The notes under the pieces are model-generated. The model was not told where the DNA came from, made no database searches, and worked only from the letters and a program-made list of their open reading frames with translations. From Enterobacteriaceae endosymbiont of Donacia fulgens (GTDB lineage Bacteria; Pseudomonadota; Gammaproteobacteria; Enterobacterales; Enterobacteriaceae): a DNA stretch of 64,000 nucleotides. The translations under genes and the position numbers were made by a program. Below, piece after piece: positions 1 through 64,000 of this stretch. The DNA lies in the NCBI RefSeq assembly GCF_012567545.1, contig NZ_CP046182.1, positions 188,324 to 252,323 of the forward strand. Direction: 5' to 3'. The stretch's first letter is position 1, and each line of letters opens with the position of its first letter.

Positions 1-132
1 TTGATATCCAGTAATAGCAGTATTAAATACTATTTCTCCTATAATTATTCCTTCAACTCCTATAGATTTTCCAAAAAGTTTAGTACCATCTTCCATTAAT
101 ACTATGGCTTTATTATTCAATTTATTCTCCAT
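1..132 (-). CDS. carA: Carbamoyl-phosphate synthase small subunit (N-terminal 44 residues, cut by window edge)
   Basis: The glutaminase subunit supplies ammonia from glutamine to CarB for carbamoyl phosphate, used in arginine and pyrimidine synthesis. Only the first 44 codons are visible. They read MENKLNNKAIVLMEDGTKLF and end in VFNTAITGYQ, matching the CarA N-terminus (VLEDGTxFxGxxIG, then GEVVFNTSMTGYQ). The glutaminase domain lies outside the window. The gene starts at 132 on the same strand as ilvC, separated by 229 bases with a possible terminator hairpin. The stretch is too short to show whether the gene is intact; the identity rests on the conserved GEIVFNTAITGYQ block. Confidence 0.85.
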   Translation of the reverse strand, partial: MENKLNNKAIVLMEDGTKLFGKSIGVEGIIIGEIVFNTAITGYQ

Positions 133-321
133 AATCTATATATTTATACTATTTTAGTATATAAATATTTTATATTAGAATTTTATATAAGAAAATACAA
201 TTTAAAATTAGATAAGAAGTTTTTTTGAAGTTTAAAAGATATAATTTTTAACTTAAATAAAATTTTAAAAATTAATTTTAAGAGAAATATTAATAAATAT
301 TTTTAAATATAAAACATATTA

Positions 322-348
322 CTCTCTTTATAAAATATAAAAAGAGAG
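322..348 (-). terminator. Possible terminator hairpin after ilvC
   Basis: An 8-bp perfect inverted repeat, CTCTCTTT (322-329) and AAAGAGAG (341-348), with an 11-base loop lies 13 bases past the ilvC stop. The three G-C pairs per arm stand out in an almost pure A/T spacer. No clean T-run follows on the minus strand, so termination efficiency is uncertain. It would separate ilvC from carA. Confidence 0.4.
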
Positions 349-361
349 CAAATTTTTAGTT

Positions 362-1843
362 TTATTTTCTAATATTAATTAAAGATTTCATATGAATCAT
401 ATAATTTCTTAATATATATCCTACTTTTTCTATAGGATGATTTCTAATATTATAATTTAAATCACGTAAATATTTATTATTTATTAATTTATTTTTTATT
501 TGAACAATACCTAGATCTTCTGATGTAAGATTATTTATAAAATTTTTTAATAACGGGATAGCATTATTAGAAAATAAATAATTACCATATTCTGCTGTAT
601 CTGATATAACTTTATTCATTTCATATAATTTTTTTCTTGCAATAGTATTAGCAATTAAAGGTAATTCATGTAGTGATTCATAATATGCTGATGCTGATGC
701 TATACCTGATTCTATCATTAATTCAAATGATAATTCAATACTACTCTTAATTATAGCAATCATAAAAATCCCCTTATCAAAATAATCTTGTTCTTTTATA
801 TTATTATCTTGAATATTTTTAGTTTTTTCAAAATTATTATTTTTATATATTTTTCTCCATTTAATTAAATTAATATTATTATTATTCCAATCTTCTATCA
901 ATTTTTTTGAAAATTTTCCTGAAATTATATTATCTATATGTATTTTAAATAAGGGTTTTAATTTTTTTTTTAAAATTAATGATAATTCATAAGCACGTAT
1001 TTTATTCAAATTATTTAATCTATCCATCATTAAACTAATACCTCCTTGTTTTAAGGCTTCTGTAATAGTTTCCCATCCAAATTGGATTAATTGTGAAGCA
1101 TATGATGGATTAATATTTAATGTTAATAATTTATCGAATAATAAAATAGATGTTGTTTGTAATATTCCACATAATACTGTTTGTTCACCCATTAAATCTG
1201 ATTTTACTTCAGCAGAAAAAGATGATTCTAATATCCCAGCTTTATGACTTCCAATAGAAAAAGCCCATGATTTAGCAATATTAAATCCATTATTATGTAT
1301 ACCATTTTGATGAACAGCAATTAGGGCTGGTACACCAAAACCTCGTTTAAATTCTTCTCTTACTTCAGTTCCAGGACATTTAGGTGCTACCATAATAACA
1401 GTAATATTTTTAGGAATTTTTTCTCCTTCTTCAATAATATTAAAACCATGGGAATATCCTAATGTTGCTCCTTTTTTTATTAAAGGTTTTATTTTTTTTA
1501 AAATATTATGATGATGATTATCTGGAGTTAGATTAATTATTAAATCTGCATTTGGTATTAAATCTTTATAAGAACCAATATTAAAATTATTTTTATATGC
1601 TCTTTGCCAAGATAAATTTTTATTTTTTATAGATTCTTTTTTTAATGCATATGAAATATTTAATCCAGAATCTCTCATATTTAATCCTTGATTTAATCCT
1701 TGAGATCCACAACCTATAATAACAATATTTTTATTTTTTAAATAATTTATACTGTTTGTAAATTCTTCAAATTGCATTAATCTACATTTTTGTAAATTTT
1801 TTAATTTTTTACGAAAATTTAAATTATTAAAATAATTATTCAT
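362..1843 (-). CDS. ilvC: Ketol-acid reductoisomerase, class II (long form)
   Basis: Catalyses the Mg- and NADPH-dependent isomeroreduction of acetolactate and acetohydroxybutyrate, the second common step of branched-chain amino acid synthesis, in the cytosol. The 493-residue length fits the enterobacterial long form (E. coli 491) with two knotted C-terminal domains. Visible motifs: GCGSQG nucleotide-binding turn (about 44-49), SDLMGEQ with Mg ligands D216 and E220, and YYESLHELP in the second repeat carrying the other acidic ligands. It is last in the minus-strand run ilvG-M-E-D-C. In E. coli ilvC is separate and driven by the divergent regulator ilvY; here ilvY is gone, and a 224-base gene-free spacer precedes ilvC. 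A surface loop carries the NNNFEK repeat. Confidence 0.97.
823..844 (-). repeat. NNNFEK repeat, copy in ilvC
   Basis: Minus-strand copy of a short sequence containing the exact 19-mer aaaataataattttgaaaa, read in the frame that gives NNNFEK. It falls in a variable loop of IlvC, where E. coli has unrelated residues. The same 22 bases occur at 22515-22536 and 31602-31623, and the 19-mer at 31792-31810. Confidence 0.5.
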
Positions 1844-2067
1844 TAAATAATCCTATATTTTATTAATAAAACTATTATTTAGTTGATTTTTTTAATTAAT
1901 ACTATTTTATTATTTTGTTTAAAAAAATTATTTTTAATCAAAAAATTTTTATTTTATTAATATATAATTAATTTTAATAAAAATATTTTTATTAAAAAAT
2001 TTATATTTAAACAATTTTTTCTTAAAAATAGAAATTTATATATACTCTTAAATTTAAAAAATTAAAT

Positions 2068-3927
2068 TTATTTATAATTTAATTTATTTTTATCTCGTAC
2101 TGCACCTTTATCTGCACTAGTTGCTAAAAAAGCATAAGCTTTAAGTGCTAAAGAAATTTTTCTTTTTCTTTTTAGTAAAGGAGTATATGCTAAATTACCT
2201 CTTTTTTCTTCCTCCTCTCTTCTTTTATTTAATGTAAAAGATGAAATATCTAATTTAATAGATCTATTTGGAATATCAATTTTAACAATATCACCATTTT
2301 TTACTAATGCTATAGTACCCTTACTTGCAGCTTCAGGGGATATATGACCTATAGATAACCCTGAAGTACCTCCAGAAAATCTTCCATCTGTAATTAAAGC
2401 ACAACTTTTATCTAATTTCATTGATTTTAAATAAGATGTAGGATATAACATTTCTTGCATTCCAGGTCCACCTTTAGGACCTTCATATCTTATAACAATT
2501 ACATCTCCTGGAGAAATATTTTTATTCAGAATTGCATATACTGCTGACTCTTGACTATCAAATACTTTTATTTTACCTATAAAAACCATTAATTTTTTAT
2601 TTACACTAGCAGTTTTAACTACACATCCATCTTCAGCAAGATTTCCATATAAAATAGCTAATCCTCCATCTTTACTATATGCATATTTATAGGAACGTAT
2701 ACAACCTTTTTTTCTATCTATATCTAAATCCCATATTTTATTTTGTTTAAAAGGATGTCTTGTTTTTATATTACCAGGAGCTGATTGATAAAATTTTTTT
2801 ATTTTATTACTATTTGTAGTAGTTATATCATATTTATGAATAGTTTCTTCTATTGTTAATCCTAATATATTTTTAGCATCTTTATTTATTAATCCTATTT
2901 TATTTAATTCACTTAGAAGACTAATTACTCCTCCTGCTCTATGAAAATCTTCCATATAAAATTTATTTGTACTGGGAGAAACCATACATAACCATGGTGT
3001 ATTTTTTGATAATTGATCAATTTTTTTTAAATCAAATGCTACTTTATTTTCTTGCGATAAAGCTAACATATGTAAAATTGTATTTGTTGAACCACCCATA
3101 GCAATATCTAACATAGTTGCATTTTCAAATGATTTTTGATTAATAATATTTTGGGGTAAAACATTAGTTTCGTTATTTATATAATATTTTTTTGTAATTT
3201 CTACTATTTTATGTGCAGATTCTATACATAATTTTTTACGATTTATATGAGTGGATAATAAAGATCCATTACCTGGTAATGCTAAACCTAAAGCTTCTAC
3301 TATACAATTCATTGAATTAGCTGTAAACATTCCAGAACAAGAACCACAAGTTGGACATGCATTTAATTCTATTTCTTTTATATATTTATTTGATTGTTCT
3401 AATTTACCTGATTGAATCATAGCATCTACTAAATCAATTCTTTTTATTTTTGTAGTTCCTTTTATATTAATTCTTCCAGCTTCCATTGGGCCACCAGATA
3501 TAAATACAGTAGGTATATTTAATCGTAAACTAGCCATTAACATTCCTGGAGTAATTTTATCACAATTAGATATACAAATCATAGAATCTACACAATGTGC
3601 ATTTATAACATATTCTATAGAATCTGCAATAAGTTCTCTAGAAGGTAAAGAATACAACATCCCATTATGGCCCATAGCTATTCCATCATCTATAGCTATA
3701 GTATTAAATTCTTTTGGTACTCCTCCATTATTTTTGATTTCATTAGCAATAATCTTACTTAATATTTGTAAATGTACATGTCCCGGAACAAATTGTGAAA
3801 AAGAATTAACTATAGCAATAATAGGCTTATTAAAATCTTCATCTTTCATCCCTGTTGCTCTCCAAAGAGCTCTTGCTCCAGCCATATTACGGCCTTTTGT
3901 TGTAGTAAACGAACGATAATTAGGCAT
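2068..3927 (-). CDS. ilvD: Dihydroxy-acid dehydratase
   Basis: Dehydrates dihydroxyisovalerate and dihydroxymethylvalerate to the 2-oxo acids that IlvE transaminates. It is an Fe-S and Mg dependent cytosolic enzyme. At 619 residues it is full length (E. coli 616). Conserved blocks seen: [20 protein letters not shown] with C122, [17 protein letters not shown] from 191, [18 protein letters not shown], and the C-terminal [15 protein letters not shown]. All cluster cysteines are present. It follows ilvE by 31 bases and probably belongs to the same transcript. E. coli has ilvA directly after ilvD; here the next gene is ilvC. Confidence 0.97.
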
Positions 3928-3958
3928 ATTCTTTCTTTTTTGTAATTAGTAAAAATAG

Positions 3959-4888
3959 TTATTTTTTAATATGATCTAACCAATTCCATTTATCTTTTAT
4001 TTTCCCTGTTAATAAATGTAAAAATTCTTTTTGTATATTTTTTGTTATTTTTCCTCTTTTACCATTATTAATTAATATATTATCTACACTACATACAGGA
4101 ATAATTTCAGTTGCTGTTCCTGTTAAAAATATTTCATCAGCTAAATATAAAGATTCTCTTAATATTAAACATTCTTTTATTTTAAAATTAAGATTTTTAG
4201 CTATTTTTAAAACTGAATCTCTAGTAATTCCTGGTAAAATTGAAGAATTAAGTGGAGGAGTAAATAAAATATTATTTTTTATTTTAAAAATATTTTCTCC
4301 AGCTCCTTCTGAAACAAATCCTGAACTATCTAAAGCAATCCCTTCATCATATCCATTTCTTCGAGCTTCACTTCCAATTAATAAAGAAGATAAATAGTTT
4401 CCTCCTGCTTTTGCTAAACTAGGTATAGTATTAGGTTTAATCCTATTCCAAGAAGATATCATAGTATTAATCCCATTTTTTTTTGCATTATTACCAAGAT
4501 AATCTGTCCAAGGAAATGCACTAATCATCATATCTGTATAATATTCTTGAGGGGGATTAATACCTAAACCAACATCTCCTATAAATACTAAAATTCTAAT
4601 ATAAGCTTCATTAAGTTTATTAATATTAATTATATTATGAACAGCAGTCATTATTTCTTTTATATTAAATTTTAATGGAAACCTATAAATTTTAGCAGAA
4701 TTATATAAACGATTAATATGATCTTTATGACGGAAAATAGCTGGTCCTTTATATGATTGATAACATCTAATACCTTCAAAAACAGAAGTTCCATAATGTA
4801 ATGCATGAGTCATAACACTAATTTTAGCATCTTCCCATTTTATAATATTACCATTTAACCAAATAAAATCTGCCTTTTTTATAGACAT
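3959..4888 (-). CDS. ilvE: Branched-chain amino acid aminotransferase
   Basis: PLP enzyme that performs the last step of valine, leucine and isoleucine synthesis with glutamate as amino donor. The 309 residues match E. coli (309) from MSIKKADFIWLNG to DKWNWLDHIKK. The PLP-binding lysine is K160 in SLAKAGGNYLS, and the fold-type IV motifs SEGAGENIFKIK and GITRDSV are intact. It sits between ilvM (45 bases upstream) and ilvD (31 bases downstream), as in the enterobacterial ilvGMEDA operon. Some insect symbionts leave this final transamination to the host; here the enzyme is kept. Confidence 0.97.
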   Translation of the reverse strand: MSIKKADFIWLNGNIIKWEDAKISVMTHALHYGTSVFEGIRCYQSYKGPAIFRHKDHINRLYNSAKIYRFPLKFNIKEIMTAVHNIININKLNEAYIRILVFIGDVGLGINPPQEYYTDMMISAFPWTDYLGNNAKKNGINTMISSWNRIKPNTIPSLAKAGGNYLSSLLIGSEARRNGYDEGIALDSSGFVSEGAGENIFKIKNNILFTPPLNSSILPGITRDSVLKIAKNLNFKIKECLILRESLYLADEIFLTGTATEIIPVCSVDNILINNGKRGKITKNIQKEFLHLLTGKIKDKWNWLDHIKK

Positions 4889-4933
4889 TATTATATTTCC
4901 TTATTTTGTGTAATAATAATGTTATCATAAAAT

Positions 4934-5167
4934 TTATGTGATTATTACTATATCTAATACATCTATTAATTTTTTAATTTGTTTAACTAAAAAATCTATA
5001 GATTTATAACTTTTTACTATTAATGTAAAATTAATTTTTTCTAATTTATTTTTTACATTAATATTTATAGTCTTAATTAAAAATCTTCTATGACGAATAA
5101 TTCTTATTATTCTTTCAATAATTTCAGGACTAATATTTGTTTTAATAAATAATTGATATTTATTCAT
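4934..5167 (-). CDS. ilvM: Acetolactate synthase II small (regulatory) subunit
   Basis: Small ACT-domain partner of IlvG, needed for full activity of acetolactate synthase II. The 77-residue protein (E. coli IlvM 87) begins MNKYQLFIKTNISPEIIERI and contains one ACT-like beta-alpha-beta unit. The start codon (5165-5167) directly abuts the ilvG stop (5168-5170), so translation is probably coupled. The sequence is poorly conserved and lysine-rich; identity relies on position and the N-terminal pattern. Confidence 0.88.
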   Translation of the reverse strand: MNKYQLFIKTNISPEIIERIIRIIRHRRFLIKTININVKNKLEKINFTLIVKSYKSIDFLVKQIKKLIDVLDIVIIT

Positions 5168-6829
5168 TTAATTTTTCTCCATCATATGATCATTACTATA
5201 TCCAGGAGGAACTAATGGCCATACATTATCATATTCATTAATTAAAACATGTAATATATAAGGTTTTTTAATAGAAAAAATTTTTTTTAAACTGTTGTTA
5301 ATTTCATTTTTATAACTAATACTATGTCCTGAAATTCCAAAAGATTTAGCTAATTTTATAAAATCTGGATTATCATATAGAGTAGTTTCACTATATCTTT
5401 TTTTAAAAAAGAGTTCTTGCCATTGTCGTACCATACCTAATCTTTTATTATCTAACAAAATAATTTTTATAGGTAAATTTTTTCTTTTAATTGTACTTAA
5501 TTCTTGAATATTCATTATAAATGAACCATCACCTGAAATACATATAACATCATTATTAGGTTTAGCAATTTGTGCACCAATAGCAGCAGGTAATCCAAAA
5601 CCCATAGTTCCTAAACCACTAGAAGTGATAAAATTTTTAGGATTAGAAAAAGTTATATGTTGTGCAGTCCACATTTGATGTTGTCCTACATCAGTTGTAA
5701 TAATAGTTTTTTTATTTTTAATATCTGATAATTTTTTAAGTAAGAGAGGAGCATAAATTTTATTATTTTTTATAAAAAAATTATATTTATAAGAATATCT
5801 TTTTTTTATTTTTTTTATATAATTTTGCCATTTTAAAATATTTTGAGGTTTTTTCAATAATGGTATTAAAAGATTTAAATTTCCTAATAATTCTACATTT
5901 ACTTTACAAATTTTATTAATTTCAGCAGGGTCTATATCCATATGTATAATTTTTGCATACGGTGCAAATTTTTTTATATTACCTGTTACTCTATCATCAA
6001 ATCTAGCTCCAATAGCTATTAATAAATCACATTTTTGAACAGTATAATTAGCTGCTTTACTTCCATGCATACCTAACATTCCTAAATAATAGGGATTTGT
6101 ACTCTCTATCGTCCCTAATCCTTTTAATGTAACAACTGTTGGTATTTTAGAAATTTTTACAAATTTTCTTAATGTATAAACTGCATTACTTATATTTACA
6201 CCTCCTCCTATATATAATATAGGCATAATAGATTTTTTTAATAAAAAATTAGCTTCTTTAATCTTTTTTTTTGAATATTCTTTTTTTTTAATAAAAAATT
6301 TTTTTTTATTTTTTAATTTTATTATTTTTGGTAATTTAGATAATTGTATATCTTTTGGTATATCTATTAATACAGGCCCAGGTCTATCAGATAATGCTAT
6401 AAAAAAAGATTTTTTTATTATTTTAGATAATTCTAATGATGAAGTTATTGAAAAACTATGTTTAGTACATGATAAAGACATTCCTATAATATCTATTTCT
6501 TGAAAAGCATCAGTACCAATTAATGAAAGGGGTACTTGTCCTGTAATTGCAATAAGAGGTACAGAATCAACCATTGCATCGGCAAGGCCTGTTATTAAAT
6601 TAGTAGCTCCAGGACCAGATGTTGCAATACAAACCCCCACTTTACCAGTGGTTCTAGCATATCCAATTGCAGCTATAGCAGCTCCTTGTTCATGTCTGCA
6701 TAAAATATGTTCTATATCTTCATTATATAATGCATCATAAAGTGGCATAATAGCACCACCAGGATATCCAAATACTGTTTCAACTTTTTGTCTTTTTAAT
6801 TCTTGAATTATACATTGTGCTCCATTCAT
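5168..6829 (-). CDS. ilvG: Acetolactate synthase II large catalytic subunit
   Basis: ThDP/FAD enzyme that makes acetolactate from two pyruvates, or acetohydroxybutyrate from pyruvate and 2-oxobutanoate; first common step of the pathway. It has 553 residues (intact enterobacterial IlvG about 548). Motifs: [15 protein letters not shown], the catalytic glutamate E47 in CRHEQGAA, and the ThDP motif GDGSFIMN followed by the IILLDN block. Unlike E. coli K-12, where ilvG is frameshifted, this copy is open throughout. A GAGG ribosome site lies 7 bases before the ATG at 6827-6829. I found no leader peptide rich in Ile, Leu or Val in the 231 bases upstream, so the classical attenuator appears lost. Isozyme II is the valine-resistant form, which suits constitutive provisioning. 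Confidence 0.96.
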
Positions 6830-7060
6830 ATTAAAACCTCTTTAAATGTTATAAAATAATATGCATAATTCAATTTAATTTATTTAAATTTTTTAAAATT
6901 TAAAAAATATGATTTTTATTTTATTTTGATATGTTATTAAAATTTTGAAAATTATATAAATAATACTTAATATATCTTATATATATAAAAATATATATTT
7001 TTATTATTATTTTAATATAAATTTATTAAATTTTATTTTATATTAAAAGTTTTATATAAA

Positions 7061-7133
7061 CAGGGGTGGAGGGATTTGAACCCCCAACCATTGGTTTTGG
7101 AGACCAATATTCTACCAATTAAACTACACCCCT
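7061..7133 (-). tRNA. trpT: tRNA-Trp (anticodon CCA)
   Basis: A 73-base cloverleaf on the minus strand. The acceptor stem AGGGGTG pairs with CACCCCT, the discriminator is G, the D arm is AGTTTAATTGGTAGA, the anticodon stem TTGGT/ACCAA encloses CTCCAAA (anticodon CCA), and the T arm is GGGGGTTCAAATCCC. The 3' CCA is not encoded. A CCA anticodon reads only UGG, which argues against UGA being read as tryptophan. Confidence 0.96.
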
Positions 7134-7177
7134 TAATATTTTATAGTATACTATACTAAAATATATTTTATATATAT

Positions 7178-7205
7178 ATTATATTTATTAATTGAATAGA
7201 TTCAA
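7178..7205 (-). promoter_or_regulatory. Likely sigma-70 promoter of tRNA-Trp
   Basis: On the minus strand, TTGAAT (7205-7200) is followed after 16 bases by a perfect TATAAT (7183-7178). A start about 7 bases further on would give a leader of roughly 35 bases before the tRNA 5' end at 7133. Confidence 0.5.
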
Positions 7206-7222
7206 TAAAAATATATAATTAA

Positions 7223-7249
7223 ATCATTAATTTAAATTTTATTTGTCAA
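7223..7249 (-). promoter_or_regulatory. Alternative upstream promoter candidate for tRNA-Trp
   Basis: A perfect -35 hexamer TTGACA (7249-7244, minus strand) is followed after 15 bases by AATGAT, a weak -10. It lies 90 bases upstream of the tRNA. The hexamer is striking in this composition but the -10 is poor. Confidence 0.25.
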
Positions 7250-7327
7250 TTTTTTATAAAAAATATATTATAGATTAATAATTATATTTTTTCTAAAATA
7301 TTATTTTTTTATATAAAAGGATAAGAT

Positions 7328-8080
7328 ATGACAGAATGGAGTATTGGTAAAATAAAAAAAATAAAGTATTGGACAAAAAATTTATTTAGCATTATTTTAA
7401 ATGCAAAAATTAATAATTTTTATGCAGGTCAATTTACAAAATTAGCATTAGAAATTAATAATAAAAAAATAAAAAGAGCTTATTCTTATATTAATCCCCC
7501 CCAAAGTAAAAATTATGAATTTTATATTTCTAATGTTAAAAAAGGTAAATTAAGTCCATATTTATATAATTTACAAATTAATGATAAAATTTTTATTTCT
7601 AAAAATTCATCAGGTATCTTAATTTTAGATAATATTAAATCTTGTGAAAATTTATGGATGTTATCAACAGGAACTGGGATTGGACCTTATCTTTCAATAT
7701 TACAAGATAATATATGTTTTAAAAAATTTTCAAAAATAATTTTAGTACATTCTATTAGATATATAGAAGATTTTAGTTATTTAAATTTATTAAAAAAAAT
7801 ACAAAAAAAATCCTTTAATAAATTAATAATTCAAATTATTTTAACTAGAAATATTAATATAAATAAAAATATCTTATATGGTTATATTCCCAATTTAATA
7901 AAAAATGGAAAATTAGAAGAAAAAGTCGGATTAAAAATCAATAATAATAATAGTCATGTAGTGTTATGTGGTAATCCAGAAATGATTAAACAAACACAAG
8001 ATTTTTTAGAAAAAAATAGAAATTTATCTAAAAATTTAAAAAAAAAAAATGGTAATATAACATCTGAAAGATATTGGTAA
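7328..8080 (+). CDS. fpr: Ferredoxin/flavodoxin NADP(+) reductase
   Basis: FAD enzyme passing electrons between NADPH and flavodoxin or ferredoxin, serving Fe-S assembly and radical-SAM enzymes. The 250-residue protein aligns end to end with E. coli Fpr (248): GQFTKLALE, the FAD motif RAYSYINPP, STGTGIGPYLSILQ for NADP, VVLCGNPEMI, and the C-terminal SERYW. AAGGAT lies just before the start. A run of twelve A residues (8038-8049) sits near the 3' end and must be transcribed and read in frame. tpiA follows by 22 bases on the same strand. Confidence 0.96.
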   Translation: MTEWSIGKIKKIKYWTKNLFSIILNAKINNFYAGQFTKLALEINNKKIKRAYSYINPPQSKNYEFYISNVKKGKLSPYLYNLQINDKIFISKNSSGILILDNIKSCENLWMLSTGTGIGPYLSILQDNICFKKFSKIILVHSIRYIEDFSYLNLLKKIQKKSFNKLIIQIILTRNININKNILYGYIPNLIKNGKLEEKVGLKINNNNSHVVLCGNPEMIKQTQDFLEKNRNLSKNLKKKNGNITSERYW

Positions 8081-8102
8081 AATAAATTATAAAGAAAATA
8101 AT

Positions 8103-8885
8103 ATGAAAAAATTTTTAATTATTGCTAATTGGAAATTAAATGGTAACTTTTATTTTATAAATAAAAATATAAATTTAATTAAAAAAAAAATAGATAATTT
8201 ATTATCTTTTTGTGATCTATCTATAGCACCTCCTTACTTATATATAAGTTATATTAATAATTTTTTAAAAAATACATCTATATCTTTAACTGCACAAAAT
8301 GTTGATATACATACAGAAGGATCTTTTACTGGAGAAATATCAATTAATATGTTAAAAGATGTTGGAGTAAAATATGTAATAATTGGACATTCAGAAAGAA
8401 GATTATATCATAATGAAGATAATAATCTTATATCTAAAAAATTTATTTTAATTAAAAATAATGGATTAATTCCAATAATATGTTTAGGAGAAACAGAAAA
8501 ACAAAAAGAACAAAATCAAACAGAAAAAGTTTGTATTCAACAAATTAATAACATATTAGAAAATAGTAATATTAATATTTTAAATAAAACTATTATTGCT
8601 TATGAACCTATTTGGGCTATTGGATCAGGAAAAAGCGCAAATATTAATGAAATAGAAAAAATTATTTTATATATTAAAAAATATATAGCATCTTTAGATG
8701 CTAAAATAGCAGAAAATATTTATTTTTTATATGGTGGATCTGTTAATTATTCTAATTTAGATATTTTTTTGAAAAAAAAAATTATTAATGGTTTATTAGT
8801 AGGAAAAGCTTCTTTAACAACAGAAAATTTTATATCTTTAGTTAAAAAAGCTGAAAAAATAATAAATTCATTAAATAGGTCTTAA
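8103..8885 (+). CDS. tpiA: Triosephosphate isomerase
   Basis: Interconverts dihydroxyacetone phosphate and glyceraldehyde-3-phosphate in glycolysis. The 260 residues (E. coli 255) carry the full active site: K11 in NWKLNG, H96 in IIGHSERR, and E168 in AYEPIWAIGSG, followed by the phosphate loops YGGSVN and GLLVGKASL. It probably shares a transcript with fpr. Its last 15 bases overlap the end of lysS on the opposite strand, so there is no room for a terminator between these convergent genes. Confidence 0.97.
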   Translation: MKKFLIIANWKLNGNFYFINKNINLIKKKIDNLLSFCDLSIAPPYLYISYINNFLKNTSISLTAQNVDIHTEGSFTGEISINMLKDVGVKYVIIGHSERRLYHNEDNNLISKKFILIKNNGLIPIICLGETEKQKEQNQTEKVCIQQINNILENSNINILNKTIIAYEPIWAIGSGKSANINEIEKIILYIKKYIASLDAKIAENIYFLYGGSVNYSNLDIFLKKKIINGLLVGKASLTTENFISLVKKAEKIINSLNRS

Positions 8886-10391
8886 CATTGGAAATAAAAT
8901 TACATCTCTAATTGATTTTGTATCAGTAAATAACATTATTAATCTATCTATACCGATACCTAATCCTGCAGTAGGAGGTAAACCATGTTCTAATGCTTCT
9001 ATATAATCTTGATCATAAAAATTTTCATAAGTATTTTTATCATTATGTATATTTTTAATATTTTGTTGTTCTTTAAATCTTTTTTTTTGTTCTTCAGGAT
9101 CATTAAGTTCAGAAAAACCATTAGCTATTTCCATACCACAAATAAAAAATTCAAATCTATCGGTAAATGAAGGATTTAAATCATTATTTCTTGATAATGG
9201 AGAAATTTCAATAGGATATTCTGTAATAAATGTTGGTTCTATAATTTTATTTATAATTTTTTCTTCAAAAATTTCAAAAATAATTTTACCTTTACTCCAA
9301 TCTTGATTTATTTTAACATTTAATAAATTAGCAATTTTTATTAATTTTTTACTATCTTCTAAATTTTCTAAAGAAAAATTAGGATAAAAATATATAATAG
9401 ATTCTTTCATTGTTAATTTATTAAATTTTTTATTCAAATCAAAAATATAATTATTATATTTTAATAAATTATTTTTAAATATTATTTGATATATTTTTTT
9501 AAATAATTTTTCAAAAAAAATCATTAAATCTTTATAATTAGAATATGTTATATATAATTCCATCATAGTAAATTCAGGATTATGTTTTGTTGAAATTCCT
9601 TCATTTCTAAAATTTCTATTAATTTCAAAAATTTTATTCAAACCTCCAATTATGAGGCGTTTTAAATAAAGTTCAGGAGCAATACGTAAATAAATATTTT
9701 TGTTATAAGTATTATGATATGTTATAAATGGTCTAGCTAAAGCTCCTCCTGGAATATTATGCATCATAGGAGTTTCTACTTCTATAAAACCTTGTTTATT
9801 CATAAAATTACGAATATTTAATATAATTTGTGATCTTTTTTTAAAAATATAACGTGTTTTTTTATTAACAATTAAATCTAAATATCTTTTTCTATATTTT
9901 ATTTCTTTATCTTGTAATCCATGATATTTATCAGGTAATGGTCTAATTGCTTTTGTTAATAAATAAATTTTTTGACAAAAAATAGATAAAATGTTAGTTT
10001 TAGTTTTAAAAATATAACCAATAATACCTATTATATCTCCAAGATCATATTTTTTTAAAAAATTTTTATATATTTTTTGTGAAACTTTATTTTGAGATAT
10101 ATAAATTTGTATCTTTCCTGTATAATCTTGAATATTAATAAAAGAAGCTTTTCCCATAATTCTTAAATTTACTATACGTCCTGCAATATTAAATATTTTT
10201 TTTTCTGAAAAAATATTTTTATGATTATATTTTTTATATATTTCATGTAATGAAATACTAATTTTAAAATTATTAGGAAAAACTATATTATTATTTTTTC
10301 TTAATTCTGTTAATTTTTTATGCCTAAATTTTATTTCATTATTATCAATATTTTTTATATTATTATTAAATTTTTTTTTATTTTCAGACAT
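8871..10391 (-). CDS. lysS: Lysyl-tRNA synthetase, class II
   Basis: Charges tRNA-Lys with lysine. It has 506 residues (E. coli LysS 505). An N-terminal OB-fold anticodon domain (about 60-150, AGRIVNLRIMGKASFINIQD) precedes the class II core with motif 2 FRNEGISTKHNPEFTMMELY, then GMEIANGFSELNDP and motif 3 GLGIGIDRLIMLF. The gene follows prfB by 28 bases, reproducing the E. coli prfB-lysS operon. Its 3' end overlaps tpiA by 15 bases. No second lysine synthetase is visible in the window. Confidence 0.97.
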   Translation of the reverse strand: MSENKKKFNNNIKNIDNNEIKFRHKKLTELRKNNNIVFPNNFKISISLHEIYKKYNHKNIFSEKKIFNIAGRIVNLRIMGKASFINIQDYTGKIQIYISQNKVSQKIYKNFLKKYDLGDIIGIIGYIFKTKTNILSIFCQKIYLLTKAIRPLPDKYHGLQDKEIKYRKRYLDLIVNKKTRYIFKKRSQIILNIRNFMNKQGFIEVETPMMHNIPGGALARPFITYHNTYNKNIYLRIAPELYLKRLIIGGLNKIFEINRNFRNEGISTKHNPEFTMMELYITYSNYKDLMIFFEKLFKKIYQIIFKNNLLKYNNYIFDLNKKFNKLTMKESIIYFYPNFSLENLEDSKKLIKIANLLNVKINQDWSKGKIIFEIFEEKIINKIIEPTFITEYPIEISPLSRNNDLNPSFTDRFEFFICGMEIANGFSELNDPEEQKKRFKEQQNIKNIHNDKNTYENFYDQDYIEALEHGLPPTAGLGIGIDRLIMLFTDTKSIRDVILFPMLRPI

Positions 10392-10419
10392 AATAAAATA
10401 ATCCTATTATTATTTTTAT

Positions 10420-11518
10420 TTATAAACCTAGTTTTAAACTAGCTTGAATAAATTTATCTAAATTACCATTAAGTATATACTGTACATCATTAGTTTCTAT
10501 ACCTGTTCTTATATCTTTAATTCTTGAATTATCTAGTATATAAGAACGTATTTGGTATCCCCAACTAATATTAAATTTTTTTTTTTCTATTTTTTTTTTT
10601 ATTTTTTTTTTTATATTATTTTGTAATTGATATAACTTAAATTTTATTTGTTTCATAGCTTGAATTTTATTTTGATGTTGTGATCTATTATTTTGACATT
10701 GTGTTACTATTCCAGTTGGAATATGTGTAATTCGTACAGCAGATTCTGTACGATTTACATGTTGTCCACCTGCTCCTGAAGATCGATACACATCAATACG
10801 TAAATCTTCTGAATTAATAGATATATTAATATTATCTTTAATTTCTGGATATATAAAAGTTGAAGCAAAAGATGTATGCCTTCTCCCAGATGAACTAAAA
10901 GGACTTTTTCTAACTAAACGATGAATACCATTTTCTGTACGTAACCATCCAAAAGCATAATCACCTATAATATGTAATGTAGATGATTTTATACCTATAA
11001 CTTCTCCTGGAGATTCACTTATTATTTTTACTTGAAAATTTTTTTTTTCTGCCCATTTTAAATACATTTTCATTATTATTTTTGCCCAATCTTGAGATTC
11101 TATCCCCCCTGATCCAGATTGGATATCCATAAAACAATTTCTTTTATCATTTTTTTGAATAAAGATTTTTTTAAATTCTAAATTATTTATTTTATTTTGA
11201 ATATTAAATAATATTTTTATTGATTCTTTTAATATTTTGTGATCATTAGTATTAATTGCTAAATTAATTAATTCATTAATATCAATAATTTCTTGATTAA
11301 TATTATCTAAACTTGATATTAAATTTTTAATATGTGTTTTTCTTTTATTTAAAGAACATAAATAATCAAAATTATTCCAAATATTAGGATTTTTAAGTTG
11401 ATTTTTTATTATTAATAATTTTTTTTTATATTTTGAATAATTAAAGAAACCCCCTAATAAAAATATTCCTTTTTTTTATTTTTTTTAATTTATTTTTTAT
11501 TAAATAAATTTCTAACAT
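10420..11518 (-). CDS. prfB: Peptide chain release factor 2, with programmed +1 frameshift
   Basis: RF2 ends translation at UAA and UGA. Two frames must be joined. Frame one starts with ATG at 11518-11516 after AGGAGA and gives 25 codons, ending in ...RGFL and a TAA (11443-11441). Skipping the first T of that stop opens the second frame (NYSKYKKK...), which runs to 10420 and gives 365 residues in total, exactly the E. coli length. The decoding tripeptide SPF falls at 205-207, the catalytic GGQ at 250-252, and residue 246 is serine. The slip site is AGG GGG TTT CTT followed by TAA, where the known site has TGA. The join at one predictable codon and the conserved residues on both sides show this is not a broken gene. 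lysS follows. Confidence 0.94.
11441..11455 (-). promoter_or_regulatory. RF2 programmed +1 frameshift site with UAA in place of UGA
   Basis: Minus-strand sequence AGG GGG TTT CTT TAA. The internal Shine-Dalgarno-like AGGGGG and the slippery CTT have the arrangement known from E. coli prfB (AGG GGG TAT CTT TGA), but the stop is UAA. In the known circuit, low RF2 slows termination at UGA and favours the slip. UAA is also read by RF1, so the sensor should no longer report RF2 alone. Confidence 0.9.
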
Positions 11519-11521
11519 ATT

Positions 11522-11527
11522 TCTCCT
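11522..11527 (-). promoter_or_regulatory. Ribosome-binding site that fixes the prfB start
   Basis: AGGAGA on the minus strand lies a few bases before the ATG at 11518-11516. It supports the upstream start and therefore the need for the frameshift, against an independent start at the internal ATG 11130. Confidence 0.7.
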
Positions 11528-11659
11528 AATTTTTTAATTGAAATAAATTTTCAATTAAATTTAATATAGAAAATTAATTTTAATTATTTTATTTATATTA
11601 AAATTAATATATTTAAAATTGATAGAAGTTTAAATAAATTATTATATTAATAAAAAAAA

Positions 11660-11732
11660 TGGCCCTTGTTGGATTTGAACCAACGACCTAACGATTATGA
11701 GTCGTTTGCTCTAACCACTGAGCTAAAGGGCC
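11660..11732 (-). tRNA. ileX: tRNA-Ile2 (CAU anticodon, lysidine-modified type)
   Basis: A 73-base cloverleaf: acceptor GGCCCTT/AAGGGCC with discriminator A, D arm AGCTCAGTGGTTAGAGC, anticodon stem AACGA/TCGTT around CTCATAA, and T arm GTTGGTTCAAATCCAAC. CAT anticodons occur in initiator, elongator Met and Ile2 tRNAs. The GGCCC acceptor and the GACTCATAATCG arm match the enterobacterial AUA-reading tRNA-Ile2 and not elongator Met (GGCTACG). TilS, which converts C34 to lysidine, is encoded at 44435-45757. The 3' CCA is not encoded. Confidence 0.88.
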
Positions 11733-11745
11733 ATTAATATTATAT

Positions 11746-11774
11746 ATTATGATATATTTTAATATATATTTCAA
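11746..11774 (-). promoter_or_regulatory. Candidate promoter of tRNA-Ile2
   Basis: On the minus strand TTGAAA (11774-11769), a 17-base spacer and CATAAT (11751-11746) lie just upstream of the tRNA. The predicted start is only about 7 bases before the mature 5' end. Confidence 0.35.
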
Positions 11775-11792
11775 TTAAATTTATATTTTTTT

Positions 11793-13247
11793 TTAATTAA
11801 GTAAATAAAATTTATTTTTTCCTCTTAAAATATATAATAAAATTAACGATGGATGTTTATCTAAAATTTCTTTAACTTTTTTTATATCAACAGTACGTTT
11901 TCTATTAATTGATAATATTATATCATCTTTTTTTAAACCTATTATTGCTGCAGGAGAATTAGGTAATATTTTTATAACTTTAACTGCAGTATTTTTTCCT
12001 ATTTTAAAATATACATTTCTATTTTTTAAATCAGTATTAATTAAATAACTTCCTTCAATACCATAATACATCATATTATTTACAAAAAAATCATTATTAC
12101 AATAATCATTTAATTTTATTTTTATATTTTTAAAAATACCTTTTCTTACAATTCCTAATCTAATAATAGTACCTCTCATAAAAGTACTTATTTTTGCTTT
12201 TAATAAAGCATAACTATTAACTTGTCTACCATTTAATGATACAATAATATCACCAGGTTGTAACTGATTATCTTTAAATGGTACAATATCACGCACAAAA
12301 GTACCTTTCCATACATTAGAAATATTCATAACTTTAGCTAGTTGAGGATCTAATTCAACTCCATAAATTCCTAAAGAACCTCTTTTTATTTTTCCAAATT
12401 TCATAAATTGATTAACTAAACTAACAACAGTATTGCTAGGTATAGCAAAACCTATCCCGATATTACCTTCATTAGGAGTTAAAATAGCAGTATTAATCCC
12501 AATTAAATCTCCATTTAAATTAACTAATGCTCCACCAGAACTACCACGATTAATTGCAGCATCTGTTTGAATAAAATTTTCAAAATTTTCAATATTAAGA
12601 CCTGTACGTCCTAATCCAGATATAATCCCTGATGTTACAGTTTCACCTAAACCGTATGGATTTCCTATTGCTATAGTATAATCACCAACTTTTAAATTAT
12701 CAGAATTAGCTATTTTTAAACTTTTTAACTTTTTTGTTTGATCTTTAATTTGTATTAAAGCTATATCCATTTGTGGATCTTGACCTATAATTTTAGCTTC
12801 ATAAGTTTTACCATTATTTAATTCTACTGAAATATAGTTAGCATGATTAATAACATGATTATTAGTAATAATTATGCCTTTTTTAGAATTTATAATCACA
12901 CCAGACCCAATTGCATGAAATTTTTGTTCAAGAATATTATTATTATTTCCACAAATAGGAGTATTTTCATATGGTGATCCTTCTTTACATAATGAAAAAT
13001 GTTCATTTAAATATTCTTGTATTTTAGGAGGTAATCTAAATTGTGATACAAAAGTACTTCCTTGAACATCAATACTAACAACTGAAGGAGTAACTTTTGA
13101 TAATACTTTTGATAAACTTGGTAATGAATTATTATTCCATTTTTTTATTAAATTAAATGGTAATAATTTAGCATTAACATGTTTTTGTTGTATTGTTATT
13201 ACAATAATAAAAAAAAATATATAAAAAAATATTTTAAATTTTTTCAT
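11793..13247 (-). CDS. degP: Periplasmic serine protease/chaperone DegP (HtrA)
   Basis: Degrades or refolds misfolded envelope proteins. From the ATG at 13247 it has 484 residues (E. coli DegP 474): a lysine-led hydrophobic signal peptide (about 1-26, ending VNA), a protease domain with H131, D161 and S237 (NRGSSGGALVN), and two PDZ domains. The loop SLCKEGSPYENTPIC (C87, C99) is the DegP-type cysteine loop, which separates it from DegQ. An in-frame ATG at 13295 would add 16 residues, but AAGAGA before 13247 and the signal-peptide shape favour the shorter form. It is the only periplasmic protease seen here and acts alongside Skp and BamA. Confidence 0.93.
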   Translation of the reverse strand: MKKFKIFFYIFFFIIVITIQQKHVNAKLLPFNLIKKWNNNSLPSLSKVLSKVTPSVVSIDVQGSTFVSQFRLPPKIQEYLNEHFSLCKEGSPYENTPICGNNNNILEQKFHAIGSGVIINSKKGIIITNNHVINHANYISVELNNGKTYEAKIIGQDPQMDIALIQIKDQTKKLKSLKIANSDNLKVGDYTIAIGNPYGLGETVTSGIISGLGRTGLNIENFENFIQTDAAINRGSSGGALVNLNGDLIGINTAILTPNEGNIGIGFAIPSNTVVSLVNQFMKFGKIKRGSLGIYGVELDPQLAKVMNISNVWKGTFVRDIVPFKDNQLQPGDIIVSLNGRQVNSYALLKAKISTFMRGTIIRLGIVRKGIFKNIKIKLNDYCNNDFFVNNMMYYGIEGSYLINTDLKNRNVYFKIGKNTAVKVIKILPNSPAAIIGLKKDDIILSINRKRTVDIKKVKEILDKHPSLILLYILRGKNKFYLLN

Positions 13248-13368
13248 AAAAAATCTCTTAATAGAGTTTATTAAATAAAATTTATATAAAATCATTTAAT
13301 TTTAATTAAATACTATTTTTACAATAAATTTTAATTTAAAATTTTTAAATAATTAAAATATAAATTTT

Positions 13369-13395
13369 TTTACAAATTATTATACTTAATATAAT
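13369..13395 (+). promoter_or_regulatory. Candidate promoter of rpiA
   Basis: TTTACA (13369-13374), a 15-base spacer and a perfect TATAAT (13390-13395) lie 34 bases before the rpiA start in the region divergent with degP. The spacer is short, so support is moderate. Confidence 0.35.
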
Positions 13396-13429
13396 ATATA
13401 TTATATCTTATATAAAGATATAAATATGT

Positions 13430-14098
13430 ATGTTTAATAAATTAAAAATTCTTGCAGCAAAATCAGCAATAAAATATATTAAAAATAATAATATTATTGG
13501 AATTGGATCAGGAACAACAATATCTCATTTTATTGATATCTTATTTACTAAAAAAAAGAATATTAAGGGAATAGTATCTGCTTCTAAAAGTTCTACAAAA
13601 AAATTAAAAAAATATAAATTTAATATTTATCAAATTAATAAAATAAAAAAAATTGGAATATATTTTGATAGTGCTGATGAAATTAATAAAAAAATGCAAA
13701 TGATAAAAGGAGGAGGAGCTGCATTAACTAATGAAAAAATTATATCTAGTGTTTCAGATATATTTATATGCATAATAGATGAATCAAAATATGTAAAAAA
13801 TTTAGGTATATTACATCCAGTACCAGTAGAAATTATACCTTTAGCAGAAAAATTTATTATTAGAAAATTATTACATATAGGAGCAATTGCTAAAAGACGA
13901 ATAAATACAATTACAGAACATGGAAATATAATATTAGATGTATATAAATTAAATTTACATGAACCTATGAAAATAGAAAAGTATATAAATAATATTCCTG
14001 GAGTTATTACAGTTGGTTTATTTACACAAAGATGTGCTGATATAGTTATAATAAGCAAAAATAATCAGACAATCTCAATAATAAATAAGAAAAATTAA
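13430..14098 (+). CDS. rpiA: Ribose-5-phosphate isomerase A
   Basis: Interconverts ribose-5-phosphate and ribulose-5-phosphate in the pentose phosphate pathway, providing ribose for nucleotides. The 222 residues (E. coli 219) contain the phosphate loop GIGSGTT, DSADEIN with the conserved acidic residues, the KGGGAALTNEKI block with the catalytic region, and GVITVGLF near the C-terminus. It is the first gene of a plus-strand run with dapF, uvrD and corA, divergent from degP. A minus-strand open frame inside it is a shadow. Confidence 0.96.
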   Translation: MFNKLKILAAKSAIKYIKNNNIIGIGSGTTISHFIDILFTKKKNIKGIVSASKSSTKKLKKYKFNIYQINKIKKIGIYFDSADEINKKMQMIKGGGAALTNEKIISSVSDIFICIIDESKYVKNLGILHPVPVEIIPLAEKFIIRKLLHIGAIAKRRINTITEHGNIILDVYKLNLHEPMKIEKYINNIPGVITVGLFTQRCADIVIISKNNQTISIINKKN

Positions 14099-14148
14099 AT
14101 TAATAATTTATTTTAACTATTTAGTTTTTTAAAAATTTAATACATTAT

Positions 14149-14979
14149 ATGAAAATAAAATTTACAAAAATGCATGCATTAGGAAATGATTTTATTATTA
14201 TAAATAATATAAAAAAAAATTTCTTTTTAAAAAAAGAAATAATACAAAAATTATCTAATAGATATTTAGGAATAGGATTTGATCAATTATTATTATTAGA
14301 ATTATCATCAAATAAAAATATTGATTTTAATTATAGAATTTTTAATTCTAATGGTAATGAAGTAGAACAATGTGGTAATGGAGCACGTTGTCTTGCATTA
14401 TATTTAAAAATAAAAAAATTAACCTTAAAAAAAAAAATATGTGTAAGTACAAAAAATCGTTTAATATATTTAAAAATTTTAAATAATAATTTAATTTCTG
14501 TAAATATGGGTATACCTTTATTTAATCCAAAAGAAATTCCATTTATAACTAATAGTATTAAAAATACATATAAATTATTTTTTCAAAATAAATATATTTA
14601 TTTTAATATTGTTTCGTTAGGAAATCCACATTGTGTTATTCAAGTAAAAGATGTTTTAAATACTCCAGTATCATTAATAGGTTCTTTTTTTGAGAATCAT
14701 AAATTATTTCCTCAAAAAATTAATGTAGGTTTTATGGAATATTTAAATATTGATAATATCAAAATAAGGGTATTTGAACGTGGAGTAGGAGAAACTATGT
14801 CTTGTGGATCAGGAGCTTGTGCAGCTGTAGCAATAGGTATAAAAAAAAATATTTTATCTAAAAAAGTATACGTACATCTTACTGGAGGAGTTATTGTTAT
14901 AACTTGGCTAGGAAATAATCATAATTTATATATGCAAGGAAGTGCTAATTATGTTTATGATGGTAAAATATTACTATAA
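14149..14979 (+). CDS. dapF: Diaminopimelate epimerase
   Basis: Converts LL- to meso-diaminopimelate, the precursor of lysine and of peptidoglycan cross-links. The 276 residues (E. coli 274) contain both catalytic cysteines of the racemase pair, C75 in EQCGNGARC and C219 in TMSCGSGACA, plus the N-terminal KMHALGNDF and GNPHCVI motifs. It precedes uvrD; in E. coli xerC and yigB lie between them and are missing here. Together with dapE (34107-35282) it shows that the succinylated DAP pathway is kept. Confidence 0.97.
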   Translation: MKIKFTKMHALGNDFIIINNIKKNFFLKKEIIQKLSNRYLGIGFDQLLLLELSSNKNIDFNYRIFNSNGNEVEQCGNGARCLALYLKIKKLTLKKKICVSTKNRLIYLKILNNNLISVNMGIPLFNPKEIPFITNSIKNTYKLFFQNKYIYFNIVSLGNPHCVIQVKDVLNTPVSLIGSFFENHKLFPQKINVGFMEYLNIDNIKIRVFERGVGETMSCGSGACAAVAIGIKKNILSKKVYVHLTGGVIVITWLGNNHNLYMQGSANYVYDGKILL

Positions 14980-15011
14980 TAAATTTTATTTTAATTCTGG
15001 TACTTCAATTA

Positions 15012-17213
15012 ATGAAAAATTTTAATTTATTAAAAAATTTAAATAATAAACAAAAAGAAGTTGTATCTGAAATAAGAAAAAATTTGTTAATATTAGCTGG
15101 AGCAGGTAGTGGAAAAACACTTGTATTAATTCGTAGAATAGCATGGTTAATTTATAAAGAAAAATGTTCTCCTAAATCTATCTTAGCTATGACTTTTACA
15201 AATAAAGCAGCATTAGAATTAAAAAATAGGATTAAATTTTTAATAGATAATGATCAAAAAAATGATATTTGGATAGGAACATTTCATAGTTTTGCATATT
15301 ATATATTAAGAATTTATTATTTAGAAGCAGGATTAACTAAAAATTTTCAAATTATAGATACTTTTGATCAAAAAAATTTTATTAAAAAAATTTTAAAAAA
15401 ATTATCTTTACAAAACAAAAATTATTCTATAGATAATATTTTAAAATATATAAATAATTTTAAAAATAATTTTTTTAATAAAAATAATAATTATTTTGAT
15501 GAAAATAATTCTTCTTATAATGAAATTTTTTCTAAAATATATATTGAATATCAAAATTATTGTAAAATTACAGAAGTTATTGATTTTAATGATTTAATAT
15601 TATGTTTATATAAATTATTTTTATATAATTCTCATATATTAAAAATATATCAACAAAGATTTAAAAATATTTTAATTGATGAATTTCAAGATACAAATGA
15701 TATACAATATAAATTTATATCTTTATTATATAGTAAATATTATGATACTAAAATTTTTCTTGTTGGTGATGATGATCAATCAATTTATGGATGGAGAGGT
15801 GCACAAGTTGAAAATATGCATCGTTTTTTAAAAGATTTTGATAAAGTTAAAATAATTTTGTTAGAACAAAATTATCGTTCTACCTCAAATATTTTAGAAG
15901 CTGCAAATAAATTAATTTCTTATAATAATACTAGGTTAAAAAAAAAATTATGGACTCATGAAAATCATGGAAGACTTATTTATATATATTCTGCATTTAA
16001 TGAATTTGATGAAGCTAAATATATTGCAAAATATATATACAAAAATTTTATAAAAAAAGATTTAGAATTAAATAATTGTGCAATTCTTTATAGAAATAAT
16101 TTTCAATCTCGTATTTTAGAAGAAATTATGTTAAAATTTGCTATTCCATATAAAATTTATGGAGGAATACGTTTTTTTGAACGTCAGGAAATAAAATATA
16201 TTTTATCATATTTAAGATTAATATCTAATTATAATGATGATAATTCTTTTGAAAGAATTATAAATATTCCTAAAAGGAATATTGGAGAAAAAACATTAAA
16301 TATAATAAAATTTATTTCTAAAAAATATTCATTAACATTATGGAAATCTAGTATTTATTTATTAAAAAATAAAAAATATTTAAATACTATGTCATTTAAT
16401 GCATTAAAAAAATTTATTGTTTTAATTAAATTTTTAAAAAATAATATAAAAAATAAGCCATTATCAATTATTATAAAAGAAACCATAAAAGATTCTGGAT
16501 TATGGGAAATGTATAATAAAAGTTGTTTTAATGAAAAAAATTTTAGTAAAACAAATAATTTAAAAGAATTAATTAATGCTGCTGACGATTTTACAAAAAA
16601 TTCATTAAAAAATCAAAATGAATTATTTTATACAAATATTAAAGAAAATTTATTAATAGATTTTCTTTCACAAACATTATTATTAACTGATGATGTTAAT
16701 TCAAATAAAACAAATCAAAAAATTAACAATTATATCCAAATGATGACTATTCATTCATCTAAAGGACTAGAGTTTTCTGAAGTTTTTATTATAGGTATGG
16801 AAGAGGGTATTTTTCCTAATAAAATTTCTTTTACTAATAAAAATATAAATGAAGAAAGACGTTTAGCATATGTAGGAATTACTAGAGCAAAAAAAAAATT
16901 AACATTAACTTATACAAAAAAACGTTATTTATATGGTAAAGAAATTAATTCAATACCATCAAGATTTATTAGTGAATTACCAGAAAATTGTATAAAAAAA
17001 ATTAGTTATTTAAAAAATAATATTTTATTTAAATCAAATATTATTTTAAATAAAAAAAAATATTTTATAGGACAAATAGTTTATCATAAAATTTTTGGTA
17101 AAGGAATTATTCTAAAAATAGAAGTTATTAAAAATAATATAAAATTACAAATTAAATTTAATAATAAAGTAACAAAATGGATAATATCTGATTATATACA
17201 ATCTTATGTATAA
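15012..17213 (+). CDS. uvrD: DNA helicase II
   Basis: Superfamily 1A 3'-5' helicase acting in nucleotide excision and mismatch repair. It has 733 residues (E. coli 720). Walker A AGAGSGKT at 29-36, LIDEFQDTND (motif II), GDDDQSIYGWRGA (motif III), LEQNYRSTSNIL (motif IV), GLEFSEVFIIGMEEGIFP (motif V) and RRLAYVGITRAKKKL (motif VI). The C-terminal tail GQIVYHKIFGKGII matches UvrD and not Rep. The order dapF-uvrD-corA is ancestral. A run of ten A residues at 15938-15947 lies in frame in the coding region. Confidence 0.96.
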   Translation: MKNFNLLKNLNNKQKEVVSEIRKNLLILAGAGSGKTLVLIRRIAWLIYKEKCSPKSILAMTFTNKAALELKNRIKFLIDNDQKNDIWIGTFHSFAYYILRIYYLEAGLTKNFQIIDTFDQKNFIKKILKKLSLQNKNYSIDNILKYINNFKNNFFNKNNNYFDENNSSYNEIFSKIYIEYQNYCKITEVIDFNDLILCLYKLFLYNSHILKIYQQRFKNILIDEFQDTNDIQYKFISLLYSKYYDTKIFLVGDDDQSIYGWRGAQVENMHRFLKDFDKVKIILLEQNYRSTSNILEAANKLISYNNTRLKKKLWTHENHGRLIYIYSAFNEFDEAKYIAKYIYKNFIKKDLELNNCAILYRNNFQSRILEEIMLKFAIPYKIYGGIRFFERQEIKYILSYLRLISNYNDDNSFERIINIPKRNIGEKTLNIIKFISKKYSLTLWKSSIYLLKNKKYLNTMSFNALKKFIVLIKFLKNNIKNKPLSIIIKETIKDSGLWEMYNKSCFNEKNFSKTNNLKELINAADDFTKNSLKNQNELFYTNIKENLLIDFLSQTLLLTDDVNSNKTNQKINNYIQMMTIHSSKGLEFSEVFIIGMEEGIFPNKISFTNKNINEERRLAYVGITRAKKKLTLTYTKKRYLYGKEINSIPSRFISELPENCIKKISYLKNNILFKSNIILNKKKYFIGQIVYHKIFGKGIILKIEVIKNNIKLQIKFNNKVTKWIISDYIQSYV

Positions 17214-17309
17214 TAAATATATTTATAAAATAAAATTCAAAAAAAAATTAAAAAATATAAATTTATTTTAAATATTAATTATAAAATAATATCCTAATTA
17301 GGAGATTTT

Positions 17310-18266
17310 ATGTTAAATGCTTATAAAATATATAACAAACATTTAATTTATATAAAATTAAATAATAATTATAATAATCTTTTAGATGCAATTTGGATTG
17401 ATTTAATTAAACCTGAAGATAATGAAAGAAAAAAAATTTTTTATTTATTAGGACAAAATTTAGCTACTAGACCTGAATTAGAAGATATAGAAGCTTCTGC
17501 AAGATTTTTTGAAAATAAAGAAGGATTACATATTCATTCTTTCTTTTTTTATAAAAATAAAGATGAATATGCTGGAATTACTACTGTTGCATTTACAATT
17601 AAAAATAATAGATTATATACTTTAAGAGAAAAAGAATTATCTGCTTTTCGTTTATATAGAAAACGTATGTATAATCATAATGCCATGATATATGGTAATC
17701 CTTATGAATTATTATTAGATATATTTGATACTAAAATTGAACAATTAGCTGATAAAATAGAAAATATATATAGTGATTTAGAGTCTTTAAGTTGTATTAT
17801 TATGAAAGGACATAAAAGTGATCAATTTAATAATGCATTTTCTACTTTAGCTGAATTGGAAGATATTGGTTGGAAAGTAAGATTATGTTTAATGGATACA
17901 CAAAGAGCAGTAAATTTTTTAATGAGAAAAACTAGATTACCTAAAATTCAAATAGAACAAGCTAGAGAAATATCAAGAGATATTGAATCACTTCTACCTC
18001 ATAATGAATCATTATTTCAAAAAGTTAATTTTTTAGTTCAAGCTGCAATGGGTTTTATAAATATAGAACAAAATAGAATTATAAAAATTTTTTCATTAGT
18101 ATCTGTTATTTTTTTACCACCTACTTTAGTAGCATCTAATTATGGTATGAATTTTTCTTTTTTACCTGAATTAAAATGGAAATATGGTTATTTTTATGCC
18201 ATCATCATAATGATAATTTCAGCATTAGCTCCTTACTTTTATTTTAAAAGAAAAAAATGGTTATAA
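17310..18266 (+). CDS. corA: Magnesium/cobalt transport protein CorA
   Basis: Pentameric inner-membrane Mg2+ channel. The 318 residues (E. coli 316) have a large acidic, helical cytoplasmic N-domain ([34 protein letters not shown]) and two C-terminal membrane helices. The signature YGMNF (GMN at 279-281) lies at the pore mouth and the tail [11 protein letters not shown] is basic. A clear AGGAG ribosome site precedes the ATG. Unusually for this genome the protein is highly conserved relative to E. coli. A 19-bp hairpin follows the stop. Confidence 0.97.
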
Positions 18267-18296
18267 TATATAAAATATTTTTATATTAAAATTTAT

Positions 18297-18343
18297 TTAA
18301 TATTTTATTATAAATAAATATTAAATTTATAATAAAATATTAA
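18297..18343 (+). terminator. Long A/T hairpin after corA
   Basis: A perfect 19-bp inverted repeat (18297-18315 with 18325-18343, loop 9) begins 30 bases after the corA stop. All pairs are A-T. No long T-run follows, so it may instead be an mRNA 3'-end stabiliser. Confidence 0.45.
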
Positions 18344-18400
18344 TTTAAGATAAATAAAACATAAAAAATTTATTTAGTATTTAAAAAAAAATAAAAAAAT

Positions 18401-18425
18401 GATGAATTAGTTTAAATAATTCACC
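18401..18425 (-). terminator. Hairpin with T-run, best formed on the minus strand
   Basis: The minus strand reads GGTGAATTA, 7-base loop, TAATTCATC, then ATTTTTTTATTTTTTTTT. The stem has 9 pairs including one G-U. The plus strand has an A-C mismatch at that pair but also runs into T-rich sequence. No present gene on the minus strand ends here. In the E. coli layout gltA would have ended on this side, so it may be a relic of the gltA terminator (inference). Confidence 0.35.
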
Positions 18426-18733
18426 TATTTATTTTTTTTTAAATATTAAAAAAATATAATTTTAATTTATATTTATATATTGTTATAAACAATAATTATT
18501 AAAATTATTAAGTTATTAACTTAATAAAAAATATTATATACATAAAATATATTAAAAAAATAATAAAAAAATAAGATATTAATATTAATTATATTAATTA
18601 AAATATAAATTCTATCTAAAAATATAATTTTATAAAATATTACTAATAATTTTAGTAAAATTATTTTATAATTTTCACATTTTAATATTAAAATAATTAA
18701 TTTTATATATATAAAGAGAGAAAAATTTATTTT

Positions 18734-18761
18734 TTTACATGATAATAATATAGAATATATT
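18734..18761 (+). promoter_or_regulatory. Promoter-like pair in the gene-free tract upstream of sucA
   Basis: TTTACA (18734-18739), a 16-base spacer and TATATT (18756-18761), each one base from consensus. It lies 540 bases before sucA, ahead of the dyads at 18802-18827. In such AT-rich DNA -10-like hexamers are frequent, so support is limited. Confidence 0.25.
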
Positions 18762-18801
18762 TTATGAAAAAATTTATTATATTTTCAATATTTATTAAAA
18801 A

Positions 18802-18827
18802 TAATGAATATCATTAACATGGTTAAT
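18802..18827. promoter_or_regulatory. Two overlapping dyads, operator-like
   Basis: TAATGA-ATA-TCATTA (18802-18816) and ATTAAC-ATG-GTTAAT (18813-18827) are two perfect 6-bp inverted repeats, each with a 3-base spacer, overlapping by four bases. The 19 bases 18800-18818 agree with the classical 19-bp Fur box consensus at 15 positions by hand count. Whether any regulator remains in this genome is unknown. Confidence 0.3.
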
Positions 18828-19302
18828 TTCATCAAAATTATATTAATTTTTATTTAATAAATTAATAATTAAAATTAAATTTTAATAAAATATTTAATTA
18901 TAATAAAATTTTAAATTTTATACATAAAAACTACTGATATTTAAAATAAATAATCTAAAAAAAAATTATTCATTTTACTATATTAATTATTTTTATTTAA
19001 AATATTAATTATTATATTATTATATTTAAAATTTTAAATTATTTTTTTATTTATTATTATTTAATAATATCAATTTTTTATTATTAAATTAAAATTATAT
19101 TTTTTATAATTTTATAAAATTTTAATAAAAAATATATTTTTTTAAAAATATTTTTTAATTAAAATAAATAATTATTTTTTAAAATTTTTTTTTAAAAAAA
19201 ATGATTATTTTGTAAAAATACATTTATAATTATGTTTTAAATATATTTTTTTACTAATACTAAAATATAATAAATATTATTTTATTGAAATAAGAGATTA
19301 TA

Positions 19303-22014
19303 ATGAATGATAGTTACTTAAAAAAAAATATTTTATACGAAAATATTCTATATATTGAAAAATTATATCAAAATTTTTTAATAAATCCTAATTCTGTAGA
19401 TCAAAATTGGATTAATATTTTTACAAATTTTAAAGAAAAAAATAAGTATTTAAATAAAAATAATAAATTTAAAAATAAATATTTTTATAAAAAAATATTT
19501 TTAAAAGAAAAAATTAATCAATTAATAAATAATTTTAGAATTTTTGGTCATTATTATTCAAATATAAATCCCTTAATTTTAAATAAAAAAAAATTAGGTA
19601 ATCTTTTAGAATTAAAAAATTATCAGATTAATGAAAAAGATTTTCAAGAAAAAATTACATTAAATTCATTTTTTCAAAATGAAAAAATAATTAATATTTA
19701 TAATTTTTTTAAAAAAAAATATTGTAATTTTATAGGTATAGAATTTTTTCATTTATTAGAAAACGAAAGAAAATGGATAAAAAGAAATATAGAAATTAAA
19801 AATTATAATTTAAAATCAATAGAAAAAAAAATATTTTTAGAAGAATTAATTGCTACTGAAATTTTTGAAACAAATATAGGAAAAAAATTTCCAGGATCTA
19901 AAAGATTTTCTTTAGAAGGTTGTGATGTTTTAATTCCATTAATAAAAGAAATAATACGTTATTCAAGTAAATCAAAAAATGAAACAAAAAAAATAATTTT
20001 TGCGATGGCACATAGAGGAAGATTAAATTTTTTAGTAAATATAATGGGAAAAAAAATAAAAAATATAATAGATGAATTTTTAAATATTTTACCAAAAAAA
20101 AATAATATAGATGATGTAAAATATCATTTAGGTTATTCTTCTATTATTGAAATAAATAAAAAAAAAATAGAATTAGAATTAGCATTTAATCCTTCTCATT
20201 TAGAAATTATTAATAGTATTACTATGGGTATTACTAGATTTAATAATGATATTTTAAAAAAAAAAAATATTAATAATTCTAATATTTTACCTATAAATAT
20301 ACATGGAGATGCTTCTTTTAGTGGACAAGGAATAATACAAGAAACTTTAAATTTATCTCAAACTAGAGGATATGGAATTAACGGTACTATTCATATTATT
20401 ATTAATAACCAAATTGGATTTACTATCTCAAAAAATATAGATATGAGATCTAGTTATTATTGTACTGATATAGCAAAAATGATTCAATGTCCTATTTTCC
20501 ATGTAAATGCAGATAATTTAGAAAGTGTTATTTTTGTAACAAGATTAGCAGTTAAATATAGAAATTTATTTCATAAAGATGTATTTATTGATCTCGTATC
20601 TTACAGAAGGCATGGACATAATGAAATGGATGATCCTTATATAACTCAACCACTAATGTATAGTTATGTTAAAAATCATAAAAAAATACAAAATTTATAT
20701 TTTAATCAATTACTTTTACAAAATATCATAAATATTGAAGAAAAAAATAAATTATATCAAAAATATCAAACTTTATTTGATAAAGGTAATGTTTTTATTA
20801 AAACATTTTTTCCGATTAAAAAAAAACATAAAAATGTTTTTTATAAAAATATGAAAATTAATGAATTAAAAAAATTACTTTTTAAAATTAGTAGTTTTCC
20901 TAAAAATTTTAATATTCATCCTATAGTAAAAAAAATTTATTTAGATAGATTTAATATGAGTAAAGAGATAAGAAAAATAGATTGGGGGGCAGCAGAAAAT
21001 TTAGCATTTGCAAATATTTTAAATCAAGGAATATCTTGTCGTTTTTCAGGAGAAGATGTTAAAAGAGGTACTTTTTCTCATAGACATGCTGTTATATATG
21101 ATCAAAAGAGTGGAGTATCATATACTCCTTTAAATAATATTAATTTACAACAAGGAATCTTTAATATTTATAATTCTATTTTATCAGAAGAAGCCGTTTT
21201 AGGGTTTGAATATGGTTATTCTTTAAATAATAAAAATGGTATTACAATATGGGAAGCTCAATTCGGAGATTTTATTAATGGAGCCCAAATTATTATAGAT
21301 CAATTTATTAGTTCTGGAGAAATAAAATGGAATTATAAAAGTGGGATAATAATTCTTCTTCCACATGGATATGAAGGACAAGGACCTGAACATTCCTCTG
21401 CAAGAATAGAAAGATTTTTACAATTATGTGCAAAAAAAAATATGAAAATTTGTATTCCTTCTAATGCATCTCAAATATATCATTTATTATGTGAACAAGC
21501 TTTTAATGCTATAAAAAAACCACTTATTATATTTTCTCCAAAATCTCTTTTAAGACATCCATTAGCATGTTCTTCATTAAAAAATTTTATAAATAATTCT
21601 TTTAAATTAGTTATAGATGAATTAAATACAAAAATTAATATAAAAAATATTAAACGTATTATTTTTTGTTCTGGAAAAATATATTATGATTTATTAGAAT
21701 ATAGAAATTTTATAAAAAATAATAATATTATTCTAATTAGAATAGAACAATTATATCCATTTCCAAAAAAAGATTTAAAAAAAATAATTGAGAAATATAA
21801 AAAAATAAAATATTTTTGTTGGTGTCAAGAAGAACCAAAAAATCAAGGACCATGGATATATATTCAAAATTGTTTTAAAAATAAATTAAATTTAAATATT
21901 AATTATTTTGGACGAAATAAATCTTCTTCTCCTTCAACAGGATATTTTATTATTCATAAAAAACAACAACAAAAAATAATACATTCTGTTTTTAATATTA
22001 ATATAAAAAAATAA
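19303..22014 (+). CDS. sucA: 2-oxoglutarate dehydrogenase E1 component
   Basis: ThDP-dependent decarboxylase of the 2-oxoglutarate dehydrogenase complex; makes succinyl-CoA with SucB and Lpd. The 903 residues (E. coli 933) include an N-terminal E2-contacting segment (SYLKKN...[11 protein letters not shown]), the [15 protein letters not shown] block, the ThDP motif [19 protein letters not shown] with [21 protein letters not shown], and the C-terminal [12 protein letters not shown]. It is followed after 26 bases by sucB. sucC and sucD, which follow in E. coli, are missing. AAGAGA precedes the start. Confidence 0.96.
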
Positions 22015-22040
22015 AAAAATTAATTTATAAGGATAAAAAA

Positions 22041-23213
22041 ATGGATAATATTAATATAATTGTTCCTGAATTACCTGAATCAATAAATAATGCAATTATA
22101 ATAAAATGGTATAAACAACCAGGAGAAGAAGTAAAAATTGATGATATTCTTCTAGAGTTGGAAACAGATAAAGTAGTATTAGAAATACCTTCAACTATTA
22201 ATGGTTTATTAGAAAAAATTTTAGTAAAAGAAGGAGAAAAAGTAAAATCTCAACAAATAATTGGTATTTTAAAAAAAGAAAAATCTTTAAAAGATAAAGA
22301 AATTACTAATAATAATATAAAAAAATCAAAATTTATTAATAATATTATTAATCAAAAAAAAATATTAAAAAACTTAAATGATTTTAGTCCTTCTGTTAGA
22401 AGGACTATTAAAAAAAATCATTTTTCATTAAATGAAATAAATAATTTTAATAATAAAATTAATTCAAATTTAACAAATCTAGATAAATTAAAAGAAAAAA
22501 AAGAAAAAATTTTAAAAAATAATAATTTTGAAAAAAAAAAAATGAGTCCAATAAGAAAATATATTTCTAAAAAATTAATGGATTCTAAAAATAATACTGT
22601 TATGTTAACTACTTTTAATGAAGTTAATATGAAAGAAATTATTAATATAAAAAATAATTATAAAAATTTTATTTCTGAAAATTACAATATTAAATTAGGA
22701 TTTACTTCTTTTCATATTAAAGCTGTTACACGAGCATTACAATCTTTTAAAAAAATTAATGCATTTATTGATGGAGAAAATATTATTTATAATAATTTTT
22801 ATAATATAAATATTGCAATTGCTACAAAAAGAGGATTGATTGCTCCTATAATATATAATACAAATACATTATCATTAATTGATATTGAAAAAAAAATTAA
22901 AAAATTAATTATAAAAAGTAATAAAAATCAATTATCTATTAAAGATTTAGTTAGTGGTACATTTACCATTACTAATGGGGGAGTTTTTGGATCTTTAATG
23001 TCTACACCTATTATTAATCCCCCACAAAGTGCTATTTTAGGAATGCATGTTATTAAAGAAAGACCTATTGTTATAAATCATAAAATATATATCATGCCTA
23101 TGATGTATTTAGCATTATCATATGATCATCGTTTAATAGATGGTAAAGAAGCTATAGGTTTTCTTATGTTAATAAAAACATTATTAGAAGATCCTATAAA
23201 ATTATTTTTATAA
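22041..23213 (+). CDS. sucB: Dihydrolipoyl succinyltransferase (E2) of the 2-oxoglutarate complex
   Basis: Transfers succinyl groups to CoA. It has 390 residues (E. coli 405): one lipoyl domain with lipoyl-lysine K44 in [12 protein letters not shown], a linker, and the acyltransferase core with the catalytic H363 in [12 protein letters not shown]. The peripheral E1/E3-binding domain begins normally ([12 protein letters not shown]) but the usual GTGxxGRxxxxDV part is replaced by Asn/Lys-rich sequence, so that domain looks eroded. An NNNFEK repeat copy sits in the linker. Function as E2 of this complex is secure from position and core; how Lpd docks is not. Confidence 0.94.
22515..22536 (+). 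repeat. NNNFEK repeat, copy in sucB linker
   Basis: Exact 22-base match to the copies in ilvC and the first aceF copy. It lies in the linker just before the acyltransferase core and encodes NNNFEK. Confidence 0.5.
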
Positions 23214-23342
23214 ATTTTATTTAATTATTATTAATATTTTATAAAAGTATTAATTTTATTTCTTTTAAAAATAAATAATTCAAATATTTATAAATTATTT
23301 TAAAAAAATTTTGTAAATATTTAAATCATATAAGGGTTTATA

Positions 23343-24926
23343 ATGTTAAACGTTATTGATTTATCAAGATTACAATTTGCATTAACAGCAATGTACCATT
23401 TTATATTTGTACCCTTAACATTAGGACTTTCTTTTTTATTAGCTATAATGGAAACTTTATATATTTTATCTAAAAATAAAATATATAGAGATATGACCCA
23501 ATTCTGGGGAAAATTGTTTGGAATAAACTTTGCCTTAGGCATAGTAACAGGATTAACTATGGAATTCCAATTTGGTACAAATTGGTCTTATTATTCTCAT
23601 TATGTAGGAGATATTTTTGGAGCTCCATTAGCAATAGAAGGTTTAGTTGCATTTTTTTTAGAATCAACTTTTGTTGGTTTATTCTTTTTAGGATGGGATC
23701 GTTTAAATAAAATACAACATTTATTTGTAACATGGTTTGTTGCTATAGGTTCAAATCTTTCCGCTCTTTGGATTTTAATTGCTAATGGATGGATGCAAAA
23801 TCCTATTGCATCTTCTTTTAATTATCATAATATGAGAATGGAAATGAATAATTTTTGGAAATTAATTTTTAATCCTATAGCACAAATAAAATTTTTTCAT
23901 ACTGTAACAGCTGGATATACAACTGGTTCCATATTTATTATTGGAATTAGCGCATATTATATTTTAAAAAAAAGAGATATAGAATTTTCAAAAAAATCTA
24001 TTATGATTGCTTCTTGTTTTGGTGTATTTTCTATTATTTCAGTAATGATATTAGGAGATGAATCAGGTTATCAATTAAGAACTACCCAAAAAACAAAATT
24101 AGCAGCTATTGAAGCTGAATGGGAAACACAAAAACCTCCTGCATCATTTAATATTATATGTTTACCAAATCAAAAAAAAAAATTAAATAAATTTTCTATT
24201 AAAATTCCATATATATTAGGTATTCTTGCTACAAGATCTACCCATTTACCTATTTTAGGTATAAAAGATTTAATTAAAAATAATGAATTAAAAATTAAAA
24301 ATGGATTAAAAGCATTAATTGCATTAGAAAAAATAAAAAATGGGGATTTAAATTTAAATAATATAAAAATATTTGAACAATATAAAAAATATTTAGGATA
24401 TGGTTTTTTATTTCAACAATATTATCAAAATATTTATAATATTAATTATAAACAAATAGAAAAAGTAGCTAAAATAGCTATTCCAATAATTAGTCCCTTA
24501 TTTTTTGCTTTTAGAATCATGGTTTTATCTAGCTTCATTTTACTTATTATATTAATAATAGTTTTTTTTGTTACTATTATAAAAGATACTATTGAAAAAA
24601 AAAAATATTTGTTAAAAATATGTTTATATATAATACCTTTACCATGGGTTGCATCTGAATCAGGATGGTTTGTCGCTGAATATGGCAGACAACCATGGGC
24701 AATAAAAGATATATTACCTACATATATGGCAGGTTCTTCTTTACAATTTACAGAAGTATTATTTTCAATGATAATTATTTTTATTTTTTATACAATTTTA
24801 TTAATAATAGAATTATATTTAATATATAAAATATCTAGTATAGGACCAAGTATTTTAAAAACTGGAAAATATTTTTTTGAAAAAAACACTATAAAAAAAA
24901 ATATTTTAAAAAAAAAAATTAATTAG
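23343..24926 (+). CDS. cydA: Cytochrome bd ubiquinol oxidase subunit I
   Basis: Heme-bearing subunit of the bd-type terminal oxidase in the inner membrane, reducing oxygen with quinol electrons without proton pumping. The 527 residues (E. coli 522) have about nine membrane helices, the heme ligand H19 (ALTAMYH), the second histidine in FFHTVTAGYTTGS, a long Q-loop after EAEWETQKPPA, and the motif GWFVAEYGRQPW. It ends in TAG, one of four in this window. An AAGGG site precedes the start. cydB follows by 9 bases. In E. coli sucCD and other genes separate suc and cyd; here cydA follows sucB directly. Confidence 0.97.
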   Translation: MLNVIDLSRLQFALTAMYHFIFVPLTLGLSFLLAIMETLYILSKNKIYRDMTQFWGKLFGINFALGIVTGLTMEFQFGTNWSYYSHYVGDIFGAPLAIEGLVAFFLESTFVGLFFLGWDRLNKIQHLFVTWFVAIGSNLSALWILIANGWMQNPIASSFNYHNMRMEMNNFWKLIFNPIAQIKFFHTVTAGYTTGSIFIIGISAYYILKKRDIEFSKKSIMIASCFGVFSIISVMILGDESGYQLRTTQKTKLAAIEAEWETQKPPASFNIICLPNQKKKLNKFSIKIPYILGILATRSTHLPILGIKDLIKNNELKIKNGLKALIALEKIKNGDLNLNNIKIFEQYKKYLGYGFLFQQYYQNIYNINYKQIEKVAKIAIPIISPLFFAFRIMVLSSFILLIILIIVFFVTIIKDTIEKKKYLLKICLYIIPLPWVASESGWFVAEYGRQPWAIKDILPTYMAGSSLQFTEVLFSMIIIFIFYTILLIIELYLIYKISSIGPSILKTGKYFFEKNTIKKNILKKKIN

Positions 24927-24935
24927 GTTATTTAA

Positions 24936-26081
24936 ATGTTAAATTATGAATTTTTATGTTTAATTTGGTCTATAATAATTGGTGTATTAATTACAGGATT
25001 TATAATTACTGATGGATTAGATATGGGAGTTGGTATTTTATTATTTATAATAGGTAAAAATAATATTGAACGTAGAATTATGATAAATACTATTGCTCCT
25101 CATTGGGATGGAAACCAAGTATGGTTAATTACAACTGGAGGTGCATTATTTGCTGCATGGCCTATTGTTTATGCAACAATATTTTCTCATTTTTATATAA
25201 TGATGATATTATTATTAATATCATTATTTTTACGACCTGTAGGTTTTGAATATCGTTCGAAAGTTAAAAATAAAATATGGCAAAAAATTTGTGATTTGTG
25301 TATTTCAATAGGAAGTATAATACCCCCAGCTATTATTGGAATAATATTAAGTAATATATTAAAAGGGATTCCATTTTATATTGATAATTACTATCATATA
25401 CATTCTCAAGGAGATTTTTTTAAACTATTTAATTTATCTAGCATTATTATTAGTTTTACAACTATAGTTTTAATTGTAAATCACGCTGCAGCTTATTTAC
25501 AAATAAGAATAAAAGATACTAATATTAATAATAGATTAAAAAAAATATTAAAGTTTTCTTCTATATTATTATTAATATTTTTTATTTTATCTTTTATAAA
25601 TATTTTATTTTTTATGAAAGGATATAAAATTAATTCTTTTATTCATAAAGAAACAAATCTCTTTTATGAAAAAAATTATCATATTATTTATAAAAAAAAA
25701 GCATGGATATCTAATTTTCAAAATCATAAATATTTATTTTTAATACCTTTATTAAGTATAATTTTACCATTTTTAACAATGTTATCATCTATATATAAAA
25801 AGTTATTAATAACATTAATATGTTCTTCTTTAACTATAATTAGTATTAACTTAAGTATTGGGATTATAATGTTTCCTTTTATTCTTCCTTCAAATATAAA
25901 CTATAATCAAAGTTTAACAATTTGGAATGCTACATCAAGTCAATTAACACTAAATATAATGTTATATATAGTTATTATATTTATGCCTATTGTTTTATTT
26001 TATACTTTTTGGTGTTATAAAAAAATGTTTTTTTATCTTAATAAAGAAAAGATTAAAAAAAAATCTGATTTTTATTATTAA
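24936..26081 (+). CDS. cydB: Cytochrome bd ubiquinol oxidase subunit II
   Basis: Second membrane subunit of the bd oxidase, structurally parallel to CydA. The 381 residues (E. coli 379) carry the conserved start FIITDGLDMGVGIL, NTIAPHWDGNQVWLITTGGALFAAWP, and FLRPVGFEYRSK, with eight or more hydrophobic helices. It lies between cydA (9-base gap) and cydX (46-base gap). The bd oxidase is the only terminal oxidase visible in this window. Confidence 0.97.
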   Translation: MLNYEFLCLIWSIIIGVLITGFIITDGLDMGVGILLFIIGKNNIERRIMINTIAPHWDGNQVWLITTGGALFAAWPIVYATIFSHFYIMMILLLISLFLRPVGFEYRSKVKNKIWQKICDLCISIGSIIPPAIIGIILSNILKGIPFYIDNYYHIHSQGDFFKLFNLSSIIISFTTIVLIVNHAAAYLQIRIKDTNINNRLKKILKFSSILLLIFFILSFINILFFMKGYKINSFIHKETNLFYEKNYHIIYKKKAWISNFQNHKYLFLIPLLSIILPFLTMLSSIYKKLLITLICSSLTIISINLSIGIIMFPFILPSNINYNQSLTIWNATSSQLTLNIMLYIVIIFMPIVLFYTFWCYKKMFFYLNKEKIKKKSDFYY

Positions 26082-26127
26082 AAGTAAAATAATTATAAAT
26101 TTTTTTTTAATTAATGGATAATGAAAA

Positions 26128-26214
26128 ATGTGGTATTTAATATGGTTATTAATAATGTTATTTACATGTAGTTTTACTATTTTAATAGTTTTAAAAAAAG
26201 AATCTAAAAAATAG
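26128..26214 (+). CDS. cydX: Cytochrome bd small subunit CydX (28 residues)
   Basis: Reads MWYLIWLLIMLFTCS followed by FTILIVL and KKESKK, then TAG. It is a single membrane helix beginning with the MWY-W-L pattern typical of CydX, the small subunit that stabilises the heme site of CydAB. It is shorter than the E. coli protein (37 residues), losing only the polar C-terminal tail. A GGA at 26115-26117 may serve as the ribosome site. Position directly after cydB is the expected one. Confidence 0.9.
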   Translation: MWYLIWLLIMLFTCSFTILIVLKKESKK

Positions 26215-26387
26215 ATATCTAAAATTTTTTAATTATAAAATAGAAAATAAAATAGATAATTTATTTTTTTTGAATAATTATGTTATAATAAGTAAGAATT
26301 TTACTTTATATATTCAAAATTTAATATAATATAATTATTTAAAATTATTAAATTAATTTATTTATATAAAAAATTTATTAAAATTAA

Positions 26388-26415
26388 TTGACTTAAAATG
26401 GATTTTTTTTATATT
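26388..26415 (+). promoter_or_regulatory. Sigma-70 promoter of parE
   Basis: TTGACT (26388-26393), a 16-base spacer and TATATT (26410-26415), each one base from consensus, lie 32 bases before the parE ATG. The 233-base gap after cydX supports a new transcript start. Confidence 0.55.
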
Positions 26416-26447
26416 TTAAATATAAAATTATTATATACTTAATAAAA

Positions 26448-28367
26448 ATGAACCATTTAAATCAATATAACGCAGATTCAATAGAAGTTTTAGAAGGTTT
26501 AGATCCTGTAAGACGTCGACCTGGTATGTATACTGATCTTACTAGACCTAATCATTTAGCTCAAGAAGTAATAGATAATAGTGTAGATGAAGCATTAGCT
26601 GGTTATGCAAAAAATATTTTTGTTACTTTATATAAAGATCAATCATTAGAAGTTATTGATGATGGTAGAGGTATGCCTACTGATATACATTCTAGAGAAG
26701 GTATTCCAGCTATTGAACTTATATTATGTCGATTGCATGCTGGAGGAAAGTTTTCTAATAAAAATTATCATTTTTCTGGAGGATTACATGGTGTAGGTAT
26801 TTCTGTGGTTAATGCATTATCAAAAAGAATGGAAGTTAGTATTTTTCGTAAAAATAAAATCTATAAAATAGTTTTTGAAAATGGATATAAAACTAAAAAT
26901 CTTTCATTTTACGAAAATATGAATAATCAAAAAAATGGTACAAAAATTAGGTTTTGGCCTAATGAAAAATTTTTTGAACATCATACTTTTTTAATTTCTA
27001 ATTTAATTAATTTATTAAAAGCAAAAGCAGTTTTATGTTCAAATTTAAAAGTATGTTTTACAAATAAAAATACTAATGATTATTATTGTTGGAATTATAA
27101 ACAAGGATTATCAGAATATTTAATTAATTCTGTAAAAAATATAATTACAATACCAAGTTCCCCTTTTATTGGGGAATATTTTAATAATACTAAACATTTA
27201 AATTGGGCTTTATTTTGGATTCCAGAAAATAATAATAATATTATTACTGAAAGTTATGTTAATTTAATCCCTACTACTTATGGGGGTACACATGTAAATG
27301 GATTACGTTTAGGATTATTAGATGCAATACGTCATTTTTGTAATTTTCATAATATGTTACCCAGAAATATAAAACTAATAGGAGAAGATATTTGGTATCA
27401 ATGTTCTTATGTGTTATCTATTAAAATTCAAGATCCTCAATTTACAGGTCAAACAAAAGAACGTTTATCTTCTAGACAATGTACTATATTTGTTGCAAAC
27501 ATAGTAAGAGATTCTTTTATTCTTTGGTTAAATCAAAATTTTAAAATTAGTTCTATTTTAATTGATCTTTTTATTACAAATGCTCAAAAACGTATTAGAG
27601 AATCCAAAAAATTTATAAAAAAAAAAAATTATAACACAAACTCAATTTTACCAAATAAATTATCTGATTGTATTATTCATAATAAAAAAACAACAGAACT
27701 TTTTTTAGTAGAAGGTGATTCTGCGGGAGGTTCAGCAAAGCAAGCAAGAAATAAAAATTTTCAAGCTGTGATGCCATTAAAAGGAAAAATTTTAAATACA
27801 TGGGAAATAAATTCTGAAGAAATTTTATCTTCACAAGAAATATATGATATTTCTTTAGCAATAGGAATTTATCCAAATAATGAAGATTTAAAAAAATTAA
27901 GATATAACAAAATTTGTATTTTAGCAGATGCAGATTCAGATGGATTACATATTGCTACTTTATTATGTGCTTTATTTATAAAACATTTTTTACCATTAGT
28001 AAAAAACGGACATATTTATGTTGCAATGCCTCCTTTGTATCGAATAGATTTAGGAAAAAAAATTTTTTATGCTTTAGATGAAAATGAAAAAAGTAAAATT
28101 TTAAAACAAAATTATATTAAAAACGATAAACAACAAATAAATGTACAAAGATTTAAAGGATTAGGAGAAATGAACCCAACTCAATTAAGAGAAACAACTT
28201 TTAATCCTAATAGTCGTCGATTAATACAATTAGTATTAAATAATACTGATAAAGAAATTAAAAAAACATTTTCTTTAATGGATATGTTATTAGCCAAAAA
28301 AAGAGCGGAAGATCGTCGTAAATGGTTACAAGAAAAAGGTGATATTACAACAATAATAAATATTTAA
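26448..28367 (+). CDS. parE: DNA topoisomerase IV subunit B
   Basis: ATPase subunit of topoisomerase IV, which separates linked daughter chromosomes. The 639 residues fit ParE (E. coli 630), not the 804-residue enterobacterial GyrB. The N-terminus QYNADSIEVLEGLDPVRRRP and the C-terminus RSRxW-type AKKRAEDRRKWLQEKGD are ParE-like. The GHKL ATPase motifs EVIDNSVDEAL and DDGRGMP are intact, as are TOPRIM EGDSAGGSAKQAR and LADADSDGLHI. parC is not adjacent and not in the window. A run of twelve A residues (27617-27628) must be kept in frame. Confidence 0.95.
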   Translation: MNHLNQYNADSIEVLEGLDPVRRRPGMYTDLTRPNHLAQEVIDNSVDEALAGYAKNIFVTLYKDQSLEVIDDGRGMPTDIHSREGIPAIELILCRLHAGGKFSNKNYHFSGGLHGVGISVVNALSKRMEVSIFRKNKIYKIVFENGYKTKNLSFYENMNNQKNGTKIRFWPNEKFFEHHTFLISNLINLLKAKAVLCSNLKVCFTNKNTNDYYCWNYKQGLSEYLINSVKNIITIPSSPFIGEYFNNTKHLNWALFWIPENNNNIITESYVNLIPTTYGGTHVNGLRLGLLDAIRHFCNFHNMLPRNIKLIGEDIWYQCSYVLSIKIQDPQFTGQTKERLSSRQCTIFVANIVRDSFILWLNQNFKISSILIDLFITNAQKRIRESKKFIKKKNYNTNSILPNKLSDCIIHNKKTTELFLVEGDSAGGSAKQARNKNFQAVMPLKGKILNTWEINSEEILSSQEIYDISLAIGIYPNNEDLKKLRYNKICILADADSDGLHIATLLCALFIKHFLPLVKNGHIYVAMPPLYRIDLGKKIFYALDENEKSKILKQNYIKNDKQQINVQRFKGLGEMNPTQLRETTFNPNSRRLIQLVLNNTDKEIKKTFSLMDMLLAKKRAEDRRKWLQEKGDITTIINI

Positions 28368-28553
28368 ATAATTAAAAATTAACAAAAAATTTATAAAATT
28401 AGTTTAAATAATTTTTATTTAAAAATTAATAATAAAATTTTATTTATTTATGATATTTTAATAAATTTTAATAAATAAAATATTTCATCATAAAATAATT
28501 AAAATTTAGTTATATATAATATAATTTATTTATCAAAATAAGGAATAATAACC

Positions 28554-31220
28554 ATGTCAGATAATTATATTTTTTATAATGACGTGGATCCAATTGAAAC
28601 AAATGATTGGATACAATCTATCGATTCTGTAATAAAAGAAGAAGGAATTGAAAGAGCTAAATTTTTATTAAAAAAAACTATAATACATCTTAATAAACAT
28701 GGAATTAATTTTAATTTATATAATAATAATTATGTAAATTCTATTTCTAGAAAACAAGATAATATTTATCCTGGAAATTTAATTTTAGAAGAAAAAATAA
28801 GATCTGTTATTAGATGGAATGCAATAATGATTATTTTAAGAGCTTCTAAAAAAAATTTAGATTTAGGTGGGCATATTTCTTCTTATCAATCATCTTCATA
28901 TATATACGAAGTTTGTTTTAATCATTTTTTTAAAGCATATAATAATCAAAATAATGGAGATATTATTTACTTTCAAGGACATATATCTCCTGGAATATAT
29001 GCTAGATCATTTGTTGAAGGAAGGATAAGTGTTAATCATCTAAATAATTTTCGTCAAGAAGTTTTTGGTAAAGGATTATCTTCATATCCTCATCCTAAAC
29101 TTATGCCTAATTTTTGGCAATTTCCTACTGTTTCTATGGGATTAGGACCAATATCTGCAATATATCAAGCTAAATTTATTAAATATTTAGAAAATAGAGA
29201 ATTACAAAAAAAAATAAATAGAAAAATTTTTGCATTTTTAGGCGATGGAGAAATGGATGAACCAGAATCTAAAGGAGCTATAAATATAGCTGTAAGAGAA
29301 AAATTAGATAATTTAATTTTTGTAATAAATTGTAATTTACAAAGATTAGATGGCCCTGTATATGGTAATGGAAAAATTATTAATGAATTAGAGAATATTT
29401 TTAAAGGAGCTGGTTGGGAAGTTATTAAAGTTATCTGGGGTAATACTTGGGAAAATTTATTATTAAAAGATAAAACTGGTAAATTAATTGAATTAATTAA
29501 TAATACTTTAGATGGAGATTTTCAAAATTTTAATTCTAAAAATGGATCTTATATTAGAAAAAATTTTTTTGGCAAATTTCCAGAAACATTAGAACTTGTT
29601 AAAAATCTTTCTGATCAAGAAATAGAAAAATTAAGTTATGGAGGTCATGATCCTAAAAAAATTTATACAGCTTTTAAAAAAGCCTATGAAATAAAAAATA
29701 AACCTATAGTAATATTATTTCATACAATAAAAGGTTTTGGTTTAGGTAAAATAGCTGAAAGTAAAAATATTGCTCATCAAATTAAAAAAATTGATATTAA
29801 TACAATAAAATATATACGTGATAATTTACATATTCCTATTAATGATAAAGATTTATATAAATTACCTTATTTATCTTTTAAAAAGAATTCTTTAGAATTT
29901 AAATATTTACATAATCAACGTAAAAAATTAGGAGGATATGTTCCATCTCGAAGAATAAATTTTACAGAGAAATTAATTTTACCTAAATTAGAAGATTTTA
30001 ATATTTTGTTTAAGAAACAAGATAAAATATCTACAACAATTATATTTGTACGTATATTAAATATATTACTTAGAAATAAAAATATTAGTAATAGAATAGT
30101 ACCAATAATAGCTGATGAAGCTCGTACATTTGGTATGGAGGGATTATTTCGACAAATAGGGATATATAACTCAAATGGTTTAAAATATACTCCTCAGGAT
30201 AAATCTTTATTAACATATTATAAAGAAGATATAAAAGGACAAATCTTACAAGAAGGAATAAATGAATCGGGAGCATTTGCATCATGGTTAGCTGCTGCTA
30301 CTTCTTATTCTACAAATAATTTTCCTATGATCCCGTTTTATATCTATTATTCTATATTTGGTTTTCAACGAATTGGAGATTTTTGTTGGGCTGCTGGGGA
30401 TCAACAAGCTAGAGGATTTTTAATTGGAGCAACTTCAGGGCGTACTACTTTAAATGGAGAAGGGTTACAACATGAAGATGGACATAGTCATATTCATTCT
30501 TTAACAATTCCTAATTGTATTTCATATGATCCTACTTATGCATATGAATTAGCTGTTATTATACATAATGGTTTAAAAAGAATGTATGGTAAAAAACAAG
30601 AAAATATATATTATTATATAACTACTATGAATGAATTTTATAATATGCCTACAATGAATATAAAAAATATAAATGGTATTTGTAAAGGTATATATAAAAT
30701 TTCTTCTAAAAAAAATATTATAAATAAAATTACTATACAATTATTAGGTTCCGGGGCAATATTACGTAATATGTTTAAAGCTGCTAATATATTATATTAT
30801 GAATATAATATTAATTCAGATATTTTTAGTGTAACTTCTTTTACTGAAATTGCTAGAGAAGGACAAGATTGTGATCATTGGAATCTATTACATCCTTTTG
30901 AAAAACGTCGTATTCCTTATATTACAAATATAATGAAAAATTATCCAACAGTAGCTGCAACAGATTATATGAAACTTTTTGCAGAACAAATTCGTAAATA
31001 TGTACCAACCAATAATTATTTTGTTTTAGGTACTGATGGTTATGGTCGTTCTGATAGTCGTCAAAATTTACGTGATTTTTTTGAAATTAATGAGTTATAT
31101 ATAGTACTCGCTGTTTTAAATATATTATTAGATTTAAATCTAATTAATTTAAAAAAAATTTTATATTTTATTAAAAAATATAAAATTAATATAAATAAAG
31201 ATAATCCTAGAACTTCATAA
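28554..31220 (+). CDS. aceE: Pyruvate dehydrogenase E1 component
   Basis: Homodimeric ThDP enzyme that decarboxylates pyruvate and acetylates the lipoyl groups of AceF. The 888 residues are the same length as E. coli (887). Conserved: DPIETNDWIQSIDSV at the start, GHISSYQSS, the ThDP motif GDGEMDEPESKGA with INCNLQRLDGPV, EDGHSHIHSLTIPNC, and the C-terminal GTDGYGRSDSRQNLR. First gene of aceE-aceF-lpd; the regulator pdhR, which precedes it in E. coli, is gone. AAGGA lies before the start. Confidence 0.97.
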   Translation: MSDNYIFYNDVDPIETNDWIQSIDSVIKEEGIERAKFLLKKTIIHLNKHGINFNLYNNNYVNSISRKQDNIYPGNLILEEKIRSVIRWNAIMIILRASKKNLDLGGHISSYQSSSYIYEVCFNHFFKAYNNQNNGDIIYFQGHISPGIYARSFVEGRISVNHLNNFRQEVFGKGLSSYPHPKLMPNFWQFPTVSMGLGPISAIYQAKFIKYLENRELQKKINRKIFAFLGDGEMDEPESKGAINIAVREKLDNLIFVINCNLQRLDGPVYGNGKIINELENIFKGAGWEVIKVIWGNTWENLLLKDKTGKLIELINNTLDGDFQNFNSKNGSYIRKNFFGKFPETLELVKNLSDQEIEKLSYGGHDPKKIYTAFKKAYEIKNKPIVILFHTIKGFGLGKIAESKNIAHQIKKIDINTIKYIRDNLHIPINDKDLYKLPYLSFKKNSLEFKYLHNQRKKLGGYVPSRRINFTEKLILPKLEDFNILFKKQDKISTTIIFVRILNILLRNKNISNRIVPIIADEARTFGMEGLFRQIGIYNSNGLKYTPQDKSLLTYYKEDIKGQILQEGINESGAFASWLAAATSYSTNNFPMIPFYIYYSIFGFQRIGDFCWAAGDQQARGFLIGATSGRTTLNGEGLQHEDGHSHIHSLTIPNCISYDPTYAYELAVIIHNGLKRMYGKKQENIYYYITTMNEFYNMPTMNIKNINGICKGIYKISSKKNIINKITIQLLGSGAILRNMFKAANILYYEYNINSDIFSVTSFTEIAREGQDCDHWNLLHPFEKRRIPYITNIMKNYPTVAATDYMKLFAEQIRKYVPTNNYFVLGTDGYGRSDSRQNLRDFFEINELYIVLAVLNILLDLNLINLKKILYFIKKYKININKDNPRTS

Positions 31221-31232
31221 AAAAGGGATAAT

Positions 31233-32543
31233 ATGTATAAAAAAATAAAATTTCCTGATACAGGAATAGAGGAGATGAAGATTACTGATATTTTAGTAAA
31301 GGAAGGAGACGAAATTTTACAAGAACAATCGATTATTACAGTAGAAGGAGATAAAACATCTATAGAAATCCCTTCTACACAAAAAGGTATAATTAAAAAA
31401 ATTTTTATAGCTGTAGGTAATAAAATACGTAAAGGAGATATAATATTAGAAATAATAAATAATGAAAATAATAATTTAACTATTAATTCTCATAAAATAT
31501 TAGAAAATAAAAAAATAAAATTAGAAAATTTACATTTTTCTAATGAAAAAAATCAAAAAATAAAAAATTTTAATATTTTAGAAGAAAAAAATAACATAAT
31601 TAAAAATAATAATTTTGAAAAAAATAAAATTTTAAATATAAAAAAGAAAAAATATATACATTCTTCACCAATTATAAGAAAAATGGCAAGAAAATTAAAT
31701 ATTAATTTAGAAAATATAAAAGGAAGTGGTTTAAAAAATAGAATTATTAAAGAAGATATATTAAAATATATTAATAATAATAAAAAATTAGAAAATAATA
31801 ATTTTGAAAAATTTTCATCAATTTATACAAAATTTGGATCTTGTGAAGAAATTATTTTAAATAATATACAAAAAATTACTAGTAAAAATTTATCTAATAA
31901 TTGGAAAAATATTCCTCATGTTACACAACATATTGAAACTGATATCACAGAATTAGAAAAATTTAGAATTAAAAAAAATAATGAATTTTATAAAAAACAA
32001 AAAAATATCAAGTTAACTTTATTAAGTTTTATGATTAAAATATGTGCACATGCATTAAAAAAATATCCTAATTTTAATTCTTCTTTATCTAATTCAAACC
32101 AAAATTTAATAATAAAAAAATATTTTAATATTGGTATTGCTATTAATACAAAAAAAGGTTTATTAGTTCCTGTAATTTTTGATGTTTTAAATAAAAGTAT
32201 TAATGATTTATCTAAAATATTAATTAGTCTAGCTAATAAAGCAAAAAAAAATAAATTACATCCTCTTGATATGAAAGGAGGTTGTTTTACAATTTCTAAT
32301 TTAGGACAATTTAAAGGTAGTTTTTTTACACCTATAATTAATGCGCCAGAAGTAGCAATTTTAGGTATTTCACAAGCAAACATAAAACCAATATGGGATA
32401 AAAATAATAATAAATTTATTCCAAAATTAATTTTACCATTATCATTATCTTATGATCATAGAGTAATTAATGGGGTTGAAGGTATTAACTTTTTAAATTA
32501 CATTTGTATGTTAATATCTGATATTAGAAATATATTAATATAA
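31233..32543 (+). CDS. aceF: Dihydrolipoyl acetyltransferase (E2), single lipoyl domain
   Basis: Core of the pyruvate dehydrogenase complex, moving acetyl from E1 to CoA. It has 436 residues, against 630 in E. coli, because only one lipoyl domain remains (K41 in TVEGDKTSIEIPS) instead of three. A long Asn/Lys-rich linker follows, then a well-conserved E1/E3-binding domain (SSPIIRKMARKLNINLENIK and SGLKNRIIKEDI), a second linker and the catalytic core with H409 in SYDHRVINGVEG. Two NNNFEK repeat copies sit in the two linkers. It lies 12 bases after aceE and 50 before lpd. Confidence 0.96.
   Translation: MYKKIKFPDTGIEEMKITDILVKEGDEILQEQSIITVEGDKTSIEIPSTQKGIIKKIFIAVGNKIRKGDIILEIINNENNNLTINSHKILENKKIKLENLHFSNEKNQKIKNFNILEEKNNIIKNNNFEKNKILNIKKKKYIHSSPIIRKMARKLNINLENIKGSGLKNRIIKEDILKYINNNKKLENNNFEKFSSIYTKFGSCEEIILNNIQKITSKNLSNNWKNIPHVTQHIETDITELEKFRIKKNNEFYKKQKNIKLTLLSFMIKICAHALKKYPNFNSSLSNSNQNLIIKKYFNIGIAINTKKGLLVPVIFDVLNKSINDLSKILISLANKAKKNKLHPLDMKGGCFTISNLGQFKGSFFTPIINAPEVAILGISQANIKPIWDKNNNKFIPKLILPLSLSYDHRVINGVEGINFLNYICMLISDIRNILI
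31602..31623 (+). repeat. NNNFEK repeat, first copy in aceF linker
   Basis: Exact 22-base match to the copies in ilvC and sucB. It lies between the lipoyl and the E1/E3-binding domains. Confidence 0.5.
31792..31810 (+). repeat. NNNFEK repeat, second copy in aceF linker
   Basis: Exact 19-base match aaaataataattttgaaaa in the linker between the E1/E3-binding domain and the acetyltransferase core, again read as NNNFEK. Confidence 0.5.
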
Positions 32544-32593
32544 TTTTTTTTATAAATTAAAACATATCATTATTAATTAATAGAGATTATATC

Positions 32594-34012
32594 ATGAATA
32601 ATATAATAAAAACTCAAGTAGTTGTAATTGGTGGAGGACCTGCAGGATATTCTGCAGCTTTTCGTTGTAGTGATTTAGGATTAAAAACAATAATAGTTGA
32701 GAATTATAAGAATTTAGGTGGAGTTTGTTTAAATGTAGGTTGTATTCCCTCTAAAACATTATTACATATTGCAAAAATTATTAAAGAAAATCAAAATTTT
32801 TTAAAAAATGGAATATTTAATAATATTCCTGAAATTAATATTAATAATATTATTAAATTTAAATACAATACTATTAATAAATTAACAAATGGTTTAAATT
32901 TTCTTGCAAAAAGACGTAATGTAGAAATTATAAATGGTATGAGTTTTTTTGAAACAGAAAATTGTTTAAATATTATTCAATATGATAATAAAAATCTTCA
33001 AATTATATTTGAAAATGCCATAATAGCAACTGGTTCAAGTCCTATTAAACTACCATTCATTCCTTATGAAGATAATAGAATTTGGAACTCTACAGACGCA
33101 TTATTTTTAAAAAACATTCCTAAAAAAATGATGATTTTAGGAAGTGGTATTATTGGTTTAGAAATGGCAACAATTTATCAATCTTTTGGTTCTAAAATAG
33201 ATATAGTAGATATCTCAAATAATTTTTTACCAGAAGTTGATGATGATATTATTAAAGTATATAAAAAAAATATACAAAACAAATTTAATTTTTTATTAGG
33301 AACAAAAGTAATATCAATAGATAATAATAATTTATTACAAGTTCATATGACTAGTGATGATAATAAATCTATTTATTCAAAACAATATGATAATATTCTT
33401 ATTGCTATAGGTAGAAAACCTAATTCTAATTATATTAATAAAAAATTTAATAAAATTAAAATTAATAATTATGGTTTTATTAATGTAGATAATCAAATGA
33501 GAACTAATATTCCTAATATATATGCAATAGGTGATGTTGTTGGAAATCCTATGCTTGCACATAAAGGAATTCATGAAGGACATTTAGCAGCTGAAGTCAT
33601 TGCTGGTAAAAATCATTATTTTATCCCTAAAGTTATACCATCAATAGCTTATACTAATCCAGAAATAGCTTGGGTAGGTATAACAGAAAAAAAAGCTATA
33701 AAAAATAATATAGATTATAAAGTTTCTTCTTTTTCTTGGAATTCATTAGGAAGAGCAGTTTCTTCTGATGAATCAAACGGATTAACTAAATTAATTGTAG
33801 AAAAAAATTCTAGTAGAATTATAGGAGGTAGTATTATTGGATATAATGCCGGGGAATTATTAGGAGAAATAAGTTTAGCTATTGAGATGGGGTGTGATAT
33901 AGAAGATATTGCCCTTACTATTCATGCTCATCCAACTTTTTATGAATCCATAGGTATAGCTGCAGAAATATATACAGGATCAGTAACAGATATTATTAAT
34001 TATAATAAATAA
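32594..34012 (+). CDS. lpd: Dihydrolipoyl dehydrogenase (E3)
   Basis: FAD enzyme that reoxidises lipoamide in both the pyruvate and the 2-oxoglutarate dehydrogenase complexes. The 472 residues (E. coli 474) carry the FAD fold VIGGGPAGYSAA, the redox pair C45/C50 in GGVCLNVGCIPSK, the NAD fold GSGIIGLEMA, YAIGDVVGNPMLAHKG, and the dimer-interface histidine motif HAHPTFYES. It is the third gene of aceEF-lpd and the only E3 seen, so it presumably serves SucAB as well. Confidence 0.97.
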   Translation: MNNIIKTQVVVIGGGPAGYSAAFRCSDLGLKTIIVENYKNLGGVCLNVGCIPSKTLLHIAKIIKENQNFLKNGIFNNIPEININNIIKFKYNTINKLTNGLNFLAKRRNVEIINGMSFFETENCLNIIQYDNKNLQIIFENAIIATGSSPIKLPFIPYEDNRIWNSTDALFLKNIPKKMMILGSGIIGLEMATIYQSFGSKIDIVDISNNFLPEVDDDIIKVYKKNIQNKFNFLLGTKVISIDNNNLLQVHMTSDDNKSIYSKQYDNILIAIGRKPNSNYINKKFNKIKINNYGFINVDNQMRTNIPNIYAIGDVVGNPMLAHKGIHEGHLAAEVIAGKNHYFIPKVIPSIAYTNPEIAWVGITEKKAIKNNIDYKVSSFSWNSLGRAVSSDESNGLTKLIVEKNSSRIIGGSIIGYNAGELLGEISLAIEMGCDIEDIALTIHAHPTFYESIGIAAEIYTGSVTDIINYNK

Positions 34013-34017
34013 TTCTT

Positions 34018-34044
34018 ATTATTATAAATTTATAATAATTTTTT
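34018..34044 (+). terminator. Terminator of lpd
   Basis: A perfect 22-base palindrome (34018-34039; 9-bp stem, 4-base loop) starts 5 bases after the lpd stop and is followed by a run of six T (34039-34044). The stem is all A-T, but the placement between convergent lpd and dapE suits a terminator. Confidence 0.5.
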
Positions 34045-34106
34045 AATAAAATAATCTTTTTTTTATTAAAAAAATTTTAAATAAATATTTTAATTCTAAA
34101 ATAAAT

Positions 34107-35282
34107 TTATTTTTTATTTTTTTTAAGAAGAAAAATTTCTTTTATTATTTTATAATATATTTTATATAAAATATATAAATCATTTATATTAACATGTTCA
34201 TTTATTTTATGAATAGTTGAATTAATTAAACCTAATTCAATTATTTGTGCTTTTGTTTTTATTATAAAACGTCCATCAGAAGTTCCTCCATTATTAATTA
34301 AAGTTGGATATATATTATTAATTGAATAAATACTTTTTTTAACTATTTCTATTAAATTTTTTTCTTTTATATAATTTTTTGAAATACTTAAAAATGGTAA
34401 TCCTGATAATTCCCATTTAATTTCATATTCAACTATATATTTTTTTATAATATTATTAAAAATTTCTAATATATTTTTATAACATATTTCATTATTAAAA
34501 CGAAAATTTATAAATATAATAATATTTCCTGGTATTATATTATTATTTTTTATATCAGAACTAATTTTTGTTATTTGCATACTAGTTTCTGGAAATAAAT
34601 TATTTTTTTTACTCCAGTTTATTAATATTAATTTATTAAGTAAAGGTATAACCATATGAATAGGATTTTTTGCTAAATTATGATATGCAACGTGTCCTTG
34701 TACACCTATTATTTTTAATTGAATATTTAATGATCCTCTTCTACCATTTTTAATATTATCTCCAATAATTTTATTACTTGTAGGTTCACCTAATATACAA
34801 AAATCCAATTTTTCTTTTTTTTCTAATAAATTATTTACTATTTTAGTAGTACCATTTTTTGCATTACCTTCTTCATCAGAAGTAATAAGAAAAGCTATAC
34901 GTCCATTATAATTATGATATTTTGTAATAAATTTTTTAGCCGCAAAAATCATTGCGGCTAAAGAACCTTTCATATCACAAACTCCTCTACCATATAAAAT
35001 ATTATTATCTAAAATAGCTTTAAAGGGATTAAATTTCCATTTTGTAATTTCTCCAGGAGGAACTACATCAGTATGTCCAGCAAAAACTAAAGTATTATAC
35101 ATACTTTTATGTTTATTATGTATTGCCCAAAAATTTTTTGTATCCTTGATATTCATTAAATTTATATTAAAATTTAATTTTTTTAAAAATTTAATTAAAA
35201 TATCTTGACATCCTGCATCATCAGGACTAATAGAATGACATTTAACAAGTTGTTTAGTTAAACTAATAATTTTTTTTAACAT
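34107..35282 (-). CDS. dapE: Succinyl-diaminopimelate desuccinylase
   Basis: Zinc amidohydrolase that removes succinate from N-succinyl-LL-DAP in lysine and peptidoglycan precursor synthesis. It has 391 residues (E. coli 375). Seen: FAGHTDVVPPG (metal histidine and aspartate), GRGVCDMKGSLAAM, TSDEEGNAKNGT with the catalytic and metal-binding glutamates, GEPTSNK, GRRGSLN and NNGGTSDGRFI. It lies 26 bases after lon on the same strand. Its presence implies the succinylated branch of the DAP pathway, which consumes succinyl-CoA. Confidence 0.96.
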   Translation of the reverse strand: MLKKIISLTKQLVKCHSISPDDAGCQDILIKFLKKLNFNINLMNIKDTKNFWAIHNKHKSMYNTLVFAGHTDVVPPGEITKWKFNPFKAILDNNILYGRGVCDMKGSLAAMIFAAKKFITKYHNYNGRIAFLITSDEEGNAKNGTTKIVNNLLEKKEKLDFCILGEPTSNKIIGDNIKNGRRGSLNIQLKIIGVQGHVAYHNLAKNPIHMVIPLLNKLILINWSKKNNLFPETSMQITKISSDIKNNNIIPGNIIIFINFRFNNEICYKNILEIFNNIIKKYIVEYEIKWELSGLPFLSISKNYIKEKNLIEIVKKSIYSINNIYPTLINNGGTSDGRFIIKTKAQIIELGLINSTIHKINEHVNINDLYILYKIYYKIIKEIFLLKKNKK

Positions 35283-35308
35283 ATAAAATTTTACTTTAAA
35301 TTTAAATA

Positions 35309-37642
35309 TTAATATGGTTTATTTTGTAAAGCTAATAGTAATACTTCTTCAATATTTTTTACTGTTAAAATTTTTAAATCTGTAATAATATTTTTTGGTA
35401 TATCTTCTAAATTTTTTTTATTTTGTTCTGGTATTAAAACCATATTAATACCTCCTCTATGAGCAGCTAATAATTTTTCTTTTAATCCTCCAATAGCTAA
35501 TACTTGACCTCTCAAAGTAATTTCCCCAGTCATAGCTATATTAGCTTTAACAGGATTATTAGTTAAACTAGAAACAAGAACTGTACACATAGATATACCT
35601 GCACTAGGTCCATCTTTAGGTGTAGCTCCTTCAGGAACATGTATATGAATATCTATATTTTTATATAATTCAATATTAATATTTAATTTTTTTGTTCTTG
35701 CTTTTACTACAGTTAAAGCTGTTTGTATTGATTCTTGCATAACTTCACCAAGAGATCCTGTATATGTTAATTTTCCTTTACCAGGTATACATACAGCTTC
35801 AATAGTTAATAATTCTCCTCCAACTTCTGTCCATGCTAATCCAGTAACTTGACCTACTAAATTTTGATTTTCTGCTTTACCATAATCAAATTTTTTTACA
35901 CCTAAATATTTTTTTAAATTTGAACAATTTATTTCAATAGATTTAATATTTTTTTCTATTAAAATCGCTTTAACAGTTTTTCGACATAATTTAGATAATC
36001 CTCTTTCTAATCCTCTAACTCCTGATTCTCTAGTATAATATCTGATTATATCTATAATAGCATTATCATTGATAATTAATTCTTTTTCTTTTAAAGCATT
36101 ACGATTAAATTGTTTTGGTAATAAATATTTTTTTGCTATATTTAATTTTTCATCTTCTGTATAACCTGTAATTTTAATAACTTCCATTCTATCTAAAAGA
36201 GGTAACGGTATATGTATAGAAGAATTTGAAGTTGCTACAAACATAACATTAGATAAATCATAATCTATTTCAAGATAATGATCATTAAAAGCAATATTTT
36301 GTTCTGGATCTAAAACTTCTAATAAAGCTGCTGCAGGATCTCCTCTCATATCATATGATATTTTATCAATTTCATCTAATAATAATAATGGATTTTTTAC
36401 ACCTACTTTTACCATTTTTTGAATAATTTTACCAGGCATAGAACCAATATATGTTCTACGATGACCTCTAATTTCCCCTTCATCTTTTATACCTCCTAAT
36501 GCAATTTTAATAAATTTACGTCCTGTAGCTCTTGCAATTGATTTTCCCAAAGAAGTTTTTCCTACACCTGGAGGACCTACTAAACATAAAATAGGGCCTC
36601 TAATTTTATTAGATCTATTCTGAACAGCTAAATATTCTAAAATATGTTCTTTAACAGATTCTAAACCAAAATGATCTTGATCTAAAATTTTTTTTGCTTT
36701 ACATAATTCTTTTTTTAATCTACTTTTTATATTCCATGGAATCTGGATCATCCATTCTATATATCCTCTAACTACTGTTGCTTCTGCAGACATAGGAGAC
36801 ATCATTTTTAATTTTCTTAATTCAGAATATGTTTTTTCTTTTGCTTCTTTAGGCATTTTTGCTAATTTTATTTTTTTTTTTAAAATTTCATTTTCATTAG
36901 GATGTTCATCAATTTCACCTAATTCTTTTTGAATAGCTTTCATTTGTTCATTTAAATAGTATTCTTTTTGACTTTTTTCCATTTGTTTTTTAACTCTATT
37001 ACGGATCTTTTTTTCTATTTGTAATAAATCAATTTCAGATTCCATAATAGCCATTAAATATTCTAATCTTTCATTAATATTAAACATTTCTAATATTAAT
37101 TGTTTATTAGCTAATTTTAAAGGAAGATGAGCTGCTATAGTATCTGCTAATTTAGCAGCTTCATTAATATTATTTAATGAATTTAATACTTCTGGAGGGA
37201 TTTTTTTATTTAATTTTGTATATCTTTCAAATTGATTAATAGATGTTCTTATTAAAATTTCTTGTTCTTTAGTTTTAAGAATTGGAGAAGATAAATATTC
37301 TATTTGTGCTGTAAAATAATTATTATTATCAAATACAATAGTTAATTTTGCTCTTTGTAATCCTTCTACTAAAATTTTAACAGTACCATCAGGTAATTTT
37401 AACATTTGTAAAATAGAAGTAATTGTTCCAACACTAAATAAATCATTTAAACTAGGATTATCATTAGATGCATCTTTTTGTGCTACTAACATCACTTTTT
37501 TATCATTATTCATAGCAGCTTCTAAACAACGAATAGATTTATCTCTTCCAATAAATAAAGGAATTACCATATGAGGATATACAACTACATCACGTAATGG
37601 TAAAACAGGAATTACAATATTTTCTGAATTCTCAGAATTCAT
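35309..37642 (-). CDS. lon: ATP-dependent protease Lon
   Basis: Cytosolic AAA+ serine protease for damaged and regulatory proteins. The 777 residues (E. coli 784) comprise the N-terminal substrate domain (PVLPLRDVVVYPHMVIPLF), the AAA module with Walker A GPPGVGKTSLGKSIA and Walker B LLLLDEIDKI, and the protease domain with the catalytic serine in PKDGPSAGISM and the lysine in GGLKEKLLAAHRGG. It lies downstream of clpX, as in E. coli clpP-clpX-lon. hupB, next in E. coli, is replaced by dapE. Confidence 0.97.
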   Translation of the reverse strand: MNSENSENIVIPVLPLRDVVVYPHMVIPLFIGRDKSIRCLEAAMNNDKKVMLVAQKDASNDNPSLNDLFSVGTITSILQMLKLPDGTVKILVEGLQRAKLTIVFDNNNYFTAQIEYLSSPILKTKEQEILIRTSINQFERYTKLNKKIPPEVLNSLNNINEAAKLADTIAAHLPLKLANKQLILEMFNINERLEYLMAIMESEIDLLQIEKKIRNRVKKQMEKSQKEYYLNEQMKAIQKELGEIDEHPNENEILKKKIKLAKMPKEAKEKTYSELRKLKMMSPMSAEATVVRGYIEWMIQIPWNIKSRLKKELCKAKKILDQDHFGLESVKEHILEYLAVQNRSNKIRGPILCLVGPPGVGKTSLGKSIARATGRKFIKIALGGIKDEGEIRGHRRTYIGSMPGKIIQKMVKVGVKNPLLLLDEIDKISYDMRGDPAAALLEVLDPEQNIAFNDHYLEIDYDLSNVMFVATSNSSIHIPLPLLDRMEVIKITGYTEDEKLNIAKKYLLPKQFNRNALKEKELIINDNAIIDIIRYYTRESGVRGLERGLSKLCRKTVKAILIEKNIKSIEINCSNLKKYLGVKKFDYGKAENQNLVGQVTGLAWTEVGGELLTIEAVCIPGKGKLTYTGSLGEVMQESIQTALTVVKARTKKLNINIELYKNIDIHIHVPEGATPKDGPSAGISMCTVLVSSLTNNPVKANIAMTGEITLRGQVLAIGGLKEKLLAAHRGGINMVLIPEQNKKNLEDIPKNIITDLKILTVKNIEEVLLLALQNKPY

Positions 37643-37696
37643 AAATTTCTCCCTTTATTAAAATATGTTAAAATTATATTTATATATATAAAATAA

Positions 37697-38956
37697 TTAA
37701 TTTTTTTTATATTTAATAATAGGTTCAGCTAAATTATTAATAACTTTACTATTAATTTTAATTTTATATATATTTTTTATTGAAGGCATATCATACATTA
37801 TGTTTAACAATGCTTTTTCTAAAATAGATCTTAATCCTCTAGCTCCAGTATTTAATAAAATAGATTTTTTAGCAATTGCTTCAATTGCACTATTATCAAA
37901 TTCTAATTTAATATTTTCATATTTAAATAAAGTTTTATATTGTTTAATAAGAGCATTTTTAGGTTTTAATAAGATTTGTACTAATTTTTTTTCATTAAGT
38001 TCATTTAATGCAACTCTAATAGGTAATCTTCCTATAAATTCTGGTATTAATCCAAATTTAATTAAATCTTCCGGAAGCATTTTTTTTAAAAGTTTATATT
38101 TATTTGTAACTTTATTAATATTTTTTTTTATTTTTGAATGAAATCCTATATTAGTAGATATATTAATTCTGTTAGAAACAATGTCTTCTAATCCATAAAA
38201 AGAACCAGCACAAATAAATAAAATATTTTTAGTATTTATTTGTATAAAATCTTGTTGGGGATGTTTACGTCCTCCTTTTGGAGGTACAGAAGCAATAGTA
38301 CCTTCAATTAATTTTAATAAAGCTTGTTGAACCCCTTCTCCAGAAACATCTCTAGTAATAGATATATTTTCTGATTTACGTGCAATTTTATCAATCTCAT
38401 CAATATATATTATACCATATTCTGTTCTTTTTATATCATAGTTAGCATTTTGTAATAATTTTTGTATAATATTTTCTACATCTTCTCCAACATATCCTGC
38501 TTCTGTTAAAGTAGTTGCATCTGTAATTACAAAAGGGACGTTAAGAAAACGTGCAAGTGTTTCAGCTAATAATGTTTTTCCACTTCCTGTTGGACCTAAT
38601 AAAAGAATATTACTTTTTTCAATTATATTATCTTTTTTATTATAATTATTTAATTTTTTATAATGATTGTATACAGATACTGCAAGTATTTTTTTAGCCT
38701 GTGATTGACTAATAATATAATTATTTAAATAATTAAAAATTTTATGCGGAGTTATAAATTTTAAATCTTTATTTTGAAAAAAAATATTATTTTTATTTAT
38801 ATTTTCTTTTTCTAAAATATTATAATATAATTTAACACATTCATCACAAATAAAAACAGATTGGTCTCTTGAAATTATTTTTTTTACTTCATTTTGATTT
38901 CTTTTACAAAATGAACAATAAAATTTTATATTTAAATTCTCCTTATTATCTGTCAT
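37697..38956 (-). CDS. clpX: ClpX ATPase, specificity subunit of ClpXP
   Basis: Unfolds substrates and feeds them to ClpP. From the ATG at 38956 it has 419 residues (E. coli 424). Zinc-binding domain cysteines C14, C17, C37 and C40, Walker [16 protein letters not shown], the [10 protein letters not shown] pore loop, Walker [12 protein letters not shown], the RKHPQQDF loop and the ClpP-binding IGF loop region ([10 protein letters not shown] follows). An in-frame ATG at 38968 exists, but the GAGG at 38966-38963 overlaps it and sits at proper distance from 38956, so the later start is chosen. Confidence 0.96.
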
Positions 38957-38962
38957 TAAAAA

Positions 38963-38966
38963 CCTC
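38963..38966 (-). promoter_or_regulatory. Ribosome-binding site deciding the clpX start
   Basis: GAGG on the minus strand, six bases before the ATG at 38956. It overlaps the alternative upstream ATG (38968-38966) and therefore excludes that start. Confidence 0.65.
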
Positions 38967-39029
38967 ATTTTAATAAAAAAAACAATAAATTTTATAATTA
39001 TATTTTAAAAAATTTAAAAAATATAAATA

Positions 39030-39656
39030 TTATTTTTTACTAGTAATAATATTATCTACTAAACCATATTCTATCGCTTCTTGAGCTGATAAAAATCTAT
39101 CCCTATTTGTATCTTTTTCAATAATTGAAATAGATTTTCCTGTATGTAATGACATAAGCTTATTTATAGAATTTTTAATTCTTAAAATTTCTTGAGTATG
39201 AATTTCTATATCCGTTACTTGTCCTTGATAACTACCTATAGGTTGATGTATCATTATTCTGGAATTAGGTAAACAAAATCTTTTTTTTTTATTACCAGCA
39301 GCTAATAAAAAAGCAGCCATTGAACATGCTTGACCAATACAAAGTGTACTGATATCAGAATTTACAAATTGCATAGTGTCATAAATAGACATTCCTGATG
39401 TAATTATACCTCCTGGACTATTTATATATATAAATATATCTTTATGTGAATTTTCTGAATCTAAAAATAAAATCTGAGCAACTATTAAATTTGCCATATT
39501 ATCTTCAATAGGTCCTGTTAAAAAGATAATACGTTCTTTTAAAAGTCTAGAATAAATGTCATATGATCTTTCACCTCTAGAAGTATTTTCAATTACAATT
39601 GGGATTGTATTAGTTTGATTTTTTTGAATAATTTTATTATTTTTTTTATATGACAT
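39030..39656 (-). CDS. clpP: ATP-dependent Clp protease proteolytic subunit
   Basis: Tetradecameric serine protease chamber working with ClpX. The 208 residues (E. coli 207) contain the triad S112 (GQACSMAAF), H137 (RIMIHQPIG) and D186 ([11 protein letters not shown]), plus [12 protein letters not shown]. It leads clpP-clpX-lon; the upstream neighbour in E. coli, trigger factor (tig), is missing, so bolA is now adjacent. The short propeptide looks similar in length to the E. coli one. Confidence 0.97.
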
Positions 39657-39710
39657 TATTATCCTTTAATAAAAATGTTGTAAATTTTTTATAATTATAA
39701 AATAAAAATT

Positions 39711-40001
39711 TTATATATTCTGAATTTTTTCCCATTCAGATACTGTATAAGTATTTAATGATACTGAATGAATACTATTTATTTTTTTTCCTATAATATG
39801 ATAAATTAATCTATGACGAGTAATTAATGATTTTTTAATAAAAAAATTACTTACAATAATAATTTCTAAATGTGTTATTAAATTTTTAATATCATTATTA
39901 TTATTTTTTATATGATTATGATACTGACTATTATCATTAATTTTTAAAAATATAGGTTGTAATTTAGATATTATTTTTTTTTTTATTTTTTTTATAATCA
40001 T
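39711..40001 (-). CDS. bolA: BolA family protein
   Basis: Small protein that binds monothiol glutaredoxin with a shared Fe-S cluster and acts in Fe-S trafficking and stress-related morphology. The 96 residues (E. coli 105) match over IKKKIISKLQPIFLKINDNS at the start, the RHRLIYHIIGK helix with its conserved histidine, and SLNTYTVSEWEKIQ at the end. A central Asn-rich insertion replaces part of the beta-hairpin. It lies upstream of clpP where E. coli has bolA-tig-clpP. nfuA, another Fe-S carrier, is nearby. Confidence 0.85.
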   Translation of the reverse strand: MIIKKIKKKIISKLQPIFLKINDNSQYHNHIKNNNNDIKNLITHLEIIIVSNFFIKKSLITRHRLIYHIIGKKINSIHSVSLNTYTVSEWEKIQNI

Positions 40002-40097
40002 TATTATTGTATTTCCAAGATATTTAATTATTATTAAATAGAGAAATTTTCTTATGTTAAGTATTTTAATATTATTAATAATAATTTATTTAATATT

Positions 40098-40874
40098 TTA
40101 AATATTAGAAATTACTAATTTTATAATATTAGAATTACCAGCTAATATATTTGAAGAATTTTTATAATTATAATTCCCTATAAAATCTGTTATTAATCCT
40201 CCTGATTCTTTTATTATTAATTCTCCAGCAAGTAAATAATTAAAATTTTTTACATTATTATTAATATAACAATTAATTTTATTTGCGGCTAAATAAGCTA
40301 AATCTAAAGATATAGAACCACTAATTCTGATTGAAATTAAATTATTTTCAAATAAATTAATTAAATTAATATTTTTTTTTTTAAAAAAAAAATAATTAGT
40401 ATTTAAAGCAAATAACAAAAAATTATTTTTTTTGTATATATCACAACGTAATTTATATCCATTTAATTGAGCATTTTTACCTCTTATTGCAGTAAATAAA
40501 TCATTTTTTAATGGATCATATATTAAAGCAATTTCTGTTTTTTCTTTTATACAAATAGCTATCGATATTGAAAAATGAGGTATTTTTTTTAAAAAATTCA
40601 TAATTCCATCTAAAGGATTAATAATCCATATAGTTTTTTTATACTTAATAATAAAAAAATTTTCTTTATTTAAAATAATAATATTTTTTGAATATATATT
40701 ATAAAATATTTTTGTAATTATATTAATTAAATTTTTATTAATTTTTTTTATAAATACATTACTATCATAATTATTATTAAATATATCGATATTTTGTATC
40801 TCATAATTTTTTATAATAAAATTTCCAATATTTCGTATTATACGTATAGCAATATTAAGCATTGGAGAACGCAT
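40098..40874 (-). CDS. suhB: SuhB-like protein with altered inositol-monophosphatase active site
   Basis: E. coli SuhB is an inositol monophosphatase that also works in rRNA antitermination and ribosome assembly with the Nus factors. The 258-residue protein aligns from MLNIAIRIIRNIGNFIIKNYE through PHFSISIAI, YDPLKNDLFTAIRG and ISLDLAYLAA to SNILAGN. Key phosphatase residues differ: E67 of E. coli is N69, D84 is N86 in INPLDG, and the WD motif carrying D212 is lost (FNYLLAGE). D87 is kept as D89. Catalysis is therefore doubtful, and the non-enzymatic Nus role is the likelier reason for retention (inference). Divergent from nfuA. Confidence 0.88.
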   Translation of the reverse strand: MRSPMLNIAIRIIRNIGNFIIKNYEIQNIDIFNNNYDSNVFIKKINKNLINIITKIFYNIYSKNIIILNKENFFIIKYKKTIWIINPLDGIMNFLKKIPHFSISIAICIKEKTEIALIYDPLKNDLFTAIRGKNAQLNGYKLRCDIYKKNNFLLFALNTNYFFFKKKNINLINLFENNLISIRISGSISLDLAYLAANKINCYINNNVKNFNYLLAGELIIKESGGLITDFIGNYNYKNSSNILAGNSNIIKLVISNI

Positions 40875-41067
40875 ATATTATTTCTCATTTATATTTATTA
40901 TAATATTATAAATTAAATAATTAAATAACATTTTTTTTATTTTATAATAAAAAATTAATATTTAAAATATTTATTTTAATAAAAAATTTTTTATAAAAAA
41001 TATTGTTTTTTTTTAAAAAACATATATTATTTAAAATAAATATTTTAAATAATTTATTTTATTAATT

Positions 41068-41643
41068 ATGTTACAAATAACAAAATCAGCTCAAGAATAT
41101 TTTTTAAAATTATTATCAAAAAAAAATAAAAATATATGTATTAGAATTTCAGTTTTAATTAAAAATAATATATTTAAAGGAAATGTTTCTTTTTGTGATA
41201 TACAAAAAATTAAAAATAATGATATTAAATTAAATTTTAAAAAATTAAATATATTTATAGACTATAATAGTAATAAATTTTTAGAAGATATAAAAATAGA
41301 TTTTATAAAAAAAAAATTATCTACAAAATTAGAATTTATAGTTTTAAATAATAAAAAAATAAAAAATAATAAAAACATACAAAATCTTAAAAAAGATATT
41401 GATAATTTTTTAAAAAATATTATTAATCCTAAATTATTAAATCATGGAGGATTTATTACATTAAAAAATATAACAATTAATAATATTTTATTATTAGAAT
41501 TTCATGGTGGATGTCAAGGATGTTCAATGAGTAATCATACATTTAAAAATTGGATTGAAAAAGAAATAATATATAATTTTCCAAATATTAAAGGAGTATA
41601 CGATATAACTTTTCATAAAAAAAATAAATTATCTTATTATTAA
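41068..41643 (+). CDS. nfuA: Fe-S biogenesis protein NfuA
   Basis: Carries and delivers [4Fe-4S] clusters to apoproteins. It has 191 residues, equal to E. coli NfuA: a degenerate A-type N-domain (MLQITKSAQEYFLKLL; KGNVSF) and the Nfu C-domain with cluster cysteines C149 and C152 in GGCQGCSM, ending NKLSYY. Likely clients in this window include the Fe-S enzyme IlvD. It lies alone on the plus strand, divergent from suhB with 193 bases between them. Confidence 0.95.
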   Translation: MLQITKSAQEYFLKLLSKKNKNICIRISVLIKNNIFKGNVSFCDIQKIKNNDIKLNFKKLNIFIDYNSNKFLEDIKIDFIKKKLSTKLEFIVLNNKKIKNNKNIQNLKKDIDNFLKNIINPKLLNHGGFITLKNITINNILLLEFHGGCQGCSMSNHTFKNWIEKEIIYNFPNIKGVYDITFHKKNKLSYY

Positions 41644-41763
41644 ATAAATAAGTATATCATTTTTTATTTAAATATTTTATGATTCTTAAAATATATAATT
41701 ACTATTAATTTATTAGTATAAAAATATTTATTTATTCAATATTTAAATAAGGAATAAAGATAT

Positions 41764-42654
41764 ATGCCAGTAATAGTTCCAAAAAAATTACCTGCTATTA
41801 ATTTTTTAAAAAAAGAAAATATATTTTTATTAATAAAATCTAAAAAATATCAAAAATATTCAAATTCATTAAAAATACTTTTTTTAAATTTAATGTTTAA
41901 AAAAATTGAAACAGAAAATCAAATAATTAGATTATTATCTAATTCTTCTTTATTTATAGATTTATCATTATTATCTGTAAGAGATAATAAATCATCTAAT
42001 AATTTATCAATAAATCATATTAATAAATATTACTTAAATTTAGATCAAATTTATAATAAATATTATGATGGTTTAATTATTACAGGAGCTCCTTTAGGAT
42101 TAATTAATTTTACAGATATAAGATATTGGAAAGAATTTGTAAAAATTATACATTGGGCAAAAGAACATGTTAATTCTATTTTTTCTATATGTTGGTCTGT
42201 ACAGGCAATACTAAATATATTATATAATATACCAAAAAAAATTAATCAATCAAAAATTTTAGGTATATTTAAACATAAAATTTTATTAAAAAAAAATTTT
42301 TTAGTTCAAGGATTTGATGATTATTTTTTTGTTCCTCATTCTAGATATTCTGATTTTTCTTTAAATTTTATAAAATATTATACTGATTTTAAAATTATTT
42401 CTTATTCAAAAAAAGCTGGTGTATATATTTTTTCAAGTAATGATAATAAATATATATTTATTACTGGTCATCCGGAATATGATGCATTAACAATAAATCA
42501 AGAATATTTAAATGATTTAAAAAATGGATTAAATATTAATTTACCATATCATTATTATCCTTTAAATAATCAAAAATTAATACCAAAAATTAATTGGAGA
42601 AGTCATGGTAATTTATTATTTTTAAATTGGTTAAATTTTTTATTTTATAAATAA
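41764..42654 (+). CDS. metA: Homoserine O-succinyltransferase
   Basis: First dedicated step of methionine synthesis: succinyl-CoA plus homoserine. The 296 residues (E. coli 309, last residues missing) carry the catalytic C143 in ICWSVQA, the GHPEYD motif with histidine and glutamate, SRYSDF and the C-terminal WRSHGNLLFLNWLN. The residue matching E. coli G111 is G112 (TGAPLGL); glycine there goes with succinyl-CoA use and glutamate with acetyl-CoA in this family. This ties the enzyme to succinyl-CoA from sucAB. The gene has an AAGGA site and is followed by proS. Confidence 0.96.
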   Translation: MPVIVPKKLPAINFLKKENIFLLIKSKKYQKYSNSLKILFLNLMFKKIETENQIIRLLSNSSLFIDLSLLSVRDNKSSNNLSINHINKYYLNLDQIYNKYYDGLIITGAPLGLINFTDIRYWKEFVKIIHWAKEHVNSIFSICWSVQAILNILYNIPKKINQSKILGIFKHKILLKKNFLVQGFDDYFFVPHSRYSDFSLNFIKYYTDFKIISYSKKAGVYIFSSNDNKYIFITGHPEYDALTINQEYLNDLKNGLNINLPYHYYPLNNQKLIPKINWRSHGNLLFLNWLNFLFYK

Positions 42655-42705
42655 AAATATTTTATATAAATTTTTTTAAAATATTTAATTTTAAAAGGAG
42701 TTTAA

Positions 42706-44460
42706 ATGTTAACAAGTAAATATTTATTTTTTACATCTAAAAATAAAATACATAATAATAATATGAATAGTTATTCCTTAATGATTAAAGCAGGAATGAT
42801 TAGAAAATTATCCTCAGGGATATATACTTGGTTACCTACTGGATTAAGAGTAATTAATAATTTTAAAAAAATAATACATTATTTTATGAAAGATATAGGA
42901 GCAATAGAATTATTATTACCTATATTACATCCAAGTAATATATGGAAACAAAGTGGACGTATAAATGATTATGGTGATGAATTATTAAAAATTTTAGATC
43001 GTAAAAGACATAGTTTTATTTTAGGACCTACACATGAAGAAGTTATAACTTATTTAATAAAAAATGAAATTAAATCATATAAATATTTACCTATTCATTT
43101 ATATCAAATCCAAACAAAATTTAGAGATGAAATTAGATCACGTTTAGGAGTTATACGTTCTAAAGAATTTTTAATGAAAGATAGTTATTCTTTTCATATA
43201 GATGATTTATCTTTAAAAGAAACTTATAATATTGTATTAAAAACTTATAAAAAAATATTTAATATTATTAAAATAAATTTTTTAATGATAAAAGCAAATA
43301 ATAATGTTATTGGAGGTGATATTTCTCATGAATTTCATATTTTTTCTCATAATGGGGAAAACTCGATTTATTTATCTAAAAATAAAAAATTAATTTTAAA
43401 TAAAGAATTAGGAGAATATTTTATTTATAAAAAAAATAATATAAATAAAAAAAAAATTCTTAAAAAAAAAATATTAAATTTAAAAAATTGTTTATCGTAT
43501 AAACATTTAGCTAAAATTTGTAATACATCAATAAAAAATATTATTAAAACAAATATTATACAAACATCAGATAAAAAAAATCCTTTTATTGCTTTATTAA
43601 TTAGAGCTGATTATAGATTAAATTTACATAAAATTCAAAAAATTAATAATAAAATAATTAAAATTTTATCAGAAGTAGAAATAGAAAATTTTTTTAAAAT
43701 AAATATAAATTCAATAGGTCCTTTTAATTTAAAAATTCCTATTATTGGAGATTATTCTATAATTAATATGTATAATTTTATTATAGGATCTAATATTAGA
43801 GATACATATTTAATTAATGTAAATTGGAAAATAGATTTACCTATACCTAATAATATTAAAGATATTCATGATGTAACTAAAAATAGTTTAATTTTAAATA
43901 ATAAAAATTTAGTAAAAATTAAAAATACTATTGAAATAGCACATATTTTCCAAATTGGAACAAAATATTCTAAAACAATGAATGCATATATTTATGATAA
44001 AAATAAAATTAAAAAACCAATATATATGGGATGTTATGGAATTGGAATATCAAGATTAATTGCAGCTATAATAGAACAAAATTATGATTCTCAAGGGATT
44101 TATTGGCCAAATTCATTATTAGCTCCTTTTTTAGTAGCAATTATTCCAATTAACATGAATAAATATTCTATAGTTGAAAAATATTCTTTTTTACTTTATG
44201 AAAGATTTAAATTATTAGGAATAGATGTAATACTTGATAATAGAAATTTAAATCCTGGAGTAATGTTTACAGATATAGATCTTATTGGAGTACCACATAT
44301 AATAATTATTAATAATCATAATATTCTTAATAAGAATATCGAATATAAATATAGAAAAACAGGATTAAAAAATATTATTTCTGTTGATTTAATTGTTGAT
44401 TGTATTTTTAATAAAATTAAGTTAAATAAATGTTTTAATATATTTTATTCCAAAAAATAA
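42706..44460 (+). CDS. proS: Prolyl-tRNA synthetase, with editing domain
   Basis: Charges tRNA-Pro. The 584 residues (E. coli 572) have class II motif 1 near IKAGMIRKLSSGIYTWLPTG, motif 2 in QTKFRDEIRSRLGVIRSKEF, the inserted editing domain (about 225-405) with the lysine in LNLHKIQKI that aligns to the deacylation lysine of E. coli, motif 3 MGCYGIGISRLIAA, and the anticodon domain. A strong AAGGAG lies 5 bases before the start. The last 26 bases overlap tilS on the other strand. Confidence 0.96.
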   Translation: MLTSKYLFFTSKNKIHNNNMNSYSLMIKAGMIRKLSSGIYTWLPTGLRVINNFKKIIHYFMKDIGAIELLLPILHPSNIWKQSGRINDYGDELLKILDRKRHSFILGPTHEEVITYLIKNEIKSYKYLPIHLYQIQTKFRDEIRSRLGVIRSKEFLMKDSYSFHIDDLSLKETYNIVLKTYKKIFNIIKINFLMIKANNNVIGGDISHEFHIFSHNGENSIYLSKNKKLILNKELGEYFIYKKNNINKKKILKKKILNLKNCLSYKHLAKICNTSIKNIIKTNIIQTSDKKNPFIALLIRADYRLNLHKIQKINNKIIKILSEVEIENFFKININSIGPFNLKIPIIGDYSIINMYNFIIGSNIRDTYLINVNWKIDLPIPNNIKDIHDVTKNSLILNNKNLVKIKNTIEIAHIFQIGTKYSKTMNAYIYDKNKIKKPIYMGCYGIGISRLIAAIIEQNYDSQGIYWPNSLLAPFLVAIIPINMNKYSIVEKYSFLLYERFKLLGIDVILDNRNLNPGVMFTDIDLIGVPHIIIINNHNILNKNIEYKYRKTGLKNIISVDLIVDCIFNKIKLNKCFNIFYSKK

Positions 44461-45757
44461 AAAAATTATCTTTTTTAAAAAGAGTTGCAGTACCTTCTTT
44501 AGTAATTAATTTATTTTCTAGTTCTGCAATTAATATATTATTATAAAATAATAATGGGATTTGTTCTCTTTTCCATTTAGGAATGGATAGTTTTTCCCAT
44601 ATAGAATTTATATTATTTTTATTTTTAAAAAAATATTTTTCTGAAATATTAAATTTTACATATATAATTTCATTATTTTTTGGTTTTCTAATATATATTG
44701 ATTCTTTTTTATAATTTAAATTAGTATTTAGTACTATCAATTTTCCTAGTTTATTAGGTAAAATAAGAGGAACTTTAACATTATTCCATAATAAAATATT
44801 ATTTTGTAAATTAGGAAAATATTTTATACAATATAAATAATTTTTATATTTACGAATAATATATGTACCAATTTTAATTTGGGAATTATTATTATTTTTA
44901 CAACAAACAATTTCATTCCATATCATAAGTAATATTTTTCTAGAAGGTAAATAACAATATTTGTTATATTCTATCCATTTTCTAATAATAAAATTTCTTT
45001 TTATTATATTAAAATTATATAATGGTTTAATAAATAAACTATTATCTTTTTGTATTAATTTGATTAATATCGGATTTATTAATTCTGTTAATAATTCCTC
45101 TTGTTCTTTATAATTTTTTATAGATCTAATAACTGAATTTTTAAAAAATGGCCATCTATTAGTTATTTTAGGTAAAATAATATTACGTAAAAAATTACGA
45201 TCATATTTTGTATTTTTATTACTGGGATCTTCTATCCATTTTAATTTTTTTTGTATAGCATAATTAATTATTTGTTTTTTACTTATTTTCAGTAAAGGAC
45301 GAAATAAAATTAGATTATCAAAAATTTTAATTCTAGATATTCCTGATAACCCTTTTGGTCCACTTCCTCTTTTTAAGAATAAAAAAAAATTTTCGCATTG
45401 ATCATCTAAATGATGAGCAGTTACTAAAATTTCATTTTTATAAATAATATTTTTAAAAATTTGATATCTTTTTTTACGAGCAGATTGTTCTATACTATTT
45501 TTACATTTAATATTTATATTTTTATAAATAAAAGATATATTCCATTTTTTACATTGTAGAAAACATTTTTCCATCCAAAAATTTGATTTATAATTTAAAT
45601 TATGGTTAATATGAATAGCCCTTAATAATAAGGGATATTTATCTCTTAATTTAAATAAATTATACAGTAATACTGTAGAATCTATACCCCCACTATATGC
45701 TATTAATATTTTTTTATATTTATATAAAATTTCTTGTATTTTTTTTTCTATCAACAT
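44435..45757 (-). CDS. tilS: tRNA(Ile)-lysidine synthetase
   Basis: Attaches lysine to C34 of CAU-anticodon tRNA-Ile so that it reads AUA. The 440 residues (E. coli 432) contain the PP-loop SGGIDST at 22-28, AIHINHNL, TAHHLDDQCENFFLFLKRGSG, GLSGI and the IEDPSNKNTKYDRNFLR motif. Its substrate gene is at 11660-11732. AUA is very frequent in this AT-rich genome, so the enzyme is essential. The gene follows dnaE after deletion of accA and others, and its end overlaps proS by 26 bases. Confidence 0.96.
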   Translation of the reverse strand: MLIEKKIQEILYKYKKILIAYSGGIDSTVLLYNLFKLRDKYPLLLRAIHINHNLNYKSNFWMEKCFLQCKKWNISFIYKNINIKCKNSIEQSARKKRYQIFKNIIYKNEILVTAHHLDDQCENFFLFLKRGSGPKGLSGISRIKIFDNLILFRPLLKISKKQIINYAIQKKLKWIEDPSNKNTKYDRNFLRNIILPKITNRWPFFKNSVIRSIKNYKEQEELLTELINPILIKLIQKDNSLFIKPLYNFNIIKRNFIIRKWIEYNKYCYLPSRKILLMIWNEIVCCKNNNNSQIKIGTYIIRKYKNYLYCIKYFPNLQNNILLWNNVKVPLILPNKLGKLIVLNTNLNYKKESIYIRKPKNNEIIYVKFNISEKYFFKNKNNINSIWEKLSIPKWKREQIPLLFYNNILIAELENKLITKEGTATLFKKDNFFIFWNKIY

Positions 45758-45796
45758 ATTTTAACATTTTTATTTTAAAATTAAAATAATAAAATT

Positions 45797-48700
45797 TTAG
45801 TTAAATTCTAATTTAACATTATTATCTAATAAATTAATAAATTTATCAAAATTATTTTCTTCTATAGAAATAAAATAAGATTTTTTATAAAAAATTTTAT
45901 TTTTAATATTGGAATTTTTATAAAAAAAGTATATTGGTATATTTTTTATATTTTTTTTTTGAAAAAATAAAATTTTTTTTAAATTTTTAAAAAAAAACAT
46001 ATTTTTCAAAATTTTCTTATTTGTAAAAATAATTTTTATACTATTTAAATATTTTTCTCGTATAGTTGTTATTTTTAAAATACTATTAACATCACAGATA
46101 AATAATTTTAATAAATTATTAAAATATAAAATCCCGTTTATAATAACAATATTATTTATCATAATAATATCATTTTTATTATTTAAAATATCTAATGATA
46201 AATGTACTTCAAGAATATCAGAACTATCATCTAAATCAAAAAAAATAAATTTTTGTTTTTTTTTATTATAAAAAGTACGTAAATTACTAATAATTCCTCC
46301 TATTGTTATTCTTTTAGGTAATTTACTAGTTTTTTTAAAATTAATAATAATATTTTTTATATTATTTTCTTTTGTATAAAATAAAATTTCTTTTAAATAT
46401 TTTTTTAATGGATGTCCTGTTAAATAACAACCTAAAATATTTTTTTCTTTTATAAGAATATCTTTTTTAGTCCAGAATAAATTTATATTATTATCAATAT
46501 ATTTATTATCTTGTAATAATATTTGATTTTTTTTATTAAATAAATCTATTTGACCTGTTTTTTTTTCTTCTAAATATTTATTAATAATTTTTGTAATTTT
46601 TTCTAAATTATTTATTAATAATCCTCTATTAAAATTAAAATCATCTAATGAACCAGATAATATTAATACTTCTATAATCCTTTTATTTATTTTTTTAAAA
46701 TTTATTTTAGTAAAAAAATCAAATATAGATTTAAAATAACCATGTTTTTTTCTAGCTTTTAAAATATTAAAAGCTTGTTGCTGACCAATACCTTTAATAG
46801 CTCCTAATCCGTATATTATATTACCATTTTTATCTACATGAAATTTATATAAACTTTTATTAATATTAGGTGGTAAAATATTAATTTTTAAATTTTTACA
46901 TTCATTAATTAAATAAATAATTTTATTTATATTATCCATTTCTGATGTTAAAACAGCAGCCATAAATTCAGAAGGATAATATAATTTTAACCATAAAGTT
47001 TGATAAGATATTAAAGCATATCCAGCAGAATGAGATTTATTAAAACCATATGAAGCAAATTTCGCCAAAAAATCAAAAATTTTCATAGATAAAGTTATAT
47101 TAATTTTTAATTTTTTTGAACCATATAAAAAACGTTTTCTTTGTTTTTCCATTTCTTTATGTTGTTTTTTACTTATTACTCTTCTTAAAATATCTGCTTC
47201 TCCTAAACTATATCCTGCTAATACTTGGGCTATTTTCATTACTTGTTCTTGATATAAAATAACTCCATAAGTAGATTGTAATATTGGTTTTAATTTTTTA
47301 TGTTGCCAATTTTTATCAGGATATGAAATGATTTCTCTACCATGTTTTCGGTTAATAAAATTTTCAACCATACCTGATTGTAATGGACCTGGTCTAAACA
47401 AAGCTAATAATGCAATTAAATCTTCAAAATTATCTGGTTTCAATTGTTTAATTAATTTTTTAATACCTTTTGATTCTAATTGAAATATACCCGTAGTTTT
47501 AGCTAATTTTAAAAAATTAAAAATTTTTTTATCATCTAATATAATATTATTAATATTAATTAATTCTTTGTTGTTTTTAATTAATTTTTTGTTAATCATA
47601 TTTATAGCATGATTAATTACAGTTAAAGTTCTTAATCCTAAAAAATCAAATTTTACTAAACCAATTTCTTCTATATCATTTTTATCAAATTGAGTAACTA
47701 TATTCTCTCCATTATAATCACAATATATAGTTGTATATTTTATAATATTATCAGGACATATTACAACTCCACCAGCATGTTTTCCTATATTTCTTATTGT
47801 TCCTTCTAATTTTATAGAAGTCAGTACTAATTCTTTGATATTATTATCTGATTTATATAAATCAGATAATTTTTTATTATTCATAAATGCTTTTTTTAAA
47901 TCAATGCCTAAATCAAAAGGTATTAATTTTGAAATACGATTAATAAAATCATATGGATATCCTAAAACTCTACCTACATCTCTTATAACGGATTTTGCAG
48001 TCATAGTCCCGAATGTTATAATTTGCAATACTAATTCCTTACCATATATTTCTTTTACATGATTAATTACTAAATCACGTTTTTCCATACAAAAATCAAT
48101 ATCAAAATCTGGTAATGATATTCTTTCTGTATTTAAAAATCTTTCAAAAATTAAATCAAATTTTATAGGATCTAAATTAGTAATATCTAAAACATAAGCT
48201 ACTAATGAACCAGCTCCAGATCCTCTTGCAGGTCCTACTGGGATATTATTTTTTTTTGCCCATCGAACAAATTCCATAACTATAAGAAAATAAGAAGGAA
48301 AACCCATTTTATTTATAATATTTAATTCATGATTTAATCTTTTTATATATATATTTTTTTTTATTTTAAATAAATTTGATTCAGGATATAAAATTTTTAG
48401 TTTTTTTTCTAAACTTATATAAGATTTTTTAATAATATATTTTTCTGGAGTTATGTTTTTTTTTATATAAAAATTTGGTAAAAAATATTTACCAAATGAT
48501 AAAAAAACATTACATCTTTTAGATATTTCTACGCTATTAGATAGCGATTCAGGAATATCTTGAAATAAAAAACACATTTCTTCTGTATTTTTTAAAAATT
48601 GTTCTTTACTATAAAGATATTTTTTATTAATTTTATTTAAATTATATCCTTTATTGATTGCAACTCTAATTTCATGATGATAAAAATCTTCTTTATTTAA

Positions 48701-49321
48701 AAAACGTACATTATTAGTTGCAACTATAGGAATAGAAAAATAACGAGATAATTTTAATATTGAATTAATATAAATTTCTTCATTATCAAAATTAGTTCTA
48801 GTTATTTCAAAATAAAAACAATTGTAAAAATATTTTTTAAAGAAATTAATTATTTTATTTATTAAAAAAAAATTTTCTTTTATAATGTTTATTCCTATCT
48901 CTCCCTGTAAACTCCCAGATAAAATAATTAATCCTTTATTATACTTTTTAAGTAAATTATAATTAATAACAGGACCTAAGTTATTATTATACCCATCTTT
49001 ATAAGCATGGAAAATTAATAATTTAATATTTTGTAATCCAATATTATTCATTGCTAATATAGTTAATATTGAATATTTATTTGAATTAATATTTTCAAAA
49101 TTTTTAATTTTTAAATCTACACCAATAATAGCTTTTAATCCTAATTGATGAGCTATTTTATAAAATTTTATTAAACCAAAAATATTATTAAAATCAGTAA
49201 TAGCTATTGCTGGCATATTTAATAATACACTTTTTTTTAATATTTGTTTAATTTTAGCTAGCCCATCTTTAATAGAATAATCACTATGTACATGTAAGTG
49301 AATAAATTTTGGATAATTCAT
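45797..49321 (-). CDS. dnaE: DNA polymerase III alpha subunit
   Basis: Replicative polymerase. The 1174 residues (E. coli 1160) consist of a PHP domain (HLHVHSDYSIKDGLAK, 8 onward), the palm with catalytic aspartates in LPDFDIDFCMEKRD, PVGPARGSGAGSLVAY, SYGFNKSHSAGYALISY, a helix-hairpin-helix region (YGLGAIKGIG), an OB domain and a weakly conserved C-terminus. The last 200 residues are very Lys/Asn/Ile-rich but open. In E. coli rnhB and lpxB lie upstream and accA downstream; all are absent, so fabZ now follows dnaE within 6 bases upstream. Confidence 0.97.
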   Translation of the reverse strand: MNYPKFIHLHVHSDYSIKDGLAKIKQILKKSVLLNMPAIAITDFNNIFGLIKFYKIAHQLGLKAIIGVDLKIKNFENINSNKYSILTILAMNNIGLQNIKLLIFHAYKDGYNNNLGPVINYNLLKKYNKGLIILSGSLQGEIGINIIKENFFLINKIINFFKKYFYNCFYFEITRTNFDNEEIYINSILKLSRYFSIPIVATNNVRFLNKEDFYHHEIRVAINKGYNLNKINKKYLYSKEQFLKNTEEMCFLFQDIPESLSNSVEISKRCNVFLSFGKYFLPNFYIKKNITPEKYIIKKSYISLEKKLKILYPESNLFKIKKNIYIKRLNHELNIINKMGFPSYFLIVMEFVRWAKKNNIPVGPARGSGAGSLVAYVLDITNLDPIKFDLIFERFLNTERISLPDFDIDFCMEKRDLVINHVKEIYGKELVLQIITFGTMTAKSVIRDVGRVLGYPYDFINRISKLIPFDLGIDLKKAFMNNKKLSDLYKSDNNIKELVLTSIKLEGTIRNIGKHAGGVVICPDNIIKYTTIYCDYNGENIVTQFDKNDIEEIGLVKFDFLGLRTLTVINHAINMINKKLIKNNKELININNIILDDKKIFNFLKLAKTTGIFQLESKGIKKLIKQLKPDNFEDLIALLALFRPGPLQSGMVENFINRKHGREIISYPDKNWQHKKLKPILQSTYGVILYQEQVMKIAQVLAGYSLGEADILRRVISKKQHKEMEKQRKRFLYGSKKLKINITLSMKIFDFLAKFASYGFNKSHSAGYALISYQTLWLKLYYPSEFMAAVLTSEMDNINKIIYLINECKNLKINILPPNINKSLYKFHVDKNGNIIYGLGAIKGIGQQQAFNILKARKKHGYFKSIFDFFTKINFKKINKRIIEVLILSGSLDDFNFNRGLLINNLEKITKIINKYLEEKKTGQIDLFNKKNQILLQDNKYIDNNINLFWTKKDILIKEKNILGCYLTGHPLKKYLKEILFYTKENNIKNIIINFKKTSKLPKRITIGGIISNLRTFYNKKKQKFIFFDLDDSSDILEVHLSLDILNNKNDIIMINNIVIINGILYFNNLLKLFICDVNSILKITTIREKYLNSIKIIFTNKKILKNMFFFKNLKKILFFQKKNIKNIPIYFFYKNSNIKNKIFYKKSYFISIEENNFDKFINLLDNNVKLEFN

Positions 49322-49327
49322 ATTTTT

Positions 49328-49768
49328 TTATTTTAAAATTTTCATACACATTATTTTTGATTGACAAATAATTTTATTATTAATTTTTGCTACACTATTA
49401 AAATATATTAATGAATTTTTTTGTTTTTCTAAATTACTTTCTATTATTATTTGATCTCCAGGAAAAGCTGGTTTTTTAAAACGTACTTTATCAATACCAG
49501 TAAGATAATAAAATAATTTTTTTTTTAATTTTTCGTTATTTGTACTTTTATATAATAAAAGTCCTGTAGTTTGTATCATAGATTCTAATAATAATACTCC
49601 AGGATAAATTGGATTATGGGGAAAATGACCTTGAAAATAAGGTTCATTTATAGAAATATTTTTTATAGCATTTAAAAATGTAAATTTTTTAAATGCTATA
49701 ATACGATCTACTAAAATAAATGGATATCTATGTGGTAAAATAGATAATATTTCATGAATATCTGACAT
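49328..49768 (-). CDS. fabZ: 3-hydroxyacyl-ACP dehydratase FabZ
   Basis: Dehydrates beta-hydroxyacyl-ACP in fatty acid elongation. The 146 residues (E. coli 151) show LPHRYPFILVDRI and the active-site pair H48 and E62 in GHFPHNPIYPGVLLLESM. In E. coli it sits between lpxD and lpxA; both are missing here, so it is kept for membrane fatty acids and not for lipid A. It precedes dnaE with a 6-base gap and probably shares its transcript. Confidence 0.97.
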   Translation of the reverse strand: MSDIHEILSILPHRYPFILVDRIIAFKKFTFLNAIKNISINEPYFQGHFPHNPIYPGVLLLESMIQTTGLLLYKSTNNEKLKKKLFYYLTGIDKVRFKKPAFPGDQIIIESNLEKQKNSLIYFNSVAKINNKIICQSKIMCMKILK

Positions 49769-49843
49769 ATTATTTTAATTATTTTAATAAATATAAATTT
49801 ATTATATAATTTTTTTGTAATTAATCTATTTAAATTTTTTTCA

Positions 49844-50362
49844 TTAAAAAGAAAAAACATTATTTTGTTGATTTGCTAAATCAATTACATCATTTGTAAT
49901 ATCTTTAACATTTTTCATATAAGCTACTGCAGAAGTATCTAATACAAGATTATAATTTCCTTTTTTTGCAATAATATTAATTAAATTATATATAAAAATT
50001 AATATTTTATTACGTGCTTTTTCTTGTTTTTGAGTATTTTTTTTTGTAAAAAATTTTATTTTTTTTAATAAAATTTTTTTTTCATATATAATTTCTTTTT
50101 TTATTCTTTCTTTATCTTTTTTTGATAATTTTGAACTTTCTAATTTTTTTATTTTAGATAAAAATAATTTTTTCATTTTTTCAATTACTAAAAAATCAGA
50201 ACGTAATTCTTGTTCTAATTTTTTAGACATAGTATTTTTTTGAGGTATTGTATAAAAAATTTTTGCAATATTAATTATTACTATTTTAGGACAACAATAA
50301 GCATTATCAAAAGGGATAATTAAAATTATCATTAATAACATTATTTTTAAAAAATATTTCAT
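49844..50362 (-). CDS. skp: Periplasmic chaperone Skp (OmpH)
   Basis: Holds unfolded outer-membrane proteins in the periplasm for delivery to BamA. The 172 residues (E. coli 161) comprise a signal peptide (about 1-22, hydrophobic MLLMIILIIPF, ending NAYC), a short beta part (KIVIINIAKIF), a long lysine-rich helical arm (about 50-115) and the closing YNLVLDTSAVAYM strand with NDVIDLANQQN. Position after bamA is ancestral. Identity is firm from position plus the two conserved ends. Confidence 0.9.
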   Translation of the reverse strand: MKYFLKIMLLMIILIIPFDNAYCCPKIVIINIAKIFYTIPQKNTMSKKLEQELRSDFLVIEKMKKLFLSKIKKLESSKLSKKDKERIKKEIIYEKKILLKKIKFFTKKNTQKQEKARNKILIFIYNLINIIAKKGNYNLVLDTSAVAYMKNVKDITNDVIDLANQQNNVFSF

Positions 50363-50400
50363 ATAATCATATACTCCTATTTATTTTAAATAAAATTAAA

Positions 50401-52893
50401 TTACCATTTTTTTAAAAAATTAAATTGAAAAAATTGAGTCTTATCTGTTTTATATTTTTTAAATGGATATGCAAAAGATATATTTATATCTCCAAAAGGA
50501 GTATGAAATTGAAAAGATAAACCAATTGAAGATCTTATTTGTGAAAAAATATTAAAATTTGGAATTTTATATAATTTAAACAAATAATTATTTTTCCATG
50601 AAGTATCTATTAAATTACCAATATCTAAAAAAAAAGAAGATCTTATTTGTTCTATATATTGATTATTCAAAAATGAAATAGGGATAATTAATTCATTATT
50701 TAAATTAAATAAAAAATTACCTCCAATTGAATTATTAGATAAACAAATAGTTTTTCCATCATTACAATGATATTTTTTTGAAGAATAATATACAGCTTTA
50801 GGACCAATACTATTTGTTTGAAAACCTCTTATTGTATTAGCACCTCCTAAATAAAAATTTTTATAAAAAGGATATTTACCACCTAAAAAACCATTTCCAT
50901 AACCAAGATTACTTTTAAATAAAATTACTAAAGGATTATTTTTAAAATAACTTTTAAATATTTGTAAATTTAAAGGAATATATCTTGAATAATTAAAATT
51001 AATTTTATAATTACGATTTTTACTATACCAAGGAATTGAAAAATATGTTTTTAAAGAACTTAATATACCATTTTCTGGTATCAGATCTAAATTTTTTAAA
51101 TTACTATATAAAAAAGAATAATTAACTATAAATTCATCTAATAAATAATTATCATATAATTTATTATATATTTTATATCCTATATATCTAAGATAATTCC
51201 ATAAATATAATTGTGGTTCAATATTACTAATTTTATTTTGTACAAATCCAATACTATTAGTTATAATATAATTATTATTAATAGGAAATTTTAAAATTCC
51301 AAAAAAACCTTTATTTTTATTAATATAATTATAAAAAAAGTTATCATCTTCATTAATTGTATTTAAAAATATTTTTATACCAGCATTAATTTTTTTAAAA
51401 AAAATATGATTTTTCATAATAAATAACTGTAAATAAGAATGATAAAAATCTTTACTAAAATTAATATCTATATCATATCCAGTACCTATAAAATTATTTT
51501 GTTGTAAAATAGTATTAAATCCTAATAAACCTCCTTGAATCATTCCTAATCCTGATCTTAAAAATCCTTCATTTTTCTCATCTATTTGATAGATTATATC
51601 TAATGTATTATTTAAATCATAATTTTTATGAAAAAATATTTCTACTTTATTAAAGTATCCTAAAGAATATAATTTTTCTTTAGTTTTTTTGACTAATTCA
51701 AGATTAATTGGTTTTCCTTCTATTTGTAAAAGTTCATTTCTTAAAATAGAATCTTTAGTAAAATTATTTCCTAAAAAATTAATTTTTCTGACATAATATT
51801 GATGATTAGTGTTAATTTTAAAAATTATGTTTATTTTATTATTTTTTTCATCTAAAATTGTTTTTATTTTAATTTGTGAATCTAAAAATCCATTTTTTTC
51901 TAAAAATTTTTTTATTTTATATTTTAAATCCATAATTTTTTTATTTTGATAAATTTTACCTGGTAAAATATTAATTATATTTTTAATATATTTATAATAT
52001 TTCTTTTTATCAATATCTAATAATATTTTATTAAAAAAAAACCTTTTATTTTCTTTTATTTTTATTATTAAATAAATTTTTTTTTTATTAAATGATAAAT
52101 TTTGAATAATATTTTCTATTTTAAATTTTACATATCCATTATTTATATAAAATTTTTTTAAATTATCTAAGATTTTAATAATATAACTAATTTCATATTT
52201 ATTTTTTTTTGAAAAAATAAATAAAAAATTATTATTTATTTTTAAATAATTTAATAAAAAATTAGTTGTATAATGATTATTACCTATAATATTAATTTGA
52301 TGAATTTTTGTAAAATTATCTTCTTTTAAAGTTATTAAAATATTTACTTTATTATTTTTATTTTTTATAATTTTTATTTTTACAAATGAAGAAAACATTG
52401 AAGATTTTAAAAAAAATAATTCTATATTTTTTCTTAAAAAAAATATTGAATTATTATTCAATACTTTACCTTTTTTTATTTGTAATTTATTTAATAAATA
52501 ATTAATAATATCATTATTAAATATTTTACCTCCTTTAATAATAATATTATTAATAGTTGGTTTTTCTATAACTTTTATAAAAAAAAAATTTTTATTTTTA
52601 AAAATATTAATATTATTTACCATATTAGTTATAAATAATGTATGCATAATATTAGATATTTCTTTAAAAGAAATACATTTTTTTGTATTTATATATGAAG
52701 ATATTCCAAGATCTTTTAATTTAATTTTATTAAGACCAAAATATATTATATTATTAATACAATATTTTTTTTTTAAAACAGCTGAATAACAAATATTATT
52801 CATATTAAAAAATAATAAAAAAATTAAAATGTATTTATAATATTTAAATTTTTTTGTAAAATATTTTTTTTTATTAAAACTGTTTGAAATCAT
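50401..52893 (-). CDS. bamA: Outer-membrane protein assembly factor BamA
   Basis: Omp85 protein that inserts beta-barrels into the outer membrane. The 830 residues (E. coli 810) begin with a signal peptide (hydrophobic core about 21-36), five POTRA domains (about 45-440; VRKINFLGNNFTKDSILRNE marks the last) and a 16-strand barrel with loop-6 motif IRGFQTNSIGPKAVY and the paired cysteines of HCNDGKTIC. It ends FFQFNFLKKW with the aromatic C-terminus typical of outer-membrane proteins. The start overlaps the rseP end by 20 bases. An outer membrane must persist. Confidence 0.96.
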   Translation of the reverse strand: MISNSFNKKKYFTKKFKYYKYILIFLLFFNMNNICYSAVLKKKYCINNIIYFGLNKIKLKDLGISSYINTKKCISFKEISNIMHTLFITNMVNNINIFKNKNFFFIKVIEKPTINNIIIKGGKIFNNDIINYLLNKLQIKKGKVLNNNSIFFLRKNIELFFLKSSMFSSFVKIKIIKNKNNKVNILITLKEDNFTKIHQINIIGNNHYTTNFLLNYLKINNNFLFIFSKKNKYEISYIIKILDNLKKFYINNGYVKFKIENIIQNLSFNKKKIYLIIKIKENKRFFFNKILLDIDKKKYYKYIKNIINILPGKIYQNKKIMDLKYKIKKFLEKNGFLDSQIKIKTILDEKNNKINIIFKINTNHQYYVRKINFLGNNFTKDSILRNELLQIEGKPINLELVKKTKEKLYSLGYFNKVEIFFHKNYDLNNTLDIIYQIDEKNEGFLRSGLGMIQGGLLGFNTILQQNNFIGTGYDIDINFSKDFYHSYLQLFIMKNHIFFKKINAGIKIFLNTINEDDNFFYNYINKNKGFFGILKFPINNNYIITNSIGFVQNKISNIEPQLYLWNYLRYIGYKIYNKLYDNYLLDEFIVNYSFLYSNLKNLDLIPENGILSSLKTYFSIPWYSKNRNYKINFNYSRYIPLNLQIFKSYFKNNPLVILFKSNLGYGNGFLGGKYPFYKNFYLGGANTIRGFQTNSIGPKAVYYSSKKYHCNDGKTICLSNNSIGGNFLFNLNNELIIPISFLNNQYIEQIRSSFFLDIGNLIDTSWKNNYLFKLYKIPNFNIFSQIRSSIGLSFQFHTPFGDINISFAYPFKKYKTDKTQFFQFNFLKKW

Positions 52894-54235
52894 TTATAAA
52901 TGTAAACCCCATGATTATAGTTAAAATAACTATACTAATAGTATAGATTAATTGTTTAATTTTATATGGTATTTTTTTACCAATAATTTTTTCATAAATT
53001 AAAAATAATAATTGTCCACCATCTAAAATTGGTATAGGAAATAAATTAATTATACTTAAATTAATATTTATTAAAGATAAAAACAAAAAATAATAAATAA
53101 AATTATTACGAACTAGTATACTTGCAATATGACCTATTGAAATAGGACCATTTAATTTATAAATATTTTTTTTATTATTTAATAAATGAATAAAAGAATG
53201 AATAATCAATTTAATTGATTTTAAAGTTTCACTAATAGCTTTTTTTAATGATTTAATTAAATTTAATTTATATATAATTTTTGAAGTATCTTTAATTTTT
53301 ATTAACTGGGGTAAAAAACCTAAAAAACCAATTTTTTTAGATTTTCTAAAAGAAGTTAAAATAATAAAATTCATATTTTTTTGTTTTCTTTTTATTTTTA
53401 TATGAATAAATTTATGTGGATTATTATATATTAATTTTTGAAAATTATACCAATTAATAAATTCTTTTCCTTCTATACTTAGAATTTTATCACCAATATG
53501 TAACTTTGATTTATCTGCTGGAGATCCAGGTATTATATATGTAATAATAGGATTAATCTTTAATCCTTTAGGTATAATACCTAACATTAATATTAAGTTT
53601 TTTTCTTTTGAAAATTTTATAAAATTATGATCAATATTAAATTTTTTATTTTTAATAAAATGATATTTTTTTTTATTAATCTCTAAATTTATTTTATGAT
53701 TTAAATTAATAAATTGATTAAATTTTAAGTTTAGAAAATGCCAACTATTAATATTTATTCCATTAATTTTTTTAATTTCTAAATTAGATTTTAATCCAAT
53801 TACATTAGCAATTGAATTATAATTAATTTCATTGATAATATTTTTTTTTATAGGTAATCCTATAAAAAAAATTATCCAATAAACTATTATTGCAAAAATA
53901 ATATTTGCAATTGGACCTCCTAAAACAATTAATACCTGCTTAAAAAAAAATATTTTTTTAAAAAATAATAATTTAAATTTTTTTATATATTTTATATTAT
54001 TATCCGTAATAATATCAGGCATTTTAACATACCCACCTAATGGGATTAATCTTAATACATAATTAGTTCCATACTTATCACGATATTGAAAAATTTTTTT
54101 ACCAAAACCTATAGAAAAACATTCTATATAAATATTAAATAAACGTGCTATATAAAAATGTCCATATTCATGTATTATAACTAAACTACTTATAGTTATT
54201 ATAAATATAATTATGTCATATAAAATATTAAACAA
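52874..54235 (-). CDS. rseP: Intramembrane site-2 metalloprotease RseP
   Basis: E. coli RseP cleaves RseA to release sigma-E and removes signal-peptide remnants in the inner membrane. The 453 residues (E. coli 450) have the zinc motif H22-E-Y-G-H26 in the first helix, two PDZ modules in the periplasmic loop (SPADKSKLHIGDKILSIEGK is the second), and the NLFPIPILDGGQLLF metal-ligand helix near the end. It precedes bamA as in E. coli, while cdsA between uppS and rseP is gone. Whether sigma-E or RseA exist in this genome cannot be judged here; signal-peptide clearance is an alternative job. Confidence 0.95.
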   Translation of the reverse strand: MFNILYDIIIFIITISSLVIIHEYGHFYIARLFNIYIECFSIGFGKKIFQYRDKYGTNYVLRLIPLGGYVKMPDIITDNNIKYIKKFKLLFFKKIFFFKQVLIVLGGPIANIIFAIIVYWIIFFIGLPIKKNIINEINYNSIANVIGLKSNLEIKKINGININSWHFLNLKFNQFINLNHKINLEINKKKYHFIKNKKFNIDHNFIKFSKEKNLILMLGIIPKGLKINPIITYIIPGSPADKSKLHIGDKILSIEGKEFINWYNFQKLIYNNPHKFIHIKIKRKQKNMNFIILTSFRKSKKIGFLGFLPQLIKIKDTSKIIYKLNLIKSLKKAISETLKSIKLIIHSFIHLLNNKKNIYKLNGPISIGHIASILVRNNFIYYFLFLSLININLSIINLFPIPILDGGQLLFLIYEKIIGKKIPYKIKQLIYTISIVILTIIMGFTFINDFKQF

Positions 54236-54333
54236 AATTTGAACTCCTAAAATCAGGATTTATTAATTTATATTAATAAAATATAAATTAAAATTTATCT
54301 ATAAAATTCATTTTTAATAAAATTTTAATTTTA

Positions 54334-55071
54334 TTAATCTCCACCAAAACGACGATTTCTTTTGATAAAGGAACTTAATGCTTTTTTAAAATCTTTTTTA
54401 TTAAAATCAGGCCATAATTTTTTAGTAAAATATAATTCTGAATATGCAATCTGCCAAATTAAAAAATTACTTATACGATATTCTCCACCTGTTCTTATTA
54501 CTAAATCTACTGGAAAAATATCATTTAAGCAAATATAGTTATTTATAATATTTTCATTAATATTTTCAGGATTTAATAATCCTTTATTAATGTTTACAGC
54601 AATTTTTTTTACACTATTTACAATATCCCAACGACCACCATAATTAGCCGCTATATTTAATAATAATTTATTATTATTTTTTGTTAAATTTTCTGCTTTA
54701 ATAATTGATTTTTGTAAATTAAAATTGAATTTATTTTTATTACCAATAATTTTTAAACGTATTTTTTTTTTTTTTAAATTTTTTGTTTCAACATCTAATA
54801 TTTCTTTAAATAAATTCATTAAAAATGTTACTTCATCACTAGATCTTTTCCAATTTTCGCTACTAAAAGCATATAAGGTTAATGCTTTTATATTATATTT
54901 TAAACATAAACCAATTATTTTTTTTACAGTTTTAACTCCTTCTCTATGACCTAAAAAATTTAATTTTTTATTTTTTTTAGCCCATCTTCTATTACCATCC
55001 ATAATAATTGCAATATGATTAGGATAAGAGAAAATATTATTTTTTTCTTTACTAATTTTATTTATTTTCAT
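54334..55071 (-). CDS. uppS: Undecaprenyl diphosphate synthase
   Basis: Cis-prenyltransferase that makes the C55 lipid carrier for peptidoglycan. The 245 residues (E. coli 253) contain AIIMDGNRRWAKK with the catalytic D25, GHREGVKT, LTLYAFSSENWKRS, NIAANYGGRWDI and the RTGGEYRISNFLIWQIAYSE block. Its substrate pathway gene dxr, next door in E. coli, is not here, so the isoprenoid supply is either encoded elsewhere or lost. Confidence 0.96.
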   Translation of the reverse strand: MKINKISKEKNNIFSYPNHIAIIMDGNRRWAKKNKKLNFLGHREGVKTVKKIIGLCLKYNIKALTLYAFSSENWKRSSDEVTFLMNLFKEILDVETKNLKKKKIRLKIIGNKNKFNFNLQKSIIKAENLTKNNNKLLLNIAANYGGRWDIVNSVKKIAVNINKGLLNPENINENIINNYICLNDIFPVDLVIRTGGEYRISNFLIWQIAYSELYFTKKLWPDFNKKDFKKALSSFIKRNRRFGGD

Positions 55072-55143
55072 TTTTTCTTAAAATTAAAAATTTTATATTA
55101 TAATAATAATATAAAAAAATTTTATTTTTTAAAATCTAGCTTA

Positions 55144-55698
55144 TTAATTAAATAATTCTTTTTCTTTTTTTTTTAAAAATTCTTTTATATAGTTAACATA
55201 AAATGTAGTTTGTTTTTGAATAAGATTATATAATTTTTGTTCTTGATTTTCATCAATATATTTTTTTTTTAAAGAAAGTTTAATTTTATTATTTGTTTTT
55301 CTACGTATATTACGAATATTAATTTTATTAAATTCTGCTTCTATTTTTATATTTTTAAAAATTTTTATTTTTCTACTTTCTGTCATAATAGGAATTTTAA
55401 CATAAATATTAGAATCTATTATTTTTGTTGTTACATCTAAATTTGAAAGTACAATACTTTTTTCTATGTTTTTTATGATTGTATAATCAAATGGAGTTAT
55501 TTTAAGAGTAGAAGAATTTTCTACAACTATAGAAGATATATGATGAATTAATATAAATTTATTATTTAATTTTACAGAAATATTATTTAATAAATAAGGA
55601 GATAATCTATTTTGTGATAAATTATTAATTTTATTTATAAATAAATCTAGACATTTTTGCATATTTTTTTTATTATTATTTATAATATTATTATACAT
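55144..55698 (-). CDS. frr: Ribosome recycling factor
   Basis: Splits post-termination ribosomes together with EF-G. The 184 residues (E. coli 185) form the three-helix bundle: MQKCLDLFINKINNL with RLSPYLLN, IKNIEKSIVLSNLDV, IKIPIMTESRKIKI and the long C-terminal helices. Sequence is diverged and lysine-rich, but length, ends and position after pyrH are right. dxr, its E. coli downstream neighbour, is missing and uppS follows. Confidence 0.93.
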   Translation of the reverse strand: MYNNIINNNKKNMQKCLDLFINKINNLSQNRLSPYLLNNISVKLNNKFILIHHISSIVVENSSTLKITPFDYTIIKNIEKSIVLSNLDVTTKIIDSNIYVKIPIMTESRKIKIFKNIKIEAEFNKINIRNIRRKTNNKIKLSLKKKYIDENQEQKLYNLIQKQTTFYVNYIKEFLKKKEKELFN

Positions 55699-55730
55699 AC
55701 AATATCCTTAATTTAAATTATATATTTTAC

Positions 55731-56459
55731 TTAATTATTTTTAATCACTGTTCCTTCAATTTTTCCAGTTAAAATTCTATAAAGTGATCCTGGTTTTTGA
55801 ATATTGAAAATATGTATAGGAACATTATAATCACGTGCTAAAATAAAAGCTGTATTATCCATAATTTTAATTTTTTTTTTTATTACATAGTCATAATCTA
55901 TTTTATTAAAAAATTTAGCATTAGAATAATTAATAGGATCTTTTGAATATACTCCATTAACTTTTGTTGCTTTTAATATAGCATTAGCTTCTAATTCAAT
56001 ACCTCTTAAACATGCTGTAGTATCTGTAGTAAATAAAGGATTACCAATTCCTCCTGTTAATATAATTATATTTTTTTTAATTAAATCAATTGCTTTAAAA
56101 GCATTATATCCTGTACATATTCCTGGTATTGGTAAAGATGACATTAAATATACATTAATTAATTTATTTTTAATAGATTGATATAATAGTAAACCGTTAA
56201 TAATAGTTGATAACATACCAATTTGGTCACCTAAAACTCTTTTTAAATTATTATTTCCATTACAATATTTTCCTCTAAATAAATTTCCTCCTCCTATTAC
56301 TATTGCTATTTCAATACCTAAAGGTAAAATACTTTTTATTTCTTTTATAATATAATCTAATAATTTATTATCTATACCAGATAAGTTTTTACCTTGTAAA
56401 AATTCACCACTTATTTTTAATATAATACGATTATAAATTATTTTTTTTTTAATATTCAT
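55731..56459 (-). CDS. pyrH: Uridylate kinase
   Basis: Phosphorylates UMP to UDP. The 242 residues (E. coli 241) show the amino-acid-kinase fold: RIILKISGEFLQG, AIVIGGGNLFRG, the DQIGMLSTIINGLLL segment, GGIGNPLFTTDTTACLRG and the KVNGVYSKDP loop. Order tsf-pyrH-frr is ancestral, with gaps of 60 and 32 bases. Confidence 0.97.
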   Translation of the reverse strand: MNIKKKIIYNRIILKISGEFLQGKNLSGIDNKLLDYIIKEIKSILPLGIEIAIVIGGGNLFRGKYCNGNNNLKRVLGDQIGMLSTIINGLLLYQSIKNKLINVYLMSSLPIPGICTGYNAFKAIDLIKKNIIILTGGIGNPLFTTDTTACLRGIELEANAILKATKVNGVYSKDPINYSNAKFFNKIDYDYVIKKKIKIMDNTAFILARDYNVPIHIFNIQKPGSLYRILTGKIEGTVIKNN

Positions 56460-56519
56460 ATAGTACTTATTATATTTTTTATATAAAATATATTTTATTA
56501 AATTAAATAAATCAAATAA

Positions 56520-57326
56520 TTAATTTTTAATTATATTTGAACCTAATTCAAAACATATAAATTCAAAAATTTTCATTTTATTTTCATTTAAAAAATGAAA
56601 TACCGTTTTATTATTATCTAATAAAAATTTTTGATTATATAAAGTAATATTATTTATAAATTTTTTTAGACGGCCTTCTATTATTTTTTTTATAATTATT
56701 TTTGATTTATTATTTTTCATTGCAATACTTTTTTGTAAACTATATTCATGATCTATAATATTTTTTGGAATATTTTTTTCACAAATATAATCAGGTTTTA
56801 ACATTGCTATATGCATAGAAATTTGTTTCATTAATATATCATTATCTATATTAGATCTAATTATTACCCCTATACGTTTACTGTGATGTATATATTTACC
56901 TATAAATTCTCCATGAATATAACCTAAACGATTAATATATATATTTTCTTTTAAAATCCCAATTAATTTTATTCTTTCTTGATCAAAAATTTCTCTTATT
57001 ACAGAAATATTTGTTTGTTTATGTTTAAAAATATATGTTAAAATATTTTTTCCAAAATTTATTATTTGTAATGATTTTGCTACAAAATCTGTTTGACAAT
57101 TTATTTCTAATAATATTCCAAAATTTTTAATTACATAATCTAAAATTATTCCTTCTTTTGTTTCATTTTTTGATTTTTTGATAGATTCTATTTTTGCATA
57201 TTTTCTTATATAATCTATTGCTTTATTAATATCTCCTTTTGTTTCTATTAATGCTTTTTTACATTCTATAATACTAATATTCGTTATATTCCTTAATTCT
57301 TTAATTTTATTAATGTTAATTTTCAA
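56520..57326 (-). CDS. tsf: Translation elongation factor Ts
   Basis: Guanine-nucleotide exchange factor for EF-Tu. The 268 residues (E. coli 283) contain a UBA-like N-domain (IKELRNITNISIIECKKAL), the exchange motif TDFVAKS (about 78-84), and the MHIAMLKPDYI core. It starts 9 bases after rpsB and is surely co-transcribed. The C-terminal part is shortened by about 15 residues overall and quite diverged, with the EF-Tu-contact region preserved. Confidence 0.95.
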   Translation of the reverse strand: MKININKIKELRNITNISIIECKKALIETKGDINKAIDYIRKYAKIESIKKSKNETKEGIILDYVIKNFGILLEINCQTDFVAKSLQIINFGKNILTYIFKHKQTNISVIREIFDQERIKLIGILKENIYINRLGYIHGEFIGKYIHHSKRIGVIIRSNIDNDILMKQISMHIAMLKPDYICEKNIPKNIIDHEYSLQKSIAMKNNKSKIIIKKIIEGRLKKFINNITLYNQKFLLDNNKTVFHFLNENKMKIFEFICFELGSNIIKN

Positions 57327-57335
57327 TTCTAACTC

Positions 57336-58046
57336 CTAATTAATTTTTAATTCTTTTTTATTATTAATATTAAAATTATTATTTGATATAGCTTTAGTTA
57401 CATAATATAAATATAATTTTATTGCACGAATAGCATCATCATTAGCAGGTATAACAAAATTAATTCCTTCAGGATTTGAATTAGTATCTACAATTGCAAA
57501 TATGGGAATACTTAATTTTTTAGCTTCTTTTATAGCAATTTTTTCATAATTTGCATCAATAACAAATATTGCATCAGGTAATCCTCCCATATTTTTTATA
57601 CCACCTAAACTTTTTTCCAAATTTAATAATTCTCTATTACGTGTTAATACTTCTTTTTTTATTAATTGTTTAAATATTCCATTTTTTTTTTGTAATTCTA
57701 ATTCTTTTAATTTTTTTATAGATTGTTTCACAGTTTTCCAGTTAGTTAACATACCTCCTAACCAACGATGATTAACAAAAAATTGATTACAATTTATTGC
57801 TGTTTCTTTTATAAGATTAGATGCAGCTTTTTTGGTTCCAATAAATAAAATTTTACCTTTACGAGAACTTATTTTTTTTAATTCTTTTAATGCATTATTA
57901 AACATCAGAATAGTTTTATCTAAATTAATAATATGTATTTTATTTTTATATTTAAAAATAAATTTTTTCATCTTAGGATTCCAATAACGAGTTTGATGAC
58001 CAAAATGTGCACCTACTTTAAACATTTTATTAATAGATATAGGCAT
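57336..58046 (-). CDS. rpsB: 30S ribosomal protein S2
   Basis: Small-subunit protein bound last during assembly, next to S1. The 236 residues (E. coli 241) carry the signatures [46 protein letters not shown] and [20 protein letters not shown]. It ends in TAG. It heads the rpsB-tsf-pyrH-frr transcript, divergent from map with 163 bases between them. An AAGGA ribosome site lies before the ATG. Confidence 0.97.
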
Positions 58047-58209
58047 TACTATTTATCCTTATTTATTAGATTATTAAAATAATATTATAAAATTAATATT
58101 TATACAAAAAATAATTTTATTAATTATTATTAATAATATTTTCATTTAGTTTAAATATTTATAATATAACATTTAATGTATAAGATTAATAAATCTATAA
58201 AATAAAATA

Positions 58210-58998
58210 ATGAAAATATTAATTAAGAATTCTAAAGAAATAAAAAAAATTCATAAATCTTGTCAATTAGCTGTAGAAGTATTAGAAATGATTGAAAATT
58301 ATATATTACCAGGTATTAGTACAGAAGAAATTAATAATATATGTCATAATTATATTACAAAAATTCAAAAAGCTAAACCTGCAACTTTAGGATATAATGG
58401 TTTTCCAAAATCTATATGTATTTCTATAAATGATACTGTATGTCATGGAATTTCAAATAAAAATGATATATTAAAACAAGGTGATATTGTTAATATAGAT
58501 GTAACTGTTTTATATAATAATTATTATGGTGATACATCAAAAATGTTTTTTGTTGGGAATAAAATTTCTAAAAAATCTAAATTATTATGTTTAACTGCTC
58601 AAAAAAGTTTATATAAAGCAATTAGTATTTTAAAACCAGGAATTAGATTATATAAAATTGGTCAAGTAATTCAAAAATATGTAGAATCAAAAAATTTTTC
58701 TGTTGTAAGAAATTATTGTGGACATGGTATAGGAAAAAATTTTCATGAAGATCCACAAATTTTACATTATGAATCATATGATTATGGTATTTTATTAAAA
58801 CCTGGAATGATATTTACTATTGAACCTATGATCAATATAGGACATCATGATGTATATTTAACTAATGATAATTGGACTGTTAAAACTAAAGATAAAACTA
58901 ATTCAGCTCAATATGAGCATACTATACTTATTACTAATATAGGATATAAAATTTTAACTTTACGTAAAGAAGAAAAAAATATATTCAAAAATATATAA
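58210..58998 (+). CDS. map: Methionine aminopeptidase, type I
   Basis: Removes initiator methionine from nascent proteins. The 262 residues (E. coli 264) contain the substrate histidine region TLGYNGFPKSICISINDTVCHG, the metal ligands in VNIDVTV and GDTSKMF, the HGIGKNFHEDPQ histidine, TIEPMI and QYEHTI. It is divergent from rpsB as in E. coli and convergent with rpoD; a strong hairpin follows the stop at 2 bases. Confidence 0.97.
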   Translation: MKILIKNSKEIKKIHKSCQLAVEVLEMIENYILPGISTEEINNICHNYITKIQKAKPATLGYNGFPKSICISINDTVCHGISNKNDILKQGDIVNIDVTVLYNNYYGDTSKMFFVGNKISKKSKLLCLTAQKSLYKAISILKPGIRLYKIGQVIQKYVESKNFSVVRNYCGHGIGKNFHEDPQILHYESYDYGILLKPGMIFTIEPMINIGHHDVYLTNDNWTVKTKDKTNSAQYEHTILITNIGYKILTLRKEEKNIFKNI

Positions 58999-58999
58999 A

Positions 59000-59049
59000 T
59001 TTGATATAGTTAAGTAATTATAAATTTATAGTTGCTTAACTATATCAAA
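59000..59049. terminator. Bidirectional terminator between map and rpoD
   Basis: A perfect 15-bp inverted repeat (59000-59014 with 59035-59049) whose inner bases extend the pairing almost to the centre (TATAAATTTATA core). It starts 2 bases after the map stop and ends 18 bases before the rpoD stop, between convergent genes, and is flanked by A- and T-rich runs on both sides. Confidence 0.75.
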
Positions 59050-59066
59050 ATTTATTTCATTATTTT

Positions 59067-60869
59067 TTAATTATCTAAAAAACTTTTTAATATTTCTGAT
59101 CGACTAGGATGTCGTAATTTTCTTAATGCTTTGGCTTCTATTTGTCTAATTCTCTCTCTAGTTACATCAAATTGTTTACCAACTTCTTCTAAAGTATGAT
59201 CGGAATTCATATCAATACCAAATCTCATTCTTAATACCTTAGCTTCTCTTGGAGTTAAACTAGATAAAATATTATATGTTGCTGTTTTCAAACTTTCTGA
59301 AGTTGCTGAATCTAATGGTAATTCTAAAGTGTTATCTTCAATAAAATCACTTAAATGTGATTCATCATCATCCCCTATAGGTGTTTCCATTGAAATTGGT
59401 TCTTTAGCTATTTTTAATACTTTTCTAATTTTATCTTCAGGAATAAGCATATATTCAGACAATTCTTCAGGAGTAGGTTCTCTACCTAATTCTTGCAAAA
59501 TTTTTCTAGACACTCTATTAAGTTTATTTATAGTTTCAATCATATGTACAGGAATTCTTATTGTTCTAGCTTGGTCAGCAATAGATCTTGTTATAGCTTG
59601 TCTAATCCACCATGTTGCATATGTAGAAAATTTATATCCTCTTCTATATTCGAATTTATCTACTGCTTTCATTAAACCTATGTTACCTTCTTGAATTAAA
59701 TCAAGAAATTGTAAACCTCTATTTGTATATTTTTTAGCAATAGAAATAACTAATCTTAAATTAGCTTCAATCATTTCTTTTTTTGCTCTTTGTGCTTTTA
59801 ATTCACCTATAGAAATTTTTTTATTAATATCTCTAATTTCTTTAATTGTTAATCCTGTTTTTTTTTCAATATTAACTAATTTTATAATACTTTTATTTAT
59901 TTTATTAAAAAAATTTTTTTTATCATATGAATAAAATTTATTTTTTAATTTAAAATTTTCTAATTTTTTAAAAAAAAAATCTTTATTTGTTTCATTATTA
60001 TAAAATATATTTATAAATTTTTTTTTTGATATATTATATTTTTTAAGACATATTTCTAATATATTATATTCTTCTATACGTATATTAAACATTATAGAAC
60101 GTATTTTAGATACTAAATAATTAAATTCTTTTGATACTAAACGAAATTTTTTAAAAATTTTTGCAAGATTTTTTAATTCAATTAATGATTTATTATGATT
60201 TCTACCTTTTTTTTTAATAAAAATTAATGTTATATAATATTGCTTTTCTAGTTCTAAAAATTTTTCTTTAGCTAAGTTATAATCTATAATATTTTCATTA
60301 TTTTCTGTTTGAATATTATTAGATAACTCTTGATGATTAGAAGATATAATTTTTTCTTTAATATCATAATTAATAAAACCATGTATTAAATCTGATAAAC
60401 GAATATCTCCAGATTTAACTTTATCATATTTATTTAATAAATATTTAATCGAATCAGGATATCCTGCTATAGAATATTGTACTTGATTAATACCTTCTTC
60501 TATACGTTTAGCTATATTTATTTCTCCTTCTCTTGTTAAGAGTTCTACAGTACCCATTTCACGCATATATATACGTACTGGATCTGTAGTTTTACCCATT
60601 TCTGATTCTACATTAGATAATACTTGTACTGCATCTTCTGATTCTGTTAAATTATTTGTATTATTATTTAATATTAAATCATCATTATCAGGAGCTTCTT
60701 CCATTACCTGGATACCCATATTATTTATTATTTGAATAATATTTTTTATTTGATCAGAATTAATAATATTATCAGGTAAATGATCATTAACTTCAGAATA
60801 AGTTAAATAACCTTTTTCTTTTCCAAGTGTTACAAGAACTTTAAGCTGTGATTTTGAGTTATGATCCAT
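59067..60869 (-). CDS. rpoD: RNA polymerase sigma factor RpoD (sigma-70)
   Basis: Primary sigma factor. From the ATG at 60869 it has 600 residues (E. coli 613). Seen: region 1.1 ([20 protein letters not shown]), [12 protein letters not shown] (1.2), a diverged non-conserved region (about 200-340), regions 2.1-2.4 ([35 protein letters not shown]), region 3 and region 4.2 ([20 protein letters not shown]). An ATG at 60881 would add four residues; alignment with the E. coli start and the GGA before 60869 favour the shorter form. Third gene of rpsU-dnaG-rpoD. Confidence 0.97.
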
Positions 60870-61007
60870 AAGTAGTTCCATACTTTTATTTATTAATATT
60901 TAAATAAATTTTTTATTAAATAAAATTAAAAACAAATTATTTAATTAATAAATAAAATTTATTTATTATTAATAATATTTTAAATATATTTTATTAAATT
61001 TTTCAAA

Positions 61008-62741
61008 TTATTTTTTTTTAATTAATATTTGATTTAAAGACCATAATTCTTTTTTTTTTTTATAATCTAAACCTTTTTGTCTATCTAAAGAAATTAAATA
61101 ATTTATCCTATCTTCTAAAATATTTATTTTTAATTTTTTTATTAAATTTATAAAAAATTGTTTTATTTTATGATCGGGAATCATATGGTTCCATGTTACT
61201 AAAATTTCAAGAATTTTTTTTAATTTTGTACCCCTATATTGTTCTAATATATTAACTGTTGTTATTTTTTTATTTTTATAAAAATTTACAAATTTTATTA
61301 AAAAAAATAATCCATTAATATTTGAACTTTTAAAAAGTTTTAATTTTGGGACAAATTTTATTAATTTAGGATTTTGTATTAATAAACTTAATAATATACG
61401 AATAGTAGTTTTTTTTAAATTATTATGTATAACTATTTTTTTTTTAAATTTTAATGAATTATATATATCTACAAGATTAGTAATACCTATTTTTTCTCCT
61501 AATTTTTTGATTAAATTAATTTGAAAAAAATAATCAGGAATTAATTTAATTAATGATAATGCTTTATAAATAAAATTTGTTTTTTCTTCACAAGAAGAAG
61601 ATAAATTTTTTAAAAATAATTGTTTAAAAAAAAATTTTGAAAATGATAAATTATTATTAATTCTCTTTTCAAAAAGAATTTTTCCTTCTTTTCTAATTAG
61701 ACTATCAGGATCTTCTCCACTAGGTAAAATTATAAATTTTATTTCTTTTCCATTCACTAAATGTGGTAAACTAATTTTTAAAGATTTCCATTGTGCTTCT
61801 ATACCTGCTTTATCTCCATCAAAACAATAAATAATTTTATTTGTTATACTAAATAATTTTTTTATATGGCTATTAGTAATAGCAGTCCCTAATATAGATA
61901 CTGCGTATTTTATATTAAATTGAAATAAACTAATAACATCAATATATCCTTCTACTATTAGTATTTTTTTTATAATATTATTTTCTTTTTTAGTTTCGTA
62001 TAATCCATATAATTCTTTACTTTTATGAAAAATATTATTTTCTGAAGAATTTAAATATTTAGGATTAATATTGTGAAAAACTCTTCCACCAAATCCAACA
62101 ATATAACCTTTTATATTTTTGATTGGAAATATGATTCTATTATAAAAAATATCATAAAAATTATTATTTCTAGTATTTATTCTTAAAATACCTAATTTTT
62201 CATATAAAATTTTTATAATTTTTTTATTATTTAAAATTTTTTTTTGCCAATATAAAGGAGAAAATCCAATAGAAAAATATTTTATAATATATAAATTTAA
62301 TCCTCTATTTAATAAATATTTATATGCTTCTTTACCTAATGGATTTAATAAAGAATTTTTATAAAAAATACTTAAATTAAAAATTAATTTATAATAAATT
62401 TTATTTTTTTGAAACACTTTTTGTGAAAAATTAGATTTATTATTATAAATAATAGGAATATTAAATATATTTGCTATTGATTCTATACTTTCAAGAAAAG
62501 ATAAATTGTCATATTTCATTACAAAATCAATAATATTACCATGCACACCACACCCAAAACAATGATATAATTGTTTTAAAGAATTAACTACAAAAGAAGG
62601 ATTTTTTTCTAAATGAAAAGGACAAATCCCAAAAAAATTTTTTCCTTTTTTTTTTAATTTAATTTTATTTTTAATTAAAAATACAATATCAATTTGGTTT
62701 AATAAATTATTAATAAAAATACGAGATATATATCTAGACAT
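61008..62741 (-). CDS. dnaG: DNA primase
   Basis: Makes RNA primers for replication. The 577 residues (E. coli 581) start with the CHC2 zinc domain (C40, H43, C61, C64), followed by the catalytic RNA-polymerase core with GFGGRVFHNINPKYLNSSE, TOPRIM residues in LIVEGYIDVISL and CFDGDKAG, and a C-terminal helicase-binding domain that is very diverged. Located between rpsU and rpoD in the conserved macromolecular synthesis operon. Confidence 0.96.
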   Translation of the reverse strand: MSRYISRIFINNLLNQIDIVFLIKNKIKLKKKGKNFFGICPFHLEKNPSFVVNSLKQLYHCFGCGVHGNIIDFVMKYDNLSFLESIESIANIFNIPIIYNNKSNFSQKVFQKNKIYYKLIFNLSIFYKNSLLNPLGKEAYKYLLNRGLNLYIIKYFSIGFSPLYWQKKILNNKKIIKILYEKLGILRINTRNNNFYDIFYNRIIFPIKNIKGYIVGFGGRVFHNINPKYLNSSENNIFHKSKELYGLYETKKENNIIKKILIVEGYIDVISLFQFNIKYAVSILGTAITNSHIKKLFSITNKIIYCFDGDKAGIEAQWKSLKISLPHLVNGKEIKFIILPSGEDPDSLIRKEGKILFEKRINNNLSFSKFFFKQLFLKNLSSSCEEKTNFIYKALSLIKLIPDYFFQINLIKKLGEKIGITNLVDIYNSLKFKKKIVIHNNLKKTTIRILLSLLIQNPKLIKFVPKLKLFKSSNINGLFFLIKFVNFYKNKKITTVNILEQYRGTKLKKILEILVTWNHMIPDHKIKQFFINLIKKLKINILEDRINYLISLDRQKGLDYKKKKELWSLNQILIKKK

Positions 62742-62788
62742 AAAAATAATTTTTCATAATTTATTATTTTGTATAAAAAATAATAATT

Positions 62789-63004
62789 CTAATATAAACG
62801 TATTCTTTTAGCATTTTCTCTAGATATTTTTTTAGCATGTCTTTTAATTGCAGAAGCTTTAGCTCTTTTTCTTTCAGTTGTTGGTTTTTCATAGAATTCT
62901 CTACGTCTTACTTCAGCTAAAATACCAGCTTTTTCACATGAACGTTTAAAACGTCTTAAAGCTAAATCAAATGGTTCATTATCACGTACTTTTATAATCG
63001 GCAT
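62789..63004 (-). CDS. rpsU: 30S ribosomal protein S21
   Basis: Small basic ribosomal protein needed for initiation. The 71 residues are almost identical to E. coli S21 ([20 protein letters not shown] start; [10 protein letters not shown] end), making it the best-conserved protein in the window. It ends in TAG. It heads rpsU-dnaG-rpoD and is divergent from tsaD with 132 bases between starts. Confidence 0.98.
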
Positions 63005-63136
63005 ATATAAATTACCTATTTTATATTTATTTTTTTATAATAATAAATTATTATAGTATATAATAAAAAATATATAAATAATTTTTTTATATTACTTAAA
63101 TTTAAAAATAATTAATTAATTAACAGAAGATTAAAT

Positions 63137-64000
63137 ATGATTGTAATGGGTATAGAAACCTCATGTGATGATACAGCAGTAGCAATTTATGATAAAAAAA
63201 TAGGAATATTATGTAATAATATTTACACGCAAAAAATTCATTCTAAATATGGAGGTGTTGTACCTGAATTAGCTGCAAGAAACCATTTAAAAAAAATTAT
63301 TCCTTTAATTAAAAAATCATTAATAAAAATAAAAAAAAAATTATATGATATTAATGCAATAGCTTATACTTCAGGACCGGGACAAATAAATTCTTTAATA
63401 ATAGGAGCAATTATTTCTCATACTTTAGCTTTTTCTTTAAATATCCCTGCTATCCCTGTAAATCATATGGAAGGACATCTATTTTCTATTATGTTACAAA
63501 AACAAAAACCAATTTTCCCTTTTATAGGGTTATTAATTTCTGGTGGACATACTCAATTAATTTATACATCTAAATTTAGAAAATATAAAATATTAGGAAC
63601 AAGTATAGATGATGCAGTAGGAGAAACTTTAGATAAAGTATCTAAATTATTAGGACTAGATTATCCTGGGGGTAAAAATTTATTCAAATTATCAAAATTT
63701 GGAACTCCAAAAAAATTTTTTTTTCCAAGACCCATGACTTTTAAAAAAAATAATTTAAATTTTAGTTTTTCTGGATTAAAAACTTTTGTAACAAATTTTA
63801 TAAAAAAACAAGATTTAAACAATTTTCAAATTAAAGCAGATATTGCTTCTTCATTAGAAGAAGCTGTTATAGAAACTCTTTATATTAAAAGCTTATGGGC
63901 TTTAAAAAAATATAATATTAATCAATTAGTAATAGCGGGGGGAGTTAGTTCGAATAAAAAATTAAGAAAATTTTTATATAAAAATTTAAAAAAAAATAAT
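63137..64000 (+). CDS. tsaD: tRNA N6-threonylcarbamoyladenosine transferase TsaD (first 288 residues, cut by window end)
   Basis: With TsaB and TsaE it installs t6A37 on ANN-decoding tRNAs. The frame from ATG 63137 stays open for 288 codons to the window edge (E. coli 337). Seen: MGIETSCDDTAVAIYD, YGGVVPELAAR, metal-binding HMEGHL, LISGGHTQLI, DDAVGETLDKVSKLLGLDYP, FSFSGLKTF and the AGGVSSNKKLR motif. Placement divergent from rpsU is conserved in enterobacteria. The C-terminal metal-binding part lies outside the window. Confidence 0.95.
   Translation, partial: MIVMGIETSCDDTAVAIYDKKIGILCNNIYTQKIHSKYGGVVPELAARNHLKKIIPLIKKSLIKIKKKLYDINAIAYTSGPGQINSLIIGAIISHTLAFSLNIPAIPVNHMEGHLFSIMLQKQKPIFPFIGLLISGGHTQLIYTSKFRKYKILGTSIDDAVGETLDKVSKLLGLDYPGGKNLFKLSKFGTPKKFFFPRPMTFKKNNLNFSFSGLKTFVTNFIKKQDLNNFQIKADIASSLEEAVIETLYIKSLWALKKYNINQLVIAGGVSSNKKLRKFLYKNLKKNN

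Follow-up and report, generated by a model that had tools for sequence, protein, structure and literature searches.

The prfB locus of the Donacia fulgens symbiont

The stretch of DNA analysed here (the window) comprises 64,000 nucleotides from the endosymbiont of the reed beetle Donacia fulgens, whose genome of 465,858 bases is assembled in two contigs; a chromosome of 460,881 and a plasmid of 4,977 bases have been reported for it (Table 1 of Reis et al. 2020, PMC7289800). On its minus strand, the window carries a prfB gene for release factor 2 (RF2) that is split over two reading frames: a short ORF1 of 25 amino acids (MLEIYLIKNKLKKIKKRNIFIRGFL) is followed by RF2 in the +1 frame, and this second frame of 340 amino acids matches the RF2 model TIGR00020 with 439.8 bits against a cut-off of 370. 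The joined product has 365 residues, the same length as the database protein P0002. At the junction, the letters AGG GGG TTT CTT TAA T are read directly on the minus strand from 11455 to 11440, preceded by an ATT codon, and the Shine-Dalgarno (SD)-like AGGGGG lies three bases 5' of CTTT, the arrangement that marks a prfB frameshift motif. The in-frame stop is UAA and not the UGA of the classical circuit, and the base behind it is T instead of the classical C; T stands at this position in each of the 21 slip sites that are readable among the reed-beetle symbionts, those of the UGA type included. These readings bear out the original prediction of an RF2 frameshift site with RF2 matches in both flanking frames, a joined length of 365 and UAA in place of UGA. 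The site shares with prfB of the E. coli type (AGGGGG UAU CUU UGA C) the 25-codon ORF1, the AGGGGG element, the spacer of three bases, CUUU, RF2 in the +1 frame and the joined length of 365 amino acids, whereas the UAA stop, the UUU spacer and the U after the stop set it apart.

Features of the prfB region in the window (positions counted from the first letter of the window)
Feature	Position	Strand	Basis
AGGAG, likely Shine-Dalgarno sequence of prfB ORF1	11523..11527	-	letters read; precedes ATG at 11518
prfB ORF1, 25 codons + UAA	11441..11518	-	ORF reading
First 8-A run in prfB ORF1, possible transcript-slippage site	11479..11486	-	
Second 8-A run in prfB ORF1, possible transcript-slippage site	11470..11477	-	
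AGGGGG, internal Shine-Dalgarno-like stimulator	11450..11455	-	letters, conservation, predicted duplex
TTT spacer codon of the prfB slip site	11447..11449	-	
CTT codon, where tRNA-Leu(GAG) would slip to TTT	11444..11446	-	
TAA stop in frame (Plateumaris symbionts and most relatives: TGA), followed by T	11441..11443	-	
prfB ORF2 = RF2, +1 frame, 340 codons + stop	10420..11442	-	TIGR00020 match
lysS, downstream neighbour of prfB	8871..10391	-	
tRNA-Met gene, upstream neighbour of prfB	11659..11733	-	

Elsewhere in the window, the gap between corA and sucA (18267-19302) extends over about 1 kb without an ORF of at least 110 codons and falls within the 4 kb of the window with the highest AT content.

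The slip-site stop codon in reed-beetle symbionts and in the wider order

We compared 24 genomes of reed-beetle symbionts, 16 from Donacia, one from Neohaemonia, five from Plateumaris and two from Macroplea. One of the Donacia genomes has N at the slip site and was excluded from the counts, which leaves 15 readable ones. UAA is present in all 15 as well as in the Neohaemonia symbiont, and the stop observed in the D. fulgens symbiont is therefore shared by 14 further Donacia genomes; the question raised with the original prediction, whether UAA is fixed among related symbionts, can be answered in the affirmative for the readable genomes from these two host genera. An error of sequencing or assembly at a single base is a negligible explanation for the unusual stop, as Neohaemonia and all 15 readable Donacia genomes have these letters in common. 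All five Plateumaris symbionts have UGA, and in both Macroplea symbionts the slip site is gone: here, CGT AGT ATT TTT AAT TAT is part of a single reading frame. This is the same state as in the frameshift-less prfB genes with 1-base deletions described by Lim et al. (2026, PMC13245932), whereas the D. fulgens gene still needs a change of frame. After the slip, RF2 continues with GAT (Asp) in the UGA genomes and with AAT (Asn) in the UAA genomes. Macroplea prfB carries AAT at this position, and this fits the expectation for an ancestor with UAAU; a later Asp-to-Asn change is the alternative.

In the wider order, 394 evenly drawn genomes, with that of D. fulgens as the sole member of the reed-beetle symbiont group, were surveyed for the pattern GGGG-NNN-CTTTAA, or its TGA version, plus a downstream GxGG motif. 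The TGA version matched 355 genomes and the UAA pattern a single one, the D. fulgens symbiont itself. Inspection of the prfB start in the remaining 38 genomes added four UGA sites (three with CGGAGG, one overlooked by the pattern), one UAA site and 27 single-frame genes that have ATG in the same frame 25 codons upstream, and six genomes were left outside these classes. In total, UAA was found in two and UGA in 359 of the genomes (388 resolved, 394 sampled). The second UAA site (G176, L198) reads AGGAGG TAT CTT TAA C and has a 25-codon ORF1; it belongs to a 1.2-Mb genome of the same family as the D. fulgens symbiont. The frameshift-less prfB of G103 (L197) still contains CGG GGG TAT CTT GAC, which looks like the slip site after deletion of a single T from CTTT.

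As to the order of events, our complete tree of ten proteins places Macroplea as sister to Neohaemonia (support 100) and lets Plateumaris branch first (support 83), a root that was recovered neither by the IQ-TREE tree without prfB, from an interrupted run, nor by FastTree without prfB (0.78). Host mitochondrial trees have Plateumaris as sister to the rest and Haemoniini as sister to Donacia, and the symbiont tree has been reported to be almost congruent with that of the hosts (Reis et al. 2020, PMC7289800). Given this position of Plateumaris and the near-congruence, a single change from UGA to UAA, on the stem of the Donacia and Haemoniini symbionts, would be the simplest history; since our own trees disagree on the root, two changes to UAA, or one together with a reversal in Plateumaris, are possible as well. 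The best reading of the distribution is that UAA would be old and stable across the Donacia symbionts. The idea that the UAA site is an intermediate on the way to loss of the circuit finds a mixed answer in these data: Macroplea, sister of a UAA lineage and with its AAT codon, speaks for it, whereas the stability of UAA throughout Donacia speaks against it.

Conservation of the cassette and of the termination machinery

The codons of the slip site are well conserved in the Donacia symbionts, with AGG in 15/15, GGG in 14/15 (the exception being AGGAGG) and CTT in 15/15 genomes. Sites with invariant amino acids in 12 Donacia-symbiont genes at which D. fulgens has GGG, AGG or CTT served as the control. 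There, none of the 10 GGG sites, none of the 6 AGG sites and one of the 15 CTT sites had the codon in every aligned genome, with a mean retention of 7.9%, 0% and 71%, respectively; AGG and GGG differ strongly from their counterparts in the slip site and CTT modestly, with small control samples throughout. Since the internal SD is conserved even though AGG and GGG are rarely kept elsewhere, ribosomal frameshifting is probably still under selection in these bacteria. The SD duplex, calculated per hexamer type against an E. coli-like anti-SD piece, is predicted at -10.5 kcal/mol in 15 UAA genomes and at -11.4 in one, and for the UGA genomes the values are -11.4 (two genomes), -6.8 (one) and -4.2 (two). 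The strong internal SD is thus retained in 16/16 UAA genomes, and we infer, from what are very few lineages, that the UAA site requires it.

There is no ATG, GTG or TTG in the RF2 frame 5' of the slip site in any of the 15 readable Donacia genomes, in agreement with the earlier claim that the frame change is still required to make RF2; an upstream start in the RF2 frame at one of these three codons is excluded for Plateumaris as well. The Neohaemonia gene (L026) has the UAA cassette intact, its RF2 frame is open for 30 codons upstream and contains two TTG codons, and the database entry for this RF2 (P0024) starts in the upstream TTG region. RF2 might be started there without frameshifting, and the upstream TTG codons may mark a stage on the route to the Macroplea state.

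RF2 could also be produced mainly by slippage of RNA polymerase at the A runs of ORF1: one A fewer or two extra would put translation in the RF2 frame ahead of the UAA, and the identity of the stop would be irrelevant. Runs of 8 to 12 A are present in 13 of the 16 UAA genomes, with the RF2 frame open through them, and the AT-rich D. fulgens symbiont with its long A runs near the gene start resembles Blochmannia and Buchnera, for which such a poly(A) rescue has been described (PMC3017870). The rescue reported for those symbionts differs from the case studied here, where a ribosomal frameshift cassette is conserved and the A runs are not: in three of the 16 UAA genomes, the longest run has only 7 (D. 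cinerea), 6 (D. vulgaris) or 5 A (N. nigricornis), and the same cassette is kept. Moreover, polymerase slippage would need neither SD nor CTT, yet both are conserved, and the runs do not track UAA, as P. consimilis with its UGA also has a 12-A run. We judge this route very unlikely to be the main source of RF2.

Concerning the translation machinery, tRNA-Leu(GAG), the tRNA that a prfB frameshift motif calls for, is encoded in 24/24 genomes, Macroplea included, which rules out a joint loss of this tRNA and the frameshift; it is among the 30 tRNA matches in the D. fulgens symbiont, whose 16S rRNA retains the anti-SD CCTCC (CCUCC). RF1 and RF2 have matches in all 24 genomes. For RF3, nothing exceeded the model cut-off in any of the 24 genomes, and the best matches below it were frames of 704-713 codons, the size that we would expect of EF-G. 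At what we take to be residue 246, four positions ahead of GGQ, the RF2 proteins of the group carry Ser or Ala instead of Thr.

The suggestion that RF2 may be on the way to dispensability finds no support. Among 163 ORFs sampled from the D. fulgens symbiont (120 codons or longer), four end in UGA (hisB, tatD, rplD and thrB); the same stop closes the presumed rplD, thrB and hisB ORFs in 7/7 sampled Donacia genomes, with the assignment in the other genomes based on equal ORF length and place. The UGA of rplD and thrB (L152, L154 and their counterparts) overlaps the next ORF start as ATGA in all seven genomes; because of this stop-start overlap, it cannot turn into UAA without breaking the next ATG, and the overlaps may keep UGA termination in use. 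Since UGA still ends these three ORFs in all seven genomes, RF2 does not look dispensable in the Donacia symbionts; PrmC, too, was found above the cut-off in all 24 genomes of the group. The SPF motif of RF2 is the tripeptide that reads the stop codon. It is replaced by NPF in D. proxima (L011), D. sparganii (L014), D. piscatrix (L016) and D. provostii (L018), all of the UAA type, and is present in the other 20 genomes of the group and in six outgroups. A loss of UGA decoding in the NPF genomes was rejected: the three of the four that were sampled all have UGA at the rplD, thrB and hisB ORFs.

In the first ORF sample, UGA accounted for 8 of 271 stops in the D. fulgens and N. nigricornis symbionts, 15 of 195 in Plateumaris and 26 of 198 in Macroplea, which pointed to the lowest UGA use in UAA-type lineages; the Fisher values for this sample ignore kinship and were given no weight. 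The share of UGA among the stops is 2.5% to 8.1% in seven Donacia genomes, 7.3% and 8.1% in Plateumaris and 12.0% and 14.4% in Macroplea, and UAA ends 86-95% of the sampled ORFs in the Donacia and Neohaemonia symbionts. Low UGA usage was rejected as the driver of the UAA site because the Donacia range overlaps that of Plateumaris and only Macroplea stands apart. Lim et al. (2026, PMC13245932) likewise report no significant link to UGA usage after correction for kinship.

Predicted feedback at a UAA stop

We consider it likely that prfB of these symbionts is controlled by a working programmed +1 frameshift in which UAA has replaced UGA as the stop, with a single replacement on the stem of the Donacia and Haemoniini symbionts as the simplest case, and has been stable since; slippage, sensor behaviour and the order of events are read here from the site, its distribution and conservation, and the gene content. 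Ribosomes would read ORF1, AGGGGG would pair with the 16S rRNA, and tRNA-Leu(GAG) on CUU would slip to UUU, with reading continued into RF2. UAA is read by both RF1 and RF2, UGA by RF2 alone. Because RF1 reads UAA as well, the shift would compete with the combined activity of the two factors; a sensor of RF1 plus RF2, as originally proposed, would thus follow from which factors read UAA, and the RF2-specific feedback has probably become weaker without disappearing. In the Macroplea lineage, the slip site would later have been lost, leaving RF2 in a single frame.

An SD that remained strong, the absence of RF3 and the prevalence of UAA among the stops of these genomes may have made the change to UAA tolerable. 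When E. coli lost RF3, frameshifting at prfB went up from about 28% to 47% in the presence of the K-12 RF2, and from 21% to about 28% where a more active RF2 variant was present (PMC5373646). The small effect with active RF2 speaks against the RF3 part of this argument, as the RF2 proteins of the group are of the Ser/Ala and not of the Thr type. Slipping does not demand UGA, since CUU shift-site variants before UAG as well as UGA gave consistent values (review, PMC5009743). Nor is the U after the stop a bar by itself: in Pseudomonas fluorescens, a C-to-U change at this position did not impair growth, and mutation of the SD reduced RF2 and fitness (PMC13245932).

If UAA were read mostly by RF2 in these bacteria, it would serve like UGA and ordinary RF2 autoregulation would be intact. 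Prince et al. (2025, PMC12421855) argue that RF2 can still regulate at UAA sites, and Ser or Ala before GGQ is also what active RF2 has. We regard this as quite unlikely: RF1, a UAA reader, is present in 24/24 genomes, and the two codons are not equivalent in evolution, given that UGA occupies the site not only in 359 of our 388 resolved genomes (394 sampled) but also in 98.6% of 8,164 genomes, with UAA in 1.4% (Prince et al. 2025, PMC12421855). With the latter value already in print, the site in the D. fulgens symbiont is real but less odd than originally held; UAA at the prfB slip site is published as rare, and its fixation throughout a clade is the new part. The frameshift might also be a relic that senses nothing and merely cuts RF2 output by a fixed factor. 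Its loss in Macroplea is in line with this, as is the finding that P. fluorescens showed no detectable change in fitness once the internal stop was removed (PMC13245932). The strong SD kept in 16/16 UAA genomes argues for more than a relic, but the SD would also be preserved if selection demanded enough RF2; we think a relic unlikely.

It is a tentative possibility that the prfB loop of the Donacia and Neohaemonia symbionts is a stable sensor of total (RF1 plus RF2) termination capacity at UAA. If so, the site would represent a lasting new set-point and not decay, held throughout the radiation of the hosts by selection on the strong internal SD, and Macroplea would be one exit from this set-point.

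The retention or loss of prfB autoregulation in bacteria is under debate (Prince et al. 2025; Lim et al. 2026). The D. fulgens site resembles the scattered UAA-type sites of Prince et al. (2025, PMC12421855) in having CTTTAA with the rest of the cassette, and differs from them in that UAA is common to a whole clade of 16 readable genomes whose sisters have UGA or have lost the site, which qualifies the published statement that UAA is not broadly fixed in clades. With prfB of the UGA type, of the UAA type and without a frameshift, the reed-beetle symbionts offer a natural series for the change and loss of a feedback loop. They follow the host phylogeny and are reported to be perfectly syntenic (Reis et al. 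2020, PMC7289800), and such a group allows direct tests of how the loop is lost and of what the identity of the stop means. We found no paper on programmed prfB frameshifting in endosymbionts or on release factors of reed-beetle symbionts in a search that scarcely covered the subscription literature, and a word search of the reed-beetle transcriptome paper PMC12508126 returned neither prfB nor frameshift.

Some minor observations concern gene content in the group. PF00295 has a match in 10 of the 24 genomes, that of D. fulgens not among them, and the two 20-kb stretches from Macroplea (L054, L055) are both without an ilvE match. In the P. sericea genome (G015), lon aligns as two pieces inside one frame of 816 codons.
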